Shown: positions 1-64,000 of the stretch, one piece after another
How positions within the stretch are numbered: position 1 is the stretch's first letter
Layout of the letters: every line of letters starts with the position of its first letter
From: Acarospora socialis
Lineage: Eukaryota; Ascomycota; Lecanoromycetes; Acarosporales; Acarosporaceae
DNA: 64,000 nucleotides
NCBI GenBank assembly: GCA_025617375.2
Contig: JAMYGW020000001.1
Span: 186,001 to 250,000 of the forward strand
Direction: 5' to 3'
The notes under the pieces: model-generated
Told to the model about the DNA's origin: nothing
The model's input: the letters and a program-made list of their open reading frames with translations, nothing else
Database searches by the model: none
Translations under genes and position numbers: made by a program

Positions 1-749
1 GATCCTATTGACTTCTCAAACATAATCTTCCCGGCTACTGAAACCTCGATCGTCCCCTCGTAATGGCCCATGAGCCACATCAAGATATCAGCTTGGAACC
101 GCCCACAGTAGAGCAAGGAGGGCCCCTCATGGCGCTGTACAGCCATCACAACTGCAGCAAACGTTTGCGGCTCTGTCGTGTGCGGGCAAAGAGCTGCAAG
201 ATCCGAAGAGAGGCCGCCCAGATCATGGCCGGCGTTAACAACATTAAGAGCAATGCTTTCCACGACCTTGAACAAGACTGGTTTTAACCGTATTCTGTGG
301 ATACTGTAGGACCAATGAACGCCTGCCTCGTGCCCACCGCGATCCAAGATCATCTCGCATAGAGCGTCAGCTGCGTATTCATAGTTGTGGTATGCCATAA
401 TCGCAGCCACCGTCGAGACCATGTAACAGTAGGTCGGATCAAGGGCCAGGGACCGTCCCACAGCTCCAGACGTGACCAGTTTGAGACCGGCAACCTTCTG
501 GAGCCGGTGGTCTGAGTCAAGAATCTTTTGGCGCAATTGCAGGCCATTCTCGTTGGGGAAGGTAATAGCGGCTGCCCGTTCCATACAATAGACGTATTCG
601 TTGTTATCGATGCCCTCTCTGGCCAACCATTGTAGGATTCCACTGACTGCTTTCGTTACGCTGCTACCTTTCTCCAAGGTATCGAGCAAGGCCCTCGTTA
701 GATCAAAGGTCGACCTAGTCAGACTCATATTCGCCGATTGCTGCTCCAT
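1..749 (-). CDS. Unrecognised fungal protein, N-terminal part (runs off left edge)
   Basis: An uninterrupted reading frame begins at the ATG at 749 and stays open for 249 codons to the left edge, so the C-terminus lies outside the window. No intron is needed. The visible part is mostly helical-looking, soluble, with evenly spread Leu, Ala and Cys, and has no signal peptide or clear membrane segment. It begins MEQQSANMSLTRST and near the edge carries a patch reading LMWLMGHYEGTIEVSVAGK. I do not recognise a domain and give no function. The long frame, balanced composition and sensible start support a real gene. It is transcribed away from the EBP-type gene at 1089, leaving 339 bases between the two starts. 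Confidence 0.7.
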   Translation of the reverse strand, partial: MEQQSANMSLTRSTFDLTRALLDTLEKGSSVTKAVSGILQWLAREGIDNNEYVYCMERAAAITFPNENGLQLRQKILDSDHRLQKVAGLKLVTSGAVGRSLALDPTYCYMVSTVAAIMAYHNYEYAADALCEMILDRGGHEAGVHWSYSIHRIRLKPVLFKVVESIALNVVNAGHDLGGLSSDLAALCPHTTEPQTFAAVVMAVQRHEGPSLLYCGRFQADILMWLMGHYEGTIEVSVAGKIMFEKSIG

Positions 750-1088
750 AGCTCAAGCGGTATAGGCGGACAAGGCAACACAATGTACTCCGAACGTCAG
801 AAGTGGTTTGCAGACCTATGAAACATCAGCGTGCAACCTAGGGCAGAGTTGCTAGAGATACCTTAGACCGTATACTTACTCAAGTAGACAACGCTTAGCT
901 CAAGTAAATAAATATATGAATGATGAGAAACAGACTCCTTATACCCACGATGCCAGGTCCTCGGAGACATCATGAGGCTGGTGGATCAGCCTTGCCGCAA
1001 ATGAACCCTGCAGATTGAGCCTTGGACAGCCCAGGCGTACTCACCCAATCCAACACAAACTCAACCATACATACACCCAACCACAACA
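750..1088. promoter_or_regulatory. Divergent intergenic region
   Basis: This stretch separates the starts of two divergent genes and so must hold both promoters. I see no open frame of note. Bases just before 1089 are rich in CA and CAA, as is common in fungal 5' leaders. No specific factor site can be supported. Confidence 0.5.
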
Positions 1089-1953
1089 ATGGCCACCTCG
1101 ACCCCCCTCGTAATCGACCAAACCACCATCCTCTCCCTCCTCCTCACCCTCGCCCTGCTCGTAACCGCCTACATCGTCTCCCTCCGACTCCTCCCCAAAC
1201 CCACCACCCCAACCAAATACCGCATCCTCTACATCTGGCACCTCTTCGACGCGCTCACGCACTTCCTCCTCGAAGGCTCCTTCCTCTACAACTGCTTCTT
1301 CACCTACACCGTCCTCGCCGCGCCCTCGTCCGACTACCCGCATCCCGCCTCCCTACCCGGCACCAACACCGGCGCAGGGGCGGGCTATTTCCTCGGCCAC
1401 AAAGACCGCGCCTACGGCAGCAACCACGGCAGCAACCCCGCGGCGCGCCTGTGGCAGGAATACGCCAAGGCGGACGCGCGCTGGGGCGCGGCGGACCTGA
1501 CGGTCGTGTCGCTGGAGCTGCTGACGGTGTTTGGGGCCGGCCCGTTGGCGGTGTATGTGTGCGAGTTGATCCGGCGGGCGTGTCAGGGTGGGGAGAGGAA
1601 GGGTGGTGGGGGGAGAGGAGGGCGGAGGAGGGATGGTGGGAGGTTGTGGTTTTGGGCCACGGTGTTGGCGACGGGGGAATTGTATGGGGGGTTTATGACT
1701 TTCGCGCCGGAATGGCTGTCAGGAAGTCCGAGTCTGGATACGGGGAATTGGATGTATCTGTGAGTGGATTTCGGTTCTTCCTTGGGTGACTGGGTTGGAG
1801 CTGATGGGTTACAGGTGGGTGTATCTGGTGTTCTTCAATACGCTGTGGGTGTGGTTTCCTCTCTGGGTCCTGTATGAGGCGTTCAACAGTATCAATTCCG
1901 CATTCGCGGGAGCTGGGGATATGACCGTGTCCAGGGGCAAGAAGTCGATGTGA
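1089..1953 (+). CDS. Emopamil-binding-protein (EBP)/EXPERA-domain membrane protein
   Basis: Two exons, 1089-1759 and 1815-1953, joined across a 55-base GTGAGT...CAG intron, give about 269 residues. The first membrane span (residues about 10-30) is followed by RILYIWHLFDALTHFLLEGS, the hallmark EXPERA/EBP signature with the His and Glu of the sterol-isomerase pocket, and by three further hydrophobic stretches, the last encoded by exon 2. EBP in animals and plants is an ER delta8-delta7 sterol isomerase; fungi make ergosterol with the unrelated Erg2, so the substrate here is uncertain. A Gly/Arg-rich loop (residues about 167-185) is unusual and lies in a G-rich DNA tract. The GC skew flips inside exon 1, C-rich first and G-rich later. 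ER location is inferred from the family. Confidence 0.85.
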
Positions 1954-2118
1954 TGACAGGTCGAGGCGTTACCATTACAGAAAAGAGCAGAAGGCTAAGA
2001 AGGGGAGAAAGGATCAAAATTGACATTGCTGTGTTAAATGCTATACCTTGCAATTAAAATGCTAATATTCGTTAAACAACCTCAAGAGATTCGCTGTACA
2101 AGTCATCATTCGTTTCCG

Positions 2119-5042
2119 TCACATCGTAACATTATCCAAGATCCTCACATAGTTCCCCGGAAACAGCCCAATAGCGCCAGCATAACAGCCCCAGAACCAA
2201 TCACCATTGATATCCTCAACCTCGCGAATCTCCGCTCCCTTGGGAAACATCAGCTCGTCCTTACCTCCCTCGCTTGGGTAGTAGCTCCAGAGCGCAAGCA
2301 CCCTCATGCCCACCCCTCCATCTGGCGGAAACCGCACGAGAAGTGGAGAGACTTCTCCGGCGGTAATGCCGGAAGCGACTTGCTTGCTCACCGTCCTCGA
2401 CTGTCTCTCACGCCCTTCTTGCCAGCTCAGGTCTACCGTGGTGGCACCCTCGGCGCCCTCATCCTTCAAAGCATGGCCACCCACGAGGTCATTGACCACG
2501 ACTCTTCGCTGTCCGACGTCTCCATCCTCGAATCCGACGACTACCATTCTGTGACCGCGAAGGCATCTCCGCCAACCTTTATCTCCATTCTCTTTACTAA
2601 TGCGGTTGGAGAGCACGAGCTTGAGATAACAGTTCGTGCAGATGTCGTAGTCACCTTCGTTACACTGAGGGCAATGAAAGCGAGTGTTGGACGGCTGGAT
2701 GGGATACCTACAAATGTCGCATTTGGTGGAAAAAGTTAGAGGCCGAAAGTCATCGGATGAGGTGAGACCAGGAATGATCGATGCAGTCCTTGGTGTGGAT
2801 GCTGGCGCGGAAACGGTGTGTGGTGATGAGTTCGGAGTGTCCTTGATGGCTCCAAAGCGAACAGAAGATTTGTGTGCAACTGGCAATAGAGGATGGGTAC
2901 AACATTTTCCCTGATTGACGCAACGGTTGCAAAAGCCCCATCCGCCCTCGTTGCACCAGTCGCACTTCCAGAAGCACTCATTAGAGTATGTGAGGCAGAT
3001 GTCGCAGAACACCCCTGATTGTAGCCTTTCCAGAGGATTTTCGGCCGTTAGCCGGCGGGTTGTGTCGTTTGTCGCAGGTTCAATAGCCTCCTGGTTTGGC
3101 TTAATATATCGACGGCCGATCAAAGCATGGGGTAGAGGGTAGCTTGGTGGATATCCACCGATTGGTGCTTGACGTTCGTACCTTGACCAAGCTGCGTAGC
3201 CAAAACCAAACCAATGAAGGCAGCCTAGACCTAGACGGTAGCAACCAAGGCACAAATTGTAGTCTCCATCTTTACATTTGGCACACCATTCATGGAGGTC
3301 GTACTCAATGTGGGTCTTGCCACAGCGTTCGCAAGATATGGCCGGTTCCGGGTATAGAGATGGACGGTTCCGAGAGTTGACGGGAGCTGGGGAAGAGGAC
3401 CTGCCATGAGCGGGACCATCGTTGCGGATAGGAAACTGACTTTCGAGCAATGGTGAACGTTGGCTGAAAATTGCAGCTGCCTGCCTTGGTGGTAATGCTT
3501 CTGCACCACTAGGTGCGGTCGAGAAGACTGACGGCACTGCACCCGAAGCCCTGGTCATCCGGTGCATCATTTGACGTTGATCTGCTGTCGCAGGCTCACG
3601 AGGCTGATTTGTCCTTGATCTGGGCTGTGCATTGGCGGGGAAAGTCAACGCAGCTGTTCTGCGCCAAGTGCCAGATGGCCGCCTTCTCTCCGGCTCTATG
3701 GTAGTTCCACCACGAGTAGATAATCCAATGGACGACTGTTGTGTACCTTGGGATGACCGTGGACGGTAGGATAGATCGGTCGCCGAGCGCGCAGCTTGAC
3801 TCTGTATGTCCGTGGATGCCCTACGGTATCGCACTGACCCTGGCGATGTTTCTCGTCTGCTATCACTGAACGTCCTGCGTCGACTGCTACTTGCTGTAGC
3901 ATCCGTCTCCGAGGAATGCTGGTCAGCCCTCGGCCGCCGTGATGTTTCCACGGGTTCTCTAGAGGCACTATGTGACCTCGAATGGTGACGCCTAGCTGAA
4001 CTCTGCTGGTCCCGAGTTGCCTCACGAGTCCTCCTACGACTATGATCCCTGGGGCGCGCCACATCCCTCGTGGCCCTTTCCCTCTGGCGACGCCTATATG
4101 CCTCCGCGATCCTTTCACTCAACTCATCCTCTTGCGCCACGTCCAGCTGGGATAAATCAATACCGTCCAACAACCCCTCGTCAACTATCTGGCGTAGGAT
4201 TTCCTCTTCAATCTCAGTAGAGTCGACGTCGGATCCGCTCAGCAAAGACCGCAGACTCGATTGATGCTCGATTTGGCGAGCCTGTGCCCTAGAGTGCGAC
4301 GATCCCCTATTTCTGCCATGTCCGTTGTTGCTAGTGGAGGGTAGGGCGTCATTTCTCCTTCGTCTCCCATGCCTACTTTCCACCTCTCGATGATCGCGGC
4401 TTCTTTCTCTCGCCCCCTGCCCTCGCCTGCGCTCGTGGCTCCCCGCTCCCAACTCTCTCAAGCTCATTTCTCTGACTTCCTCCACCATCCTCCGATCCTC
4501 GTCATCCCCAGAGTCATTGTTCCTGAACGAGAACTTGGGAATTACAACATCCCCTGCTTTGTATGTCCTGCTAAGCTCCTCCTTTTCGGCCTCGTTCCTG
4601 CTCTTCCCAGGATTGGCCTGCAAGTACATATCCAACAATGTCGTGACTGTCGCATTTGGCCGTGTGTCTCGAACAGTAGCGCGACATGATGGGCATGTGT
4701 ACGGATTGGTACTCGAGGGGTGAGAACTCTGGCATGCAAACCATGGTTTGAGGCAAGAGCCACAGAAAGTATGTAGGCAATCGAGGAGGGTGAGGGGTTG
4801 ATATAGGACCTCTGTACAAATCTGAGTAGGTCAGTCTGAAGTCGAACAAATTCCAATTCTGTTCGAATCGTTGAAAGCGATGCGCACAAACACGGGATTT
4901 AAATGGACGTATGTGGGTTAAGGTCTTGGAGTCAGCAATGCCCCAGAGCATTGTTTGCGAATGCGTGAAGCGGTCTGCGACCTACCGAGCATGTCAACTC
5001 CTTCTCCAAGTCCAACAAGCTAGATTGTGAACATTCAGCCAT
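2119..5042 (-). CDS. RING-type E3 ligase-like protein with three ZZ-like zinc fingers and a C-terminal SH3 domain
   Basis: Exons 5042-4986 and 4821-2119 join across a 164-base GTAGGT...CAG intron that splits the RING finger after ELTCS; the join restores CxxC followed by LDCLHTFCGSCLKPWF and CPSC. Product about 919 residues. Order: RING at 18-66; a long Ser/Arg-rich, probably disordered linker (about 100-500); ZZ-like fingers near 512 (CERC...CAKC), 625 (CDIC...CDWC) and 718 (CDIC...CPQC); and an SH3 domain at about 855-912 (ALWSYYPSE, WFWG, GLFPGNYV). This suggests a ubiquitin ligase with a proline-motif partner; the RING resembles that of CHFR/RNF8-like fungal proteins sometimes called Znf1. 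Substrate and location are unknown. The 3' end lies 166 bases from the EBP gene's stop, tail to tail. Confidence 0.9.
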
Positions 5043-5654
5043 GGCGTCAGAAGGTCCAGAGACATGTCAACTCGTTATATAGACGCCGCATTGTCTCCAT
5101 GCGGTAGAGAATATGCTTACTGTACGAGTGTCAACTCTAGCGATTGGAGATCCCCCGCCTAGGTTAGTAGCTGCAAGGCGACCCTTTTCACTTGACTGTC
5201 TGACTAGGCATTTGTATCGCTAATCGTTGTCCCGATGTGGCTACATTTCTCGGGACAAACATCGCAGTGGTAAATTCACGAAAAAGGATCCTCTAAAACG
5301 ATCATGCAAGGTTTGTCGGTGCAGTCATAATGTACATAAGGCAAACCCTCATTAACAGCCCTTGCCCAGTTCCTAACCCCAACTAACGCAACGCCATATT
5401 CCGATGCATTTTTCTTTCGAGTGAGAGACACCCGAAGCGACCAATTCCACTCCGCGCTTCGAATGCACCGATGCCCATTTCGCCGGCAATAATAATTCCA
5501 AATACCGGGTAGAGTATGAAAGCCCAAAAGAGGTACGGGTCGAAAGATAGGTTTACTACTTGGGATGAAGCGGCGTATGTCTTGAGAATGTTTGAACTCG
5601 GTGAAAGCGTCGAAAGGATCTACCTAGTTCAGCCAGAGGGAAAGTCTTCGAAGG
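5043..5654. other. Intergenic, no gene supported
   Basis: This lies between the start of the RING gene and the end of APC3, both on the minus strand, so it should hold the RING gene's promoter and the APC3 3' region. Two short overlapping frames (5276-5527 minus, 5516-5716 plus) lack family resemblance, and the second runs into APC3 coding DNA. Confidence 0.5.
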
Positions 5655-8330
5655 TCAGGACATCTGTTCGTCGTCATCTTCCTCGTCATCCTCTAGGGAC
5701 TCCATGTGCTCCTTGATATATTGCGCTGCCTGCTCCTGGTTAGTTTACTCCAGATATGGGATTCAATCGGTTAAGCATACCTTTGGATCAAGATTCAGCG
5801 CAGTGGTGAAATGTTTGATGGCGTTTCCCTTCTGGTGCAACGTCTTGTACACCCGTCCGAGCAAGAAGTGAACATTCGCATCATCCGGGACAATATCCTT
5901 TAGAACCTTTAGTTCCACGAGCGCGAGATTGGGTTCTTGCAAGGCCATGAGCACCCTGGCTTTCTTAAACCGCGAGAGCGCAGACTTCGGCGCTAACTCG
6001 CAGGCGCGTGTATATTGCAGCAGTGCGGACTTGGGGTTCTTCATCTTTTCCAAAGCCATCCCGATGCAGCACACCAAGACGGCGTTGGTCGGGTTGATGC
6101 CTGCTGCAGTCCTGTAATGCTGTTCCGCGACATCGTACTTGCCCATCTTCTCGTACACCTTGCCGAGACCATACCAGGCATTGTAGTGTCTGCTCTCAGC
6201 TGCAATGGCGCTCCGATATGACACCAACGCTTTGTCGTACTCCTCGTTAGCCACATGTTCATGACCCTGTAATGTGAAGGCGTAGGCGAATTTGGGATCC
6301 AGCTGCACCGCTCGCCTAAAGCATTTCAAGGCTTGATCGTGGTCTCTTTGCAATGAGAAAGAGTTCCCGATCGCACACCAGGCTTGCGGCGACAGACGAT
6401 CGATTTCAACGAGTTCGTGAGCGAGATACGCGAGGTCGACCTCGTTCTTCAGGTGCCAGAGGATAGTCGAATATACTTCCATATCCTCTAATCGCGAAGG
6501 CTCCATAGTCCTGATTCTCATGAAATACTTTTCCGCTTCCGCATAAGCAGCTTGCTCATAGTAAGCTCTACCGATCTGCGCCAAAACCCATGGTGTTTCT
6601 CGTTGGTCAACGGGGACACTATTAAAGATTTGCAAAGCGTCAACACATTGGTAATGCGTGAGTGCAAAGTATCCACTGCCTAATTTCGTAAAGAGGTCTA
6701 AGAGCCACTGGAGACCCTCGTATTCCTTCACTTTCTCGCTAACAGCAGGCTTAGGATGTATAGGTGGCATGCCGCCCATCGCAGCCGAGGCCAGTCGTGG
6801 CTCTTTAGAGTCAACGTCCATGCCGTCGAATGGCTTGCGGTTGCCGCTGACAACACGTCCGATAGTCGACGTGTTTCCGCTGCGTCCCTTGGTGCTGATT
6901 GGTTTTGCTTTCTTCAACTCTCTGCCTTCCCGCGCGCCAATGCTCCCTGCCGACGACGAGAACTTGCTGCTGGTGGGTCTGATCTGATTGAATAGCCTTA
7001 CACTCCTGCGTTGCTGTGGTGCAGCTGGGTCATTGAGACTTCCAATGTTCGTAGTACTCGACGACGTTGTCTGCGTTGATTGACCGGATATTGTTCGTTT
7101 CCTGTCCAGACCGTTCATAGCGAGGTTAGAGCTTTTTCCCAAGGTAGTGCTTTCTGTTTCATCCGAATCGGTTTTACTCCTGCTCTTCGACCGTATTGAG
7201 TTTGTCCTCATCTTCGGAGGAGCGTCAATGCTGAAGTCCATGCCAAGTCCCTGCATTGTCCGTGCTTTTCTCAACGGAGCATGTGGGGGCTCCGTAGTGA
7301 TTGATGGTTGAGCCCCGCTGCCAGCCCCACCGCCCATCATGAAGTTCGGATCGGCGCGACCACCTGGTTCGGTTGGGGTATCCATTGCGACTGAAGCTAC
7401 CGCATCTCCACTCCCAACTGGCGTTGTGTTCACTGGACTGCAATGTAATTTCTCAAGCAGGCCGTAAACACTTGAACTTAGACTACCATCAAGATTCAGC
7501 CGATTAGTGGAAACACTGAAAGGGTCGTTAGCCGGTAAGGGATGATTAGGAATGCAATTGTTAGATTGTGCTTGCAAAGGAACATCTACTGCCTGAGGCT
7601 CATCCATGCTTGCCATGGATGGCAAGTCTGTGTCGGACGATGTCGCCAAGACAGCCATCATCTCTGGAGTCATCTTGAAGATGTTGGGAATCCGAATGTT
7701 GGCGCCTGCCTACTGTTAGTACTATGCAACATACGCACGAACGCTATTCTCACCGGTATCGCAAAGTCCAAGGAAAGCATCCCACATGAAAGGATTTAAT
7801 TTGAGTGCCTCAACATAGCACTCAACAGCCTTCTTAGCGTCATCGTGAGCGTGCCACAACTTGCCCTTGAGACAGTAAACGGCGGCAGCATCTGGAAGGT
7901 GTTGACGTCTTGTCTCGGAATGCTTGTCTATGGCAACACATGAAATCAGCTCCTCCATCCGGAGTAAACCGACCGAAAAATGTGGCTACTGACTCCAATT
8001 GTTCCGTGCGCCCCAGTGCCCCTGACTTCGCTCAATTGCACTGATGCCTTCGACATAGCGGCCTAGGCCCAGACATGCCTGAGCGAAGACATATGAACAA
8101 CCCAAATGTGTTCCCCTCGAGCCTGAGTTCCTGCTGCAGTCGTATGCGGCTTTCAGCTGGCCAAGGCGCAAGTGGCAGAGAGCAACAAGGTAGGATGCAT
8201 CAGATGATCGTGGCTCATAGGCGTGGAGTCGTCCTGCGAGGAACAGAGCGTTGTTTAAAAGGCCGTTGTCGAGGTGGTAGTAGATGAGTTGGCGCAGCTG
8301 AACAATGATATGTGGGTTGGTCGGCGGCAT
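5655..8330 (-). CDS. bimA: Anaphase-promoting complex subunit APC3/Cdc27 (BimA/Nuc2), TPR protein
   Basis: Four exons: 8330-7994, 7927-7754, 7705-5781 and 5729-5655, about 836 residues. All three joins keep frame; the third intron could instead end six bases earlier, adding two residues. The N-terminal TPR block (1-170, LDNGLLNNALFLAGRL, CHLRLGQLKAAYDC) is followed by a Ser/Thr-rich linker (about 180-485) with many S/TP sites, then a run of C-terminal TPRs (about 490-800, such as PQAWCAIGNSFSLQRDHDQA and YNAWYGLGKVYEKMGKYDVA) and an acidic tail. This is the classic layout of APC3, the scaffold of the APC/C ubiquitin ligase that binds Cdc20/Cdh1 and Doc1 IR tails and drives anaphase and mitotic exit in the nucleus. 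It is divergent to the SND2 gene. Confidence 0.96.
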
Positions 8331-9034
8331 GATGCGTGCAGCTTAGGAGGAGATTGACTGTTGATTGTCGTATTTGAGTGTGAAAGTTGGCGTCGAAAGA
8401 TGAGGTATGTATGAGGGGGTAGGTGGTCGCCGAGAAGTGGTGCGGAAGGTCATGGAATTGCCGGAATCGTTAATCGTCTGTTTTGGTCGTGGGATCTTCA
8501 CCACAATCGCGGCTTCCTGTTTGGGAACCACAACACGAGGACTGAATAGAATTGGATTCCACGTGGCCAAATGACGATTGTGTCAGCACGTATACAGGCT
8601 GAACGTGCAACGGTTAGGCCATCAACGAAGAAACACTGAACAAAGTAAGAATGGATTTCGATAAAGAAACTCATTGAAGAGTTCAGATGTCGGCGTAAGA
8701 CATAATGGTGTAACAAAGTCTACAATCGAACCACAACTCCAAGCTATTCCAGCTAATCTGTATCTCTTCAGATACTGTCTGGGCTGACTCTGTGGTTAGA
8801 CGTGACTTTGTGATGTTTTGGAGGTTCGGATGTGCCCGTTCTGGGATGGCGCCGATTTGGCGCTTGATCTGCGGCCCGGCAACGCACATCAGTTTCTAAC
8901 CTTCGTAGAACGGAGACAGCATGGCAATGGAGACATAACTATGCGGCAACAATGAAATTCAGGTCAGCTTAAGATCCAGAAATCTTGTTGATCGTTGCGG
9001 GCCACTACTGAATACCGCTAGAAGAGCTTGGACA
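8331..9034. promoter_or_regulatory. Divergent intergenic region APC3 / SND2
   Basis: This 704-base spacer separates the starts of two divergent genes. Short open frames on the minus strand have no support. I see no clear regulatory motif or repeat. Confidence 0.45.
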
Positions 9035-9621
9035 ATGGCACAGGTATCCCTCCATTCCATCTTAATAATTTGGCATCTACTCAGGCCAAGCGCAAGAAAG
9101 CAGCCAAACAGCTCGCAGCCCGCAATGGTGCTATTCTGAGCCGGACACATCTCATCTCACTCGGAATCAACACGTTCTTCATCCTCATACGGTTCCTACT
9201 CTGGCGCTCTTCTGCTACGCGAAGCACTTTCCTGCTCTACGGCCTCCTTTCCTTTCCAGCATTCCTCATTGAATTCTGGCTCGAGAGGATTGGGCGGCCG
9301 ACCTATGCGCAGAACGGAGAGCTGAAGAGATCCGGGGAAGATCTCGAAGCCAAAGGTCTGACGGAATACCTGTGGGACGTGCTCTACTGGACATGGGGAT
9401 GCTTAGGCCTTGCTACCGTACTGGGAAACAAGGCGTGGTGGATGTGGATGGCGATACCCTTGTACTCTGTATGGTTGGCATACACGACCTTCGGAGGCGT
9501 GCGGCAAGGTATGGCGGGTATGGCAGGTGCAGGAGACCAGGTGCTTGCTGGTAGCTCAGGAGGCAGCAATAGACAGAGGAAGATGGAGAAGCGAGGTGGA
9601 CAGAGGGTACAGTATCGTTAG
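9035..9621 (+). CDS. SND2: SND2/TMEM208-type ER membrane targeting protein
   Basis: The start is the ATG at 9035 (ATG GCA CAG), followed by a 41-base intron, 9044-9084, and the main exon 9085-9621. This gives MAQAKRKKAAKQLAARN, the expected N-terminus of the family; an ATG at 9028 would read another frame. The product is about 181 residues with hydrophobic spans near LISLGINTFFILIRFLL, TFLLYGLLSFPAFLIEFWL and two more around WDVLYWTWGCLGLATVL and WMWMAIPLYSVWLAYTTF, then a basic, Gly-rich cytosolic tail. Snd2 (DUF788/TMEM208) acts in the SRP-independent route that brings proteins with downstream membrane segments to the ER. The intron is short but has proper GT and CAG ends. Confidence 0.92.
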
Positions 9622-10198
9622 AAATATTTCCAGTTCGCTATGACTCCTAGTTCTCTGCATAGCTTTGAAGACTTGCTACCCGCCGGTATCGTGACCCTAC
9701 CTCGGGGGAAGGGGCCCTGTTCTTGTAGAGGAATAATCGAGTGGACTTATGTCTGTTATTCTTGCTGCAATCCATGCCATTACAGCCTCAACTAGCTACC
9801 TTTTCATGGCCACTGGTCTATTGTGGTAGAAGTTGGTCATGATACTCTTAGGATCATCAACGCATCGATGAACAGTACTCGGCCATACAATACCGAGAAA
9901 TAGGCTTCTGTTAGGGTTTTGTTGAGATGGAGTGGAATGTGACTAGACAAACAAGAGCGAGCAACGGAGTACTCTGAGGGCATATAGTTTCCAGGTCACA
10001 CAGTTGAGTTAATCCAGCAATCTACCACTAAGTGCTGGACGGGTGAATATAATCCTTGGAGGCTGCATGTATTTATGTTGCCGCAAGTCTGTATGAACAT
10101 TGGACTGAGACGCAGACCAGGGATTAATCTCACCGAGGCCCTGTTACACAGACCATGTCTATAATACCCCGACTTTTCCAAAAACATTCGACCCTTTC
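9622..10198. other. Intergenic between convergent 3' ends
   Basis: This lies between the ends of SND2 (+) and the b5 reductase gene (-). I see no gene, RNA or repeat; short frames here have no family features. Confidence 0.5.
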
Positions 10199-11424
10199 CT
10201 AGAAACAGAACACTTGATCCTCCAGTTTGCTCACAGGCCTTGGCTTTTCGTAGCCGAGTTCAGTTATCGCCTTCTTCATGGCACTGACCATGGGCGGAGG
10301 GCCACAAACGAGTATCTTCATATCATTTGCCGGAGGGGGAAGCTTGGCCTGAGGGTCTATTAGCGCTTTCCAATCCCACAAAACGACCGTCGGGAAGCTC
10401 TCTTACCTTGATGATGTCCGGTGTTACAAAGCCAACGCCACCATCCCACTTCTCCGGGGGATTGTTCAGCACATAGTGTACCCGGAAGCCTTCATCCTCT
10501 TTCGCCAACGCATCCAGATCTTCTTTCAGTAGTATATCCTCGGGATTGACATTCGCGAAAACCAGATCTACTTCCGTCCGGTCGTTGCCTCCGTTTCTTG
10601 GTCTATTTCGGATAATGGCCTTTATAATCTGCAGCATGGGGGTGATTCCTGTCCCTCCCGCTATCATCCCAAAGTGCCTCACCAGATTCGGTGTGTATAC
10701 CATTGCACCCTTTGGACCTTTGACCTTGAGTGTCTGCCCAATCTTCATTGATGCCATGTGCTTAGAGATGTTACCGGTAGGGTACGATTTGATGAGTAAA
10801 TCGAAGTGACCAGGGCTCTCGTCTGAAGAGATAGGAGTGTAAGAGCGGACGACCTCTTTGGGTTGCCCTTCAATCATGGCAGCGACGGATATGTGTTGGC
10901 CGATAGGAAGACCGAGGATGTCGGTTGGGCTGGGGAGGTTGAAGCGGTATCTGAAGCCGGTCAGCCACAAGATTCATCCTACAGCTGAGAATATCCTCAC
11001 ATAGCAACATTGGGCGATATAATAGTTTTCTCCTTGAGTTCAAACTCTTGGTAACTATCAGGCTTCAAAACCTTCTTTACTTCTGCGCATCCATATGAGT
11101 TAGCTGGAAGCAATGGCACTCTTTTAACCCCGAACACTATGCTGACATACGGTTGTTGTACACTTTCCACGCTCCTAGCAATGCTGCCAGCGCCACGGCA
11201 TAGATAACCCATTCCTTTTTTATAATCGCGGTGCCCACTATCAGGAGCGCCGAAGGGATGTATACGCCGTGAACGTATTGAGATGAGAGGGCAGAAGCCG
11301 GTCTGACTTGGTGAGCAGCCATTCTCTGGTTTCGCCGTGCTTCCGACTTCAGCTCTGACGAAGACGCTTGAAGCAATGCAGAGAGTGTGGCCAAGTCCAG
11401 GTCTGAAGTACCAGGGACTGGCAC
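10199..11424 (-). CDS. CBR1: NADH-cytochrome b5 reductase (Cbr1 type)
   Basis: Four exons: 11424-11151, 11082-11001, 10950-10407 and 10348-10199; all splices keep frame and rebuild the family lines [16 protein letters not shown] and [14 protein letters not shown]. With the first ATG it has about 349 residues; starting at Met35 (11322) gives about 315, nearer the usual length, so the start is uncertain. A membrane anchor ([20 protein letters not shown]) precedes the catalytic core: FAD-binding RSYTPIS and [10 protein letters not shown], then NADH-binding GGTGITPM and CGPPPM. The enzyme passes electrons from NADH to cytochrome b5 for desaturases and sterol enzymes at the ER or outer mitochondrial membrane. 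It shares a 260-base promoter region with the GIG1-type gene. Confidence 0.95.
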
Positions 11425-11684
11425 TTGGTGGGGTCTTATGCGATTTGTGCGGAGGCCGAAAGAGCTCGGAGCTTAGAGTACCTATTACTGTTCGAGAAAA
11501 CGATGTCGGTTTTCGCGGTCCGTACTAGTTCGTTTAAGGCAATGGGTTCCGGGGAGACCTTTATCGATAAGGAAGATAGAACCCCATCGGACCTTTCATC
11601 GCCGACCATAGTCCCAGAGGGAGACAGACTGTTGGAAAACACGTGAGCGTAAAAGGAACGTCCAATTTAGGGATCTACTGTACA
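11425..11684. promoter_or_regulatory. Short divergent promoter, CBR1 / GIG1-type gene
   Basis: Only 260 bases separate the upstream-most CBR1 ATG from the GIG1-type ATG at 11685, so the two promoters must overlap. If CBR1 starts at Met35 the spacer is 362 bases. No individual site is identified. Confidence 0.5.
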
Positions 11685-12392
11685 ATGGGTAGCATTCCAG
11701 AGAGCGAGCAGCCACCCTTCTATCTCACCGACGTGGATAGAGCCGTGCTCGCACAAACCGACGATCAGTTCCACCTCCAGACATGGACCGACCTCAAATG
11801 CATTATAGGTGCGTCTGAGACCTTTGGTAAGGAGAGCTGGCGCTAAGGATTACCTGAAGCGGAGAATAACCTGGAGATTCTGAAGCGTAAGCCTTCTGAT
11901 CTCGTACGGTACATGGCATGGACGCGACAAACCAAAGCTGCATACGGAACCATTACAGCCTTCATCTGCCAGGAACGGTTGCACTGGGAGCCACTGCCAT
12001 CATCCTCTTCTGCTGATGGCCCTAAGTTTGCGTATAAGAATGCAATACCCTTTGCAGACCCACACGACTATAAGATCCTCCGCAACGATTGGCCTTATGG
12101 CTTCACTCCGGACATCACACACCTCGTTGTTTGGCTCAAAATCCCTATACCCGTGCAGTCGGAGACGGGAGACATGACACCACATTCTCGGGAGCTGATT
12201 GAGTCTTTCGTACGGACAACTTTCGCGGAGAGGCTTGCGCGAGAAGGGCTCGCCGATGACAGGGTAGTGTGGTTCAAGAATTGGACACGACTACAGAGCG
12301 TACGCGGATTAGAACATGTGCATGTGCTTTTGCGAGATGTGCCAGACAGGATCATAGAAGAGTGGACTGGTGAAGGTAGGCTACTCAATTAA
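11685..12392 (+). CDS. N-acetylglucosamine-induced protein 1-type (DUF3605) protein
   Basis: Exons 11685-11808 and 11848-12392 join across a 39-base GTGCGT...AAG intron and give 222 residues. The join yields LKCIIGLPEAENNLEILKRK, matching the family; unspliced RNA would meet a stop at the intron's last bases. Family features include PFYLTDVDRAVLAQTDDQF, the basic RYMAWTRQTKAAYG segment, and a conserved Tyr/Trp-rich region with NDWPYGFTPDITHLVVW. The Candida member (Gig1) is induced by N-acetylglucosamine, but its biochemical role is not established, so none is claimed here. The protein is soluble without a signal peptide. The ATG at 11685 is preferred to one at 11643 because the upstream residues are not family-like. 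Confidence 0.87.
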
Positions 12393-12957
12393 AGTGTTCC
12401 ATCCCGACCGAGAGACATCAGCTGGGACATTGGGATGCATGGTGAAATATTCCACAAGCACCTGATTTTATGGACACGGGGAGCCAAGGCGTTTGTTAAA
12501 GACAATAGACCATCAGCAGCATGGCAAGCAGTTGCCACTTTCATTTCCTTCAAAGTGGATGGTTCATCTTGAGCCACCCACGGAGTCTTTACGTGATGTC
12601 TTCGGAGTTTATTGGTTAAGATCATAGAACAGGCGTTCTATCATAACCGCTGCGACAGGACATTGAGCCAGTCAGTGGAAGTTCCGCTTCTTCAGAACGC
12701 GGAGTCTCACATATGCTCTGATTAAAGTTCATACAATAACAATATCTCATAGTATCTCCAACGGATGAGCATGAAGTTTGCCGGCATGACAGCAAGCCAA
12801 CTATGTGGATGCTTGTGGCCCGGAATGTACAGAAGAATACCGCTAGAGAAATCACTTGGTGTCAAACCCGCCGAGAGCGCTTTCAAATGCCCGAGAACCC
12901 GGATTTCCAGAAATTCCAAGTGGTTTGGGCGAGGTACACAAAGTCCAGACCGGAGAT
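12393..12957. other. Intergenic between convergent 3' ends
   Basis: This separates the ends of the GIG1-type gene (+) and NUP82 (-). Short frames on either strand show no family resemblance and one overlaps NUP82 coding DNA. I see nothing else in it. Confidence 0.5.
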
Positions 12958-15920
12958 CTATGATAAGGAAGAAGCCAGATTCAATCTCTCCAGGCGGTTC
13001 AGCGTTGCATCGACAAGCGCGGACCTAGATGTAAGAGCTGTAGTTAGCGTTGATTCGTCGAATTCGATGCAAGTCACATATTGAATGAAAGCTACGAACT
13101 CTCGTTCCAATAAGCCCATGACCTGCGTGACCTTTGCTTTTCGCAACTCTGGCGGAACCTTGACAACACCGTTGGCGTCCGAGTGATGATCTTCCGCCGC
13201 GTGGTTGGCTTGTGCTACCAGTTCTTCTGTAAGTTCCTTCACCTGAAAGACGTCAGCGCATCGTCCTCGCATAAAGCTCGCACCGGGGGACATACTTCTT
13301 CATATCTCCGCCAAGGCTCTGTTGGCTTATGCAGATTCCCATTTGCATCATCTTGATCCCTCTTCTTCGCCGTATCGAAAACCGACGTTTCAAGCTTGTT
13401 GATCTCCCAAACCCAGATCTGCTCTTTGTCACTCAGTTCTCGTCCGCAACTCTTCGCAAGTTTAGTTCGGAGGTCTGCATGTCGCTGCACAAGTTCATCT
13501 TGCCTTGTCCGCGCAGCCTCGAGGCGTTTCTCAAGCGCAGCACTGCCTCTTGGCGCATCCTGGTTCCTTTCGTCATAATCATCCGCGTCATCGCCTGCTA
13601 CCTGTTCGATTCGATATGCCAAATCATTTGCGCGTTTGATCTGATCTAGGAACTCATTCTGGAGTCTTTCGCAACGCCGAAATAAGTCTGCCGCTGCTAT
13701 ACCCAGCTGGTGCGTTTCATGGCTAAGAATGCGGTGTGCCTCGGTCATGAGATCCAGGGTAGCTGCAGAGAGACGGATCTCTTCTTTCAGAGTCTTCTTG
13801 TGCCGACTATGGACACGAGCATCCAGGAAATTGGAGAGAGCGGACTGAGACCAAAGCGATGCAGGAGGCTGATAAACAGCTCGCGGTGGGCCGATTGCGA
13901 GCATCTTCATATCTGGCTCATATTCTGATTCATAAAGGCCATCGACATCTTGTGGCAACTCAGAATCGGGCAAGTCAAACGTGATAGCGTCCGGTTGCTC
14001 GCCTGCGGCAGTGAGAAGGAAGTATCCCAGATCCGAATCCTGTAAGACTATGCAGCCAACAAACGATCCACGCTGCAAGTCTTCGTTCCCGTCTCCGCTT
14101 CCAAGGTAGAGAAGTTGTTCCCGCAGAGTTCGAGAGCCTTCAGTAACGACTTCGATGCGAAACGCTGCTCCTGTGCTCACACTGCTGTTTAACTCGCCCT
14201 CAAGCCTCTCTGTCCATTGTGACAAGGACAAATAGCTCACTCCTTGAGGGTGTGTAACAAAGAAAGCATATCGGGACTGGACGTCGGCACTGAACATCGG
14301 CCAACTTGTGTCGGAGTGATCCGCTGGCCGCATGGTGTCTATAGACTCTAACACCACAAGGCTCGGGACGACTTCAAGATCTTGATGCCTAGTGCTCTTG
14401 TCCTGGAACACAAGCAAAAACGTCAGGCAATCAAGATATCAATAGGCAGTTGCAACCAACCTACCGTCTTATTTGGAAGCCATTGACCTTCAACTCCGTC
14501 CACATCAAGACACACGTGTACACGACCACCCTTCGTAAGTAAGTTGACTACAGCCAACGATAGCCCGCTTTGACGATCATCGCCAACTTCAGACTCGTCC
14601 TCGTAGAACGGAATCAATTCATCATCATCAAGTTTGGCTCCAATAACATGGATATCTGTCAGTTCGATATCGTCACCTGACTCGTCGATTTCAAAATCGA
14701 ATGGCCCTTGAAGCTTAGGGATTGGCCCGGGATGTGGGGGGCACTTGAATATTTCAACTGGTGGATCGAATTCTGACTCCGCTGGCTTAACGATAGGGTC
14801 CTGCCTGTCTATTTCTGAAAACCACTGGTACTGTTGGTCGCAGATTCGTCGATCCTCGGCAGATATTGAGACATTGTCTTGCATCGAAGCGGTCTCCGAC
14901 ACTACATATGCCGATAGAGAGGGAATAAGCGTGGTTGGAGGCTGCCATTTAGTGGGCAGTAGGGGGCAGAGAGCGTAGACGTCGCCCGCCCTCATGGCGA
15001 TCCATAGTGTCATAGATGCCCAACCATGGTCTTCATTAAGGCCAGAAGCCCCGAAACATGCGGCCGCAACTTCCATATGAACTGCGTCCGGTGAAAAACC
15101 CCTATTCATGTCCGGTTTCGGTGGGCCAAAGTCCTCGTCAGCGGAAACACCATCTGCAAGTTTGCCCAGGTCGATGGCAAGCGTAGGGCTCTCGAACGAC
15201 CACCTATTCTCCCTGTTGATCTCCCACACGCGCACCACCGCATCGGTCGTAACTGTCACCAGACTCATTCCAAATACGCCTAAAGGGTGCCAGAGCGCCG
15301 AAGCAATGGGTGCTTGAGAGGTCACATGGGTGGTTGGGCCGAGCATGTCAGTCTTAAGCTTGAGTGGACCGGTGTCTGGCTGTCCAAGGTGTGACGGGTC
15401 TGGAAGTATTGCAATGTGTACTGTATGGGAGGTAATAATAGCAAGGAGATCGCCCCTTGGAGAAATTATGAGCTGTCTAATCGGGCTTCCAACGGGCACT
15501 TTCAATACCTAGGGACTTGAATTAGCGGTTATGGCCAACACAAGCCTATGGAAGGCCGTTCGTGCTCACCCGGTAACTGCGTTCACAGGCATCTTCAGAC
15601 TCCTCCTCTTCACTCTCAGCATCACGCCCTTTCCCCTGGCTCTGTTTGTTTTTTTCTTTCTCTTCCCAGTCATCCTTGAGCATGCAAAGATCCGACCATC
15701 GTAGTTGTTTCCCCACTGCCACGAATATCTCCGTACCACGTCGTGCTATCGTCCGTTGCGGTCCAACATATGGCTCGTCCTCATCAACACCATCAGTCTT
15801 CTGTGGAGATGTCCCATTCGTAGCTAGAGAAGTAGAGGCATTCGAACCGGAAGAAAATAGATCAAACCCGGGCGAAGGTCTTGAGAGCCAAGCTGGCGTA
15901 TAGCTGATAATCCTAGGCAT
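12958..15920 (-). CDS. NUP82: Nucleoporin Nup82 (Nup88 orthologue)
   Basis: Four exons: 15920-15570, 15508-14465, 14402-13296 and 13242-12958, all in phase 0, give about 928 residues. The N-terminal half resembles the Nup82 beta-propeller (LIISPRGDLLAIITSHTVHI, IASALWHPLGVFGMSLVTVT, DAVVRVWEINRENRWSFES), with an acidic insert in the first exon. The C-terminal third is coiled coil (about 640-900, RRCERLQNEFLDQIKRAN and ALEKRLEAARTRQDELVQRH). Nup82 anchors the cytoplasmic filament complex of the nuclear pore with Nup159 and Nsp1 and takes part in mRNA export. It is transcribed divergently, across 213 bases, from the nuclear cap-binding subunit CBC2, another mRNA maturation gene; whether that is meaningful is unknown. 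Confidence 0.93.
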
Positions 15921-16133
15921 TGTAAGGCTGGGAGCTTAGCAAAGTCGAGACGACCCGTCAATCAATGTAGCACAATTTGTAGAGCTCAACGTGACACGCA
16001 TTGCTCAAGGGAACGTGCACTATTCGGTGTCGCCAAACACGTCGTTTGTGGTAGACTTCGGTCACCGTACGAAGAGCTTGGCAGGGTGCAGCTCTTAGGA
16101 AGCTATAACAGCTATTGAGAAACAGCATCCAAC
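15921..16133. promoter_or_regulatory. Short divergent promoter, NUP82 / CBC2
   Basis: The 213 bases between the two start codons must serve both directions. No TATA element or other clear site is seen. Confidence 0.5.
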
Positions 16134-16920
16134 ATGCCAGCAGCTCTGCGCAATACCGTCGACCGATTAGACAAACCAAGTGCTTATTATCATGGCAAGG
16201 TGATTGTTACGATTCCCACGACATGCTGCGGTATTATGCTCTTTCTTTAGGGTGTCTACTGATTCTTGATGACTGTCGAGCAGAACAAGAAGCGGAAATT
16301 CGACAGGGATGGCTACGATGATCGTGAGAAGACACCTGAAGAGCAAGAGGACCCGCTGAAAGATGCAACCACCCTTTACGTTGGTAATCTGTGGGTCCCT
16401 TACTTGAAAGTACTTACCGGCGCCAGTTCGCTGATACCATCTTAGCTCTTTCTATACGACAGAAGAACAGATCCACGAACTTTTCGCCAAGTATATAGCC
16501 TCCACCTCCGGACACGCACTAGGAGACCGTGCTGATGAGTCTAGGTGTGGCGAGATAAAGAGATTGGTAATGGGCCTCGATCGGTTCAACAAGACGCCAT
16601 GCGGGTTCTGCTTCGTTGAATACTACACTCATCAGGATGCATTGGACTGTATGAAGTACATCGGAGGAACGAAGCTAGATGAGCGGATAATTAGGACGGA
16701 TCTGGATCCGGGCTTTCAAGAGGGGAGGCAATACGGGTATGCCAAAGATTTTCCTAACTATGCTGGTACTCAACTAACGGAACAACGAAGACGAGGCAAG
16801 TCAGGAGGGCAGGTACGGGATGAATATAGAGACGAATTCGATCCTGGACGAGGTGGCTACGGTCGTGCAATTGCTGAAGAACGTCTGAAAGAGGAGGAAG
16901 AATATGGCAAAGGTAGGTAG
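16134..16920 (+). CDS. CBC2: Nuclear cap-binding protein small subunit (CBP20/Cbc2)
   Basis: Four exons: 16134-16199, 16284-16390, 16446-16490 and 16545-16920, giving 197 residues. Splicing restores the RRM: RNP2 in [20 protein letters not shown] and RNP1 in GFCFVEY, followed by the cap-clamp region with [14 protein letters not shown], as in CBP20. The first acceptor could lie three bases earlier, adding a Gln. CBP20 binds the m7G cap of nascent RNA polymerase II transcripts with CBP80 in the nucleus, aiding splicing and export. The C-terminal tail ([25 protein letters not shown]) is Arg/Gly-rich, usual for fungal members. Intron density, three in under 800 bases, is the highest among the small genes here. 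Confidence 0.95.
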
Positions 16921-17124
16921 GCGCATCTGGAAACCGGGTGGTTTGTATAGGATCCGGCGTTGGGGTAAGGGTCAGGTTCATGTTTAGATTTTCTTTCGCA
17001 AGTTCATTGGTGTCATCCCAACACGCCGTGTCTATTCTATGATGCTTTCAGATCCCACAAATACCAACAATCCCTGAACAAACACCCAAGAAATGCATGA
17101 TGCTCTCACATCCCCTCACGACTA

Positions 17125-18073
17125 TCACTTGGTCTCTAGACCAGCCTTCACCTGCTCCAGCCACCAAACATGAATCCTGGAATCGCCCGTCAGTTCCGGA
17201 TGGAAGCTCGTGCCGAACACATTGCCTTGCTTCACCACAACGATATCCCCCGCATTGCGATCCAACTGCTCGGCGGCAACCTTGTCTGCCAGGGCCGCGT
17301 GTCTTCCTGGCAGCGTCGCCATGACCTCCACTTTCGCGCCCGCTGTTCTAGACACCGCTCCGGATTCCGACGCCCTCGAAGGAGCCACGACCGTATCCTC
17401 CTTCTTCGCCTCTTCGACCTGTTCGCCCGGCCTCGTCGGCAGTAATCGTTCGACTACCGGCGCGCGTATGAACACCGCGTTGAACGGTGCCTGCCCTACG
17501 TCCGTCGTCTTACCGTTCGGTAAATTGAGGAAAGGCAGATCGAGCTCGGTCTCGAAGCTCTCGACCTGTCTGCCGAAGTGATTCCGGTTGACTCGCACAT
17601 CCAGACCGCCAATAAGATCCTGGCCGCCCTTCTTGATACGGTTCGCGGATTCAGCGAGGAGGATGAGCCCCGCACAGGTGCCCCAGGTTGGCTTGCGATG
17701 CAACCTATCATTATGGGTCAGCACGGCCGTTGGGGAAGGCTTGTGGGATCTTTGAGGAATGGACTCACTTGACAAAGTCCCGTAGAGGGTCTAACAGATT
17801 CGATCGAGCAGCGACCAGTGACATGGTCGTGCTTTCACCGCCGGGAATGATCAGAGCATCGCAGCGAGAGAGTTCCTCTGGTGTGCGCACTTCGACGAAT
17901 TGCCATGTTATGGCGTCTGCGGTGTCTTTTGACCTTATAATGGCAGCCGCCTGACGTAATAGATGTAGGTGTTCATGAAAGGCTCCCTGTAGTGCGAGCA
18001 CCCCAACAGTAATAGTCCTCTGCGCCTGGCTCTTGATCATTGCAATTGTCCTTGGGATTGGCAATCGAGTCAT
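17125..18073 (-). CDS. PDX2: Pyridoxal 5'-phosphate synthase glutaminase subunit (PdxT/Pdx2/SNO)
   Basis: Exons 18073-17769 and 17704-17125 join across a 64-base intron (DFVK then LHRKPTWGTCAG) to give 294 residues. The class I glutaminase fold is clear: VGVLALQGAFHEH at the start, PGGESTTM oxyanion loop, nucleophile Cys in WGTCAG, and the His/Glu pair in TSFHPEL. Pdx2 frees ammonia from glutamine for the Pdx1 synthase, making vitamin B6 from ribose and triose phosphates in the cytosol. Compared with bacterial PdxT of about 190-200 residues, it carries an extra charged stretch of about 35 residues after APVVERLLP. An alternative start at Met12 (MIKSQ) would be closer to the usual length. PDX1 is not in this window. 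Confidence 0.95.
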
Positions 18074-18332
18074 AAGTTCTAGATTACTAGGAAATTCTTT
18101 ATCGATAACGGATCAACATCCCTGCTTCGGAAAATCTGCTTACTCTCCCGTCCGAAGGTCATCAGCCTTCCAAACTCCGATAAACGACCGCAACTATAGT
18201 CCGGACAATGGACAATCTATAATTCCATACCAGTTATACCCAGCGAATGGAAAAGAGAACCATGTCATGACCATACACTACAAACCATGACTTTCCCACC
18301 GACCAACCTGCCACCGCGCGGTTTCCTCCACA
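18074..18332. promoter_or_regulatory. Short divergent promoter, PDX2 / PPTase
   Basis: The 259 bases between the two start codons serve both genes. The half near the PPTase start is C-rich. No defined site is seen. Confidence 0.45.
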
Positions 18333-19740
18333 ATGCCATCCACCACTGACCCCTCCACGCCCACCACCAGCACCTTCCGCTGGCTCCTCGACACCCGGCC
18401 CATCTGGCGCGACGAGCCTTTCGAGCAATCCGTAAGCCCATTTACATCTCTCATCTCCTTACCTCTTTCCCGCCTCCCTCTTGCGCCACCCTACAAACCC
18501 TCAATCTAACTCCCCCCGTCCCACAACACAGGCCTCCCGCGCCCTCGACCTCCTTCCCCCAACCGAACAACACACAGTCCTCAAACACTTCTTCACCGCC
18601 GACCGCAAACTGCGCCTCGCCTCCTTCCTACTCAAGCGGCTCGCCGTGCACCGCACCCTCCGCGTGCCATGGAGCGCCATCACTCTCTCGACCGACCAAC
18701 ACGGCAAACCATGCTACGTCCCCCCAATCACCGACCCCTCCCATCCCCTTGCCGGGGCTACCCGCAGCTCCGAAGGAAGTGAGGGCGGAGCCGAGGGCAG
18801 GGGCATCGTGAAATTCAACGTCTCGCACCAAGCCGGGCTGGTCGTGCTGATGGGCAGCACCGACCCGACGACGGAAGTCGGCATCGACGTGGTGAGCGTG
18901 GACGAGCGAGCAGGGCGGGATATGGCGGCGGTGCGGAAGGAGGGGTGGGCGAAATGGGTGGATATCTACGCCGAGGTGTTCTCGGACGCAGAATTGCAGG
19001 AGATGAAGTGGACGCTTCCGACACCGGTCTCCGTTCCGGTCCGTTACCAGGACGCCGACGATGACAGCACGGAAAGGACCAGGACGCTCTCGCCGACGGA
19101 GTTGGTGCCGCTGTCCCGGTGCAGGAAACCTGACGTTGCCCTCCCTCTCACCCTTCCCCGCGTCCCGGCATCGAACACAGACCGGGCGACTGCACCGCAC
19201 GGACAAATTGTCACTGTGACGGTAGATAGCACGCCCCTCATCGCGTCCAAAATCCGTAAATTCTACGCCCACTGGTGCCTGAAGGAAGCGTACATCAAGA
19301 TGACGGGCGAAGCGCTCCTCGCGCCGTGGCTGAGGGATCTGGAGTTTCGGAACGTAAGGCCGCCATTGCCGTCGTCGTCGGTGGTGGTGGGGAAAGGGAA
19401 GGGAGAGGAGGAAGGAGGAGCGGGGTTGAAAGGAGAGGGAGGAGGAGGAGTGCAGGGTGAAGGAGGGAAAGCGAAATGGGGCGAGACGGTCGATAGTGAG
19501 TCGTTTGAGATCTATCGGTTTAGGGAGCGAATCGGTAGGAACGACAGTAATGGAGATGGAAAGGTGAGGGTGGAGTTGACGGCTTGGGAGGAGGGGTTCA
19601 TGATTGGCAGTGCGGTGTCGGTGTCTAGTTCTACTTCCACGACGCAGGGTGAGCGGGAGGGGAATGGCATTGCGTTTGGAGAGTTCGAAGAGTTGGATCT
19701 GGAGAGGGATGTTTTGGGTGTTGCGGAAGCGGGGGGTTGA
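18333..19740 (+). CDS. npgA: 4'-phosphopantetheinyl transferase (Sfp/NpgA type)
   Basis: Exons 18333-18431 and 18532-19740 join across a 100-base pyrimidine-rich intron and give 435 residues. Family landmarks: TFRWLLDTRPIW at the start, KFNVSHQAGLVVLMG, the metal-binding VGIDVVSVDERA, and the WCLKEAYIKMTGEAL helix with the catalytic Trp-x-x-Lys-Glu-Ala pattern. The enzyme moves phosphopantetheine from CoA to carrier domains of polyketide and non-ribosomal peptide synthases and to lysine biosynthesis; in moulds one such gene serves all secondary metabolism. It is longer than typical owing to inserts at about 186-245 and a Gly/Glu-rich loop (about 300-330). GC skew flips from C-rich at the 5' end to G-rich at the 3' end. 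The opposite strand's open frame at 18628-19800 is a shadow. Confidence 0.93.
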
Positions 19741-20068
19741 GGAGATGGGATTTTTGGGTCCGTCTTTCTCGAGAGATATCATCGATTGATTTGGAGTCAA
19801 GTCTACGGGCTCGGGAACTTTAGACGGAAAGTGGTTTCTGGACTGTGATTTCCCGACGTGGGGGCGTGTATGGATAAAAGGTGCAATGGAATTCTTCTAT
19901 ATAGACAGACAGACACCGTCTTAGAGAATAGACAGACATAAAACAAAAAAGAGGGAAACAATGATTCACGATACAAATAAAACCCAAGAACTAGTACAAG
20001 AAACGACGTCCTTCCTAACCACAACAGGCATTTTCAAAGTGCAGTAAAAAGCCCCCTCATCATCTGAC
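19741..20068. other. Intergenic between convergent 3' ends
   Basis: This lies between the PPTase (+) and acetyl-CoA carboxylase (-) stops. It is A/T-richer than its neighbours, with runs such as ATAAAACAAAAAAGAGG near 19938, suitable for termination on both sides. No gene is seen. Confidence 0.5.
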
Positions 20069-23000
20069 CTAAGTCGAGGACAAGAACTTCAACACACCCT
20101 CCCTCTCCTCGACCGGCAACATACTCAGGACCTGCTGGACGCCCTTCAGCGCGCCCTCCTTATGATTGCCGCGCATAAGCGCCGCCACATCGAACGCGAC
20201 GGCCTCAGCCTTCAACACCTCCACCTTGGCATTGACCACCTTCCTATTCTCCTCATACCACGTCGCCGCGGCCTTATCGTCGGTGTCGAAGCCCGCGACG
20301 CCCGACCACGCGCGGAGCAACTCGATCTTGTGCTCGCGGGTCGTGGGCCCGCGAGGAGAGGAAGAGGGGGAGGAGTTGGCCATCTTCTTGAGGATGGACT
20401 CTTCGTTGAGGCGGCGGCGGAGACGCCAGTAGAAGAAGCGGCGGGCTTCGCGCCAGCGCAGGGCTTGACGGATAGTGCCTTTGGCTTTCATGCGGCCGGC
20501 GCGGTCGTGCAGGTCGGCGAATTGGAGAGCGATTTGGGAGTAGACGGGGAGCAGTAGGGATTCGCGCTCCGTCATTTGTACTTTGATGTCGGATTGTTGG
20601 TCTTTGCTGAGGGATTTGTCGGCCAATTTCGCCTTCAGCTCGGCGTAGGTCGGGTCGAGGCGGGCCATGGTGTCGAGTTGTTTGTCGCGCCGGTATTTGA
20701 TGTTGACGATACCCTCGGGTTCGAGGACACCACCTCGGCCGTCTTCGTCGGCGTACATTTCCATGAACTCGGGGTTGATGGTGGGATCGACGACAACCTG
20801 AGGTCGGTTAGTACCAAAGTTTGGTGTGCATCTTTCGAGTGTGACTTACCCATGAACCGCCACGCAGTTCACCAAAAGGTGGAATATAGATAAACACAGG
20901 TTGCTCGTATTTGACAAGAGCATCAACAATGTAGGAGCCGTATTTCAGCACCTCGTTGAACATGTCTCGTTGACCACCTGAGAAACCTCTCCAGTTGGCC
21001 AGGATCATCAACGGGAGCTGCTCGCCGTTATTGAAGTCTTGGATAGCCTGGGCAGTCTTGAAAGCGGAGTTCGGGTACCAAACACCACCAGCTTCGTTGC
21101 TAATTTGCTCCATCGAGTCGGGATTCGCTGGGTCAGCAGGCATGACGTTCTCCACAGACCGAGTTTCGACGCCGATCACTCCAATAGGGATACCACCGAG
21201 TCGAGCACGTCCGACGACAACTGTCTTGGCCCAACCGCCTAGTGACTCCTGGAAAGAGTCCTTGTCGAACATCCCATGTAGAAATCCTTCCTCGTCTTCC
21301 TTACCTGCAATCAACCACCGCACGTCGTAGGCTTGTTTCGGCGGTGGATAATATTCGATCTCGCGATCCCAAGTGTCTGCCGACACATGAATGGGTACCG
21401 GGCTATTTTTCTTATCAGGTACGAACGACATCCAATCCACAATCTTCGACACTCCCTCAAAGTCGTCATTCGCCGTCATGTGGGACACGCCGTTCTTGTA
21501 CATGATCTGGGTGCCACCAAGCTGCAAGTTGGAAGTATACACTTCTCGGCCCAACAGTTTGTTAATGGCAGGTGCGCCGGTGAGAATGATCGGTTGGCCT
21601 TCGATCTGAATGGCACGCTGCCCGAGACGGACAAGATAAGCGCCAATACCTAAGTAGTGTCAGCTTACAAGGTATTCGCAGAAGGCTTTGAGTGAAGGTG
21701 CACTTACCGACAGATCGACAAGTCACCAAGGTAATGGTAAAGATGTCCTCATAAGCTTTTGAAGTTGCTCCGGCAATAAGCCCGGAGCCCCGGAGGCATT
21801 CGACACCAAGACCATCCTCAGCACCGATGACAGTAGTTATCTTATGTCGAACTTCTCCATTCTCCGTAATCGGTTCAGTAATCACATCTCTTGTTTTTCC
21901 ATCCTCAAAGCGCTTTTTCACCTCAGGTGTGAGATACAAGTACTTGAAGCCCGCTTCTGGCTTGTCTGGATCGTTCCAAGCAGCGGAGAAGTGCGGTATA
22001 AGTTCCTCTGCCATACCGATACGAGCACCAGAGTTAGCGGAGAGATAGATCCGGGGGATACCTAGTTTTCTTGCGAGCTCGGTGCACTTGAAGAAGAACT
22101 TGTCTTCAGTCGGGCCAAACGATCCGATCTTGAAGGTGATGTCGTTGGCGACGATAATGAAACGTCTCCCGCGAGGATATTCCGGCGTCCTTGCCGTGAC
22201 TATCCAACCGACCATACCGTGTGTATTCGTCCCAGGCTCTCGAGATACCTCGGCGAGATTGTCGGTATCGTCGAGCACCAGTTCACTGTATTCCATGCAC
22301 TCGTGCGTCGGAGGCTGTTTGTCGGCCAGGACGGTATGCTTTGATATGGCCTTGGCCCAGCTGTTTTGGAATGCTTGTTTGAACAGATCGGGGAAGTCAT
22401 ACACGTACTGGGTGCCCATCAGATGGGCCTTATACCGTTTCGGTTGTAGCCACTCCTTGGTCGGATAAGGCGTTGAGACGGGTCGCAAGTGCATGGCACC
22501 GATCCTTGTCGTACCACCAATGCTCTGGAAAATCCATTCGCCGCCCTTGTCTGACTTTCTCTCGGCGTACATCTCAACCTGGATGACATAACCAGAGGTG
22601 TTGGTGACGACGACTCGAAGAGGATAAGGCATGCCCGTGGTTGGTTCGGTACAGATGATACGAATCTCAGCACCAGTGACTCGCAGTCTCCACGCTCGTC
22701 TCCCAAAGCGGTCCAAGAAGCCCGCCAGCGCCTCTTCAACCTCTTCAGGTTTCAGTGGGAAAACGGGCGAGAAGTTGATGAAGATATGGTTCAGGTCAGA
22801 ATTGTTGTTGCCGATGATCTCAAGTGCGTCCAGAATGTCGTTCATCAATCTATCAGCCTCTGATATCAGATACTCGGCGGTTGGGATCTCGTCTCGCAAT
22901 CTGCCTGGACGAACCACAGCACGAGTGAAGTATCTCTTGTCGACTGCTTTGTCGCTCTCTGATCCTTTCCCAATAGCCTCGTACACGTGGATATTCCTAT

Positions 23001-26000
23001 TTTCTGTGAAAACAGGCTTGATACGGAATTTGGACAGTCGGCCAAGTTCCAGTTGGAAAGCCAAAGCAGGTTCCGTGTGTCGAATGCTGTCATCCTCCTC
23101 GTACTCAGGTCCTCTGAACGTAAAGTAGCCGGGATATGTGCCATCTTTATGTCCGCAGATGAAAGTCAGTCTCCTCACCCGCCTTGCCAGAAGTTCATCC
23201 TTGTACTCCTCAACTATACGCGAAATACGTGCAATAGTCTCATTGTCCTCTAGGCTTTCGGCGTCCCGGATAGCCACGTTACAAACAGCAGTAAGCTCAT
23301 CTTCGTTATCCAGCTTTGGTAAGGGAACCTTGCGCCTCCCTCCCAGGTCCGCCAACAGCCCATTGCTGGGCCGCTTCTTTTTTGACCCAGCAGTTGGGAA
23401 GACTTCTAAGGCTCGCATCAGATACTCCTCGGCTTCATCCAGGTACTGTACTGGAACGATGACACCCTTCCGCGTTGGCTCATCAATGCCGACACCTTTG
23501 TTGATCAAATATGACATATCACTAATAGAACTGATCTTCTTGAAAGGGTTGCCTTCAGTTGTCGGCGTTCCTGGAGTAGAAGGGTATGCTGATTGTATCG
23601 GTAAGCCAAACTCAGAGTGTCCGACTTTTCGAAGACGAAAGTCCCAAGAAAGAATAAAGGGTGGCTCGTTTTCGTTATGGTATTCGAGCTTCTTCACGTC
23701 GTAGGCGCGGTAAGCTCTCCTGATGTAGACCTCCAGGGCAGCCAGTGATACCCAGGGATCTTGGTGACCGAAGAAAAGTGGCAATACATCGAAGACGGTA
23801 TACTTCGAGTCTACCACCTCTTTCAATATCTCAAAGTTTGGTTCCCTATGATCCCAGCCAGTCTCTCCATACCTTGACTCGACAACTGATGATCGAAGGA
23901 TGTGCTCCATTTGTGCTGCACGCTCCTCTAAAGAGGGCAATGCGCATTGGATGAGAACTTCGCGGGCCTTCAATGCCACCTTTGCGGTAGATCTTCCTTC
24001 AAGCTCTGCCAATCGTCTTAGAGCCGGACGGAAGTACTTGGCAACGGGTCCAACATTCGGCTTGTTAGGTCTGTACATCTCCAAGATTGCGATTATTAGG
24101 TTGTTTTTCGCACCTATCCTGCTGTGAGAAAGCACAATCTGAACGACTTTGAAGATATCATCCTTGTGCTCCTCTCTCAGTTTTAGGATGACATCTTCGT
24201 CACGCGAGTTGCGAACAGAAAAAAGCTTCTCGACGTTGAAGTACTGATCTAACAGCTTGGTAAAGACGTCGAGTTCGTGGGCCTTCAATCCTTCAATGTA
24301 GCGGTCGATGACGGCTGTCAAGGGACTAAGCGCTGAGCGGAGCAAGTCCGCATCACTTGGCTTAACATTATCTTCCAAGAAGCGCGCCATAGTCTTCGAC
24401 AGCTGCTTTGCCGGAAACTCAACCTTTCTGGCCCTTGCCCGCTCCACAATTTGCGTAAACTGAGCGTCCAGCTTTTGGGGCATGCGTGCATGAAGGGCGG
24501 AAAACTGTGCGTTCCATTCGCCGTACGGTAGGTCCGAATCCCGGAGCACCTGCGCAAGCTCGTTGAGCGTAGATGCCATGATGACTTGATTGTCGAAGCC
24601 CTGCAAGATGTTTTCCAAGATGCTGTGGAGAAGAGCGAAACGCTGAGGCGGTTTGTTCCCCACAACTTGCGGTGGTCCCAAGTCAGGTAGCTGGCCGAGG
24701 AAAGGTTGTGCATGCTTCACCCTGGACGGGTCATCCAGAGCTAAAATGCCCAGGATATCCCCAGCTTCGAGCGTAGCTCCTGGCTGCTTGATGAGTTGCA
24801 CGATACCGTCTTCCTGTGTAATAAGTGGCATGTACATCTTCATAACTTCCACTTCAGCGAACGCTTGGCCTGCTTTAACGTGCTCGCCGTTTTCGACTGT
24901 GAACTTGACAAGTTTGCCGGGGCTTGGCGTTCGGAGCTGAGTCGGGTCGTTTTCTTGCTCAAGTAAGCAGGTCTTGCTGTCGACACTCATGCGAGTAGCT
25001 CCGACTTCTTCTTTCCAGTAGACATTATGACTCCGTCCGTTGAGAAGAATGAGAAGACCCCCATCGGCGAGCGCTCTGACACCCACCGCACATTTTGACC
25101 CATTGATGAAAAGATGGTAGCTGTCGAGACTCGATCTGGTAGCGGTGAATTTATATCGGTTTCCCTCGTAGATGAAGTCAATTGGAAACACCGTCTTGAG
25201 CATGTCTTTCGCGGGCACTTGACCCTTCTCCAAATTCGCTCTGTATTCAGCAATGCACCCCTCGCTAGCAGTGTGCGCCTTGGTCACGGCACCGCATACG
25301 ACAGCAAGCATTGGATCTGGTCGTTCCGCTGTCAACTTGTTGGATATCAGCTCGTCTAGCCAGCCAGTTGTGATTGTGTTCTCCTCGAATGCGGGCGTCT
25401 CCAGTAACTTGATGAGGTATTCGACAGTGGTTCGGAAGTCGCCACGAATACTCAACTCCTTCAGCGCGACGACCATATGCTTCCGCGAAGCAGATCGGTT
25501 CTCACCATATGCAAAGATATGGCCGAACTGACTGTCGGAGAAGCTGTGGATGCCTCCGGCGGTACCGACGGAAAAGTATCCCCACACATTGGAGCTACTT
25601 CGGAAATTCAACTCGTGCATCATGCCGCTTGAAGGCTTGAAACCCTCTCCGGGATCTTCTGAGGTGATACGGCAGGCGGTGGTGTGACCTTTCGGCGTGG
25701 GTCGCCTCTGGCTCTTGACGCTATCTTCTTTGGAAAAGTCGAAGTCGATCTCAGACGAGGTCTGCGGATCGGTGCCGTAAAGAATTCGGATGTCCTTGAT
25801 ACGGTGCAACGGAATACCCATCGCAACCTGTAATTGTGCCGCCGGCAAGTTCACACCACTGACCATTTCCGTGGTGGGATGTTCCACTTGCAATCGGGGA
25901 TTCAGTTCCAAGAAGTAGAACTTATCCTCTGCGTGCGAGTAGAGATACTCTACGGTCCCCGCCGAGACGTACCCAACTAATCTCCCTAGTCTGACCGCAG

Positions 26001-27281
26001 CTTTCTCCATCGCCTGGAATGTTGCTGGTTTCGCGATCGTAACTGGAGCTTCTTCAATGATCTTCTGATGTCTTCGTTGTACCGAGCAGTCTCTGCCGAA
26101 GAGAGAGATGTTGTTCCCATACTGGTCCGCCAGAAGCTGTACCTCCAGATGTCTTGCGTTTCCAGCAAGTTTCATTATAAATATGGGCGAACCTGGTACT
26201 TCGCTTGCTGCGGCGTTGTATAAGCTTGTGAAGTTCTCTTCAGTTTCGACTTTCCGAATGCCTTTGCCTCCACCTCCTTCCGAAGCCTTTACCATGACCG
26301 GGAAGCCAATTTTGCGTGCCGCCTCAAGGCCTTCCTCAGGCGAGTGTGTGCAGCCTTTGTCGTAGACATCATCGTCGACTGCGACGATGCCGTTCTCGTC
26401 GATCCGTACTTGGTCCACTCCTTCCCCGGACCAAGGTATACAAGGTACTTTCGCATGCTGAGCCACAATCGTAGAGGATATCTTGTCACCCAAAGATCGC
26501 ATCGCTGAGCCTGGTGGTCCGATGAATATAATCTTCTTTGGCGAAGCTGCCAAGGACTCGGGCAGTTTAGGGTTCTCCGAAGCATGGCCCCTTTAAGACT
26601 ATAAGCCAACCGCCACAACGTGATTGAGAAGGTATACACTTACCATCCAGCCCACACCGCGTGTACTCCCATCCGCTCCGCAACGTCGACAATCAACTCG
26701 ACGTTGGCGTAATTGTTATTATTAGTTCCCCCAGGGACCTGTACCAGGGATGATTAGCACTCAAGATTCTTATCACATTGAGTCTTCTCTTTGCAGAGCC
26801 AGCTCAATTATTCGTCAAGCGCGCAGGTCCAGTAATTGGGAGGGTTCAGCTCACTTCAACATACTGATCCGCCATCCGGATGTAGTCCGCATTAGCCTGC
26901 AGGTCTTCCGGGGTGGCCATGACCGTAAACTGTATTGCCCGCTCATCGCCAAAGGTCTCGTAGGCCCATTTCCGGACCGACCGGATTTCCTTGACGGCAG
27001 CGATTCCATTGTTTGCGATCAAGACCTACACAACAGATGTCAATCATATACTCCACACCAACTACTTGGATCAGCGGGGTGAGTCTGACCGATGTAATGA
27101 CAGTATGTCCATCATTGTTGGCGACAAAGTCTTTGACTCGACTTGGCGGAGCGACCTCGAGGTGGTTGCCGCCTATGAAGTGAGAGGGGAGGTTATGTTT
27201 TGCGGCGTATGAGCTTCCGTGGCCGTTGACGACCGGCACGGTGATGCCGTTCGTGTGAGGCTCGCCGTTTGTCTCGGCCAT
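20069..27281 (-). CDS. ACC1: Acetyl-CoA carboxylase (multidomain, biotin-dependent)
   Basis: Six exons: 27281-27090, 27025-26855, 26738-26644, 26590-21708, 21649-20850 and 20797-20069, giving 2289 residues, the normal fungal size. All splices keep frame and rebuild [20 protein letters not shown] and [17 protein letters not shown], then [13 protein letters not shown]. Order: biotin carboxylase (about 60-570, ATP-grasp loop [14 protein letters not shown]), biotin carrier with the EVMKM site (Lys737), long central region, carboxyltransferase (about 1500-2200, with [13 protein letters not shown] and [10 protein letters not shown]). It makes malonyl-CoA for fatty acid synthesis, elongation and polyketides, in the cytosol. 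The ATG at 27281 gives the usual cytosolic N-terminus, but the same frame stays open for 70 codons upstream and encodes a basic, mitochondrial-type leader (reported separately). Confidence 0.98.
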
Positions 27282-27491
27282 GCTGACTGTGGTCGTCAGG
27301 GAAAGAGAGCGGGAGGAGAGAGGGTGCAAAGCAGAAGCAATGTTGGGAAGCCGATAAACCCAAGCCTTATGCCATATATCTCTACCAGCTGTGTTGAAGA
27401 AACGCCTGGGTGGTCTGAACCGCAAGAATTGAAAGAGATGAAAAGTCTGACGAAGTGATGGACAGATATTGACGGAGACAGACCGGCAGTG
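27282..27491 (-). other. In-frame upstream extension of acetyl-CoA carboxylase, possible non-AUG mitochondrial leader
   Basis: From a stop at 27494-27492 the carboxylase frame is open for 70 codons up to the ATG at 27281, with no ATG inside. It encodes FLRFRPPRRFFNTAG, then WVYRLPNIASALHPLSSRSL, rich in Arg, Ser, Phe and Leu and with a single acidic residue. That is the composition of a mitochondrial presequence. In Saccharomyces the mitochondrial carboxylase Hfa1 is known to start at a non-AUG codon upstream, and single genes for both forms are proposed in other fungi. Near-cognate candidates include the TTG at 27425. Translation is inferred only; no intron needed. Confidence 0.45.
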
Positions 27492-29036
27492 TCAGGTATA
27501 TCTGGGGCTGAAAAGGTAGGTATGGACGGAGGATTTCAGGTAGTCTACCTCAAGGTACTGTCTGAGCTTGGTACATCCCTTCGTACGGATTCGGATTATG
27601 TTGGTAACGGAGCTCTCTCTGCAAACTTTCAACACCGAGCTGAAAGCAGGCTAGTCCCGCCAACCACTTCCCCCAACTTCGCCTATTTGTCCCCCTCGGG
27701 TTTAGATTCATGCATTGATTACCTGCAGTCATGATATTTTTCGCTCGTAATCCGTAGATGTACGAGTATCTACGAGTTGAGACTGTATCAGATACAATCA
27801 AGGAAGAATTTGTGTAACGATTGGTCCTAAAGACTTAAAGGTCTCCGCCTCACCTGGCTCGATCTTGTTCAGTTTTTCTAAAGCTACCTATACTGGGGCA
27901 ATTGTTGTTGGGTCTTTACCTATGAGAAATACGTCACTGGTCCCCAGATTTATATAACTAGCGTTGGGAGTCGGAGAATGGTCGGCCTGCCTAATCTAAT
28001 CGGTGCTTACATCAGCATCACATTTCCGTTACTGCCCGGATTCCTTCCACGATCAGCGATTTCTCGTCCGAAACTCAAACTCCGACCCGTCAAAAGAACC
28101 CCGATCATATAAGGGTACATCCATTATACATCTGGTCGAAGTTACGCAGGTTACCTTTATTTGGAAGTCCTCAGCTCACCGATTGTGCTCATCCTTTCAT
28201 GTATTTGTGCCAAGGTTTTCAGGGCGTTGGGATCCATATATCTAGCCTCTCCCCAAACGATTCCCAATACCAACGTATCTATCCTGCCTCTGTCTCTAGA
28301 CAGCCTACGTGATTGATCTGTCTGTCCCGTTCCTACCATAGGTAAGCCAGAAAGTCCGCCTACCACAGCTGCAGCCACCGATACAGATATCTCCGTAACC
28401 AAGCGGAAGATAATCTTTCTCAAATGGTTCCTCTTGCTCTTTGATTATATCAATTGCGAAAAGGAGAAGAATCCGACTCTTGTGATGTAGATGATCAAGT
28501 CGATATAACTGATGCCGAAGACTTTTCGTCACCAGATCGCTTTCGCCGTTTTCGAGCTCATCTCGTGCAGTCGTAGGTGTAAGCTCGTTCTCGGTCGCCG
28601 AATGTCAGTCCCCGTACTTGGTAGTCGACCGGAAGTCGTTCATCGACGGCTCAGAGCAAGTAAATGACGACTATCGATCACGGTATCGATGTACTGTAGA
28701 TCCTAACTAGCATGATTACTACAGTTGTAATCTTTGCTCGAATATTCTCTCTGTTCAGCATTCATTGGTAAGGATTGGATAGTATGTACAACGCTACGGT
28801 TAAGAGGGTCATAGAGGAGGATAACGACAGTAATCTTGCCCCGAACCCATACGCTAATCAATGCCATTCAAACATAAGCCCTTAGTCATAACAGCCACAT
28901 CCAAGTAGCCCTCCCAGCCCTATCGACATCTGGCCTTGTGACGCCAACATGCCCTAAAATACCAAGGCACAATATCCATAAAGCGTGAGCAAATCCCGGC
29001 CCCTGCTAGGACCTGCTTGAGCGTACAGGAAGCGTC
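27492..29036. other. Intergenic, no gene supported
   Basis: About 1.5 kb between the carboxylase promoter side and the end of nudE, both on the minus strand. Only short frames are present and none has family features. It should hold the ACC1 promoter. Short palindromic patches (for example around 28670-28730) are not clearly more than chance. No tRNA was found on reading. Confidence 0.45.
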
Positions 29037-30954
29037 TCAAAACGTCTCGCCAACCCCACTCAATTTCTTCCTTCTTTCAGGAGGCGGCATATCTCCATCT
29101 TCCCGATGATGCAGGTTCGAGCTGATCCTCCGCGCACCGGCTGGCATCGGTAGGCCCGTCCCTGCGCTCTGCCGCTTTTTCAGGCCCGTAGGTGTAGGGA
29201 TCGCAGAAACGCCTGCCAGGTCGTTCGTCTTGAACGTAGTCCGGCGTGGAACGGGCGTTGACATTTCCGAGTCCTTCTCCTGGATATTGCTCACACTAGC
29301 AGAGTGGCCGTGCCCATGCAGTGATGCGTAGCTGCCTCCGACAGATGACCGTGGCCGTCTGCTTTCGTTCAGGGTGCTGGTGGAGTAGTGACCAAGCGGT
29401 GTCCTGGCTCCTGAGATACTCTGTCGGCTACTAGGTCGAATGACGGATGGAGGCAAGTGGCTGCTTGTGTGATTGTGACTGACGTTACTTGAAACGCTGG
29501 CACGGCTGCTTGGTCGACTACCACCATTCCGGTCATGCGTCGGTGTCGCGGAAGGGATTCCGAATGATAGGCGACTGACGTGTTGCGTTGACAGTGGCGT
29601 ACTTTCACCCGTGCCCCTGAGGGATGAATTAAGGCTAGCATTGCTCCCGCCAGTTCGCTTCTTCGGACTTCGCATCGTCACCGTTGCCGGAACATGGCTC
29701 TGTCCAAGGGCAGACCCACTCCTCGGTGAAGCTCGTGGAGGGGTGTGCGTGGGTGCTGGGAGCTTTGATCGAGCCGACTGAACGCGTTCCTCAAGCTTCT
29801 GCATCTTACCAATCAACCCGCGGATCTGATAGAGCGAGCCTGAACGTGGGAATGCTTGGGCTGGTGTTCCATGCAGAGGAGCATTAGGGGCGCGTCGAGA
29901 CATTGAAGGCGTACGACCGTTACTGATTGGGATCGAAGGCCCGCGGGAATGGCGTGCAGGCCGTGCGGAGTTATGCAATGGGCGTGGGGTAGATTCTGTA
30001 CCAGCCGCTGAAACCCGGTTTCTAGATAAACGTGGCAATGATGGCTTGGCGACAACAGTCTCAGAGCGCTCTGACATTGGCGGTGAAGGCGGCGTGGGTG
30101 CATCTGAAACGGTCGACGAAGTAGATTTCCCCGGTGGCGTTGCAATCGTGGGCGACGATGTTGTAGTGGCAGGGGAGACTTCCGAGGTTGGTGTTTGCGG
30201 TAGGGCAAGACCAGGTCCAAGTGGCGTTGGCTTCCTTAGATGTTGCTTCTGTGGCGCTCCCGCAGCGCGTCTCAACTTATCCTGAGTAATTTCTGCCTCG
30301 ATCTTCAAATCCGAGAGTTCGTCTCTGAGCCTCTGGGTCTCTATGCGCAATGCTTCGCGCTCCTGTTCCCCAACCTTCACCTCTTCTTCCAGCATAACAC
30401 CCCGTTCTATCGCCACGTTATACTTGGACTCCAGATCTTCCAACGAGGAGGTCGTATTTCTGGCTTGCCTTTCAAAGTCATCGTTCGCAACCTCAATATC
30501 CCGGAGCTTGAGCTGGATGGTCCTGTTCGTGTCACGAAGGGTTGTAATCTCCTTTTGGAGCGTATTCTGCACATTGTTCGCTTCTGTCTTGGCTTGCTTG
30601 TATTTCGTCTAGGTAGCGGGAGTCAGTATCAAGATCCATAGCAAAGGTACTGCTGACAGCTGGCAAGTTTTCGTAGCGAAGGCCCGATTCCATAACGCCA
30701 AAGGATAAGATGCGTACCTTCCACTCGTCGACTTCGTACTTCAAACCCTCCACTTTTTCCCGCAACTTGCTTTCTCGTTTGTCTGAAGCTTCTACCTCCT
30801 TCTCAAGCTCAGCTTCCAACTCCCTACTAGAGCTCTGAAACTCCGTGAGTTCAGTTTCCAGCTGCTCATATTGTGACTTGTAGTATGTAAGAGCCTCCTC
30901 GGTCGAAGAAAACTTATCTATCGGTGAGGAGGCCGGTTCTTCAGCTGAAGGCAT
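29037..30954 (-). CDS. nudE: NudE/NDEL1-type dynein regulator
   Basis: Exons 30954-30718 and 30608-29037 join across a 109-base intron (DEWK then [11 protein letters not shown]) to give 602 residues. The N-terminus ([26 protein letters not shown]) and the coiled coil to about residue 200, with [20 protein letters not shown], are those of the NUDE family. NudE binds NudF/LIS1 and dynein at microtubule plus ends and is needed for nuclear migration in hyphae. The remaining two thirds are Ser/Pro/Arg-rich, low complexity and probably disordered, with many S/TP sites. The first intron sits inside the coiled coil. A TCG-rich tract lies upstream. Confidence 0.93.
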
Positions 30955-31763
30955 GGATTGTTGCAGGCGTCCAAAAGCAGCAATATGGCTCAGAGGTCCG
31001 AGGGCGGAGGTAGTCGATAGGGGAGAGGTCGAAGACTGCTGCTGCGGAAGTGCGAACAGCCTTCGACGCTCGGGAGATAGTGGACTGGAAGCCGTGTTCT
31101 ATGAGCTGCCGCGCAGCTCTGGTTTCCCGTTCTGGTACTGGAGGGTTTGGGGTGATAGAGATGTGGTAGTTGATGAACCTTTGCTTTTCTTCTGGTGGTT
31201 AGCGCCTAGGTTAAAATGAATATCCGTAAGTTGGTTTAATGCGGATTTGTCGATAGATCTCTGGTCGTCGCGTCGTTTGTCGTTCGTATCGTCGTTCGTG
31301 CCGTCGTCGTCGTTGTCGTTGGTTGTCGCATGTGTTGGGTGACAGATTCAAGTCCTGAGCAACATTCAAATAGCTACGGCAACCGTGATTCGTCCCAAAG
31401 GCTTGGCGCTACACCGCGCATCCACTAGCGCGCCGGTGCAGAACACCTCAGTTCTACTCTTTACTCCGTACGCTGATTGAAGAAACATCAACAACAATAG
31501 AGCTTCTGAATCGGGAGCATTCAGATTGCGGAAGATATGTAATTCTGGAGTTAGATAAATGCCAAGTATCTTTACTTCACCCATATCATCAAGAAGTGGT
31601 TCGTTTTCAAAGCATTATTTCTTCGGAGCACCTTGCAGAAACATCCGAAGAGCTTCCAATTACGCCCTATCTACAAAGTAGTTAAGCTCTATGTACATCA
31701 TTACTGGGCAATGAACCAGCAAACCCTTAACAATTTTATACTTCTCTGCCATCGGAAGAGTGT
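30955..31763. other. Intergenic, nudE upstream region and phosphoketolase 3' side
   Basis: About 0.8 kb between two minus-strand genes. It holds the nudE promoter and a TCG-rich imperfect microsatellite near 31255-31325. A 72-codon frame at 31366-31584 has no family features. Confidence 0.45.
31255..31325. repeat. Imperfect TCG/GTCGTT microsatellite
   Basis: The plus strand shows repeated GTCGT, TCGTT and GTCGTC units over about 70 bases, about 300 bases upstream of the nudE start codon. It is not coding in any supported gene. Confidence 0.7.
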
Positions 31764-34615
31764 TTAATCAGCATACCCGACATCCCTATGCACCGTCTTA
31801 CCATCGCCTTCAAAGGACGGCGTGTCATATGTACCCTCCGGATCTAATCAATATCAGCCTACGGTTTCTACCCTTCAAATGATACAACCCGATGAGATGA
31901 TGTGAACATACCTTTACTAGTCTTCATTATATACTCCTGTGTCTTCACAATCTTGTGCCTCAACCCACTTAGGAGCTCATGCATATCCAATCGCACCCTC
32001 TCATTCTTTTGCGCGCCGCCCTTTATGGCTGCCTCCGCAACATGATACCTGCTTACATGGTTCCTTAGCATCATATCGAACGGCGTCGTCGTACTGCCTT
32101 CCTCGCGGTAACTCTCGATACTAACGCGCTGCAAGTTCGGACGCCCGAACAAGAGACCTTTGATTTCGTTTGCGTAGCCATGGTAGTTGAAGTGAATGGG
32201 CCGGTCGGGTGTGAAGAGGGCATCGAAGTCGGCGTGGTTAAGGGCGTGCGGATGGCTGCCTTCGAGACCGAGGATCATGAGATCAGTAACGTTGACGACG
32301 CGGACGCGAAGCTGCGGCACTAGTTTGCGCAGCATGGATGCAGCTTCAATCACTTCAAAGGTAAGTTCTGCTCCGATACTCACCAGAACAACGTCCGGGT
32401 CTAGACCTTCGTCAGTGCTGGCGAATTTCCAAACAGAGCCGCCGGCGCGGCAGTGCGATTCTGCTTCGGAGGCAGTGAGGAAAACCGGTTGAGGCTGTTT
32501 GGAGCCGACCATTAGGTTGACGTAATTCTTGGAGCGGAGGCAGTGAGCCGTGGTGGAAAGGAAGGTGTTTGCGTCCGGGGGAAAATAAACGCGGGCTGCA
32601 TCCGGTTTGAGATTGAGGACGGCGCCGATGAAGGAGGGGTTCTGGTGGGAAAAGCCGTTGTGTTCTTGTCTGGTCCAGGTACTGGTTTCGAGGTAATTGA
32701 TGCTGCTGATATCTTTCCTCCAGTTGGTCTCTCGTGCCTGAGCATACGGAGTTAACGAAATGCGTTTGAGAATGATCTCCTGGGTGTACGACTTACCATT
32801 TTGTTAAATTTGCTGTACTGAACCATCATGGTATGAACAATGCCAAGGAAACTCTCATAAGAGGGAAATAGCCCGGTTCTTCCGGTCAAAGTGTAGCCTT
32901 GAAGGAAGCCTTCGCAGGTATGTTCGGAAAGAATCTCAATGACTCGCCCCCCTTTGGCATTGGAAAATTGATCCCACTGAAAATCGCGTCCGGTATGTCG
33001 CAGGACCGCATCGAGCTTGTTACTGACCAACTCATCGGGCGAGAAGATCCTTATGCTCTTCGGGTTCTTCACTAAGATTTCGTCAAGAAGCTCGCCGATT
33101 GTTGCCATGCAGCTTGCTTGGTCGCCCTTTTTGACGCTGAACTTTTTCCAATCCGGTATCTCGAGTATCTCACGAGTGCAGCAAGTGTCAATGGTCTGTC
33201 CGATTTTCCGCGTGTCATCCTTCGGAACAATATATGTGACCGCCTCAGTAGGGCCACCTTCTTTGGTGAAGAGTTCGTGCGGCTTATAGCTTCCTAGCCA
33301 CTCCTGCAGCTGTTTGAGTTCCTCATCATCCGACTTGGCTGCCATTAGCGGGACTTGATGTGCATGAAATGAACCCTCCACGAATTCGCCCTTGACCTTT
33401 TTCGGACCACCCCAGCCCTGTACACTGAGTCAGCACAAAGGACCTTGGGATGATCTGTGTGGCTCACCTTGGGAGTCCGCAGGATCAGTACTGGCCATCT
33501 CGGTTTCATGATTGGCTTACCGGACCGTGCTGCCTTTTGGATTTTCCGAATCTCATCCAGAGCCCACTCCATAGAAACACTAACGTCGGCGTCAATATCC
33601 CCCAAGTCTTCAACGAAGCGTGGCTGGTATCCGTAACCAGTGAACAAAGCGGCCATCTCCTTGTCGTCCATGCATCCATAAATGGTCCTCTCGCTAATCT
33701 TGAAGCCGTTGACGTGTACAATTGGGATGACAGCGCCGGATTCCGCAGGATCAATATACTTGTAACCGTGCCATGCTCTTCTGCAGTCAGTGACAGACTC
33801 TTCATCAGAGATAGGTGTCTTACGTGGCGGTAGGCCCGGTTTCAGCCTCTCCATCTCCTACAATACACGCTACGATGAGGTCCGGCTTGTCCATAACAGC
33901 CCCGAAAGCTACCGACAAGGCGTACCCAAGCTCCCCACCTTCATGGATGGCGCCAGGAGTCTCTGCGTTGATGTGGCTGCTTGTTATCAGTGATCGTGAT
34001 CTTAGACGTCGATCAACGCTTTCTGCTTACCTAGGAAGTCCGCTTGGTGTACTGAATCTTGTGATCAGGTTGTGGAGTCCAGTTCTAGTCCTTCCGTACT
34101 CTGGATAAACCTTTTCGAGAGATCCCTCGATCCATAAAGATGCGAGGATTGCCGGCGCACCATGGCCAGGGCCGACCACGTAAAGCAGGTTTAGATCGTG
34201 CTTTGTGACAAGCAAGTTAAGGTGCGAATATACAAGCGTCAGGCCGGGACAAGTACCCCAGTGTCCTGTAATCGCATCAGTTATGTGGCCTGCGGGAGCG
34301 CAGGTAGACGGATCAATTACCTAGCAATCGAGGCTTAATGTCATCGAAGGTCAAATCTCGCTCCAAGTAGACATTGTCGTGCAGAAAGATCATAGCTTAT
34401 AACGGACAGGTCAGCACACAACATTAGTCTCAGAGACGGACAGGTTCCATACCAGCTGTGACATAATTTGCAGCGCGCCTGAAAAGCTGCAATCCAGAGT
34501 ATGTATCCTCATCCAGCTTGGTCTTCTCGAGCTTAACAGCCAACGACAACACATCATCTGGTACATTTGAGGGAATCGGCTGCGGATTCGGACGGTCAAT
34601 GACTTCTCCAGGCAT
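31764..34615 (-). CDS. xfp: D-xylulose 5-phosphate/fructose 6-phosphate phosphoketolase
   Basis: Eight exons: 34615-34453, 34395-34321, 34265-34031, 33976-33824, 33777-33468, 33417-32797, 32737-31912 and 31843-31764, giving 820 residues, the normal size. Splicing restores [36 protein letters not shown], the thiamine diphosphate motif [19 protein letters not shown], and [20 protein letters not shown] with [12 protein letters not shown]. The fifth exon's AAG acceptor is preferred because the CAG three bases upstream would insert an Arg in the conserved TATAWH. The enzyme splits xylulose 5-phosphate (or fructose 6-phosphate) with phosphate into acetyl phosphate and an aldose phosphate. Its start faces the acetate kinase gene 662 bases away, which uses acetyl phosphate. 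The family is best known in bacteria but is spread among filamentous ascomycetes. Confidence 0.97.
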
Positions 34616-35277
34616 CTTGAAAGTGTTCGGATTTCATCAGCACTGTGTGCGGACAGGATGATTAAAAGGAGTTGCCAACGGCGGTCTCGTCGACTCGTCC
34701 TAGATTAACCTCACTTCCGGGGTTAGTTTACTGGTAAGGGTGCGGTGAACAATCTCTCGAGGCACGTTATGAACATGAAGAGCTTCTAGCTTCTTGGACA
34801 ACACTGACGGAACACTCGGATGTGCAAGGATGTGTACAGTAACGTGCAGGACCTCGCTGGCCAAATAGAGTAAGATGCTTGGACCTCAGTTGAGATCAAT
34901 TACAAAATTCGTGCAAGCTGCTGCGGTTACTTTGCCCTAGGCTACACGAATTGCGGGCATCTGAATCCTACACGCCGTGTGGTATTCGCACCGAGACTGT
35001 TTGCTATTGTTCAATATCGAAAAGCGATTACAACGGACTGACATCACGTACAAATAACTTACAGTAGGTGGGCGGTTGAGATTCCCAAAGCTTGATCCTT
35101 GTTAGTTGCTTGGCGTTAAAGCTTATCGTTATCGATAGACGGAGCTCGGCAACGTTCACAGACAATAGGGCAGCATTTACGTACACAGTAGGTTATTATT
35201 GATGTCAGGTGAATTATCACCGTTGCAAGGTCGTGTCCTCTACGTTCAAGAGAGAACTTCTCCTACCAACTCAGACC
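34616..35277. promoter_or_regulatory. Shared divergent promoter, phosphoketolase / acetate kinase
   Basis: The 662 bases between the two start codons serve two genes of consecutive reactions, so co-regulation is likely. I see short palindromes such as TTATCGTTATCGATA near 35120, but cannot assign a factor. Confidence 0.55.
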
Positions 35278-36679
35278 ATGCCAAAGATTATTCTATCTAT
35301 CAACGCAGGCTCCTCGTCTGTCAAAATATCGGTCTATAGTGCAGAGCTAAAAGGGCAAGCTCCAAAACAGCTTGCTGAGGCGCAAATAGCAGGATTGACG
35401 GCTCCCCCAGCGACCCTGACTTACGAGCGTGGATCCGAGAAGATCAAAGGACAAGAAGTTAACGGTATCAACGGGCAACAAGATGCCTTCAACTACATTC
35501 TAGACCACTTGGTGAACGACAATGCGCTTCCAGAAATACAGAACAGGGAGAATATTACCCATGCATGTCATCGGGTTGTGCACGGCGGCGACTTCCCTGA
35601 AGCTCATGTGATAGACTCGGACACGTACCATCACCTAGAAGAGTTAACGGACTTGGCTCCGTTGCACAACGCCAGCGCTTTAGCCATTGTCGAAGCGTGC
35701 AGCAAAGAACTACCCAAAGCCAAGAACATTGCCTATTTTGACTCTGCATTCCATGCCACCATCCCCGAAGCAATCCGCACCTATCCTATCGACCAAAAGG
35801 TTGCAAAGAAGAACAAGCTGAGGAAATATGGCTTCCACGGCATCAGCTATGCCTTTATCACAAGATCGGTAGCCGAGTTCCTCAAGAAAGACGTGGACGA
35901 AACCAGCATCATTGCTCTGCACCTGGGCAGCGGTGCCTCGGCTTGTGCCATCAAGAATGGAAAGTCATTAGATACCAGCATGGGTTTGACTCCACTGGCT
36001 GGACTACCCGGCGCCACTCGTAGTGGGAGTGTTGACCCAAGGTATACTGCTTGATGTCGATTGGGATCTGAAACTGATCTTACACAGTTTGATATTTCAT
36101 TTCACTCATGATGCCGGTAAACTCAGTCCCAGCAGCACCAAAGAACTGCATATCAGCACTGTAAGTATAGGTGGCCCAACTCATGGACCACGCCGGCTGA
36201 ACCAGGAATGAAGGCAGAGGATATTCTGAACAAGAAGTCCGGGTGGAAAGCAATGACTGGCACGACAGACTTTGGGAAGGTGTCTTCATCCTCCGACCCC
36301 CAGTGCAAGCTCGCGTTCGACATCTTCATCGACCGTATCTTAGGCTTCGTAGGGAGCTACTATGTCCAGTTGGAAGGCCGTGTTGATGCGCTGGTATTCG
36401 CAGGAGGAATAGGCGAGAAGGGTGCGATGTTGAGGACTCGAGTTGTTGAGAAATGTCGGTGCTTGGGTTTTGAGATTGATGAAGAAAAGAATAAAAATAG
36501 TATAAATGATGTTGTCGTCGACCTAGGGAAGGAGGGTGCGAAACACCGTACGCTGGTCTGTAAGACGGATGAGCAGGTAAACTCGTCGCCATGACCCATC
36601 ACCACGTGTCAGTACTGATATTTCTTGCCAGTTCGAAATGGCAAGAGGATGTGCAGCAAATGATAAACTCTTCGACTAA
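35278..36679 (+). CDS. ack: Acetate kinase
   Basis: Four exons: 35278-36041, 36088-36160, 36214-36576 and 36632-36679, giving 415 residues, as expected. The start is MPKIILSINAGSSSVKISVY; an in-frame codon further upstream is not family-like. Signature blocks: CHRVVHGGDFPE, AYFDSAFHATIPEA, KYGFHGISYAF, HLGSGASACAIKNGKSLDTS, GLPGATRSGSVDP, VFAGGIGEKGAMLRTRVV. Catalytic Asn, Arg and His positions of the ASKHA kinase fold are present. The second intron must end at AAG (36213) to keep frame; an alternative would break it. The enzyme turns acetyl phosphate and ADP into acetate and ATP. Paired with phosphoketolase it completes a bypass from pentose phosphates to acetate. Location is presumably cytosolic, as no leader is seen. 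Confidence 0.96.
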
Positions 36680-37237
36680 GCTTTGGCCACCCTAGACCTC
36701 TTAAATGACCATTTCATCTTGTGAACAGGGTAATCGTCAAATTCTATAAAACAACGTGCTATAGATGTCAAAGCAATTCTATACTAATGATGGCTAGAAC
36801 TTGGGATACGACACAGTGTTCCTGCTTCACTAATCGTGTCCTCTGGTAGCCATCAGAATAGTAAAAGTCACATTTGACCCTCGTGTATCGCACTGTTAAT
36901 ATTCTACCTCCGTATAAATCATTTGTCAGATGTGGACTGAATATTCGGAGCACTGCCACAAGTGAGGGGAAGCGAAATCCGGGGTAAAGTGGTGATGTGA
37001 CGTGCCATGTGGATTAGTGGCGGTGCTCATCCAATCAAGATAATTCCACCATCGTCACGCTTCATAGGATCTTCCAATCTCCACCATACCCCGCAAGCTT
37101 CCACAGCCGGCTATTCCACGGGCAACTGAGTGGGTAGCTGTCTTTGCAGGAGTCAAATCCACTCCATCGGCACATTAGTACATTTCCGAACAATACTCGA
37201 CAACAAAACCAATATCCGAGAGTTGGACAAGGCCGCC
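36680..37237. other. Intergenic between tandem plus-strand genes
   Basis: About 0.56 kb between acetate kinase and the carrier fusion. It should contain the carrier's promoter. I see no gene or repeat. Confidence 0.45.
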
Positions 37238-39289
37238 ATGGCATATGTCTATAACAGCCAGCTTGTTGGTATCCTGCAGAGATCCTAAGGTACATCAGAG
37301 AAGGCTGACCACATCTAGGACGCCTTTTCCATCTATCACAAATTGCAAGAATCTCCATCCCCGCCAAGCTCAATTCTCAATGGTCCTGCTCTCCCAGCTC
37401 TAGGACACGCTCTTGCCGGATCAACCGGTGCAGCTATCTCAAACATCTGCACCTATCCTCTCGATCTCATAATCACACGCCTTCAAATACAACGCCAGTT
37501 ACGCAAGAATGCATCATCGCCTCATGAAGGAGAATACAAAGATATCAGCGATGCTGCCGGAAAGATCTACACTCAAGAGGGTGGCTTCTCTGGCTTTTAC
37601 ACGGGAGTGGTGGAAGATACGGGGAAGACGATAGCAGACTCCTTCCTCTTCTTCCTTGCGTACAATTTCCTTCGCCAAAACCGCCAACGCGCGCATGGTA
37701 CTCCTTCGAGAGGCTTGCCTGTACTGGATGAGCTTAGCGTAGGTATCTTGGCTGGGGCTTTTGCAAAACTCATTACGACGCCGATTGCGAACATCGTTAC
37801 GCGCAAACAGACCTCTGCTCTTGTCTCTTCCCGTACCAGTTCAGGCTCACAATCCAAGCCGACGGTGAGAAGTATTGCGTCTCAGATACGCTCGGAGAAA
37901 GGCCTTCAAGGGTTCTGGAGCGGTTATAGTGCGAGTTTCATACTAACCCTTAATCCGAGTTTGACTTTCTTCTTCTATGAGACGTTCAAACGCACTCTAC
38001 TCCCGAGATCGAAGCGTGATGACCCAGGTGCGCTGGCAACATTCTTCCTCGCAGCAATGAGCAAGGCTATGGCATCGACAATCACTTATCCTTTCTCTCT
38101 CGCCAAGGCTAGAGCGCAAGCTTCTTCCAAAGTCGTCGAGGACAACGACGAGGAGGTCAAAGAGGGATTGGAGAAGGCTACATCGGGAGAAATCAGCGGG
38201 ACCAGACGAACACGCAAAGCAGCACGGACGACAGTCTTCTCTACGATTCTACATATCGCCAGGACGGAAGGCGTAGGAGCATTGTACGAAGGGCTGAGTG
38301 GTGAAGTGTTGAAAGGGTTCTTTTCGCACGGCATCACAATGCTCGTCAAAGATGCTATTCACAAATTGATCATCCGATTATACTACACCGTTTTGAAGAT
38401 GATGAAGAGATATCCGAGTCCGCAAGAGCTGGCGCAGCAGGCGAAGGAGCGTGCCGAGACCGTGATTGGGAGTACCTCCGATCAGGCATCACAAGCAGCA
38501 AAGACAGTCAGCAACGGCACGCAAAGCGTGATGGAGAAGGGACAGGAGGTGGCTCAGACCAGATCAGCACGAGCGCATTCTCTCTACCAGGCCGGCAAAG
38601 ATCAAGCTTCTAGCTTGGTCGACGCTACGAAAACGAAAGCGGACGATGCAGGGAAGTATACGTCCAATGCAGCAAGTAGTGCTTACGAGGCGGGCAAAGA
38701 CACCAGCACCGGAGCATATGACAAGAGCAAAGACGCCGCCAGCAATGTGTACGATAAAGCGCAAGGCACAGCAACAGGCGCATACGACACGACCAGATCC
38801 ACGGCCAGCGACGCGTACGATGCTAGCAAATCCACAGCCAACAATGCCATTGACAACACTAAAGACGCAAGCGCCGCAGCCTACAACAAGAGCAAAGATA
38901 CTGCCAGCAGTGCTTACGGTGCAAGCAAATCCGTAACCAATACCGCCCTCGATACCACAAAGGACACAACTGCCGCAGCCTACAGTAAGACCAAGGACAC
39001 AGCCAACAGCGCCTACGACGCCAGCAAATCAACAACCGACAACGCTCTCGACAAAGCGAAAGACACCGCTACCGGCGCATACGATACCAGCAAATCCACC
39101 GCCAACAGCGCCATCGACAAGACGAAATCCACAAGCAGCTCCGCATACGACGCCACGAAATCAACAACAAACAACACCCTCTCCACCGCAGCCGACACGA
39201 AAGACAGCCTTGCCGAATACGTCGGTAAGAAGACGGAGAATATGGGCAGGAGGATTCGACCTAGTGTCGAGGATGCGGGGGAGGAATAG
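37238..39289 (+). CDS. Peroxisomal-type solute carrier fused to a long 11-residue repeat (LEA/perilipin-like) tail
   Basis: The start is an ATG at 37238 in a perfect GCCGCCATGGC context; exon 1 (37238-37268) joins exon 2 (37350-39289) across an 81-base intron ending in AAG, giving 656 residues. No in-frame ATG exists otherwise before the carrier domain. Residues about 20-370 form three carrier repeats (YPLDLIITRLQIQRQL, TPIANIVTRKQTS, YPFSLAKARAQASSK with PX-D/S-type motifs) like the Ant1/PMP47 peroxisomal adenine-nucleotide carriers. Residues 438-624 are 17 gapless 11-mers of the type KDTASSAYGAS and KSTANSAIDKT. Typical relatives end soon after the third repeat, so the tail is an extension. 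Its Thr/Ala-rich, Lys/Asp-balanced 11-mers resemble LEA group 3, alpha-synuclein and perilipin-4 amphipathic helices. Substrate and membrane are inferred; the tail's role is unknown. Confidence 0.88.
38630..39190 (+). repeat. Coding minisatellite, 33-base period (17 units)
   Basis: This DNA encodes 17 consecutive 11-residue units without a gap. Units alternate between an AYD form and an AID/ALD form, giving a 22-residue (66-base) super-period over much of the tract. Units are diverged at the DNA level, with synonymous changes, so the tract is not a recent slippage product. Confidence 0.88.
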
Positions 39290-39949
39290 GCAAGATCTTG
39301 GATCCTCAGGGCAATTCAAGGTGCTTTTCATGGCCAATGTGTACGACATGCCAGGATTGCGTTTGCTATATTTGCATCGACTTGACAGAGAGCTGACTGA
39401 GGGCACGACTGAAATCTCGGACGTAGGTACTTCGTATTGGGAATGTGGAAGGGAGGGGTGATTTGTCCCGGTTGGGTACGTGTATATAAGGAAGGCAACA
39501 TTCGCGGGGCTATTGGTTTCTACCTCCGACTCCCACCTATCTTCAAACGAGGTTTCCTTTCGACTGTTTCGCAGTGTATATATCTATCTGTACGTTTGAC
39601 GGGATCCAAACAAGAGCCCACATCCGAACCGCGCGCCACAGCGTACCATCGACACGGCCACAGACACCCTCACCCCTCCGCCCACGCTACCCTACAGTAT
39701 ACGCTCCGCCAAACTCCGCCCCACCACCACCACCACCATCTCCCACGCACAACCTCGCTCGAGCGAAGGAGCTAACAGACGCCACACTCTCTCAACACCA
39801 GTACTCATCATCAACACCGCCAACCCCGCCCTCTTCGCTTCCGCTACCCACTCCCACCATCCCATCCCACCTCCTTTTCCCCTCGCCCCCTTCCATCCAC
39901 AACCCCTCCCACCATCGCAACCGCCCTCCATCCCGGTCCATCACCTGAC

Positions 39950-39978
39950 CAGACCAGCCCGGACCGGACCGGACCCGG
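39950..39978. repeat. Short GGACC tandem repeat
   Basis: The plus strand reads about four GGACC-type units in a row, ending in GGACCCGG. It sits at the end of the pyrimidine-rich block. Confidence 0.6.
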
Positions 39979-40479
39979 TCTACAACTCACCGATCCTCGT
40001 CACAAATATGTCTTGCTAGTTGAAGAGAACCACGTAACAGCCGATGTGAAACGACTAAAGTGAAAGTGACAGTAGGAGAAACAAGGGATCTCTGAGGGAG
40101 GGGCTTTTGTCGTGTATTGGTTTTCCTATGGTAGGGAGTTTTATGTTGGGGTCGGTAGGGGGTGTAGGGTGCGCCTTGCGGACGTTGGGGGGGGGGAAAG
40201 GAGTGTCGAATGCGGGGTGGGGGATGTGAAGGGCGTTCTGCGGGAGGGGAGGGCTGATGGGGGGAGAGATAGGCGGTGGTTGAGGGTTGTGGAGTGGGTA
40301 GGGGTTAGGTTGGGATGGTGCATCGGAAGGGAAGTGGGGCAAGAAGGGAGGGGAGGGAAGATGCGGGGAGTGGGTTGGAAAGGGGAGAGGGACGGTAAAG
40401 ATCGTGCATGTTGTCTATCGTTGGCAGATGAGATGAGAGGAGAGGGGTGTCTGTGACTCCGAGAGCATTGGGATCTTCT

Positions 40480-40503
40480 TGGTATGCTATGCTATGCTAT
40501 GCT
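40480..40503. repeat. TATGC microsatellite
   Basis: About four to five perfect copies of the five-base unit TATGC follow each other here, in noncoding DNA beyond the histone H4 3' end. Confidence 0.85.
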
Positions 40504-40802
40504 GTGGTGTCGAGTGGCTCGGGTCGGATGGGGTGCCTCAAGGCTTGTCGTTGAATTGCTGCACTCACTTGGTGATAAGCAGCACATAGAATGAACCAGT
40601 ATCCATCAAGGGCCCGTTATCCATTCACACTGCTAGCATCGCACAAGGAAGAAGAATGGATAAGAACGCCACGTGTGGTAGACCAAGCCTAGCGCCTGAC
40701 CCGTCGATGGTAGCGCACGAGCGCCGTACAGAGGCGGCCCGCAACCAAGCCCCGCCACAGCAATCTCACTCCACCCTCCCACAGCAGGCGAGTGAACGAT
40801 CA

Positions 40803-41650
<848 letters not shown>

Positions 41651-42122
41651 CTTATCGAAGTTCTAAGTCTTTACGAGTAATCTAAATCGCGATATCAAGA
41701 TCGAAAAGATAGTGGTGTCGATGAAATCGATGGAAAACCGTGTCGTGATGATGACAGAAATCGGATTTGAAAAGGTGTTAGAAATGAGAAGGAAATGCGA
41801 GGGGAATAAACGATCTTAAGTACGGCTTTGAAAGCGACGAGTTGTTCTTGCGGGCAGGCGCTCTTTCAGGGGACTAGCCTGTTTCGGGGCGGTGCTTGGA
41901 GATACCGGTGGGCAAATATGTCAGTACGGCGAGTGAGAAGTATGGAAGTGCAAGGACTTATTGACGTGCTGGAAAGCAGCACTTCTTGGGGCTTATTTTG
42001 CAGTGCTGCTGTTTGCTTGAGAGTTGATGGATTTAGCGCGCCAGGAGTAACCGCGAAGGAAGCGCGGCCAATCGGGGATGAACTAGCGAGCTGACTAATC
42101 ACATGGAACCCTACCAACTATA
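41651..42122. promoter_or_regulatory. Histone H4 upstream region
   Basis: The H4 promoter should lie here. No divergent H3 gene is present, and the only frames are short (for example 41828-42094) without family features. Confidence 0.5.
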
Positions 42123-42384
42123 CTATGGAGCTGTTTTTTAGTTTCCGGGCGGTCTATAAGCGGCACATCACAGACACAACGCTATATCATCACCGAAATG
42201 GACTACAATTTCAGACAGAATGGAGTGCAGTATAGAGGTTAACTGATTAGCAAACATATCTATGTTTAATGATTGCAACTACCCTTATATATGATACCTT
42301 CGCGATGCAAATTGAGATCTATACAATGTCAACACCATGGTCCTTGCTTATGGACCGCCCGGAAACTAAAAAACAGCTCCATAG
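42123..42384. mobile_element. MITE with 39-bp terminal inverted repeats and TA duplication
   Basis: The ends are inverted copies of each other: CTATGGAGCTG followed by a T run, AG, TTTCCGGGCGG and TCTATAAGC on the left (42123-42161), matched on the right (42346-42384) with one mismatch. TA flanks both ends (42121-42122 and 42385-42386), as expected for a Tc1/mariner (including pogo/Fot1) target-site duplication. The 262-bp element has no coding capacity, so it is a non-autonomous miniature element that would need a transposase from elsewhere. The near-identical ends suggest fairly recent insertion. It lies between the histone H4 promoter and the 3' side of the membrane protein gene. Confidence 0.92.
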
Positions 42385-42386
42385 TA

Positions 42387-42703
42387 CGAGCGTGATAGAT
42401 TCTCGATCTGCAGTTATTAGAGAACATCTTGCTACCTGAATCTAATGTCGTGTAATTGTCCCTCACGTACATATCATTAAGCACAACTTTCTACATATAC
42501 TTGAAATACCCTATCGATCCATAGGTAATGTACAGGTGGAACGGACCTTGAATCTACAGATAGTTTGCGTCGGTGTCTCCTACTCTTTCTCTCCCTCGCC
42601 GCTTCGTTGCTCCCAGCCCGTTTCTAGATTAGCCAAGATCTTGACAGGGACAAACAATGGCTCAACCCAGGTAGTTCAACTCGTATAGAGAGGACCCCTA
42701 ACT
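42387..42703. other. Intergenic, no gene seen
   Basis: This stretch lies between the MITE and the stop of the membrane protein gene at 42704. It is A/T-rich and I see nothing coding. Confidence 0.5.
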
Positions 42704-44086
42704 CTACAGAACAGCTCCCGGATGGAGAAGCATCATGCCTGTCAAGGAATCTGTTGCAGTAGTGATATAAACCAGACATGCTGAACCTAAACTGCGATGA
42801 ATTCTCAACCTCAACCAAGCCACAGGGAACAAAACCTTCAAGGAATCTTCAAAACCTTCCTTCGTGCCTCTGTTAAGTCGACGATCAGTTGGGTGCACGT
42901 CTAGGAGCTCATAGCACTGACCGTAATAATTATCCATGATTGACAGCAATGGAAGACCTATCAATAACAACGGTACAAGCTGCCCAAATCCCCACTTGTC
43001 CTCGTCCCCCTCCATGTACGTTCGAGCGTAAGCCCGGTCGGACCAGACGCTCCAGTTACCGTAAGCAAACCAGAAGGTCTGCATGACGAGTACACTCCAA
43101 GCGCTGGATGTGATGATGTGGACGACCATTTGGACGACAGTATATGCTAGTTCATATAGAACGAGTACAAATCCAAGCAACAACCGTGTCACCCTGGCGG
43201 ACAGTGTTTGGTTCAGATGCAACAACTTGCTATGGTGTCGTATGCCACTGTCAAAGTAATGGTCCAGATGCCGCAAAATGTGGCCACGGTAGTATGCCGT
43301 CACAGGCTTCCAGACGCCAGGAAACAAGCCGACAATGCCGCGAACGTAGCCGTACACGAGGAGCCCCGCGCTGGTATACATATATCGAGCTGGGACTCCC
43401 CCGATCCAGCTCGGGTCCTGATTGACGGCGTCGAAGTCGCATTGCGCAGGGTATGCGAAGTCATCGTACCAGGTGGATATCCCAGAATAGACGTTTGCGA
43501 CGAAGAGCATGACAAAGTTGCAGACCATGAGGGTCAATCTCCAGTACCGTATTTCACGATGCTTCACAAAGTAGTCATGCAGGACGCCCAGGGTAAGCAG
43601 ATGTGTGTTTGACGACATCCAAGCCAGGTCCATGATCATCGCGAAATGATAAAGCTTTTCCTGGGTGTGCCGAATCCATCCCGCCGAGAGGATGGCAATA
43701 CCGGTGGCGAGCTGCTGATCACTGAGCGAGAGAACGAACTTTTCGAGCACTCTCCTGGCAATTCTTCTCCCATCGGGGTTGATTCTGCACGGTACGAAGC
43801 GGTATACATGACGTAGAAGTTTGTCGAAAGGGCTCGAGGGAGGTGACTCTTCGACGTAATCAATCAAATCCAGTATCTGAGCAAATATCGCCGATATCAA
43901 AGTGAGACTGGCCGTGAGTATGAAAGCTATGATGACCTAGCTTGAGATCAGCTTCCACTTTCCCTCCGCCGTGGAGGGGAAGATGTTGGGCGCTTCACTG
44001 ACACCGATTCCTCCAATATCGGGATCAGCCTCAATCTTCATATCCACCACATAGCTGCAATTTGGATAGTTTGTGATATTGGCCAT
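42704..44086 (-). CDS. Multi-pass membrane protein of unknown function
   Basis: Exons 44086-44003 and 43936-42704 join across a 66-base GTCAGT...TAG intron and give 438 residues; without splicing, a stop falls at the exon boundary. The short extracellular-type N-terminus (MANITNYPNCSYVVDMK, with one potential N-glycosylation site) is followed by about seven to eight hydrophobic segments: near 29-53, 95-112, 120-142, 155-175, 210-230, a long double span at about 275-320, and one at about 345-365. Charged loops such as YYRGHILRHLDHYFDSGIRH separate them. I recognise no named family; proteins like this occur as fungal hypotheticals. It could be a seven-helix receptor-like protein, but no signature supports that. 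Confidence 0.8.
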
Positions 44087-46219
44087 GTCATTCTAGTTAG
44101 CCCATCTCAGACGACTAAGATGCTGGAGGTATTAACGTAGTCGTTGCGGCGCCGAAGATCGTGGACACGCAGAAGCAGGTCTTCAGATGGGAATAAGCCT
44201 ATATATAATTCAAGCTCAAAAACGCAGCCTCGTTGCAGCCTTTGGCTTGTGCGTTGTGCGATAAGTAAGCCTTGCACGGAGGCCGGAGAATAGTGGCACC
44301 AGCCATCCTTTCGGTGTTTGGTTGGCCGACACTGTATGCAGTAGCCTCTAATCTCTTTCATCACCAGAGATACACATAGAAATCTTCGCACCGGACTCTG
44401 GTTGTAACCCAGATGTTACACGGCCAGTGCGCGTGATCGTGGCTGGCCGCCCAGTTGTTGGAGGTGAGAAGTTGCTGCACAACCTGCAGAAACCAAATCA
44501 ACGAACATAAAACGGTAGGAGAAGTCGATCAGTATGTACATGACTAGCGAGTAGGAGCCTAACACCTACTGTGTTCGGGAGGAAGTGTAGCCACTTACTA
44601 CAGCCAGCTGAGAGTACGCCTGAAACAGGACTTCATAAGAAAAAGACCAGTTCATTGTTTCCTAGATGGTATACTATAATAGGGACCTTTCAGAGACGGT
44701 TGCTATTGGTGTTAGCCATGACTTTTGTCTGTGCCAAAGGATCGGCAAGCACGCAATGTCCCACCTGTTCTGTCAACTGGTTGTAGAATGTGATGGTAGG
44801 GCTGTAACATATTCCGGTCTTGGTCTTGTTGCGTGACGACGACTTCTCGCACTCAGAGCTGATCTGTTGTGCAATAATGCCATGGTCCAGCAACAGGTTT
44901 ATCTGCCAATTAACTTTCTGGTTAATGTACTGTGTATGTAGGACGGCATATCCGCCAATCAAGGATGAATGCCTTGAGAGTGGGGTGGGGGAGTTTTTAT
45001 TCTGCTCATGCGCTCGTATATATACAGTACGTTGTAAGTTGACAGAACGGGTGGAACAGCGCTAAGGAAAATACGCAATAGATGCTCTTCAAAGGCGGAT
45101 GCTATTGGTCAGAAACCCTGCTTTGGTCTGTGCCGTTTGATCAGCAATAACGCAAATGTTCCTCTCGTTCTGTCACCTGGCTGCAGTAGTGTCCATTGAA
45201 ATCAGTTCTTTGAACCTCGATGTCGCCGTCGCAACGTGAATGTGCTCCTGCACCCTGCCATTACTGGCCCCTTACCCTCACTGTCGCTGCCCCAATCCCC
45301 TCAACCCTTTCCGACGCACAGAGGCATCCACCCCACAAAGATTTTCCGGTCGCCTTCCGCCACCTTGTGCCATTGACGAACCTGTGCAGCATTGAGACTG
45401 CAGAAGTGGGAGGGGTCAGTTCCACCAGTTCCAAGTCTTCCAGACTGTAGGGATGCTGTAAGCACCTATCCGGTGTGTGTTACGGCAACATGATCTTCCT
45501 TGAAGTTAATGCGCACATGCATGTCACAGTCAATGATAATCCTCGTTGGATTTATTGACTGACGAGTCCCACTTTCCTCTGCCTTCCAGCACCAAGTGTT
45601 GTGTGTTGTGGAGGGAGCAGCAATAGTATACTGTTCACTTTTCGGTAGCCCAGTAAAGGACGAAATATCATTGAGATCTGATTGATAGGCTGATATTGAA
45701 AGAGAGAGGACCTCATTTTCAAGGAGCAAAGGTGATGACTGGTGTCAGCCATGGCAAGGTGGAACTCAAACAGCCTCTGACGGGCATTGCGACAGCGATG
45801 GAGGGCGGAAACAGTTGGAGAGCGACGGCATTGCGGAGAGGGAGGGGGTAAGGACAACGAGCACGGGGATGGCAGCAAAGATGAGTAGGCCTAGACGTCG
45901 AAGTTATAAGTGCTTTCTTGTTCACCCTCACTTGAACCACAAGCATCTGCAGGAAATCGGACTATTTGAAGAAGACTCTATTACAGAAAGATAGGGAGCA
46001 AGCCAAATCGCAGAGATGCCAGTCCAGCAAGCCAGCCTGAGATGATCCATCGCCAGCAATTGGTGAAAATAGAAATTAATTCAGAGTCCAGCTCGACGCA
46101 GTCTCGAACTGCCCGTCATACGCCCATCCCATTAGCAACCTGATAGTCAACCGTGTCATAAACCTCGTAAAACTCCTCCCCGCTCCATCCACGTGTGAGG
46201 TTCATAGCGACGCACAACC
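44087..46219. other. Gene-poor, repeat-bearing intergenic region
   Basis: About 2.1 kb between two minus-strand genes. It contains diverged direct and inverted copies of a short sequence at 44700-45184. Several 70-110-codon frames overlap in different frames without family features. I see no tRNA or gene here. Confidence 0.5.
44700..45184. repeat. Diverged direct repeat pair with an inverted fragment
   Basis: Segments 44700-44784 and 45099-45184 align: both start with TGCTATTGGT, contain TTTGTCTGTGCC or TTGGTCTGTGCC, and end with GTTCTGTCAACTGG or GTTCTGTCACCTGG. Between them, 45037-45054 is the reverse complement of 44761-44778 with one mismatch of 18. The pattern suggests an old duplicated or nested element without coding capacity. 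Family unknown. Confidence 0.65.
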
Positions 46220-46705
46220 TCAGTTCCTCCTCTCCTCCTTCTGGAACAGTCCCTTGACCGTGTCGGTGACGGAAATGTTGCCAAACAACCACTCGTTGCC
46301 GTGCCGGCCGCACTGCATCACCGTCCCGGAGTTTCGACTCTTCCTCTTGACATGGCCCGGGCGCGTCGGGCTTGTTGGCTGCGACGAGGGATCGGATGCG
46401 CTTCTGGTGTGCTCGTGTCTCGACATGGAAGTTGGTGAGGGGAGAGGCGATCGGTTCGGTGAGGGTGATCGGGGGCGGATGCGCTGATCGATCGACATGG
46501 GCTCGCGAGTGAAGTAGCTGCCCTCTCCGGAGCTGGAGGAGGAGTAGATGGGAGAGGAAGGGTAGTATGGGGACTGAGGCGAGCGCGGTGACGGTGACGA
46601 CTGGCTTTGAGAGGAGGATGCGGTCGAGTCTAATTTCCGTGGGACCGGTCGTGTCTCGGGAGAAGAGATCCTTGAGGATGAGGGCATTGTCGTTGGCTTT
46701 GACAT
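46220..46705 (-). CDS. Small Ser/Pro-rich protein with C-terminal GRHGxxWLFG motif, function unknown
   Basis: A single exon of 161 residues starts at the ATG at 46705. The first 120 residues are Ser/Pro/Arg-rich and probably disordered, with repeated SP sites (SPSPRSPQSPYYPSSPIY). The last 40 contain CGRHGNEWLFGNISVTDTV; a GRH-xx-WLFG-x-S/T-V block of this kind recurs at the C-terminus of otherwise disordered short fungal proteins, as I recall it. No catalytic or membrane feature is visible. Function is unknown. The motif's placement just before the stop, and the good start context, argue for a real gene, but the ORF is short and low in complexity, so I am only moderately sure. Confidence 0.55.
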   Translation of the reverse strand: MSKPTTMPSSSRISSPETRPVPRKLDSTASSSQSQSSPSPRSPQSPYYPSSPIYSSSSSGEGSYFTREPMSIDQRIRPRSPSPNRSPLPSPTSMSRHEHTRSASDPSSQPTSPTRPGHVKRKSRNSGTVMQCGRHGNEWLFGNISVTDTVKGLFQKEERRN

Positions 46706-48236
46706 GTATACCGCTTTGAGCGATGATATGTTGTGACTTGATTGTATATAAAAGCACTTTCTGTAGGTGGTCGTGCAGAGCAGCTTGTGGATATGGATCG
46801 AGGTGGAAGGGGATATCAGCCCTATATTAACATAGACTTGGCAAGGAATCTATCCGAGCTCTGTGGGATGGAGAAAAAAAAATGATCGAGCAAGCAAGTG
46901 GCCCGTCTTTTTATCCCGTCGCATTTATGACTGGACTGGCAATAATCAGAGTCAGAGAGAGTGTTACCCCTCTTTGCGGCTCTCATCATCCTGGCCCCAT
47001 CTTTGCATTTCGACCAACACCATGCACTCGTCAATCAAATCCAACAAGAGATGCTTGCGCCAAGGAAGACGCGGTGTGGAAAGCATAACAAGACCGCGTT
47101 TGCAAGCCAAGAGCAGGGCCTCGAACTCCTTCTCCCGCCTATTTCAGCCCCCACTGCCGTCGGCTTCACCGCTCCGCTCCACTGGCACGCATCACACTGG
47201 CGCGCCGCTGCATGAGTAGCGGTATCGACCATCGCTTGAAGTACATTAGTGCCATCAATTTGTCGACTGTCATGTCATCCTTTACCGCAGGTTGCATTTG
47301 CCCTTGTTCGATTTCGGGAAGATCGACGACAAAGGGACATATAGGCGATACGAGACGCTCGTGACTGACGAATCGCCGTCGAGTGTTGACTCATCGTCGA
47401 CGTGGCCGTCTCCGCTGCCAATCTTTAGCTCTTTTCGTTACTGCACTGTAGTACGAACTTTATGATAAGTGAACCTTTGGAACCGAAGATGGTCGGTTAA
47501 TCGTGGTTTGGTAGCGGTCAGCCCTAGAACCCGAAGGTTTGTATGCTCCCACCGTGATGGTGTTGCGGCAACCTTACCGGGAGAGGTGCAGCGATGATTG
47601 ATTATTGATGCAGAAATGATTGATTATTGATGCGGAAATGAAGATGCACCAGAGACAATCTCTGTCAATGTGCCTTTAGATGCCTTGTCTTTAGACGAAG
47701 CCGTTATGATAATATTACTTCGTACATTCCCTTACTTTCTCCACCGAAGGCCCTCTTCTGCTCACAACAAGGACTACATCTGAACTCCTTACTCATTATT
47801 CGGCCACATAGGTGATAGACTTAACTTTGCTCTCCGTCATTTTCTAAACCTAGATTTGTGCACTCATAGGCTCACAGCAAGGTCTGATTTGCTGACCTCC
47901 ATCCTTGATTAAACTCACTACCAGTGAATCATAAGGTAGTCTGGTTCGATGAGGTCAGAAGTACGGTTACATTGTTCGTTGCAGCTAACCTGGGCAAGGT
48001 GGTATTGTACATGGTAGATTTACCGGACATGCTGAGAAATCGCCAATCCACCGCGTATGGTAACCCGCCGACCAACAAATGACGAAAACGAGAGAAAGAG
48101 CTGCAGTGCGATAATGAAAGGCCAAGGGTATCTGTACAGCGAAGCAAAGAAGATTAGACTCGGCGCCTCGCAATACACGCCCAGACACGCTAGATGCAAT
48201 ACACGAATAACACATGTCTTTTCCATTCGCCCTCCC
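46706..48236. other. Intergenic, no gene supported
   Basis: About 1.5 kb between two minus-strand genes. A TATATAAAA box is at 46745-46753 on the plus strand, with no supported gene after it. A 22-base tandem duplication lies at 47594-47637. Overlapping frames near 46863-47232 occur in four frames and look like chance. Confidence 0.45.
47594..47637. repeat. 22-bp tandem duplication
   Basis: The unit ATGATTGATTATTGATGC plus AGAA or GGAA occurs twice in direct succession with one difference. It is noncoding. Confidence 0.85.
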
Positions 48237-50501
48237 CTAACCTGTGCCCGTCGCATCACCTTCAATGCTCATCACAGGCAGGGAACTATCGCACTTGAAG
48301 CTATAGAGGCGCACCTCGCAGTCTTCACTTCCCGTGCACATCTTCGAATCGCTGAGACCGATGCAGGTGACCGGCCCGGCATGACCGGTGAAGGTGCGTT
48401 CGCACTTTCCCGTCCTCGCATCCCACACTTTGACCATGCGGTCCTCGGCGCCGGACACGACACGCAGTGTGTCGGCGGCCAACGCCCAGATGCCTTCGAC
48501 ATGGCCGAAGAAGGTGCGTAGACAACGACCGGTGGAGACGTCCCAGAGGCGGATGGTAGAGTCGAGGGCGCCGGTAAGCATGTAGCGTGGTGGCTGCGGG
48601 CGATCGTCCGAGAAAGCTGTGCCGAAAGTCCGGGTCGGTGACATGCCGTTTCTTAGGACCGTGACGAGGTCGCCTCCCGTGCTGGTACTTGCGCTTGCAT
48701 CGTCTTCTGTGTCGTCTGCTTCCGCCTCCTCGAATTCAAACTCCCTCGGAAGCGGTAACACCTGCTGTACTTGGCCAACGTGACCTTCAAAGACTTTGAT
48801 ACAAGTCTTGGTGTCTAGGTCCCAAAGTCGTACGGTGCAGTCATCCGATGCAGAGAACACAGTACGTGATGCGGAGTCCACTTTGACGGCATTGACCCAG
48901 TCAGTATGACCTCGTAAAAGGAACGTAGATTTGTCTTCAAAGTTCCAAATCTTTATGGTTTGATCAATAGACCCGGAGGCAAGGATGGTTGAATCAAAGT
49001 GTAGGCTGATGATACCCCCACTGTGTCCAGTATACGTTGATATGCACTCTCCCGTCCGCCAATTCCATACTTTGAGGCTGCGATCAAGACTTCCGCTGAT
49101 GAGCTTAGTGTCGTCGAACTGCAGACAACGGATGCCAGACTCGTGGCCTCGTAAGGTGCGGATGATCGCTCCCGTTTCAATATTCCAGATCTTGATGGTG
49201 GTATCGTAGGACCCTGTTGCAAGAATGTTGTCGTCGAACTGCAAGCACATGACACCGTTCGAGTGGCCCCTAAAGACTTGGGTAGAACACCGACCGTATT
49301 TCCAGTTAGTACCGACTTTGAAGCGATCCTTGTACACGTCTTTCCATGGCCGGAAGCGAGGTCTGAAGTAAGATCCCTCCACCTCCTCTTGGGCATCGGA
49401 CATGCATTGCCGCTTCCGTGACGTCTTTGGTGATAGTAAATGACACTCAGACCCGGTACTATTCGGCTCGCCGTTCCCTGCAACGCTCTGTGGTGTAACG
49501 TCCGGTTCCAAACCATGCTCGTGTGCTGTTGTGCTACTTTCAGGGAAAGGCGTAATGTCAGGGGACCACACATTCAGGCCTCGTCCAGTTGCACGAAGTT
49601 GAATTTGTCTCTTAGAGGCCCGTAATCTCTTCCGTTCCAACAAAGGCAGACCCCATCCACATTTGGTGCACTTCCGGTCAATGTGTTGCTCGCACATTTT
49701 ATGCCAAACAACGTCATCGTCTGCCAAGGATCTCCATCTCTGACTGACTTGCGCCGCTTTGCAGAGCGAAGCCGTGTCCAGGTAGCAGAGAATCTTGAAG
49801 GATATTTCAGGAGGAAGCGCCGTCAAGAAGTCGATGCGTATCAGATCACGAACGTTCGCAGCGATGTATGACAATTGAGGGAAACAGCACTGTGCCATGA
49901 TGCCTTGGAGCATGAGATTGCGGTGTTTTGATGGCGCAGCCGAGAAGAGGGACCAGACGTGTGCTATGCCTTGCTGGTCACCGTGGGAAAGGGTTTCGAG
50001 TTCCTATAGAATGACAAAAGTCAGCACAAGCTTCGGCTTCACCATCAGAGATATACGTACGTGTTGTAGCTGATCCATCGAAGGCTCGTCAACTTGTCGC
50101 CTACACTTCAGGTCGGGTCTGTGGCGATAACAGTACTTGGTGTTGGGGTTCTTGTTTGCAGGGTCTTTAAGCTGACCAGAGCCTCCGAGAGGAGCGTACT
50201 GTTCGGGTATGTGCTTTGCAAGAAACGGTGCGACAGTCTGACCCGCGAGCTTCGATGTTGCCGATATTCCAATGTTTGTTTCCTGTTCCTCAATTCTTCG
50301 GTGAGATCGCGGATCAGTCTCTATATCAACTGTGCCATCGGAACTCTGGTCACCCTGTTGTTCCCCTAACGAATTGATTTCTGGAGGTATCTCGATGGAC
50401 ATCGAAGACTCTGACTGCCGTAAAGAGAGTCGTCTACGTTTGGGGCGACGGTCCATATAAGTGTCCACCAACGTCGTCGGTGCTGTCGTTTGTGACGCCA
50501 T
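48237..50501 (-). CDS. sconB: F-box/WD40 sulfur controller SconB/Met30, SCF ubiquitin ligase subunit
   Basis: Exons 50501-50061 and 50003-48237 join across a 57-base intron and give 735 residues. The join gives [20 protein letters not shown], then [20 protein letters not shown], as in the SconB/Met30 family. The F-box (about 204-250, [20 protein letters not shown]) binds Skp1; seven WD40 repeats (about 380-720, such as [20 protein letters not shown]) form the substrate-binding propeller. One inter-blade loop holds an acidic insert ([11 protein letters not shown]). When sulfur is plentiful the SCF complex carrying this protein restrains the bZIP activator (MetR/Cys3/Met4), shutting down sulfur uptake genes. 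A nuclear-type basic RRPKRRR patch is near the start. It heads away from ATG17, 737 bases upstream. Confidence 0.97.
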
Positions 50502-51238
50502 AGTTGCTGCAGGTACGATGAATCTGACAGACTCTCAAGGAGTGTTGCGGTGATGGTAGTGAAATGGCATGAGAGGCGTAGAACAATGCGAAATCTTCGC
50601 AAGGTATGGCGTGCGACCCGGGCCCGGGAAGGATGCGTCGAGTTCCAGGCAGAGACGTGACACAAAGTCGCAATCGGAGGCGGGGCAATGCGAAGGTCAA
50701 TCCGAATCACTGCATGTAAAGTAGCCCTTCAGATTCCCTTGAAGGTATGCGTGAATACTTCCAGCATTCTGCAGCTCCCTTCGCGTCCCTGTTCATGACG
50801 AGGAGGCGAACTTTCAAGCTCTCGCTTAAGGCGGGCACTAGTCCCGTTGTGAGTTATTTCGAGGCAAAGAATGGGCACGTGAGGCTGCCGTGTACCTTAC
50901 AACCCTCGAGATCCCCGGAAAGGAGATGCTCGACTGGTTCAGTTCCAGACGGTGGCAATCGCATAACTTTCTTTCAACGACAGGAGTGATCAAGCCTTGA
51001 CAATCGGCAGTCCTTGCTTGTACTTTCTCATGCTCGGTGAGATCCCGGCTATGGTTGCTACCTTATTCAGTCTCTAGACTAGCCTACCGTGTCATCTATG
51101 TGGGAACAGTCGAGTTCAAGATGTTATGGCAATATAAATTCGACCATCTCCATATACCATATGACAACTCTTAAGCGTCATGCCACTGTAGGCTTTCTCT
51201 CCTTGACATTGTTGGATCAGAAGGCCTACATATAAATC
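50502..51238. promoter_or_regulatory. Divergent intergenic region sconB / ATG17
   Basis: The 737 bases hold promoters for both genes. Short frames on both strands have no family features. No cis element can be supported by eye. Confidence 0.45.
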
Positions 51239-52666
51239 ATGGCGTCCTCAAGTGAGAGTGTGGATCAAGAGCACGATGAAGAGCCACGCAACACCCCTTT
51301 AGAAAACATAGTTTCATATCTACTGGCATCTAAGCGCTCTTTATCATCGATCGATCATGTCTGGCGTGCGAACGAAATAGTTACTTCAGCATGCACTGCA
51401 GTGGAGGATAGTGTGGTGCTTCGGGCAAGGACCGGGTTTATCCAACGTGGTATCGCCGATCAGATCAGAATTTTACGTACGGTTCAGGGCGGCGTCATTG
51501 GTGTGGCAAGGCAAGGCCAGGCGGAATTCAAGGCTGTGCTCAATGACTTGGATGATGCGGAAGCCCGACTACGACAAACTCTGAAGCAGCTTCGATTAAC
51601 GGTAGTGGAAGCTTCTTTCCGGCCCGCAGAGGAAGAGCCGAAGAGTCTCCTTGATTTCGTGGATGAGCAGGGCGTCCGGAGAGTTATGGCCTCTTTGAAG
51701 GACTCTATTGATACTATAAGCGATGCTCATAGAAAATTGGACAAATCCAATGAAGCATTTGACGACGACCTCAAGGCCGTCAAGAAGGGGTTGCCATCAG
51801 ATGCAATTCCAAATTCGTTGCAAGAGAATTCCGACTCCCAACTTCCGTCACTGCTTCGTTCGCTGGAGTCTCACGCCAAGGAAATGGCAGATCTTCTCGA
51901 ATCGCTAGTCCGCCATAATGAGCTTTGCGTTACAGCGGTAAAACATACTGAAGGAGGTGGCGCTGCAGCAGAAGAAATCATCGCTGACTTGCCCGAAGGC
52001 CTTGATTTCGGCAACACGGACGACCGCTCAACGTCACAGCCCATCAGCAATGAAGAGTACCAGGAGATGATGTCAGTGTTGGAGAAGGATGCCATCGAGG
52101 TTGATGAGGTAGTGCTAGAGATTCGGGATCGCCTTGGCGAGATGGAATCTCAGAACGAATCGATCGTGGCATATAAAAACCACCTCAAAGACGTCTTAGC
52201 TGATACGACGTCCGCGTTTCACGTATTGGAGAAAGTTGGCTCAAGCTTGCCAGGGTACATTGCACAGTCTCGGGACTTTATGGCGCGCTTGGAGGAGGAA
52301 AGAGCAAAGATCGATGACCGCAAGGCTGAGCTTGAAGGTCTAAGAGATTTCTACCAAGGGTTTCTGAGAGCTTATGATGAACTCATCATTGAAGTCGGTA
52401 GGAGACGGGCGGTACAGCAGAAAATGGAGAAACTGGTCCAGGATGCTGTAACAAAGACCAGGCGGTTGTACGACGAAGATATGGCGGAGCGAGAAGCCTT
52501 CCGACAGCACCAAGGCGATTATCTGCCGTCGGATATCTGGCCTGGACTGCTCAATCCACCAATGCAGTACGAGGTTGTGCCTATCAGCAAAGGCGTTGGA
52601 GATGTTCCAGATCTGCCGAAGGGGACGATAGAGCAAGCGATGAGAAGGCTGAAGGGATCACTATGA
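51239..52666 (+). CDS. ATG17: Autophagy scaffold Atg17
   Basis: A single exon encodes 475 residues, starting MASSSESVDQEHDEE. The protein is almost wholly helical and charged. Family landmarks include LENIVSYLLASKRSLSSIDH near the start, VLRARTGFIQRGIADQIRIL, and the C-terminal block GDYLPSDIWPGLLNPPMQYE, which is typical of Atg17. Atg17 is the elongated, crescent-shaped scaffold that dimerises, binds Atg29-Atg31 and Atg13-Atg1, and sets up the phagophore assembly site near the vacuole during starvation. Lack of introns is normal for the family in ascomycetes. Its stop is 330 bases from the stop of RIO1, tail to tail. Confidence 0.95.
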   Translation: MASSSESVDQEHDEEPRNTPLENIVSYLLASKRSLSSIDHVWRANEIVTSACTAVEDSVVLRARTGFIQRGIADQIRILRTVQGGVIGVARQGQAEFKAVLNDLDDAEARLRQTLKQLRLTVVEASFRPAEEEPKSLLDFVDEQGVRRVMASLKDSIDTISDAHRKLDKSNEAFDDDLKAVKKGLPSDAIPNSLQENSDSQLPSLLRSLESHAKEMADLLESLVRHNELCVTAVKHTEGGGAAAEEIIADLPEGLDFGNTDDRSTSQPISNEEYQEMMSVLEKDAIEVDEVVLEIRDRLGEMESQNESIVAYKNHLKDVLADTTSAFHVLEKVGSSLPGYIAQSRDFMARLEEERAKIDDRKAELEGLRDFYQGFLRAYDELIIEVGRRRAVQQKMEKLVQDAVTKTRRLYDEDMAEREAFRQHQGDYLPSDIWPGLLNPPMQYEVVPISKGVGDVPDLPKGTIEQAMRRLKGSL

Positions 52667-52996
52667 CCAAGACTCAGTTAATGTTCAATTCATAATGAGT
52701 GATAGTGAAATCAATCATAGATAACATAGTTTAGTCTCGTCAGAGCTCTCTTGTTTCGGCAGTAAGCTTGCTTAGCTTTAACGTCTATCAACTCGGACCT
52801 TGCGTAGGTTTCGCACAAGGGAAACGCTGACGCGAGTGACTGAGAAATAATCATATTTTCGTCTTTCGAGGGAAGAAAGCCGGAAATTCAGTGATTTTTA
52901 CGAGTTTCAACATACCTTGGCATTGGTATATTCTTCGACTGCTAACACTACGATCGACAAGTACAATGTCCGCAATTGATCTGTTTGAAAATCCCG
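52667..52996. other. Intergenic between convergent 3' ends
   Basis: The 330 bases between ATG17 (+) and RIO1 (-) are A/T-rich and hold no gene that I can see. Confidence 0.5.
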
Positions 52997-54772
52997 TCAA
53001 TGTTTGTGCCGTGACGAGCTACTAATGAGCTTCTTCTTCACATGCTTTGGCATTTTTTTCTGCCTCTGCTCCCGTTTCTCCTCTTTGACTTGCTTCTTAT
53101 GCTCCTTCTTGACTTCTTTATCCTCAAAGCGTTTCCCCCGAGGTCCCTTCGTAGCGAAACTAGCTTCACGGTCGTCCTCATCCCCGCTAGACGTACCATC
53201 ACTGCTGTTGTCGTTGCTCAAGCCCACCACCTCCTCGGCCTGACCGTTTGCGGATACTGTGTGATTTGTTCCGAGTTGATCCGCTAGCAAATCTTTGTAA
53301 ACAAGATCCTCTTTCCCACCTCTGCCGACGTGTTCTGCGTCCCTCTCGACATCGTATACTTGCTCGAGTGTCTGCGGTATGTACTGATTGCGAAATACTT
53401 CTTTATCAACCTCTTCATCAGCAATCGCTTGCTCTTCTGTCTCGACTCCTTGCCGTGTGTCTTGCAACCGTTGCAGAGTGGTGGCCATGTCTGCCATCTT
53501 GACACTTCCTTCTTCACTGGTGATAAAGGAGAAGACTGCTTGCTCTGAGAGGGCGTCCACTCCTTTGCGTTGGAAGAATTCGCTGACATTTTTAATATCC
53601 ATGCGTAAGAACTCCAGACTTCTCGGGTGGTCATGCTCGACGCTCTGACTGACGTCGATGATCCAGAGTCGATCGTCATGATACAGCACGTTGTACTCGC
53701 TAAGATCGGCATGGACAAGATGGCATGTCTGGTACATTATTCTCATATACCCTACCAGCTGCACGTAGAGTTCCCGCCACCTCGCCTCAGCATCTGCGCC
53801 CTGAAGCTCGACATCTTTCAGTCGAGGTGCGGGTAAACCCTTGCTATCTCCCAGGAAACCCATTACCAGTACGTGCAACCGAAGGTAGACCGGTTCTGGG
53901 CACGGAATGCCCGCAGCATGTATTCGTTTCAAATTCCTCATCTCTTTCTCGGCCCAGACTTTCACCATCGCACGATTGTTCCCCTTGTTATAGCCTTGTC
54001 GAAATCTGTACTCCCCAGTCACATACTTGTCTCTGTCCTTGAAAACAAGTATACTCGTCTTGTAGACCTTTATCGCGCGATGTAAAGGCACAGTCCCGCT
54101 CTCCGAGCCATCCTCTTGCGGGAGTGACATGGCATGGTAAACGTTGGCCTCTTTGCCCGTAGAGATACAGCCATTAACCTCACTAACAACATTGCGGTTG
54201 ATCATCTGCAACAGGATCATCCGGGTTCGCGGATCGAGTACTTGTTCGCTTGTTGCCCTATCGCTCTTGTCTGCCGTCCGCTCAACTTTATGCCCTAAGC
54301 CAGCTTCCCGATCGGTCAAACGTATCTTCGCAGCATGTTTTGAGAGCGAGCTTATCTGGTCGTCGACCGAAGCCAGGGTATTTGCGACGGGTTTCTGAGG
54401 GTTACTCTTGGGTAAAGAGGACTTTGGCTGGTTAGGATCTAAAGATGCTTCCTGGATTCGTCGTTGACGATTGTAGGATTTAGTGAAGTCTGAAGGATTC
54501 GAATATGCAAATTGTTCATCCTCTATCTCGTCTCCGGCAAAGATGTCGTCGTAATCCTCTTCGCCATCATCTTGTGCTTCGTCGAGTTGAGTGATGTCGT
54601 AAGCTGGAGCAGTTTCCTCCGCGTCAGGATCCACGTAGCCCCGGTTTGGAACGTATGTGTGAGTAGGTTCGTGCCCAGCAGCCAGAGCTGGCGAGTCTCC
54701 TGGTCCCGTAGAGCTGTCCATGTCAGTCAGGTATTGCGTGCGTGGTCTGTATTTTTTCAGATCTTGCATCAT
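52997..54772 (-). CDS. RIO1: Atypical protein kinase Rio1
   Basis: A single exon encodes up to 591 residues from the tandem ATGs at 54772; a start at Met18 (MDSSTG) is also possible. The N-terminus is acidic (DDGEEDYDDIFAGDEIEDE). The RIO domain (about 180-430) has the flexible P-loop GCISTGKEANVYHA, ATP-binding AIKVYKTSILVFKDRDKYV, catalytic VHADLSEYNVLYHDD and metal-binding WIIDVSQSVEHDHP. The C-terminus is Lys-rich (KEHKKQVKEEKREQRQKK), as in Rio1. Rio1 acts in late 40S ribosomal subunit maturation in the cytoplasm and affects cell-cycle progression and rDNA. It is divergent to SMC3 across 206 bases. Confidence 0.96.
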   Translation of the reverse strand: MMQDLKKYRPRTQYLTDMDSSTGPGDSPALAAGHEPTHTYVPNRGYVDPDAEETAPAYDITQLDEAQDDGEEDYDDIFAGDEIEDEQFAYSNPSDFTKSYNRQRRIQEASLDPNQPKSSLPKSNPQKPVANTLASVDDQISSLSKHAAKIRLTDREAGLGHKVERTADKSDRATSEQVLDPRTRMILLQMINRNVVSEVNGCISTGKEANVYHAMSLPQEDGSESGTVPLHRAIKVYKTSILVFKDRDKYVTGEYRFRQGYNKGNNRAMVKVWAEKEMRNLKRIHAAGIPCPEPVYLRLHVLVMGFLGDSKGLPAPRLKDVELQGADAEARWRELYVQLVGYMRIMYQTCHLVHADLSEYNVLYHDDRLWIIDVSQSVEHDHPRSLEFLRMDIKNVSEFFQRKGVDALSEQAVFSFITSEEGSVKMADMATTLQRLQDTRQGVETEEQAIADEEVDKEVFRNQYIPQTLEQVYDVERDAEHVGRGGKEDLVYKDLLADQLGTNHTVSANGQAEEVVGLSNDNSSDGTSSGDEDDREASFATKGPRGKRFEDKEVKKEHKKQVKEEKREQRQKKMPKHVKKKLISSSSRHKH

Positions 54773-58837
<4,065 letters not shown>

Positions 58838-61800
58838 GTGGGATGACCGTTTAGATCTAAGTAATAGCGGGCGCTACCGTGGTGGGATATGGCGTTCTCG
58901 TGGGATAGGGATAGGGAAGGAGGCAGGAAGGGTCAAGGTTTGCTCGTGCTGTCAGGAGTATTTACTGGATGCGCTTGCGGGACCGCCATTCGGGAGCTAC
59001 ATACCCCTAGGCAGGATAACATCTTCTCTACTTTCGCTCAATGCCGTTATTAGTATCTACGAAACGAGATGCCAAGCAAACCGGCCGGAGACCATCCACA
59101 CGCGGACCAAATGAGGTCCATACGCGGTATCATGAAACTCCATCTACGCGTTCCTTACCTTCCCACTTCCGCCACAGCATCCCTGCGGGTGGTTCTGGAA
59201 GAAAAGGATGGGCGCCCTTGCGCTGCTGGAAGCGGTCTTGCCTCGTGTTCCCGCTCGAAGCCGTCAAGCCCTTTCAATTAGTCATCAGAGGTCAGCAGTG
59301 GAGGACGAAGGAATCGGCAAGAAATGATACGATAGGTCGAGAAGTTGTGCGCGACCGGCGGAGAGCGGATTGGTTGGAGTTGTGATTTAGTTGATGGGGT
59401 AAAAGTATATCCAGCGAATTAGGGCTAGGGAGAGATGTAGGGCATGGGCTGTCGTTGTCGAGCCGTCAATTTGAGAGTCTCGAGAGTCCAAATTGAGGCG
59501 AGAAGGTAAACCAGGTAGGAAATAAACTCAGGACCGTTCATCAGTGGAGCATGACTACCTCTACCAGTAGACGACAAACCTGCTGATTTCTCATTCAGAT
59601 TTCAGACATTCTTCACTGTGTCGATCCGCTTTCACATGTCAAACCTACCGATGTTGATCACTTCGCTTGTAACTCGCTACACTTCCCCACAAAGGCAAAG
59701 ATGCACGGGCCGCAGAAAAGTCGAACGGGTTAGCGCCACACCGGCCGCATGAGCCTCATTTCTCGACCCCGCCATCGGTGATGGTCGTTCTTGTTGGGTC
59801 GTGGTGGGGCTGCAGGGGTGACGTTTGTTGGGAGCATGCATTGTTTACGGTTTCGGGTGATACCGAACTGGAGGAGGTGGAATTACTACCTTACACAGTA
59901 AATCCTCCTAGATTCCCGCTGGTTATTCATTGCAATGAATAAAAATCAATTTTCAAACGGAGAAGCTAGAGTTTGATGCTGCGCTTACACAACCTACTGA
60001 AAATCGTCGATCGAAGCGTCCACGGACGGGGCCAAGCAGACGATACCCCTTCTTGTCTCAAAGATAAAGCCACGGCCCAGAGAGTCGTACGATGGAACGA
60101 ACGATGGGGTGATTGTACGAGTAATCTTGCGATCCTTCTTGTAATACCCATCGGATATTTCGATAATCCGTGGTCGGTGATGGGTAACAACAATACCTGT
60201 ATTGGTAAGATGTGCATGAATAGATAAGGTATGGGCAACGCTCTCCCAAAGCGTATGAGGCCCACGGTGTGCGGGTCGAAGTTTCCATTGGCGGAGGTAC
60301 GTCCGTTATCTGTGTAACGATGCTATTCTGCTCGATAGGCCGAGTTGCAGATGGACTCAATCGCCTGATGAGCACCATCTTTGCCAGGAATGATTGATTG
60401 CCCAGCTCATGCGGTCTTTTCGCTCTTCCGCCCAAACCGCTAAAAGTAAGTAATGTCACTGAGGATATGATTCTATGGTTTACGATCCTCTTGAACGTCT
60501 CGCCATGCTGACAATCAACTCGAGTTTGGTACATGTAGACAACTTTACCGGCCATTCGACACTGTGTTGACGGGAGATGTTGTGTGGATACCTCTTTAGG
60601 CAGCCAACCTTGGATCCGAAGACCGGCCTCAAACTCGTCTGGAGGCAGTGATGATGCCTTCCGTTCTGACAGCTTGAGCATAAAGATGCAACACCGAAGA
60701 TGCAAGCTGCGAGTTATTTGCGACCGGAAAGGTACCTTACCTTATCTCCTCCAAAACCCATTGGGGCTTGGCAAATGCAGCCGATGTTCTCTGCATTTTC
60801 CTCATGTAGAGCCATGTACTCTACTATGGTACCTCTATGTTTGTATCAGTGCTTTCACCGATCCGAAGTCGGAGGGCTCGGAGGATATCCCCACGCGCTG
60901 CGAGTTGATCTTACTCAAGTTGCTCAACAACATGCGAGTCGAATTAGCTGTCAGCAGAGACATACTTACTACCTTAGTATGCGTAGGCTTCAAGGCGGCA
61001 AAGCTTAACGTTGAGTATCAAGGTAGGTAATTAGCATAGCTTCCTCCAGGTTTTACCCTTCGAAGATGCTTCAGCAGCCTGTCACCCAATTCTCTCAAGG
61101 CGGGCCACTTCTTTCATGCCCTAGATGTGGGGAACAACGGCGTCACTCTCGGCTCTGCTCGCTGAAGCTGTTTGATTCCCAGGGACTAAAGACCCTGAAA
61201 GGACTCGAAGTACCTCTCCCAAGTGTCAAGCTATGTGATGTGTGATAAGGTAAGATAACGCATTGTCTCCCCGTTGCATTACGGCCGTGGGAATTCATAT
61301 GGCTCTTACCTGATGCGGGCGCATCTGAGTGCCAAATCCCCTACTGGGATCAATTCCCTTATCTACAAACTTTCGAGCACTCTTCTCCAACTGCTGCCTC
61401 CGTGTATAGCGTTATTATCAAACGTCGTGGTAGAGACTCGATCCTGAGTCGCCTCTGATCGGTCGCGGTACTGTGTTGTCCGAAAGGTGTGGTGGGGGTG
61501 TCGTACGTTACACCAAACGTCGTTGGGGTTGGGGATCCGCTCTGCCTGTTGTTATTTATATTCCCCCACATCAGCTCCAACGCGATCCGGCAATAACATT
61601 AAATACTATGGCCAATGGCTACATGTCCCTTACTTGGACTCGAGCGTCATCCCTTGATCGCCGCGTGGTCAGTACTTCATCGGGTTTTCCCACTCCAAGG
61701 CTTGCAGTGATGTCCGACGCTTCCACTTCCACTCCGGCAATGATGATGCCAGCAATGATATAAAAGGGAGTCGACACACATTGTGGATCCCATGCCGAAA

Positions 61801-63398
61801 GAGCCCGCGTATGAAAAGGCTCCGACCTCGTATAAGATCGATACAGTAACCTCTGCGTTTCGCTTTCTCGACGTGCATCTGAGAGCCTGAAGATCACTGC
61901 AAGCCACCGGTTCTCATCCGTTGCTCATGGGGCGGTCGTGAGATTTCCAATTTGGATCCCAATCGGTCTCATTCTTCACACACCAACCGTTGGAAATGGT
62001 GTCTGGCAAGAGATCCAAACACCACCATTATTCCCAAGTATTTCCATCCACTCTGACAACTGAATAGTAAGGGAGAGGTCAATGGGTAGGGCGATTGGGG
62101 CCGGGCACTGCCCCGGAAAGATATCGGACACAAACAATCGAACAAAGAGATATTGGTAAACAGACACATTTCATAGATCACTTTAGAAAAACTCTTCAAA
62201 TATCTGATCGATAGAAGCACCGTATCAAAGAAGTCTTTTGTGCTGCAAGCGGCCGTTCTTTGCTCTCTTCGACTTGGCATTTCGAGACTTGTTGGGGTTT
62301 GATCGTCCATCGAGCCAATCGCCGAGGATTTGACTCTTCCTGTCTATGTACCTACATACACATAGCAGGTAGGTAGAGGTAAAGGTACCTTGGAGGTAAA
62401 CGCCTTCCAACGGGCCCCTGCACTCGGCGCATAATCTGTGCACCTTGCAGGTGGTGTGTGCAGTCAAAAGTCCCCATCGTTCGTTCTCTGACAAACCTCT
62501 TACTTCTGATAGTCCGGTCGTTTCTTGCGAACCCTCACTGGTTCCGAGAGCTTCCCACCGTTCTGCCGTCGCACATCCTTGCCTCGAACTCACTCTATCC
62601 AGTAGTACTCGTAGTATGAAAGCTCCGAGGGAAGGGGAAACGTAAAGTTGTGGTAAATGATTATACATTGCGCTAGTGATGTTGGTGTTGCCTCTCTTCC
62701 AAAACTTTACCCGTTAGCTCAACATTATTACTATCACCTTATTCACCTCCCCACCTACTGCTACTCTACCTACTCTACCTTACTCACTAAACAATCTCAT
62801 CATCTCACCTTTTCTCTAGGCCTCTGCCAGCCTTTCCCACACAGACATCAATCAGTCCATCCGGTACGGTGCAACTCTCCAACTTCATCTGTTGACGGGG
62901 AACTGTCCTTTCTTCTGCTCAACATTGCTGCTGTTGTTGATATTTACTTGCTGACCGGCAACAAGCTTTAGCCAAACGAAGCCGGACATTGACTTTGCTC
63001 TGTCCTGCCTTCCGCAATCGCGCATTTCCAAGCGGTCGATCTCACGGTCCTGCTTTTTTGCTCTTGCACCTTATCAACAACACGACCCGTGCACCTGTGC
63101 TCCTCATCCTTTGGATCCCATGTTTATTGTTGTCATGAGTCATTAGACGCTACGAGCAAGCATTTTATTGTAAGTGCAACCTGGACTTGTTTACTATTGC
63201 CAATTGCATCCTGAAGACGGTTCAATATCTTTCTATCGGTGCTAGATCTCCAGTGTCATATGGCCAGCTAACACGAACCCTTCCCAATTCACAGTGCCTA
63301 CTTCTTAATGCCTTGCGATCTCGAATGACATTGCAACAACCAACTCCTCAACAACAGATCCAGATCCCCGCACCCAGTAAATACCTCCAGCCGTACGG
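58838..63398. other. 4.5-kb gene desert, including probable long leader of the last gene
   Basis: No reading frame here has family features. The longest, 215 codons on the minus strand (60058-60705), has no recognisable motif and poor composition. Direct repeats of AGGTA units lie near 62365-62395 and C/T-rich DNA from about 62700 to 63170, typical of a fungal promoter and long 5' leader. A GTAAGT at 63170 could start a leader intron. No tRNA or ribosomal RNA was recognised. Confidence 0.45.
62365..62396. repeat. AGGTA-type short repeat
   Basis: Several AGGTAGGTAGAGGTAAAGGTA-like units, with a partial reverse complement (CTACCTAC-like, near 62348) just upstream, occur in noncoding DNA. This kind of sequence is common between genes in moulds. 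Confidence 0.6.
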
Positions 63399-64000
63399 AT
63401 GCCGTACACCCCTCCAGCACAGCAATCACCCATTGCTTCAAGATCAGCGACTCCTTCCATCAGCCGGACCCACTCATTCAGCAAGACGCAAGCGGGAGTA
63501 GGTTCCTCCCTGAGCCCCACTGAAAAGCCTCACCTACCTCGCTCGGCATCTTCAACATCTTATCTCCATAAACATCGCCGGAGTCCATCACTATCCAAGC
63601 CGACCACATCCACTTCGGATTCGCCTACAGCTACGCGTGATGACCCATCGGTGAATGATGATGCCGCGGCGACGAGCGGAACTGACGATCGAAGTCAGCT
63701 CGACACTACCGGTAGTCTCCGTCAATCGCCTCCTCCTCTGAACGATTCGTTGATACCGACAGGTGCCCTGATGTCACCACCTGACTCGTCTCAGAACTCG
63801 AGCGATGACGAAGAAAGGACCCGTAGTAGAAGAGGTCGAGAGCTGGAGAATCTAGCCGAATTGCAAGCTGCAATAAGAATCATCGAACAACATCGAGCGA
63901 GTTCACCGAATCGGACCAATGAAGCAGCACGTAAAGCTAGGATCGTTCTAGGACTGATGGTACCTTCGAACGACTCACAAGACGAGGGATCGAAGACTGC
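63399..64000 (+). CDS. Probable glycogen-targeting regulatory subunit of protein phosphatase 1 (Gac1/Pig1 type), N-terminal part
   Basis: From the ATG at 63399 a frame stays open for 200 codons to the right edge, so the C-terminus is missing. It starts MPYTPPAQQSPIASRSATPS and goes on with LPRSASSTSYLHKHRRSPSL, TGALMSPPDSSQNSSDDEE and RGRELENLAELQAAIRIIEQ. This Ser/Pro-rich N-terminus, its SPPDSSQNSSDDE block and the LAELQAAIR-type helix resemble, from memory, fungal proteins that later carry a CBM21 glycogen-binding domain and bind Glc7. Neither the RVxF site nor CBM21 is inside the window, so the call rests on the N-terminus alone. Such a subunit would bring PP1 to glycogen to activate glycogen synthase. 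The upstream leader is long and C/T-rich. Confidence 0.6.
   Translation, partial: MPYTPPAQQSPIASRSATPSISRTHSFSKTQAGVGSSLSPTEKPHLPRSASSTSYLHKHRRSPSLSKPTTSTSDSPTATRDDPSVNDDAAATSGTDDRSQLDTTGSLRQSPPPLNDSLIPTGALMSPPDSSQNSSDDEERTRSRRGRELENLAELQAAIRIIEQHRASSPNRTNEAARKARIVLGLMVPSNDSQDEGSKT

Follow-up and report, generated by a model that had tools for sequence, protein, structure and literature searches.

A single gene in the window, the 64,000-nucleotide stretch of DNA analysed here, encodes an SLC25-type carrier whose reading frame runs on without a stop into about 275 residues of amphipathic sequence with the periodicity of an 11/3 helix. The carrier probably belongs to the peroxisomal Ant1/PMP47 clade, and the closest match to its tail in the same genome is a repeat expansion within an Hsp12-family gene. 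We propose, with a probability of about 0.45, that the tail is a carrier-anchored helix of the Hsp12 and perilipin-4 kind that would fold onto the cytosolic surface of its own organelle as a stabilising coat. To our knowledge, the long 11/3 helices known so far (perilipin 4, alpha-synuclein and LEA proteins, with Hsp12 similar) are free proteins, each left to locate its own membrane. In a natural fusion to a multi-pass organelle protein, the address of the helix would instead be set genetically, and one could test directly whether helices of this kind act on a membrane in cis, by protecting or coating it. We found no description of such a tailed carrier among the open-access papers listed by full-text searches, which is weak evidence of absence.

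The protein has 665 residues under the predicted splicing, from an ATG at 37238 to a stop codon ending at 39289 (Table 1). Its one predicted intron was called on fungal splice signals, and a second in-frame choice, with the ATG at 37245 and the donor GTATCC, would alter only about the first nine residues. The original prediction placed carrier and tail in one exon and one frame, and so they lie: exon 2 is open from carrier to tail, no stop intervenes, and its only GTNNGT donors, at 37739 and 39221, are away from the carrier–tail junction. Moreover, the in-phase tail pattern begins at residue 383, about 20 residues past the end of the third Mito_carr match. A carrier alone would be complete, and the tail might then belong to a different message with the fusion being merely an open frame; given the unbroken frame, the donor-free junction and the short distance between the third match and the start of the tail phase, we regard two genes or transcripts as very improbable.

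Table 1 Parts of the carrier–tail gene, in window positions
Feature	Position	Strand	Comment
Exon 1	37238..37264	+	9 codons; start codon context GCCGCCATGG; predicted donor GTTGGT
Intron	37265..37318	+	54 nt; GTTGGT...GCTGAC...TAG; predicted from the frame and fungal splice signals
Exon 2	37319..39289	+	656 codons and stop; entire carrier and entire tail in a single open frame
Carrier repeat 1	37391..37681	+	PF00153 match
Carrier repeat 2	37715..38002	+	PF00153 match
Carrier repeat 3	38027..38374	+	PF00153 match; ends at residue 361
Tail, N-terminal flank	38438..38602	+	Residues 383–437; five in-phase 11-residue blocks, one with almost no moment
Tail, core	38603..39163	+	Residues 438–624; 17 gapless 11-mers, consensus TASSAYDATKD
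Tail, C-terminal flank	39164..39262	+	Residues 625–657; three in-phase blocks

Membership of the SLC25 family is given by three Mito_carr (PF00153) stretches, which a Pfam search of the whole protein finds over residues 34–361 (E = 6.4e-44). The SLC25 signature, PX[DE]XX[KR] after each odd helix, is degenerate: read by eye, the three sites are PLDLII, PIANIV and PFSLAK, with the acidic residue present in one of three and the basic residue in one of three. Because both peroxisomal-type paralogs in the genome are degenerate too, this does not exclude an assignment based on the repeats. When the carrier was searched against the genome (31.1 Mb in 38 contigs; the gene sits on contig C1), the best other matches were C4:2059769 (E = 1.0e-15) and C2:3380511 (E = 3.3e-13), with the next at 5.1e-9. 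From their motifs, we take the first to be of the Ant1 type and the second of the PMP47 type. Both return the window gene as their best paralog, the Ant1-type query at 4.8e-32 (next gene 1.1e-12) and the PMP47-type query at 4.7e-23 (Ant1 type 3.0e-20, then 1.8e-16). The window gene is thus closer to these two, under names that rest on motifs, than to other carriers, although the reciprocal paralogy is good rather than conclusive because exon-by-exon scoring favours a single-exon gene. These scores agree with the Ant1/PMP47-type carrier named in the original prediction, and make the window gene a probable third member of the peroxisomal clade, divergent and closest to the Ant1 type.

Ant1/PMP47/SLC25A17 carriers share with the window gene the three repeats, the degenerate motifs and the mutual best-paralog relation, but the two members in this genome, about 342 residues (Ant1 type, last exon read by eye) and 325 residues (PMP47 type) when spliced, stop at the carrier and bear no 11-mer tail, as had been expected for carriers of this type. 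The Ant1-type paralog (C4:2059261–2060451, spliced by eye) has a short Ala/Lys-rich end after its final carrier helix, just where the long tail of the window gene starts. In this family the C-terminus of the carrier is expected to lie in the cytosol, and by family the carrier–tail protein would reside in the peroxisomal membrane. Debaryomyces Pmp47 with a C-terminal GFP is reported on peroxisomes (PMC10526880). AlphaFold2 without an alignment gave pLDDT values mostly below 50 for the carrier part, and this model was set aside. BcMtp1 of Botrytis, considered as a relative, was rejected, being described as a 327-residue YPR011C homolog (PMC9864816).

The original prediction of 17 gapless 11-mers is exact for residues 438–624, but the amphipathic phase extends beyond them to residues 383–657. 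Within the core, identity at lags 11, 22 and 33 is 0.36, 0.42 and 0.45, against a 500-shuffle maximum of 0.245 over lags 2–40. Lag 33 is the highest of the repeat lags, and perilipin 4 repeats are described as conserved in 33-mers (PMC5889406). The hydrophobic moment of the core peaks sharply at 98.2° (0.239), as that of an 11/3 helix would, and has fallen to 0.017 at 100°; the best values among shuffled sequences were 0.112 (1,000 shuffles at 98.2°) and 0.149 (300 shuffles at 80–120°). A peak about twice the best of 1,000 shuffles upholds the predicted amphipathic 11/3 helix of the lipid-surface type, and gapless 11-mers with a moment near 98.2° are what is found in exchangeable 11/3 helices, such as those of alpha-synuclein, perilipins and apolipoproteins. 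Both flanks keep the phase of the core, which is reached by 15 of 5,000 shuffles for residues 383–437 and by 2 of 5,000 for residues 625–657; carrier residues 300–372 are out of phase (4,102 of 5,000). The extended tail contains about 275 residues in about 25 blocks, a fair rather than an exact count because the moment nearly vanishes in block 416–426 (0.04) and the phase of the N-terminal blocks is displaced by up to about 50°, and would measure about 41 nm if helical. Residues 378–656 contain no proline.

The repeats are old rather than the product of a recent DNA expansion, since Tandem Repeats Finder reports no array in the tail DNA and the 11-mer units share on average only 53% of their nucleotides, with 41% of their residues. 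Comparison of all 136 pairs of the 17 units gives a pS of 0.69 and a pN of 0.41; units 3–17 give 0.67 and 0.36, and in these the first, second and third codon positions differ at rates of 0.37, 0.41 and 0.51. Ala fills position 5 in 15 of the 17 units, with all four of its codons in use, while codon choice is biased for Lys at position 10 (AAA in 12 of 14) and for Tyr at position 6 (TAC in 10 of 11). The protein pattern of the tail was kept while silent sites diverged, a contrast of moderate strength.

On the helical wheel, apolar residues occupy unit positions 5, 6 and 2 in 17, 16 and 11 of the 17 units. Lys or Arg stands on either side of the apolar centre, at +101° in 15 units and at −96° in 6, and Asp or Glu lies opposite the apolar face, at 166° in 13 units and at −161° in 7. 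The face is only mildly apolar because its exact centre, position 9, is Ser or Thr in 14 of 17 units; Thr at position 1 and Tyr each occur in 11 of 17. Given this centre and a mean hydrophobicity of about zero (−0.02), the tail may bind bilayers only very weakly. Its bulk values (hydrophobic fraction 0.33, charged 0.25, aromatic 0.064, net charge about 0) place it beside perilipin 4 (hydrophobic 0.35, charged 0.15, aromatic 0.002, moment 0.257) and below alpha-synuclein (hydrophobic 0.47, charged 0.24, moment 0.30), both from Table 1 of PMC5889406; the moments compare only roughly, as the published values come from HeliQuest and the value of about 0.24 for the tail from a script. We infer that the tail would fold upon contact with lipid.

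Profile searches did not assign the tail to the families of such helices. Pfam on the carrier–tail protein finds no LEA_4, perilipin, synuclein or HSP9_HSP12 match above cut-off in the tail; at E ≤ 1, HSP9_HSP12 (PF04119) has no match in the tail and perilipin (PF03036) none in the whole protein, and a weak Apolipoprotein match of the tail reaches 12–15 bits against a cut-off of 90. A perilipin profile search found nothing in the genome and likewise nothing in 14 control genomes, and is hence uninformative. An 11-residue period and an amphipathic helix are common to the tail and LEA group 3 (LEA_4, PF02987), but membership of the tail in that group was rejected: neither Pfam on the protein nor PF02987 run over the genome matches the tail, its consensus agrees with the LEA3 11-mer motif at no more than 3 of 11 positions in any rotation, and its nearest relative here appears to be an Hsp12-family protein.

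With the 187-residue core as query, the other match in the genome at E ≤ 1 is C2:1556005 (E = 4.5e-7; five candidates scored), which in turn finds the window at 1.6e-5. The gene at this locus begins with an Hsp12 domain (PF04119, 56.8 bits, one match among the candidates scored; E = 6.3e-12 against yeast Hsp12, PDB 2l9q), after which come 33-residue repeats (identity 0.69 at lag 33). It covers C2 ~1555820–1556700 on the minus strand and encodes about 209 residues, about twice the length of yeast Hsp12. Gene counts in this genome are lower bounds, the best candidates having been scored and read exon by exon. The core tail aligns with the 33-mer repeats without gaps over 124 residues at 35% identity, and the score of 195 was reached in none of 1,000 residue shuffles and in none of 1,000 column permutations (11 columns; highest score 187). 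What the two have in common is thus the arrangement of residues inside the unit, and not composition and period alone. Judged by these alignments, the 33-mer expansion of the Hsp12 gene is the best relative of the tail in this genome, and the likeness may reflect common descent or convergence under the same physical demand. Direct likeness to the solved Hsp12 is suggestive only: the score of 64 against yeast Hsp12 residues 1–93 is reached by 1 of 1,000 shuffles for residues 438–624 and by 3 of 1,000 for residues 383–657, and there was no match at E ≤ 1 in a phmmer search of the tail against solved structures, Hsp12 included, nor any in a two-row profile search against solved Hsp12.

The charge pattern points the same way. 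By the account in PMC6164224, Hsp12 combines two basic wings with an acidic centre, and perilipin 4 carries its positive charge on one side; the tail has basic wings, unequal at 15 versus 6 of 17 units, and an acidic centre, and is nearer Hsp12 than perilipin 4, with one wing stronger. The 11/3 period, the Ser/Thr/Ala/Lys/Asp composition and the register are likewise common to the tail and the Hsp12 family, including the member in this genome. Unlike the carrier–tail protein, Hsp12 proteins are free and without a membrane anchor (109 residues in yeast, 209 here), and their N-terminal signature is absent from the tail. Perilipin 4 resembles the tail in its gapless 11-mers, 33-residue super-period, weak moment and few bulky residues, but is a free, droplet-targeted protein of 968 residues, with one-sided positive charge and almost no aromatic residues, whereas the window tail has its Tyr residues and a carrier anchor.

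We therefore favour a coat formed in cis. Borne on the presumably cytosolic C-terminus of a carrier from the SLC25 family, and probably from its Ant1/PMP47 clade, the weakly hydrophobic 11/3 region would be disordered in water, and the carrier would fix it to the membrane at a very high local concentration. It would then fold on the cytosolic leaflet of its own organelle with the Ala/Thr/Tyr face down, Lys at the rims and Asp outward, and adjacent tails could together make up a thin coat over the membrane and so stabilise it, chiefly during drying, heat or oxidative stress. A weak helix needs either length or local concentration, and a multi-pass anchor gives the second, which favours folding in cis. 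Hsp12 is reported to be disordered in water, to fold on membranes and to stabilise model membranes (PMC6164224); it is also described as breaking liposomes into small vesicles, and a similar tail could thus remodel the membrane instead of stabilising it. The similarly weak perilipin-4 helix is reported to bind neutral lipid, and bilayer liposomes only very weakly (PMC6164224), and its layer is described as very immobile, for which the authors suggest polar contacts between helices (PMC8064757). A peroxisomal setting is plausible, because stress proteins of another disordered family, the dehydrin-like proteins of Alternaria, associate with peroxisomes, as the same paper says of Aspergillus fumigatus (PMC3788798). 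Counting against the cis coat, the Hsp12-like similarity of so repetitive a tail may be convergence.

The tail could also act in trans, binding lipid droplets and tethering them to the carrier's organelle, where they would feed fatty acids to peroxisomal β-oxidation. Its moment and residue make-up are close to those of the perilipin-4 helix, which coats droplets in yeast as elsewhere, and its 187–275 residues exceed the >66 needed for perilipin 4, of which 132 residues already marked a fraction of the droplets in HeLa cells (PMC5889406); droplet specificity is attributed to length together with low hydrophobicity (PMC6164224), and Pmp47, a peroxisomal carrier of the same clade, is reported to serve β-oxidation (PMC10526880). 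However, an anchored tail would meet its own membrane first, and the 275 residues fall between the 132 of perilipin 4 that were largely cytosolic in yeast and the 396 that bound robustly (PMC5889406, PMC8064757). The two-winged charges, more like Hsp12 than one-sided perilipin 4, and the much higher aromatic fraction also speak against tethering, which we consider possible but less likely than the cis coat. A tail that is hydrophilic and mostly disordered could instead serve as a spacer or crowding brush, acting as a steric shield or on curvature or spacing with no insertion into lipid, and this would suit a mean hydrophobicity and a net charge near zero and 25% charged residues. A pure spacer has no need of a constant amphipathic phase over some 25 blocks, nor of a phase kept despite silent-site divergence (pS 0.67–0.69 versus pN 0.36–0.41), and we hold this reading to be doubtful, about as likely as tethering.

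Self-association of the tail into a long bundle of helices, whether in solution or from one carrier to the next (a scaffold or hairpin), would accord with the AlphaFold2 model of a 283-residue tail piece, in which two long helices are predicted with a break at 88–90 (mean pLDDT 77), and with the chemoreceptor bundles among the weak matches of a fold search. The model, made from a single sequence, says little more than that the tail has a propensity for helix, and low-complexity repeats are prone to helix over-prediction; none of the 253 fold matches at E ≤ 10 reached E ≤ 0.001, and an apolar face of Ala, Thr and Ser with one Tyr, Ile or Leu per 11 residues would make a poor coiled coil. Such a bundle is improbable. 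Least probable of all is that the helix binds ice in the manner of type I antifreeze proteins with their 11-residue Thr/Ala pattern, a reading suggested by Thr at position 1 and Ala at position 5 and by the winter flounder protein Maxi (4ke2) at rank 9 of the fold search. The Maxi match is not significant (E = 0.62), and the Ser/Thr at position 9 of the tail, where Maxi has Ala, its Tyr residues and its alternating charges are unlike Maxi.

The cis coat may have a parallel at another organelle. A reticulon gene at C2:2476068–2477462 (57.6 bits; one found among the candidates), reached through the LEA_4 search at E = 0.11, has about 200 C-terminal residues whose moment peaks at 98.7° (0.250; shuffle top 0.148), with a weakly LEA_4-like sequence and a 40-residue period. 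It is a second organelle-membrane protein in the genome with such a tail: as in the carrier–tail protein, about 200 residues of C-terminal 11/3 sequence follow an integral organelle-membrane protein, although the reticulon is an ER-shaping hairpin protein. The score between the two tails is reached by 3 of 1,000 residue shuffles and by 61 of 1,000 column permutations, which is not beyond composition and period, and a specific kinship between them was rejected; the parallel is a likeness of architecture only, because the sequences are not specifically related. A C-terminal amphipathic helix of reticulons is already described as needed for membrane bending (PMC8546617). As a query, the reticulon tail finds the Hsp12 gene only weakly, at E = 0.06, and not the window, and against yeast Hsp12 residues 1–93 it scores 78, reached by none of 1,000 shuffles. 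We tentatively suggest, as an idea that may well prove wrong, that in filamentous fungi 11/3 helices of the Hsp12 kind are attached to proteins resident in particular organelles, a carrier in the peroxisome and a reticulon in the ER, beside free Hsp12. If true, these would amount to a set of coats against membrane stress, each covalently anchored and specific to one organelle, and the fusion raises the question of whether peroxisomes and the ER have anchored stress shields of their own.

Genes in the window, which include NudE and Atg17, have short introns, and this gene content and intron size point to a filamentous ascomycete. Several in the neighbourhood of the carrier gene belong to acetyl-unit metabolism: phosphoketolase (XFP; 31868–32803, minus strand) lies near acetate kinase (35203–36054, plus strand) just upstream of it, and acetyl-CoA carboxylase (21562–26592, minus strand) about 11 kb upstream.
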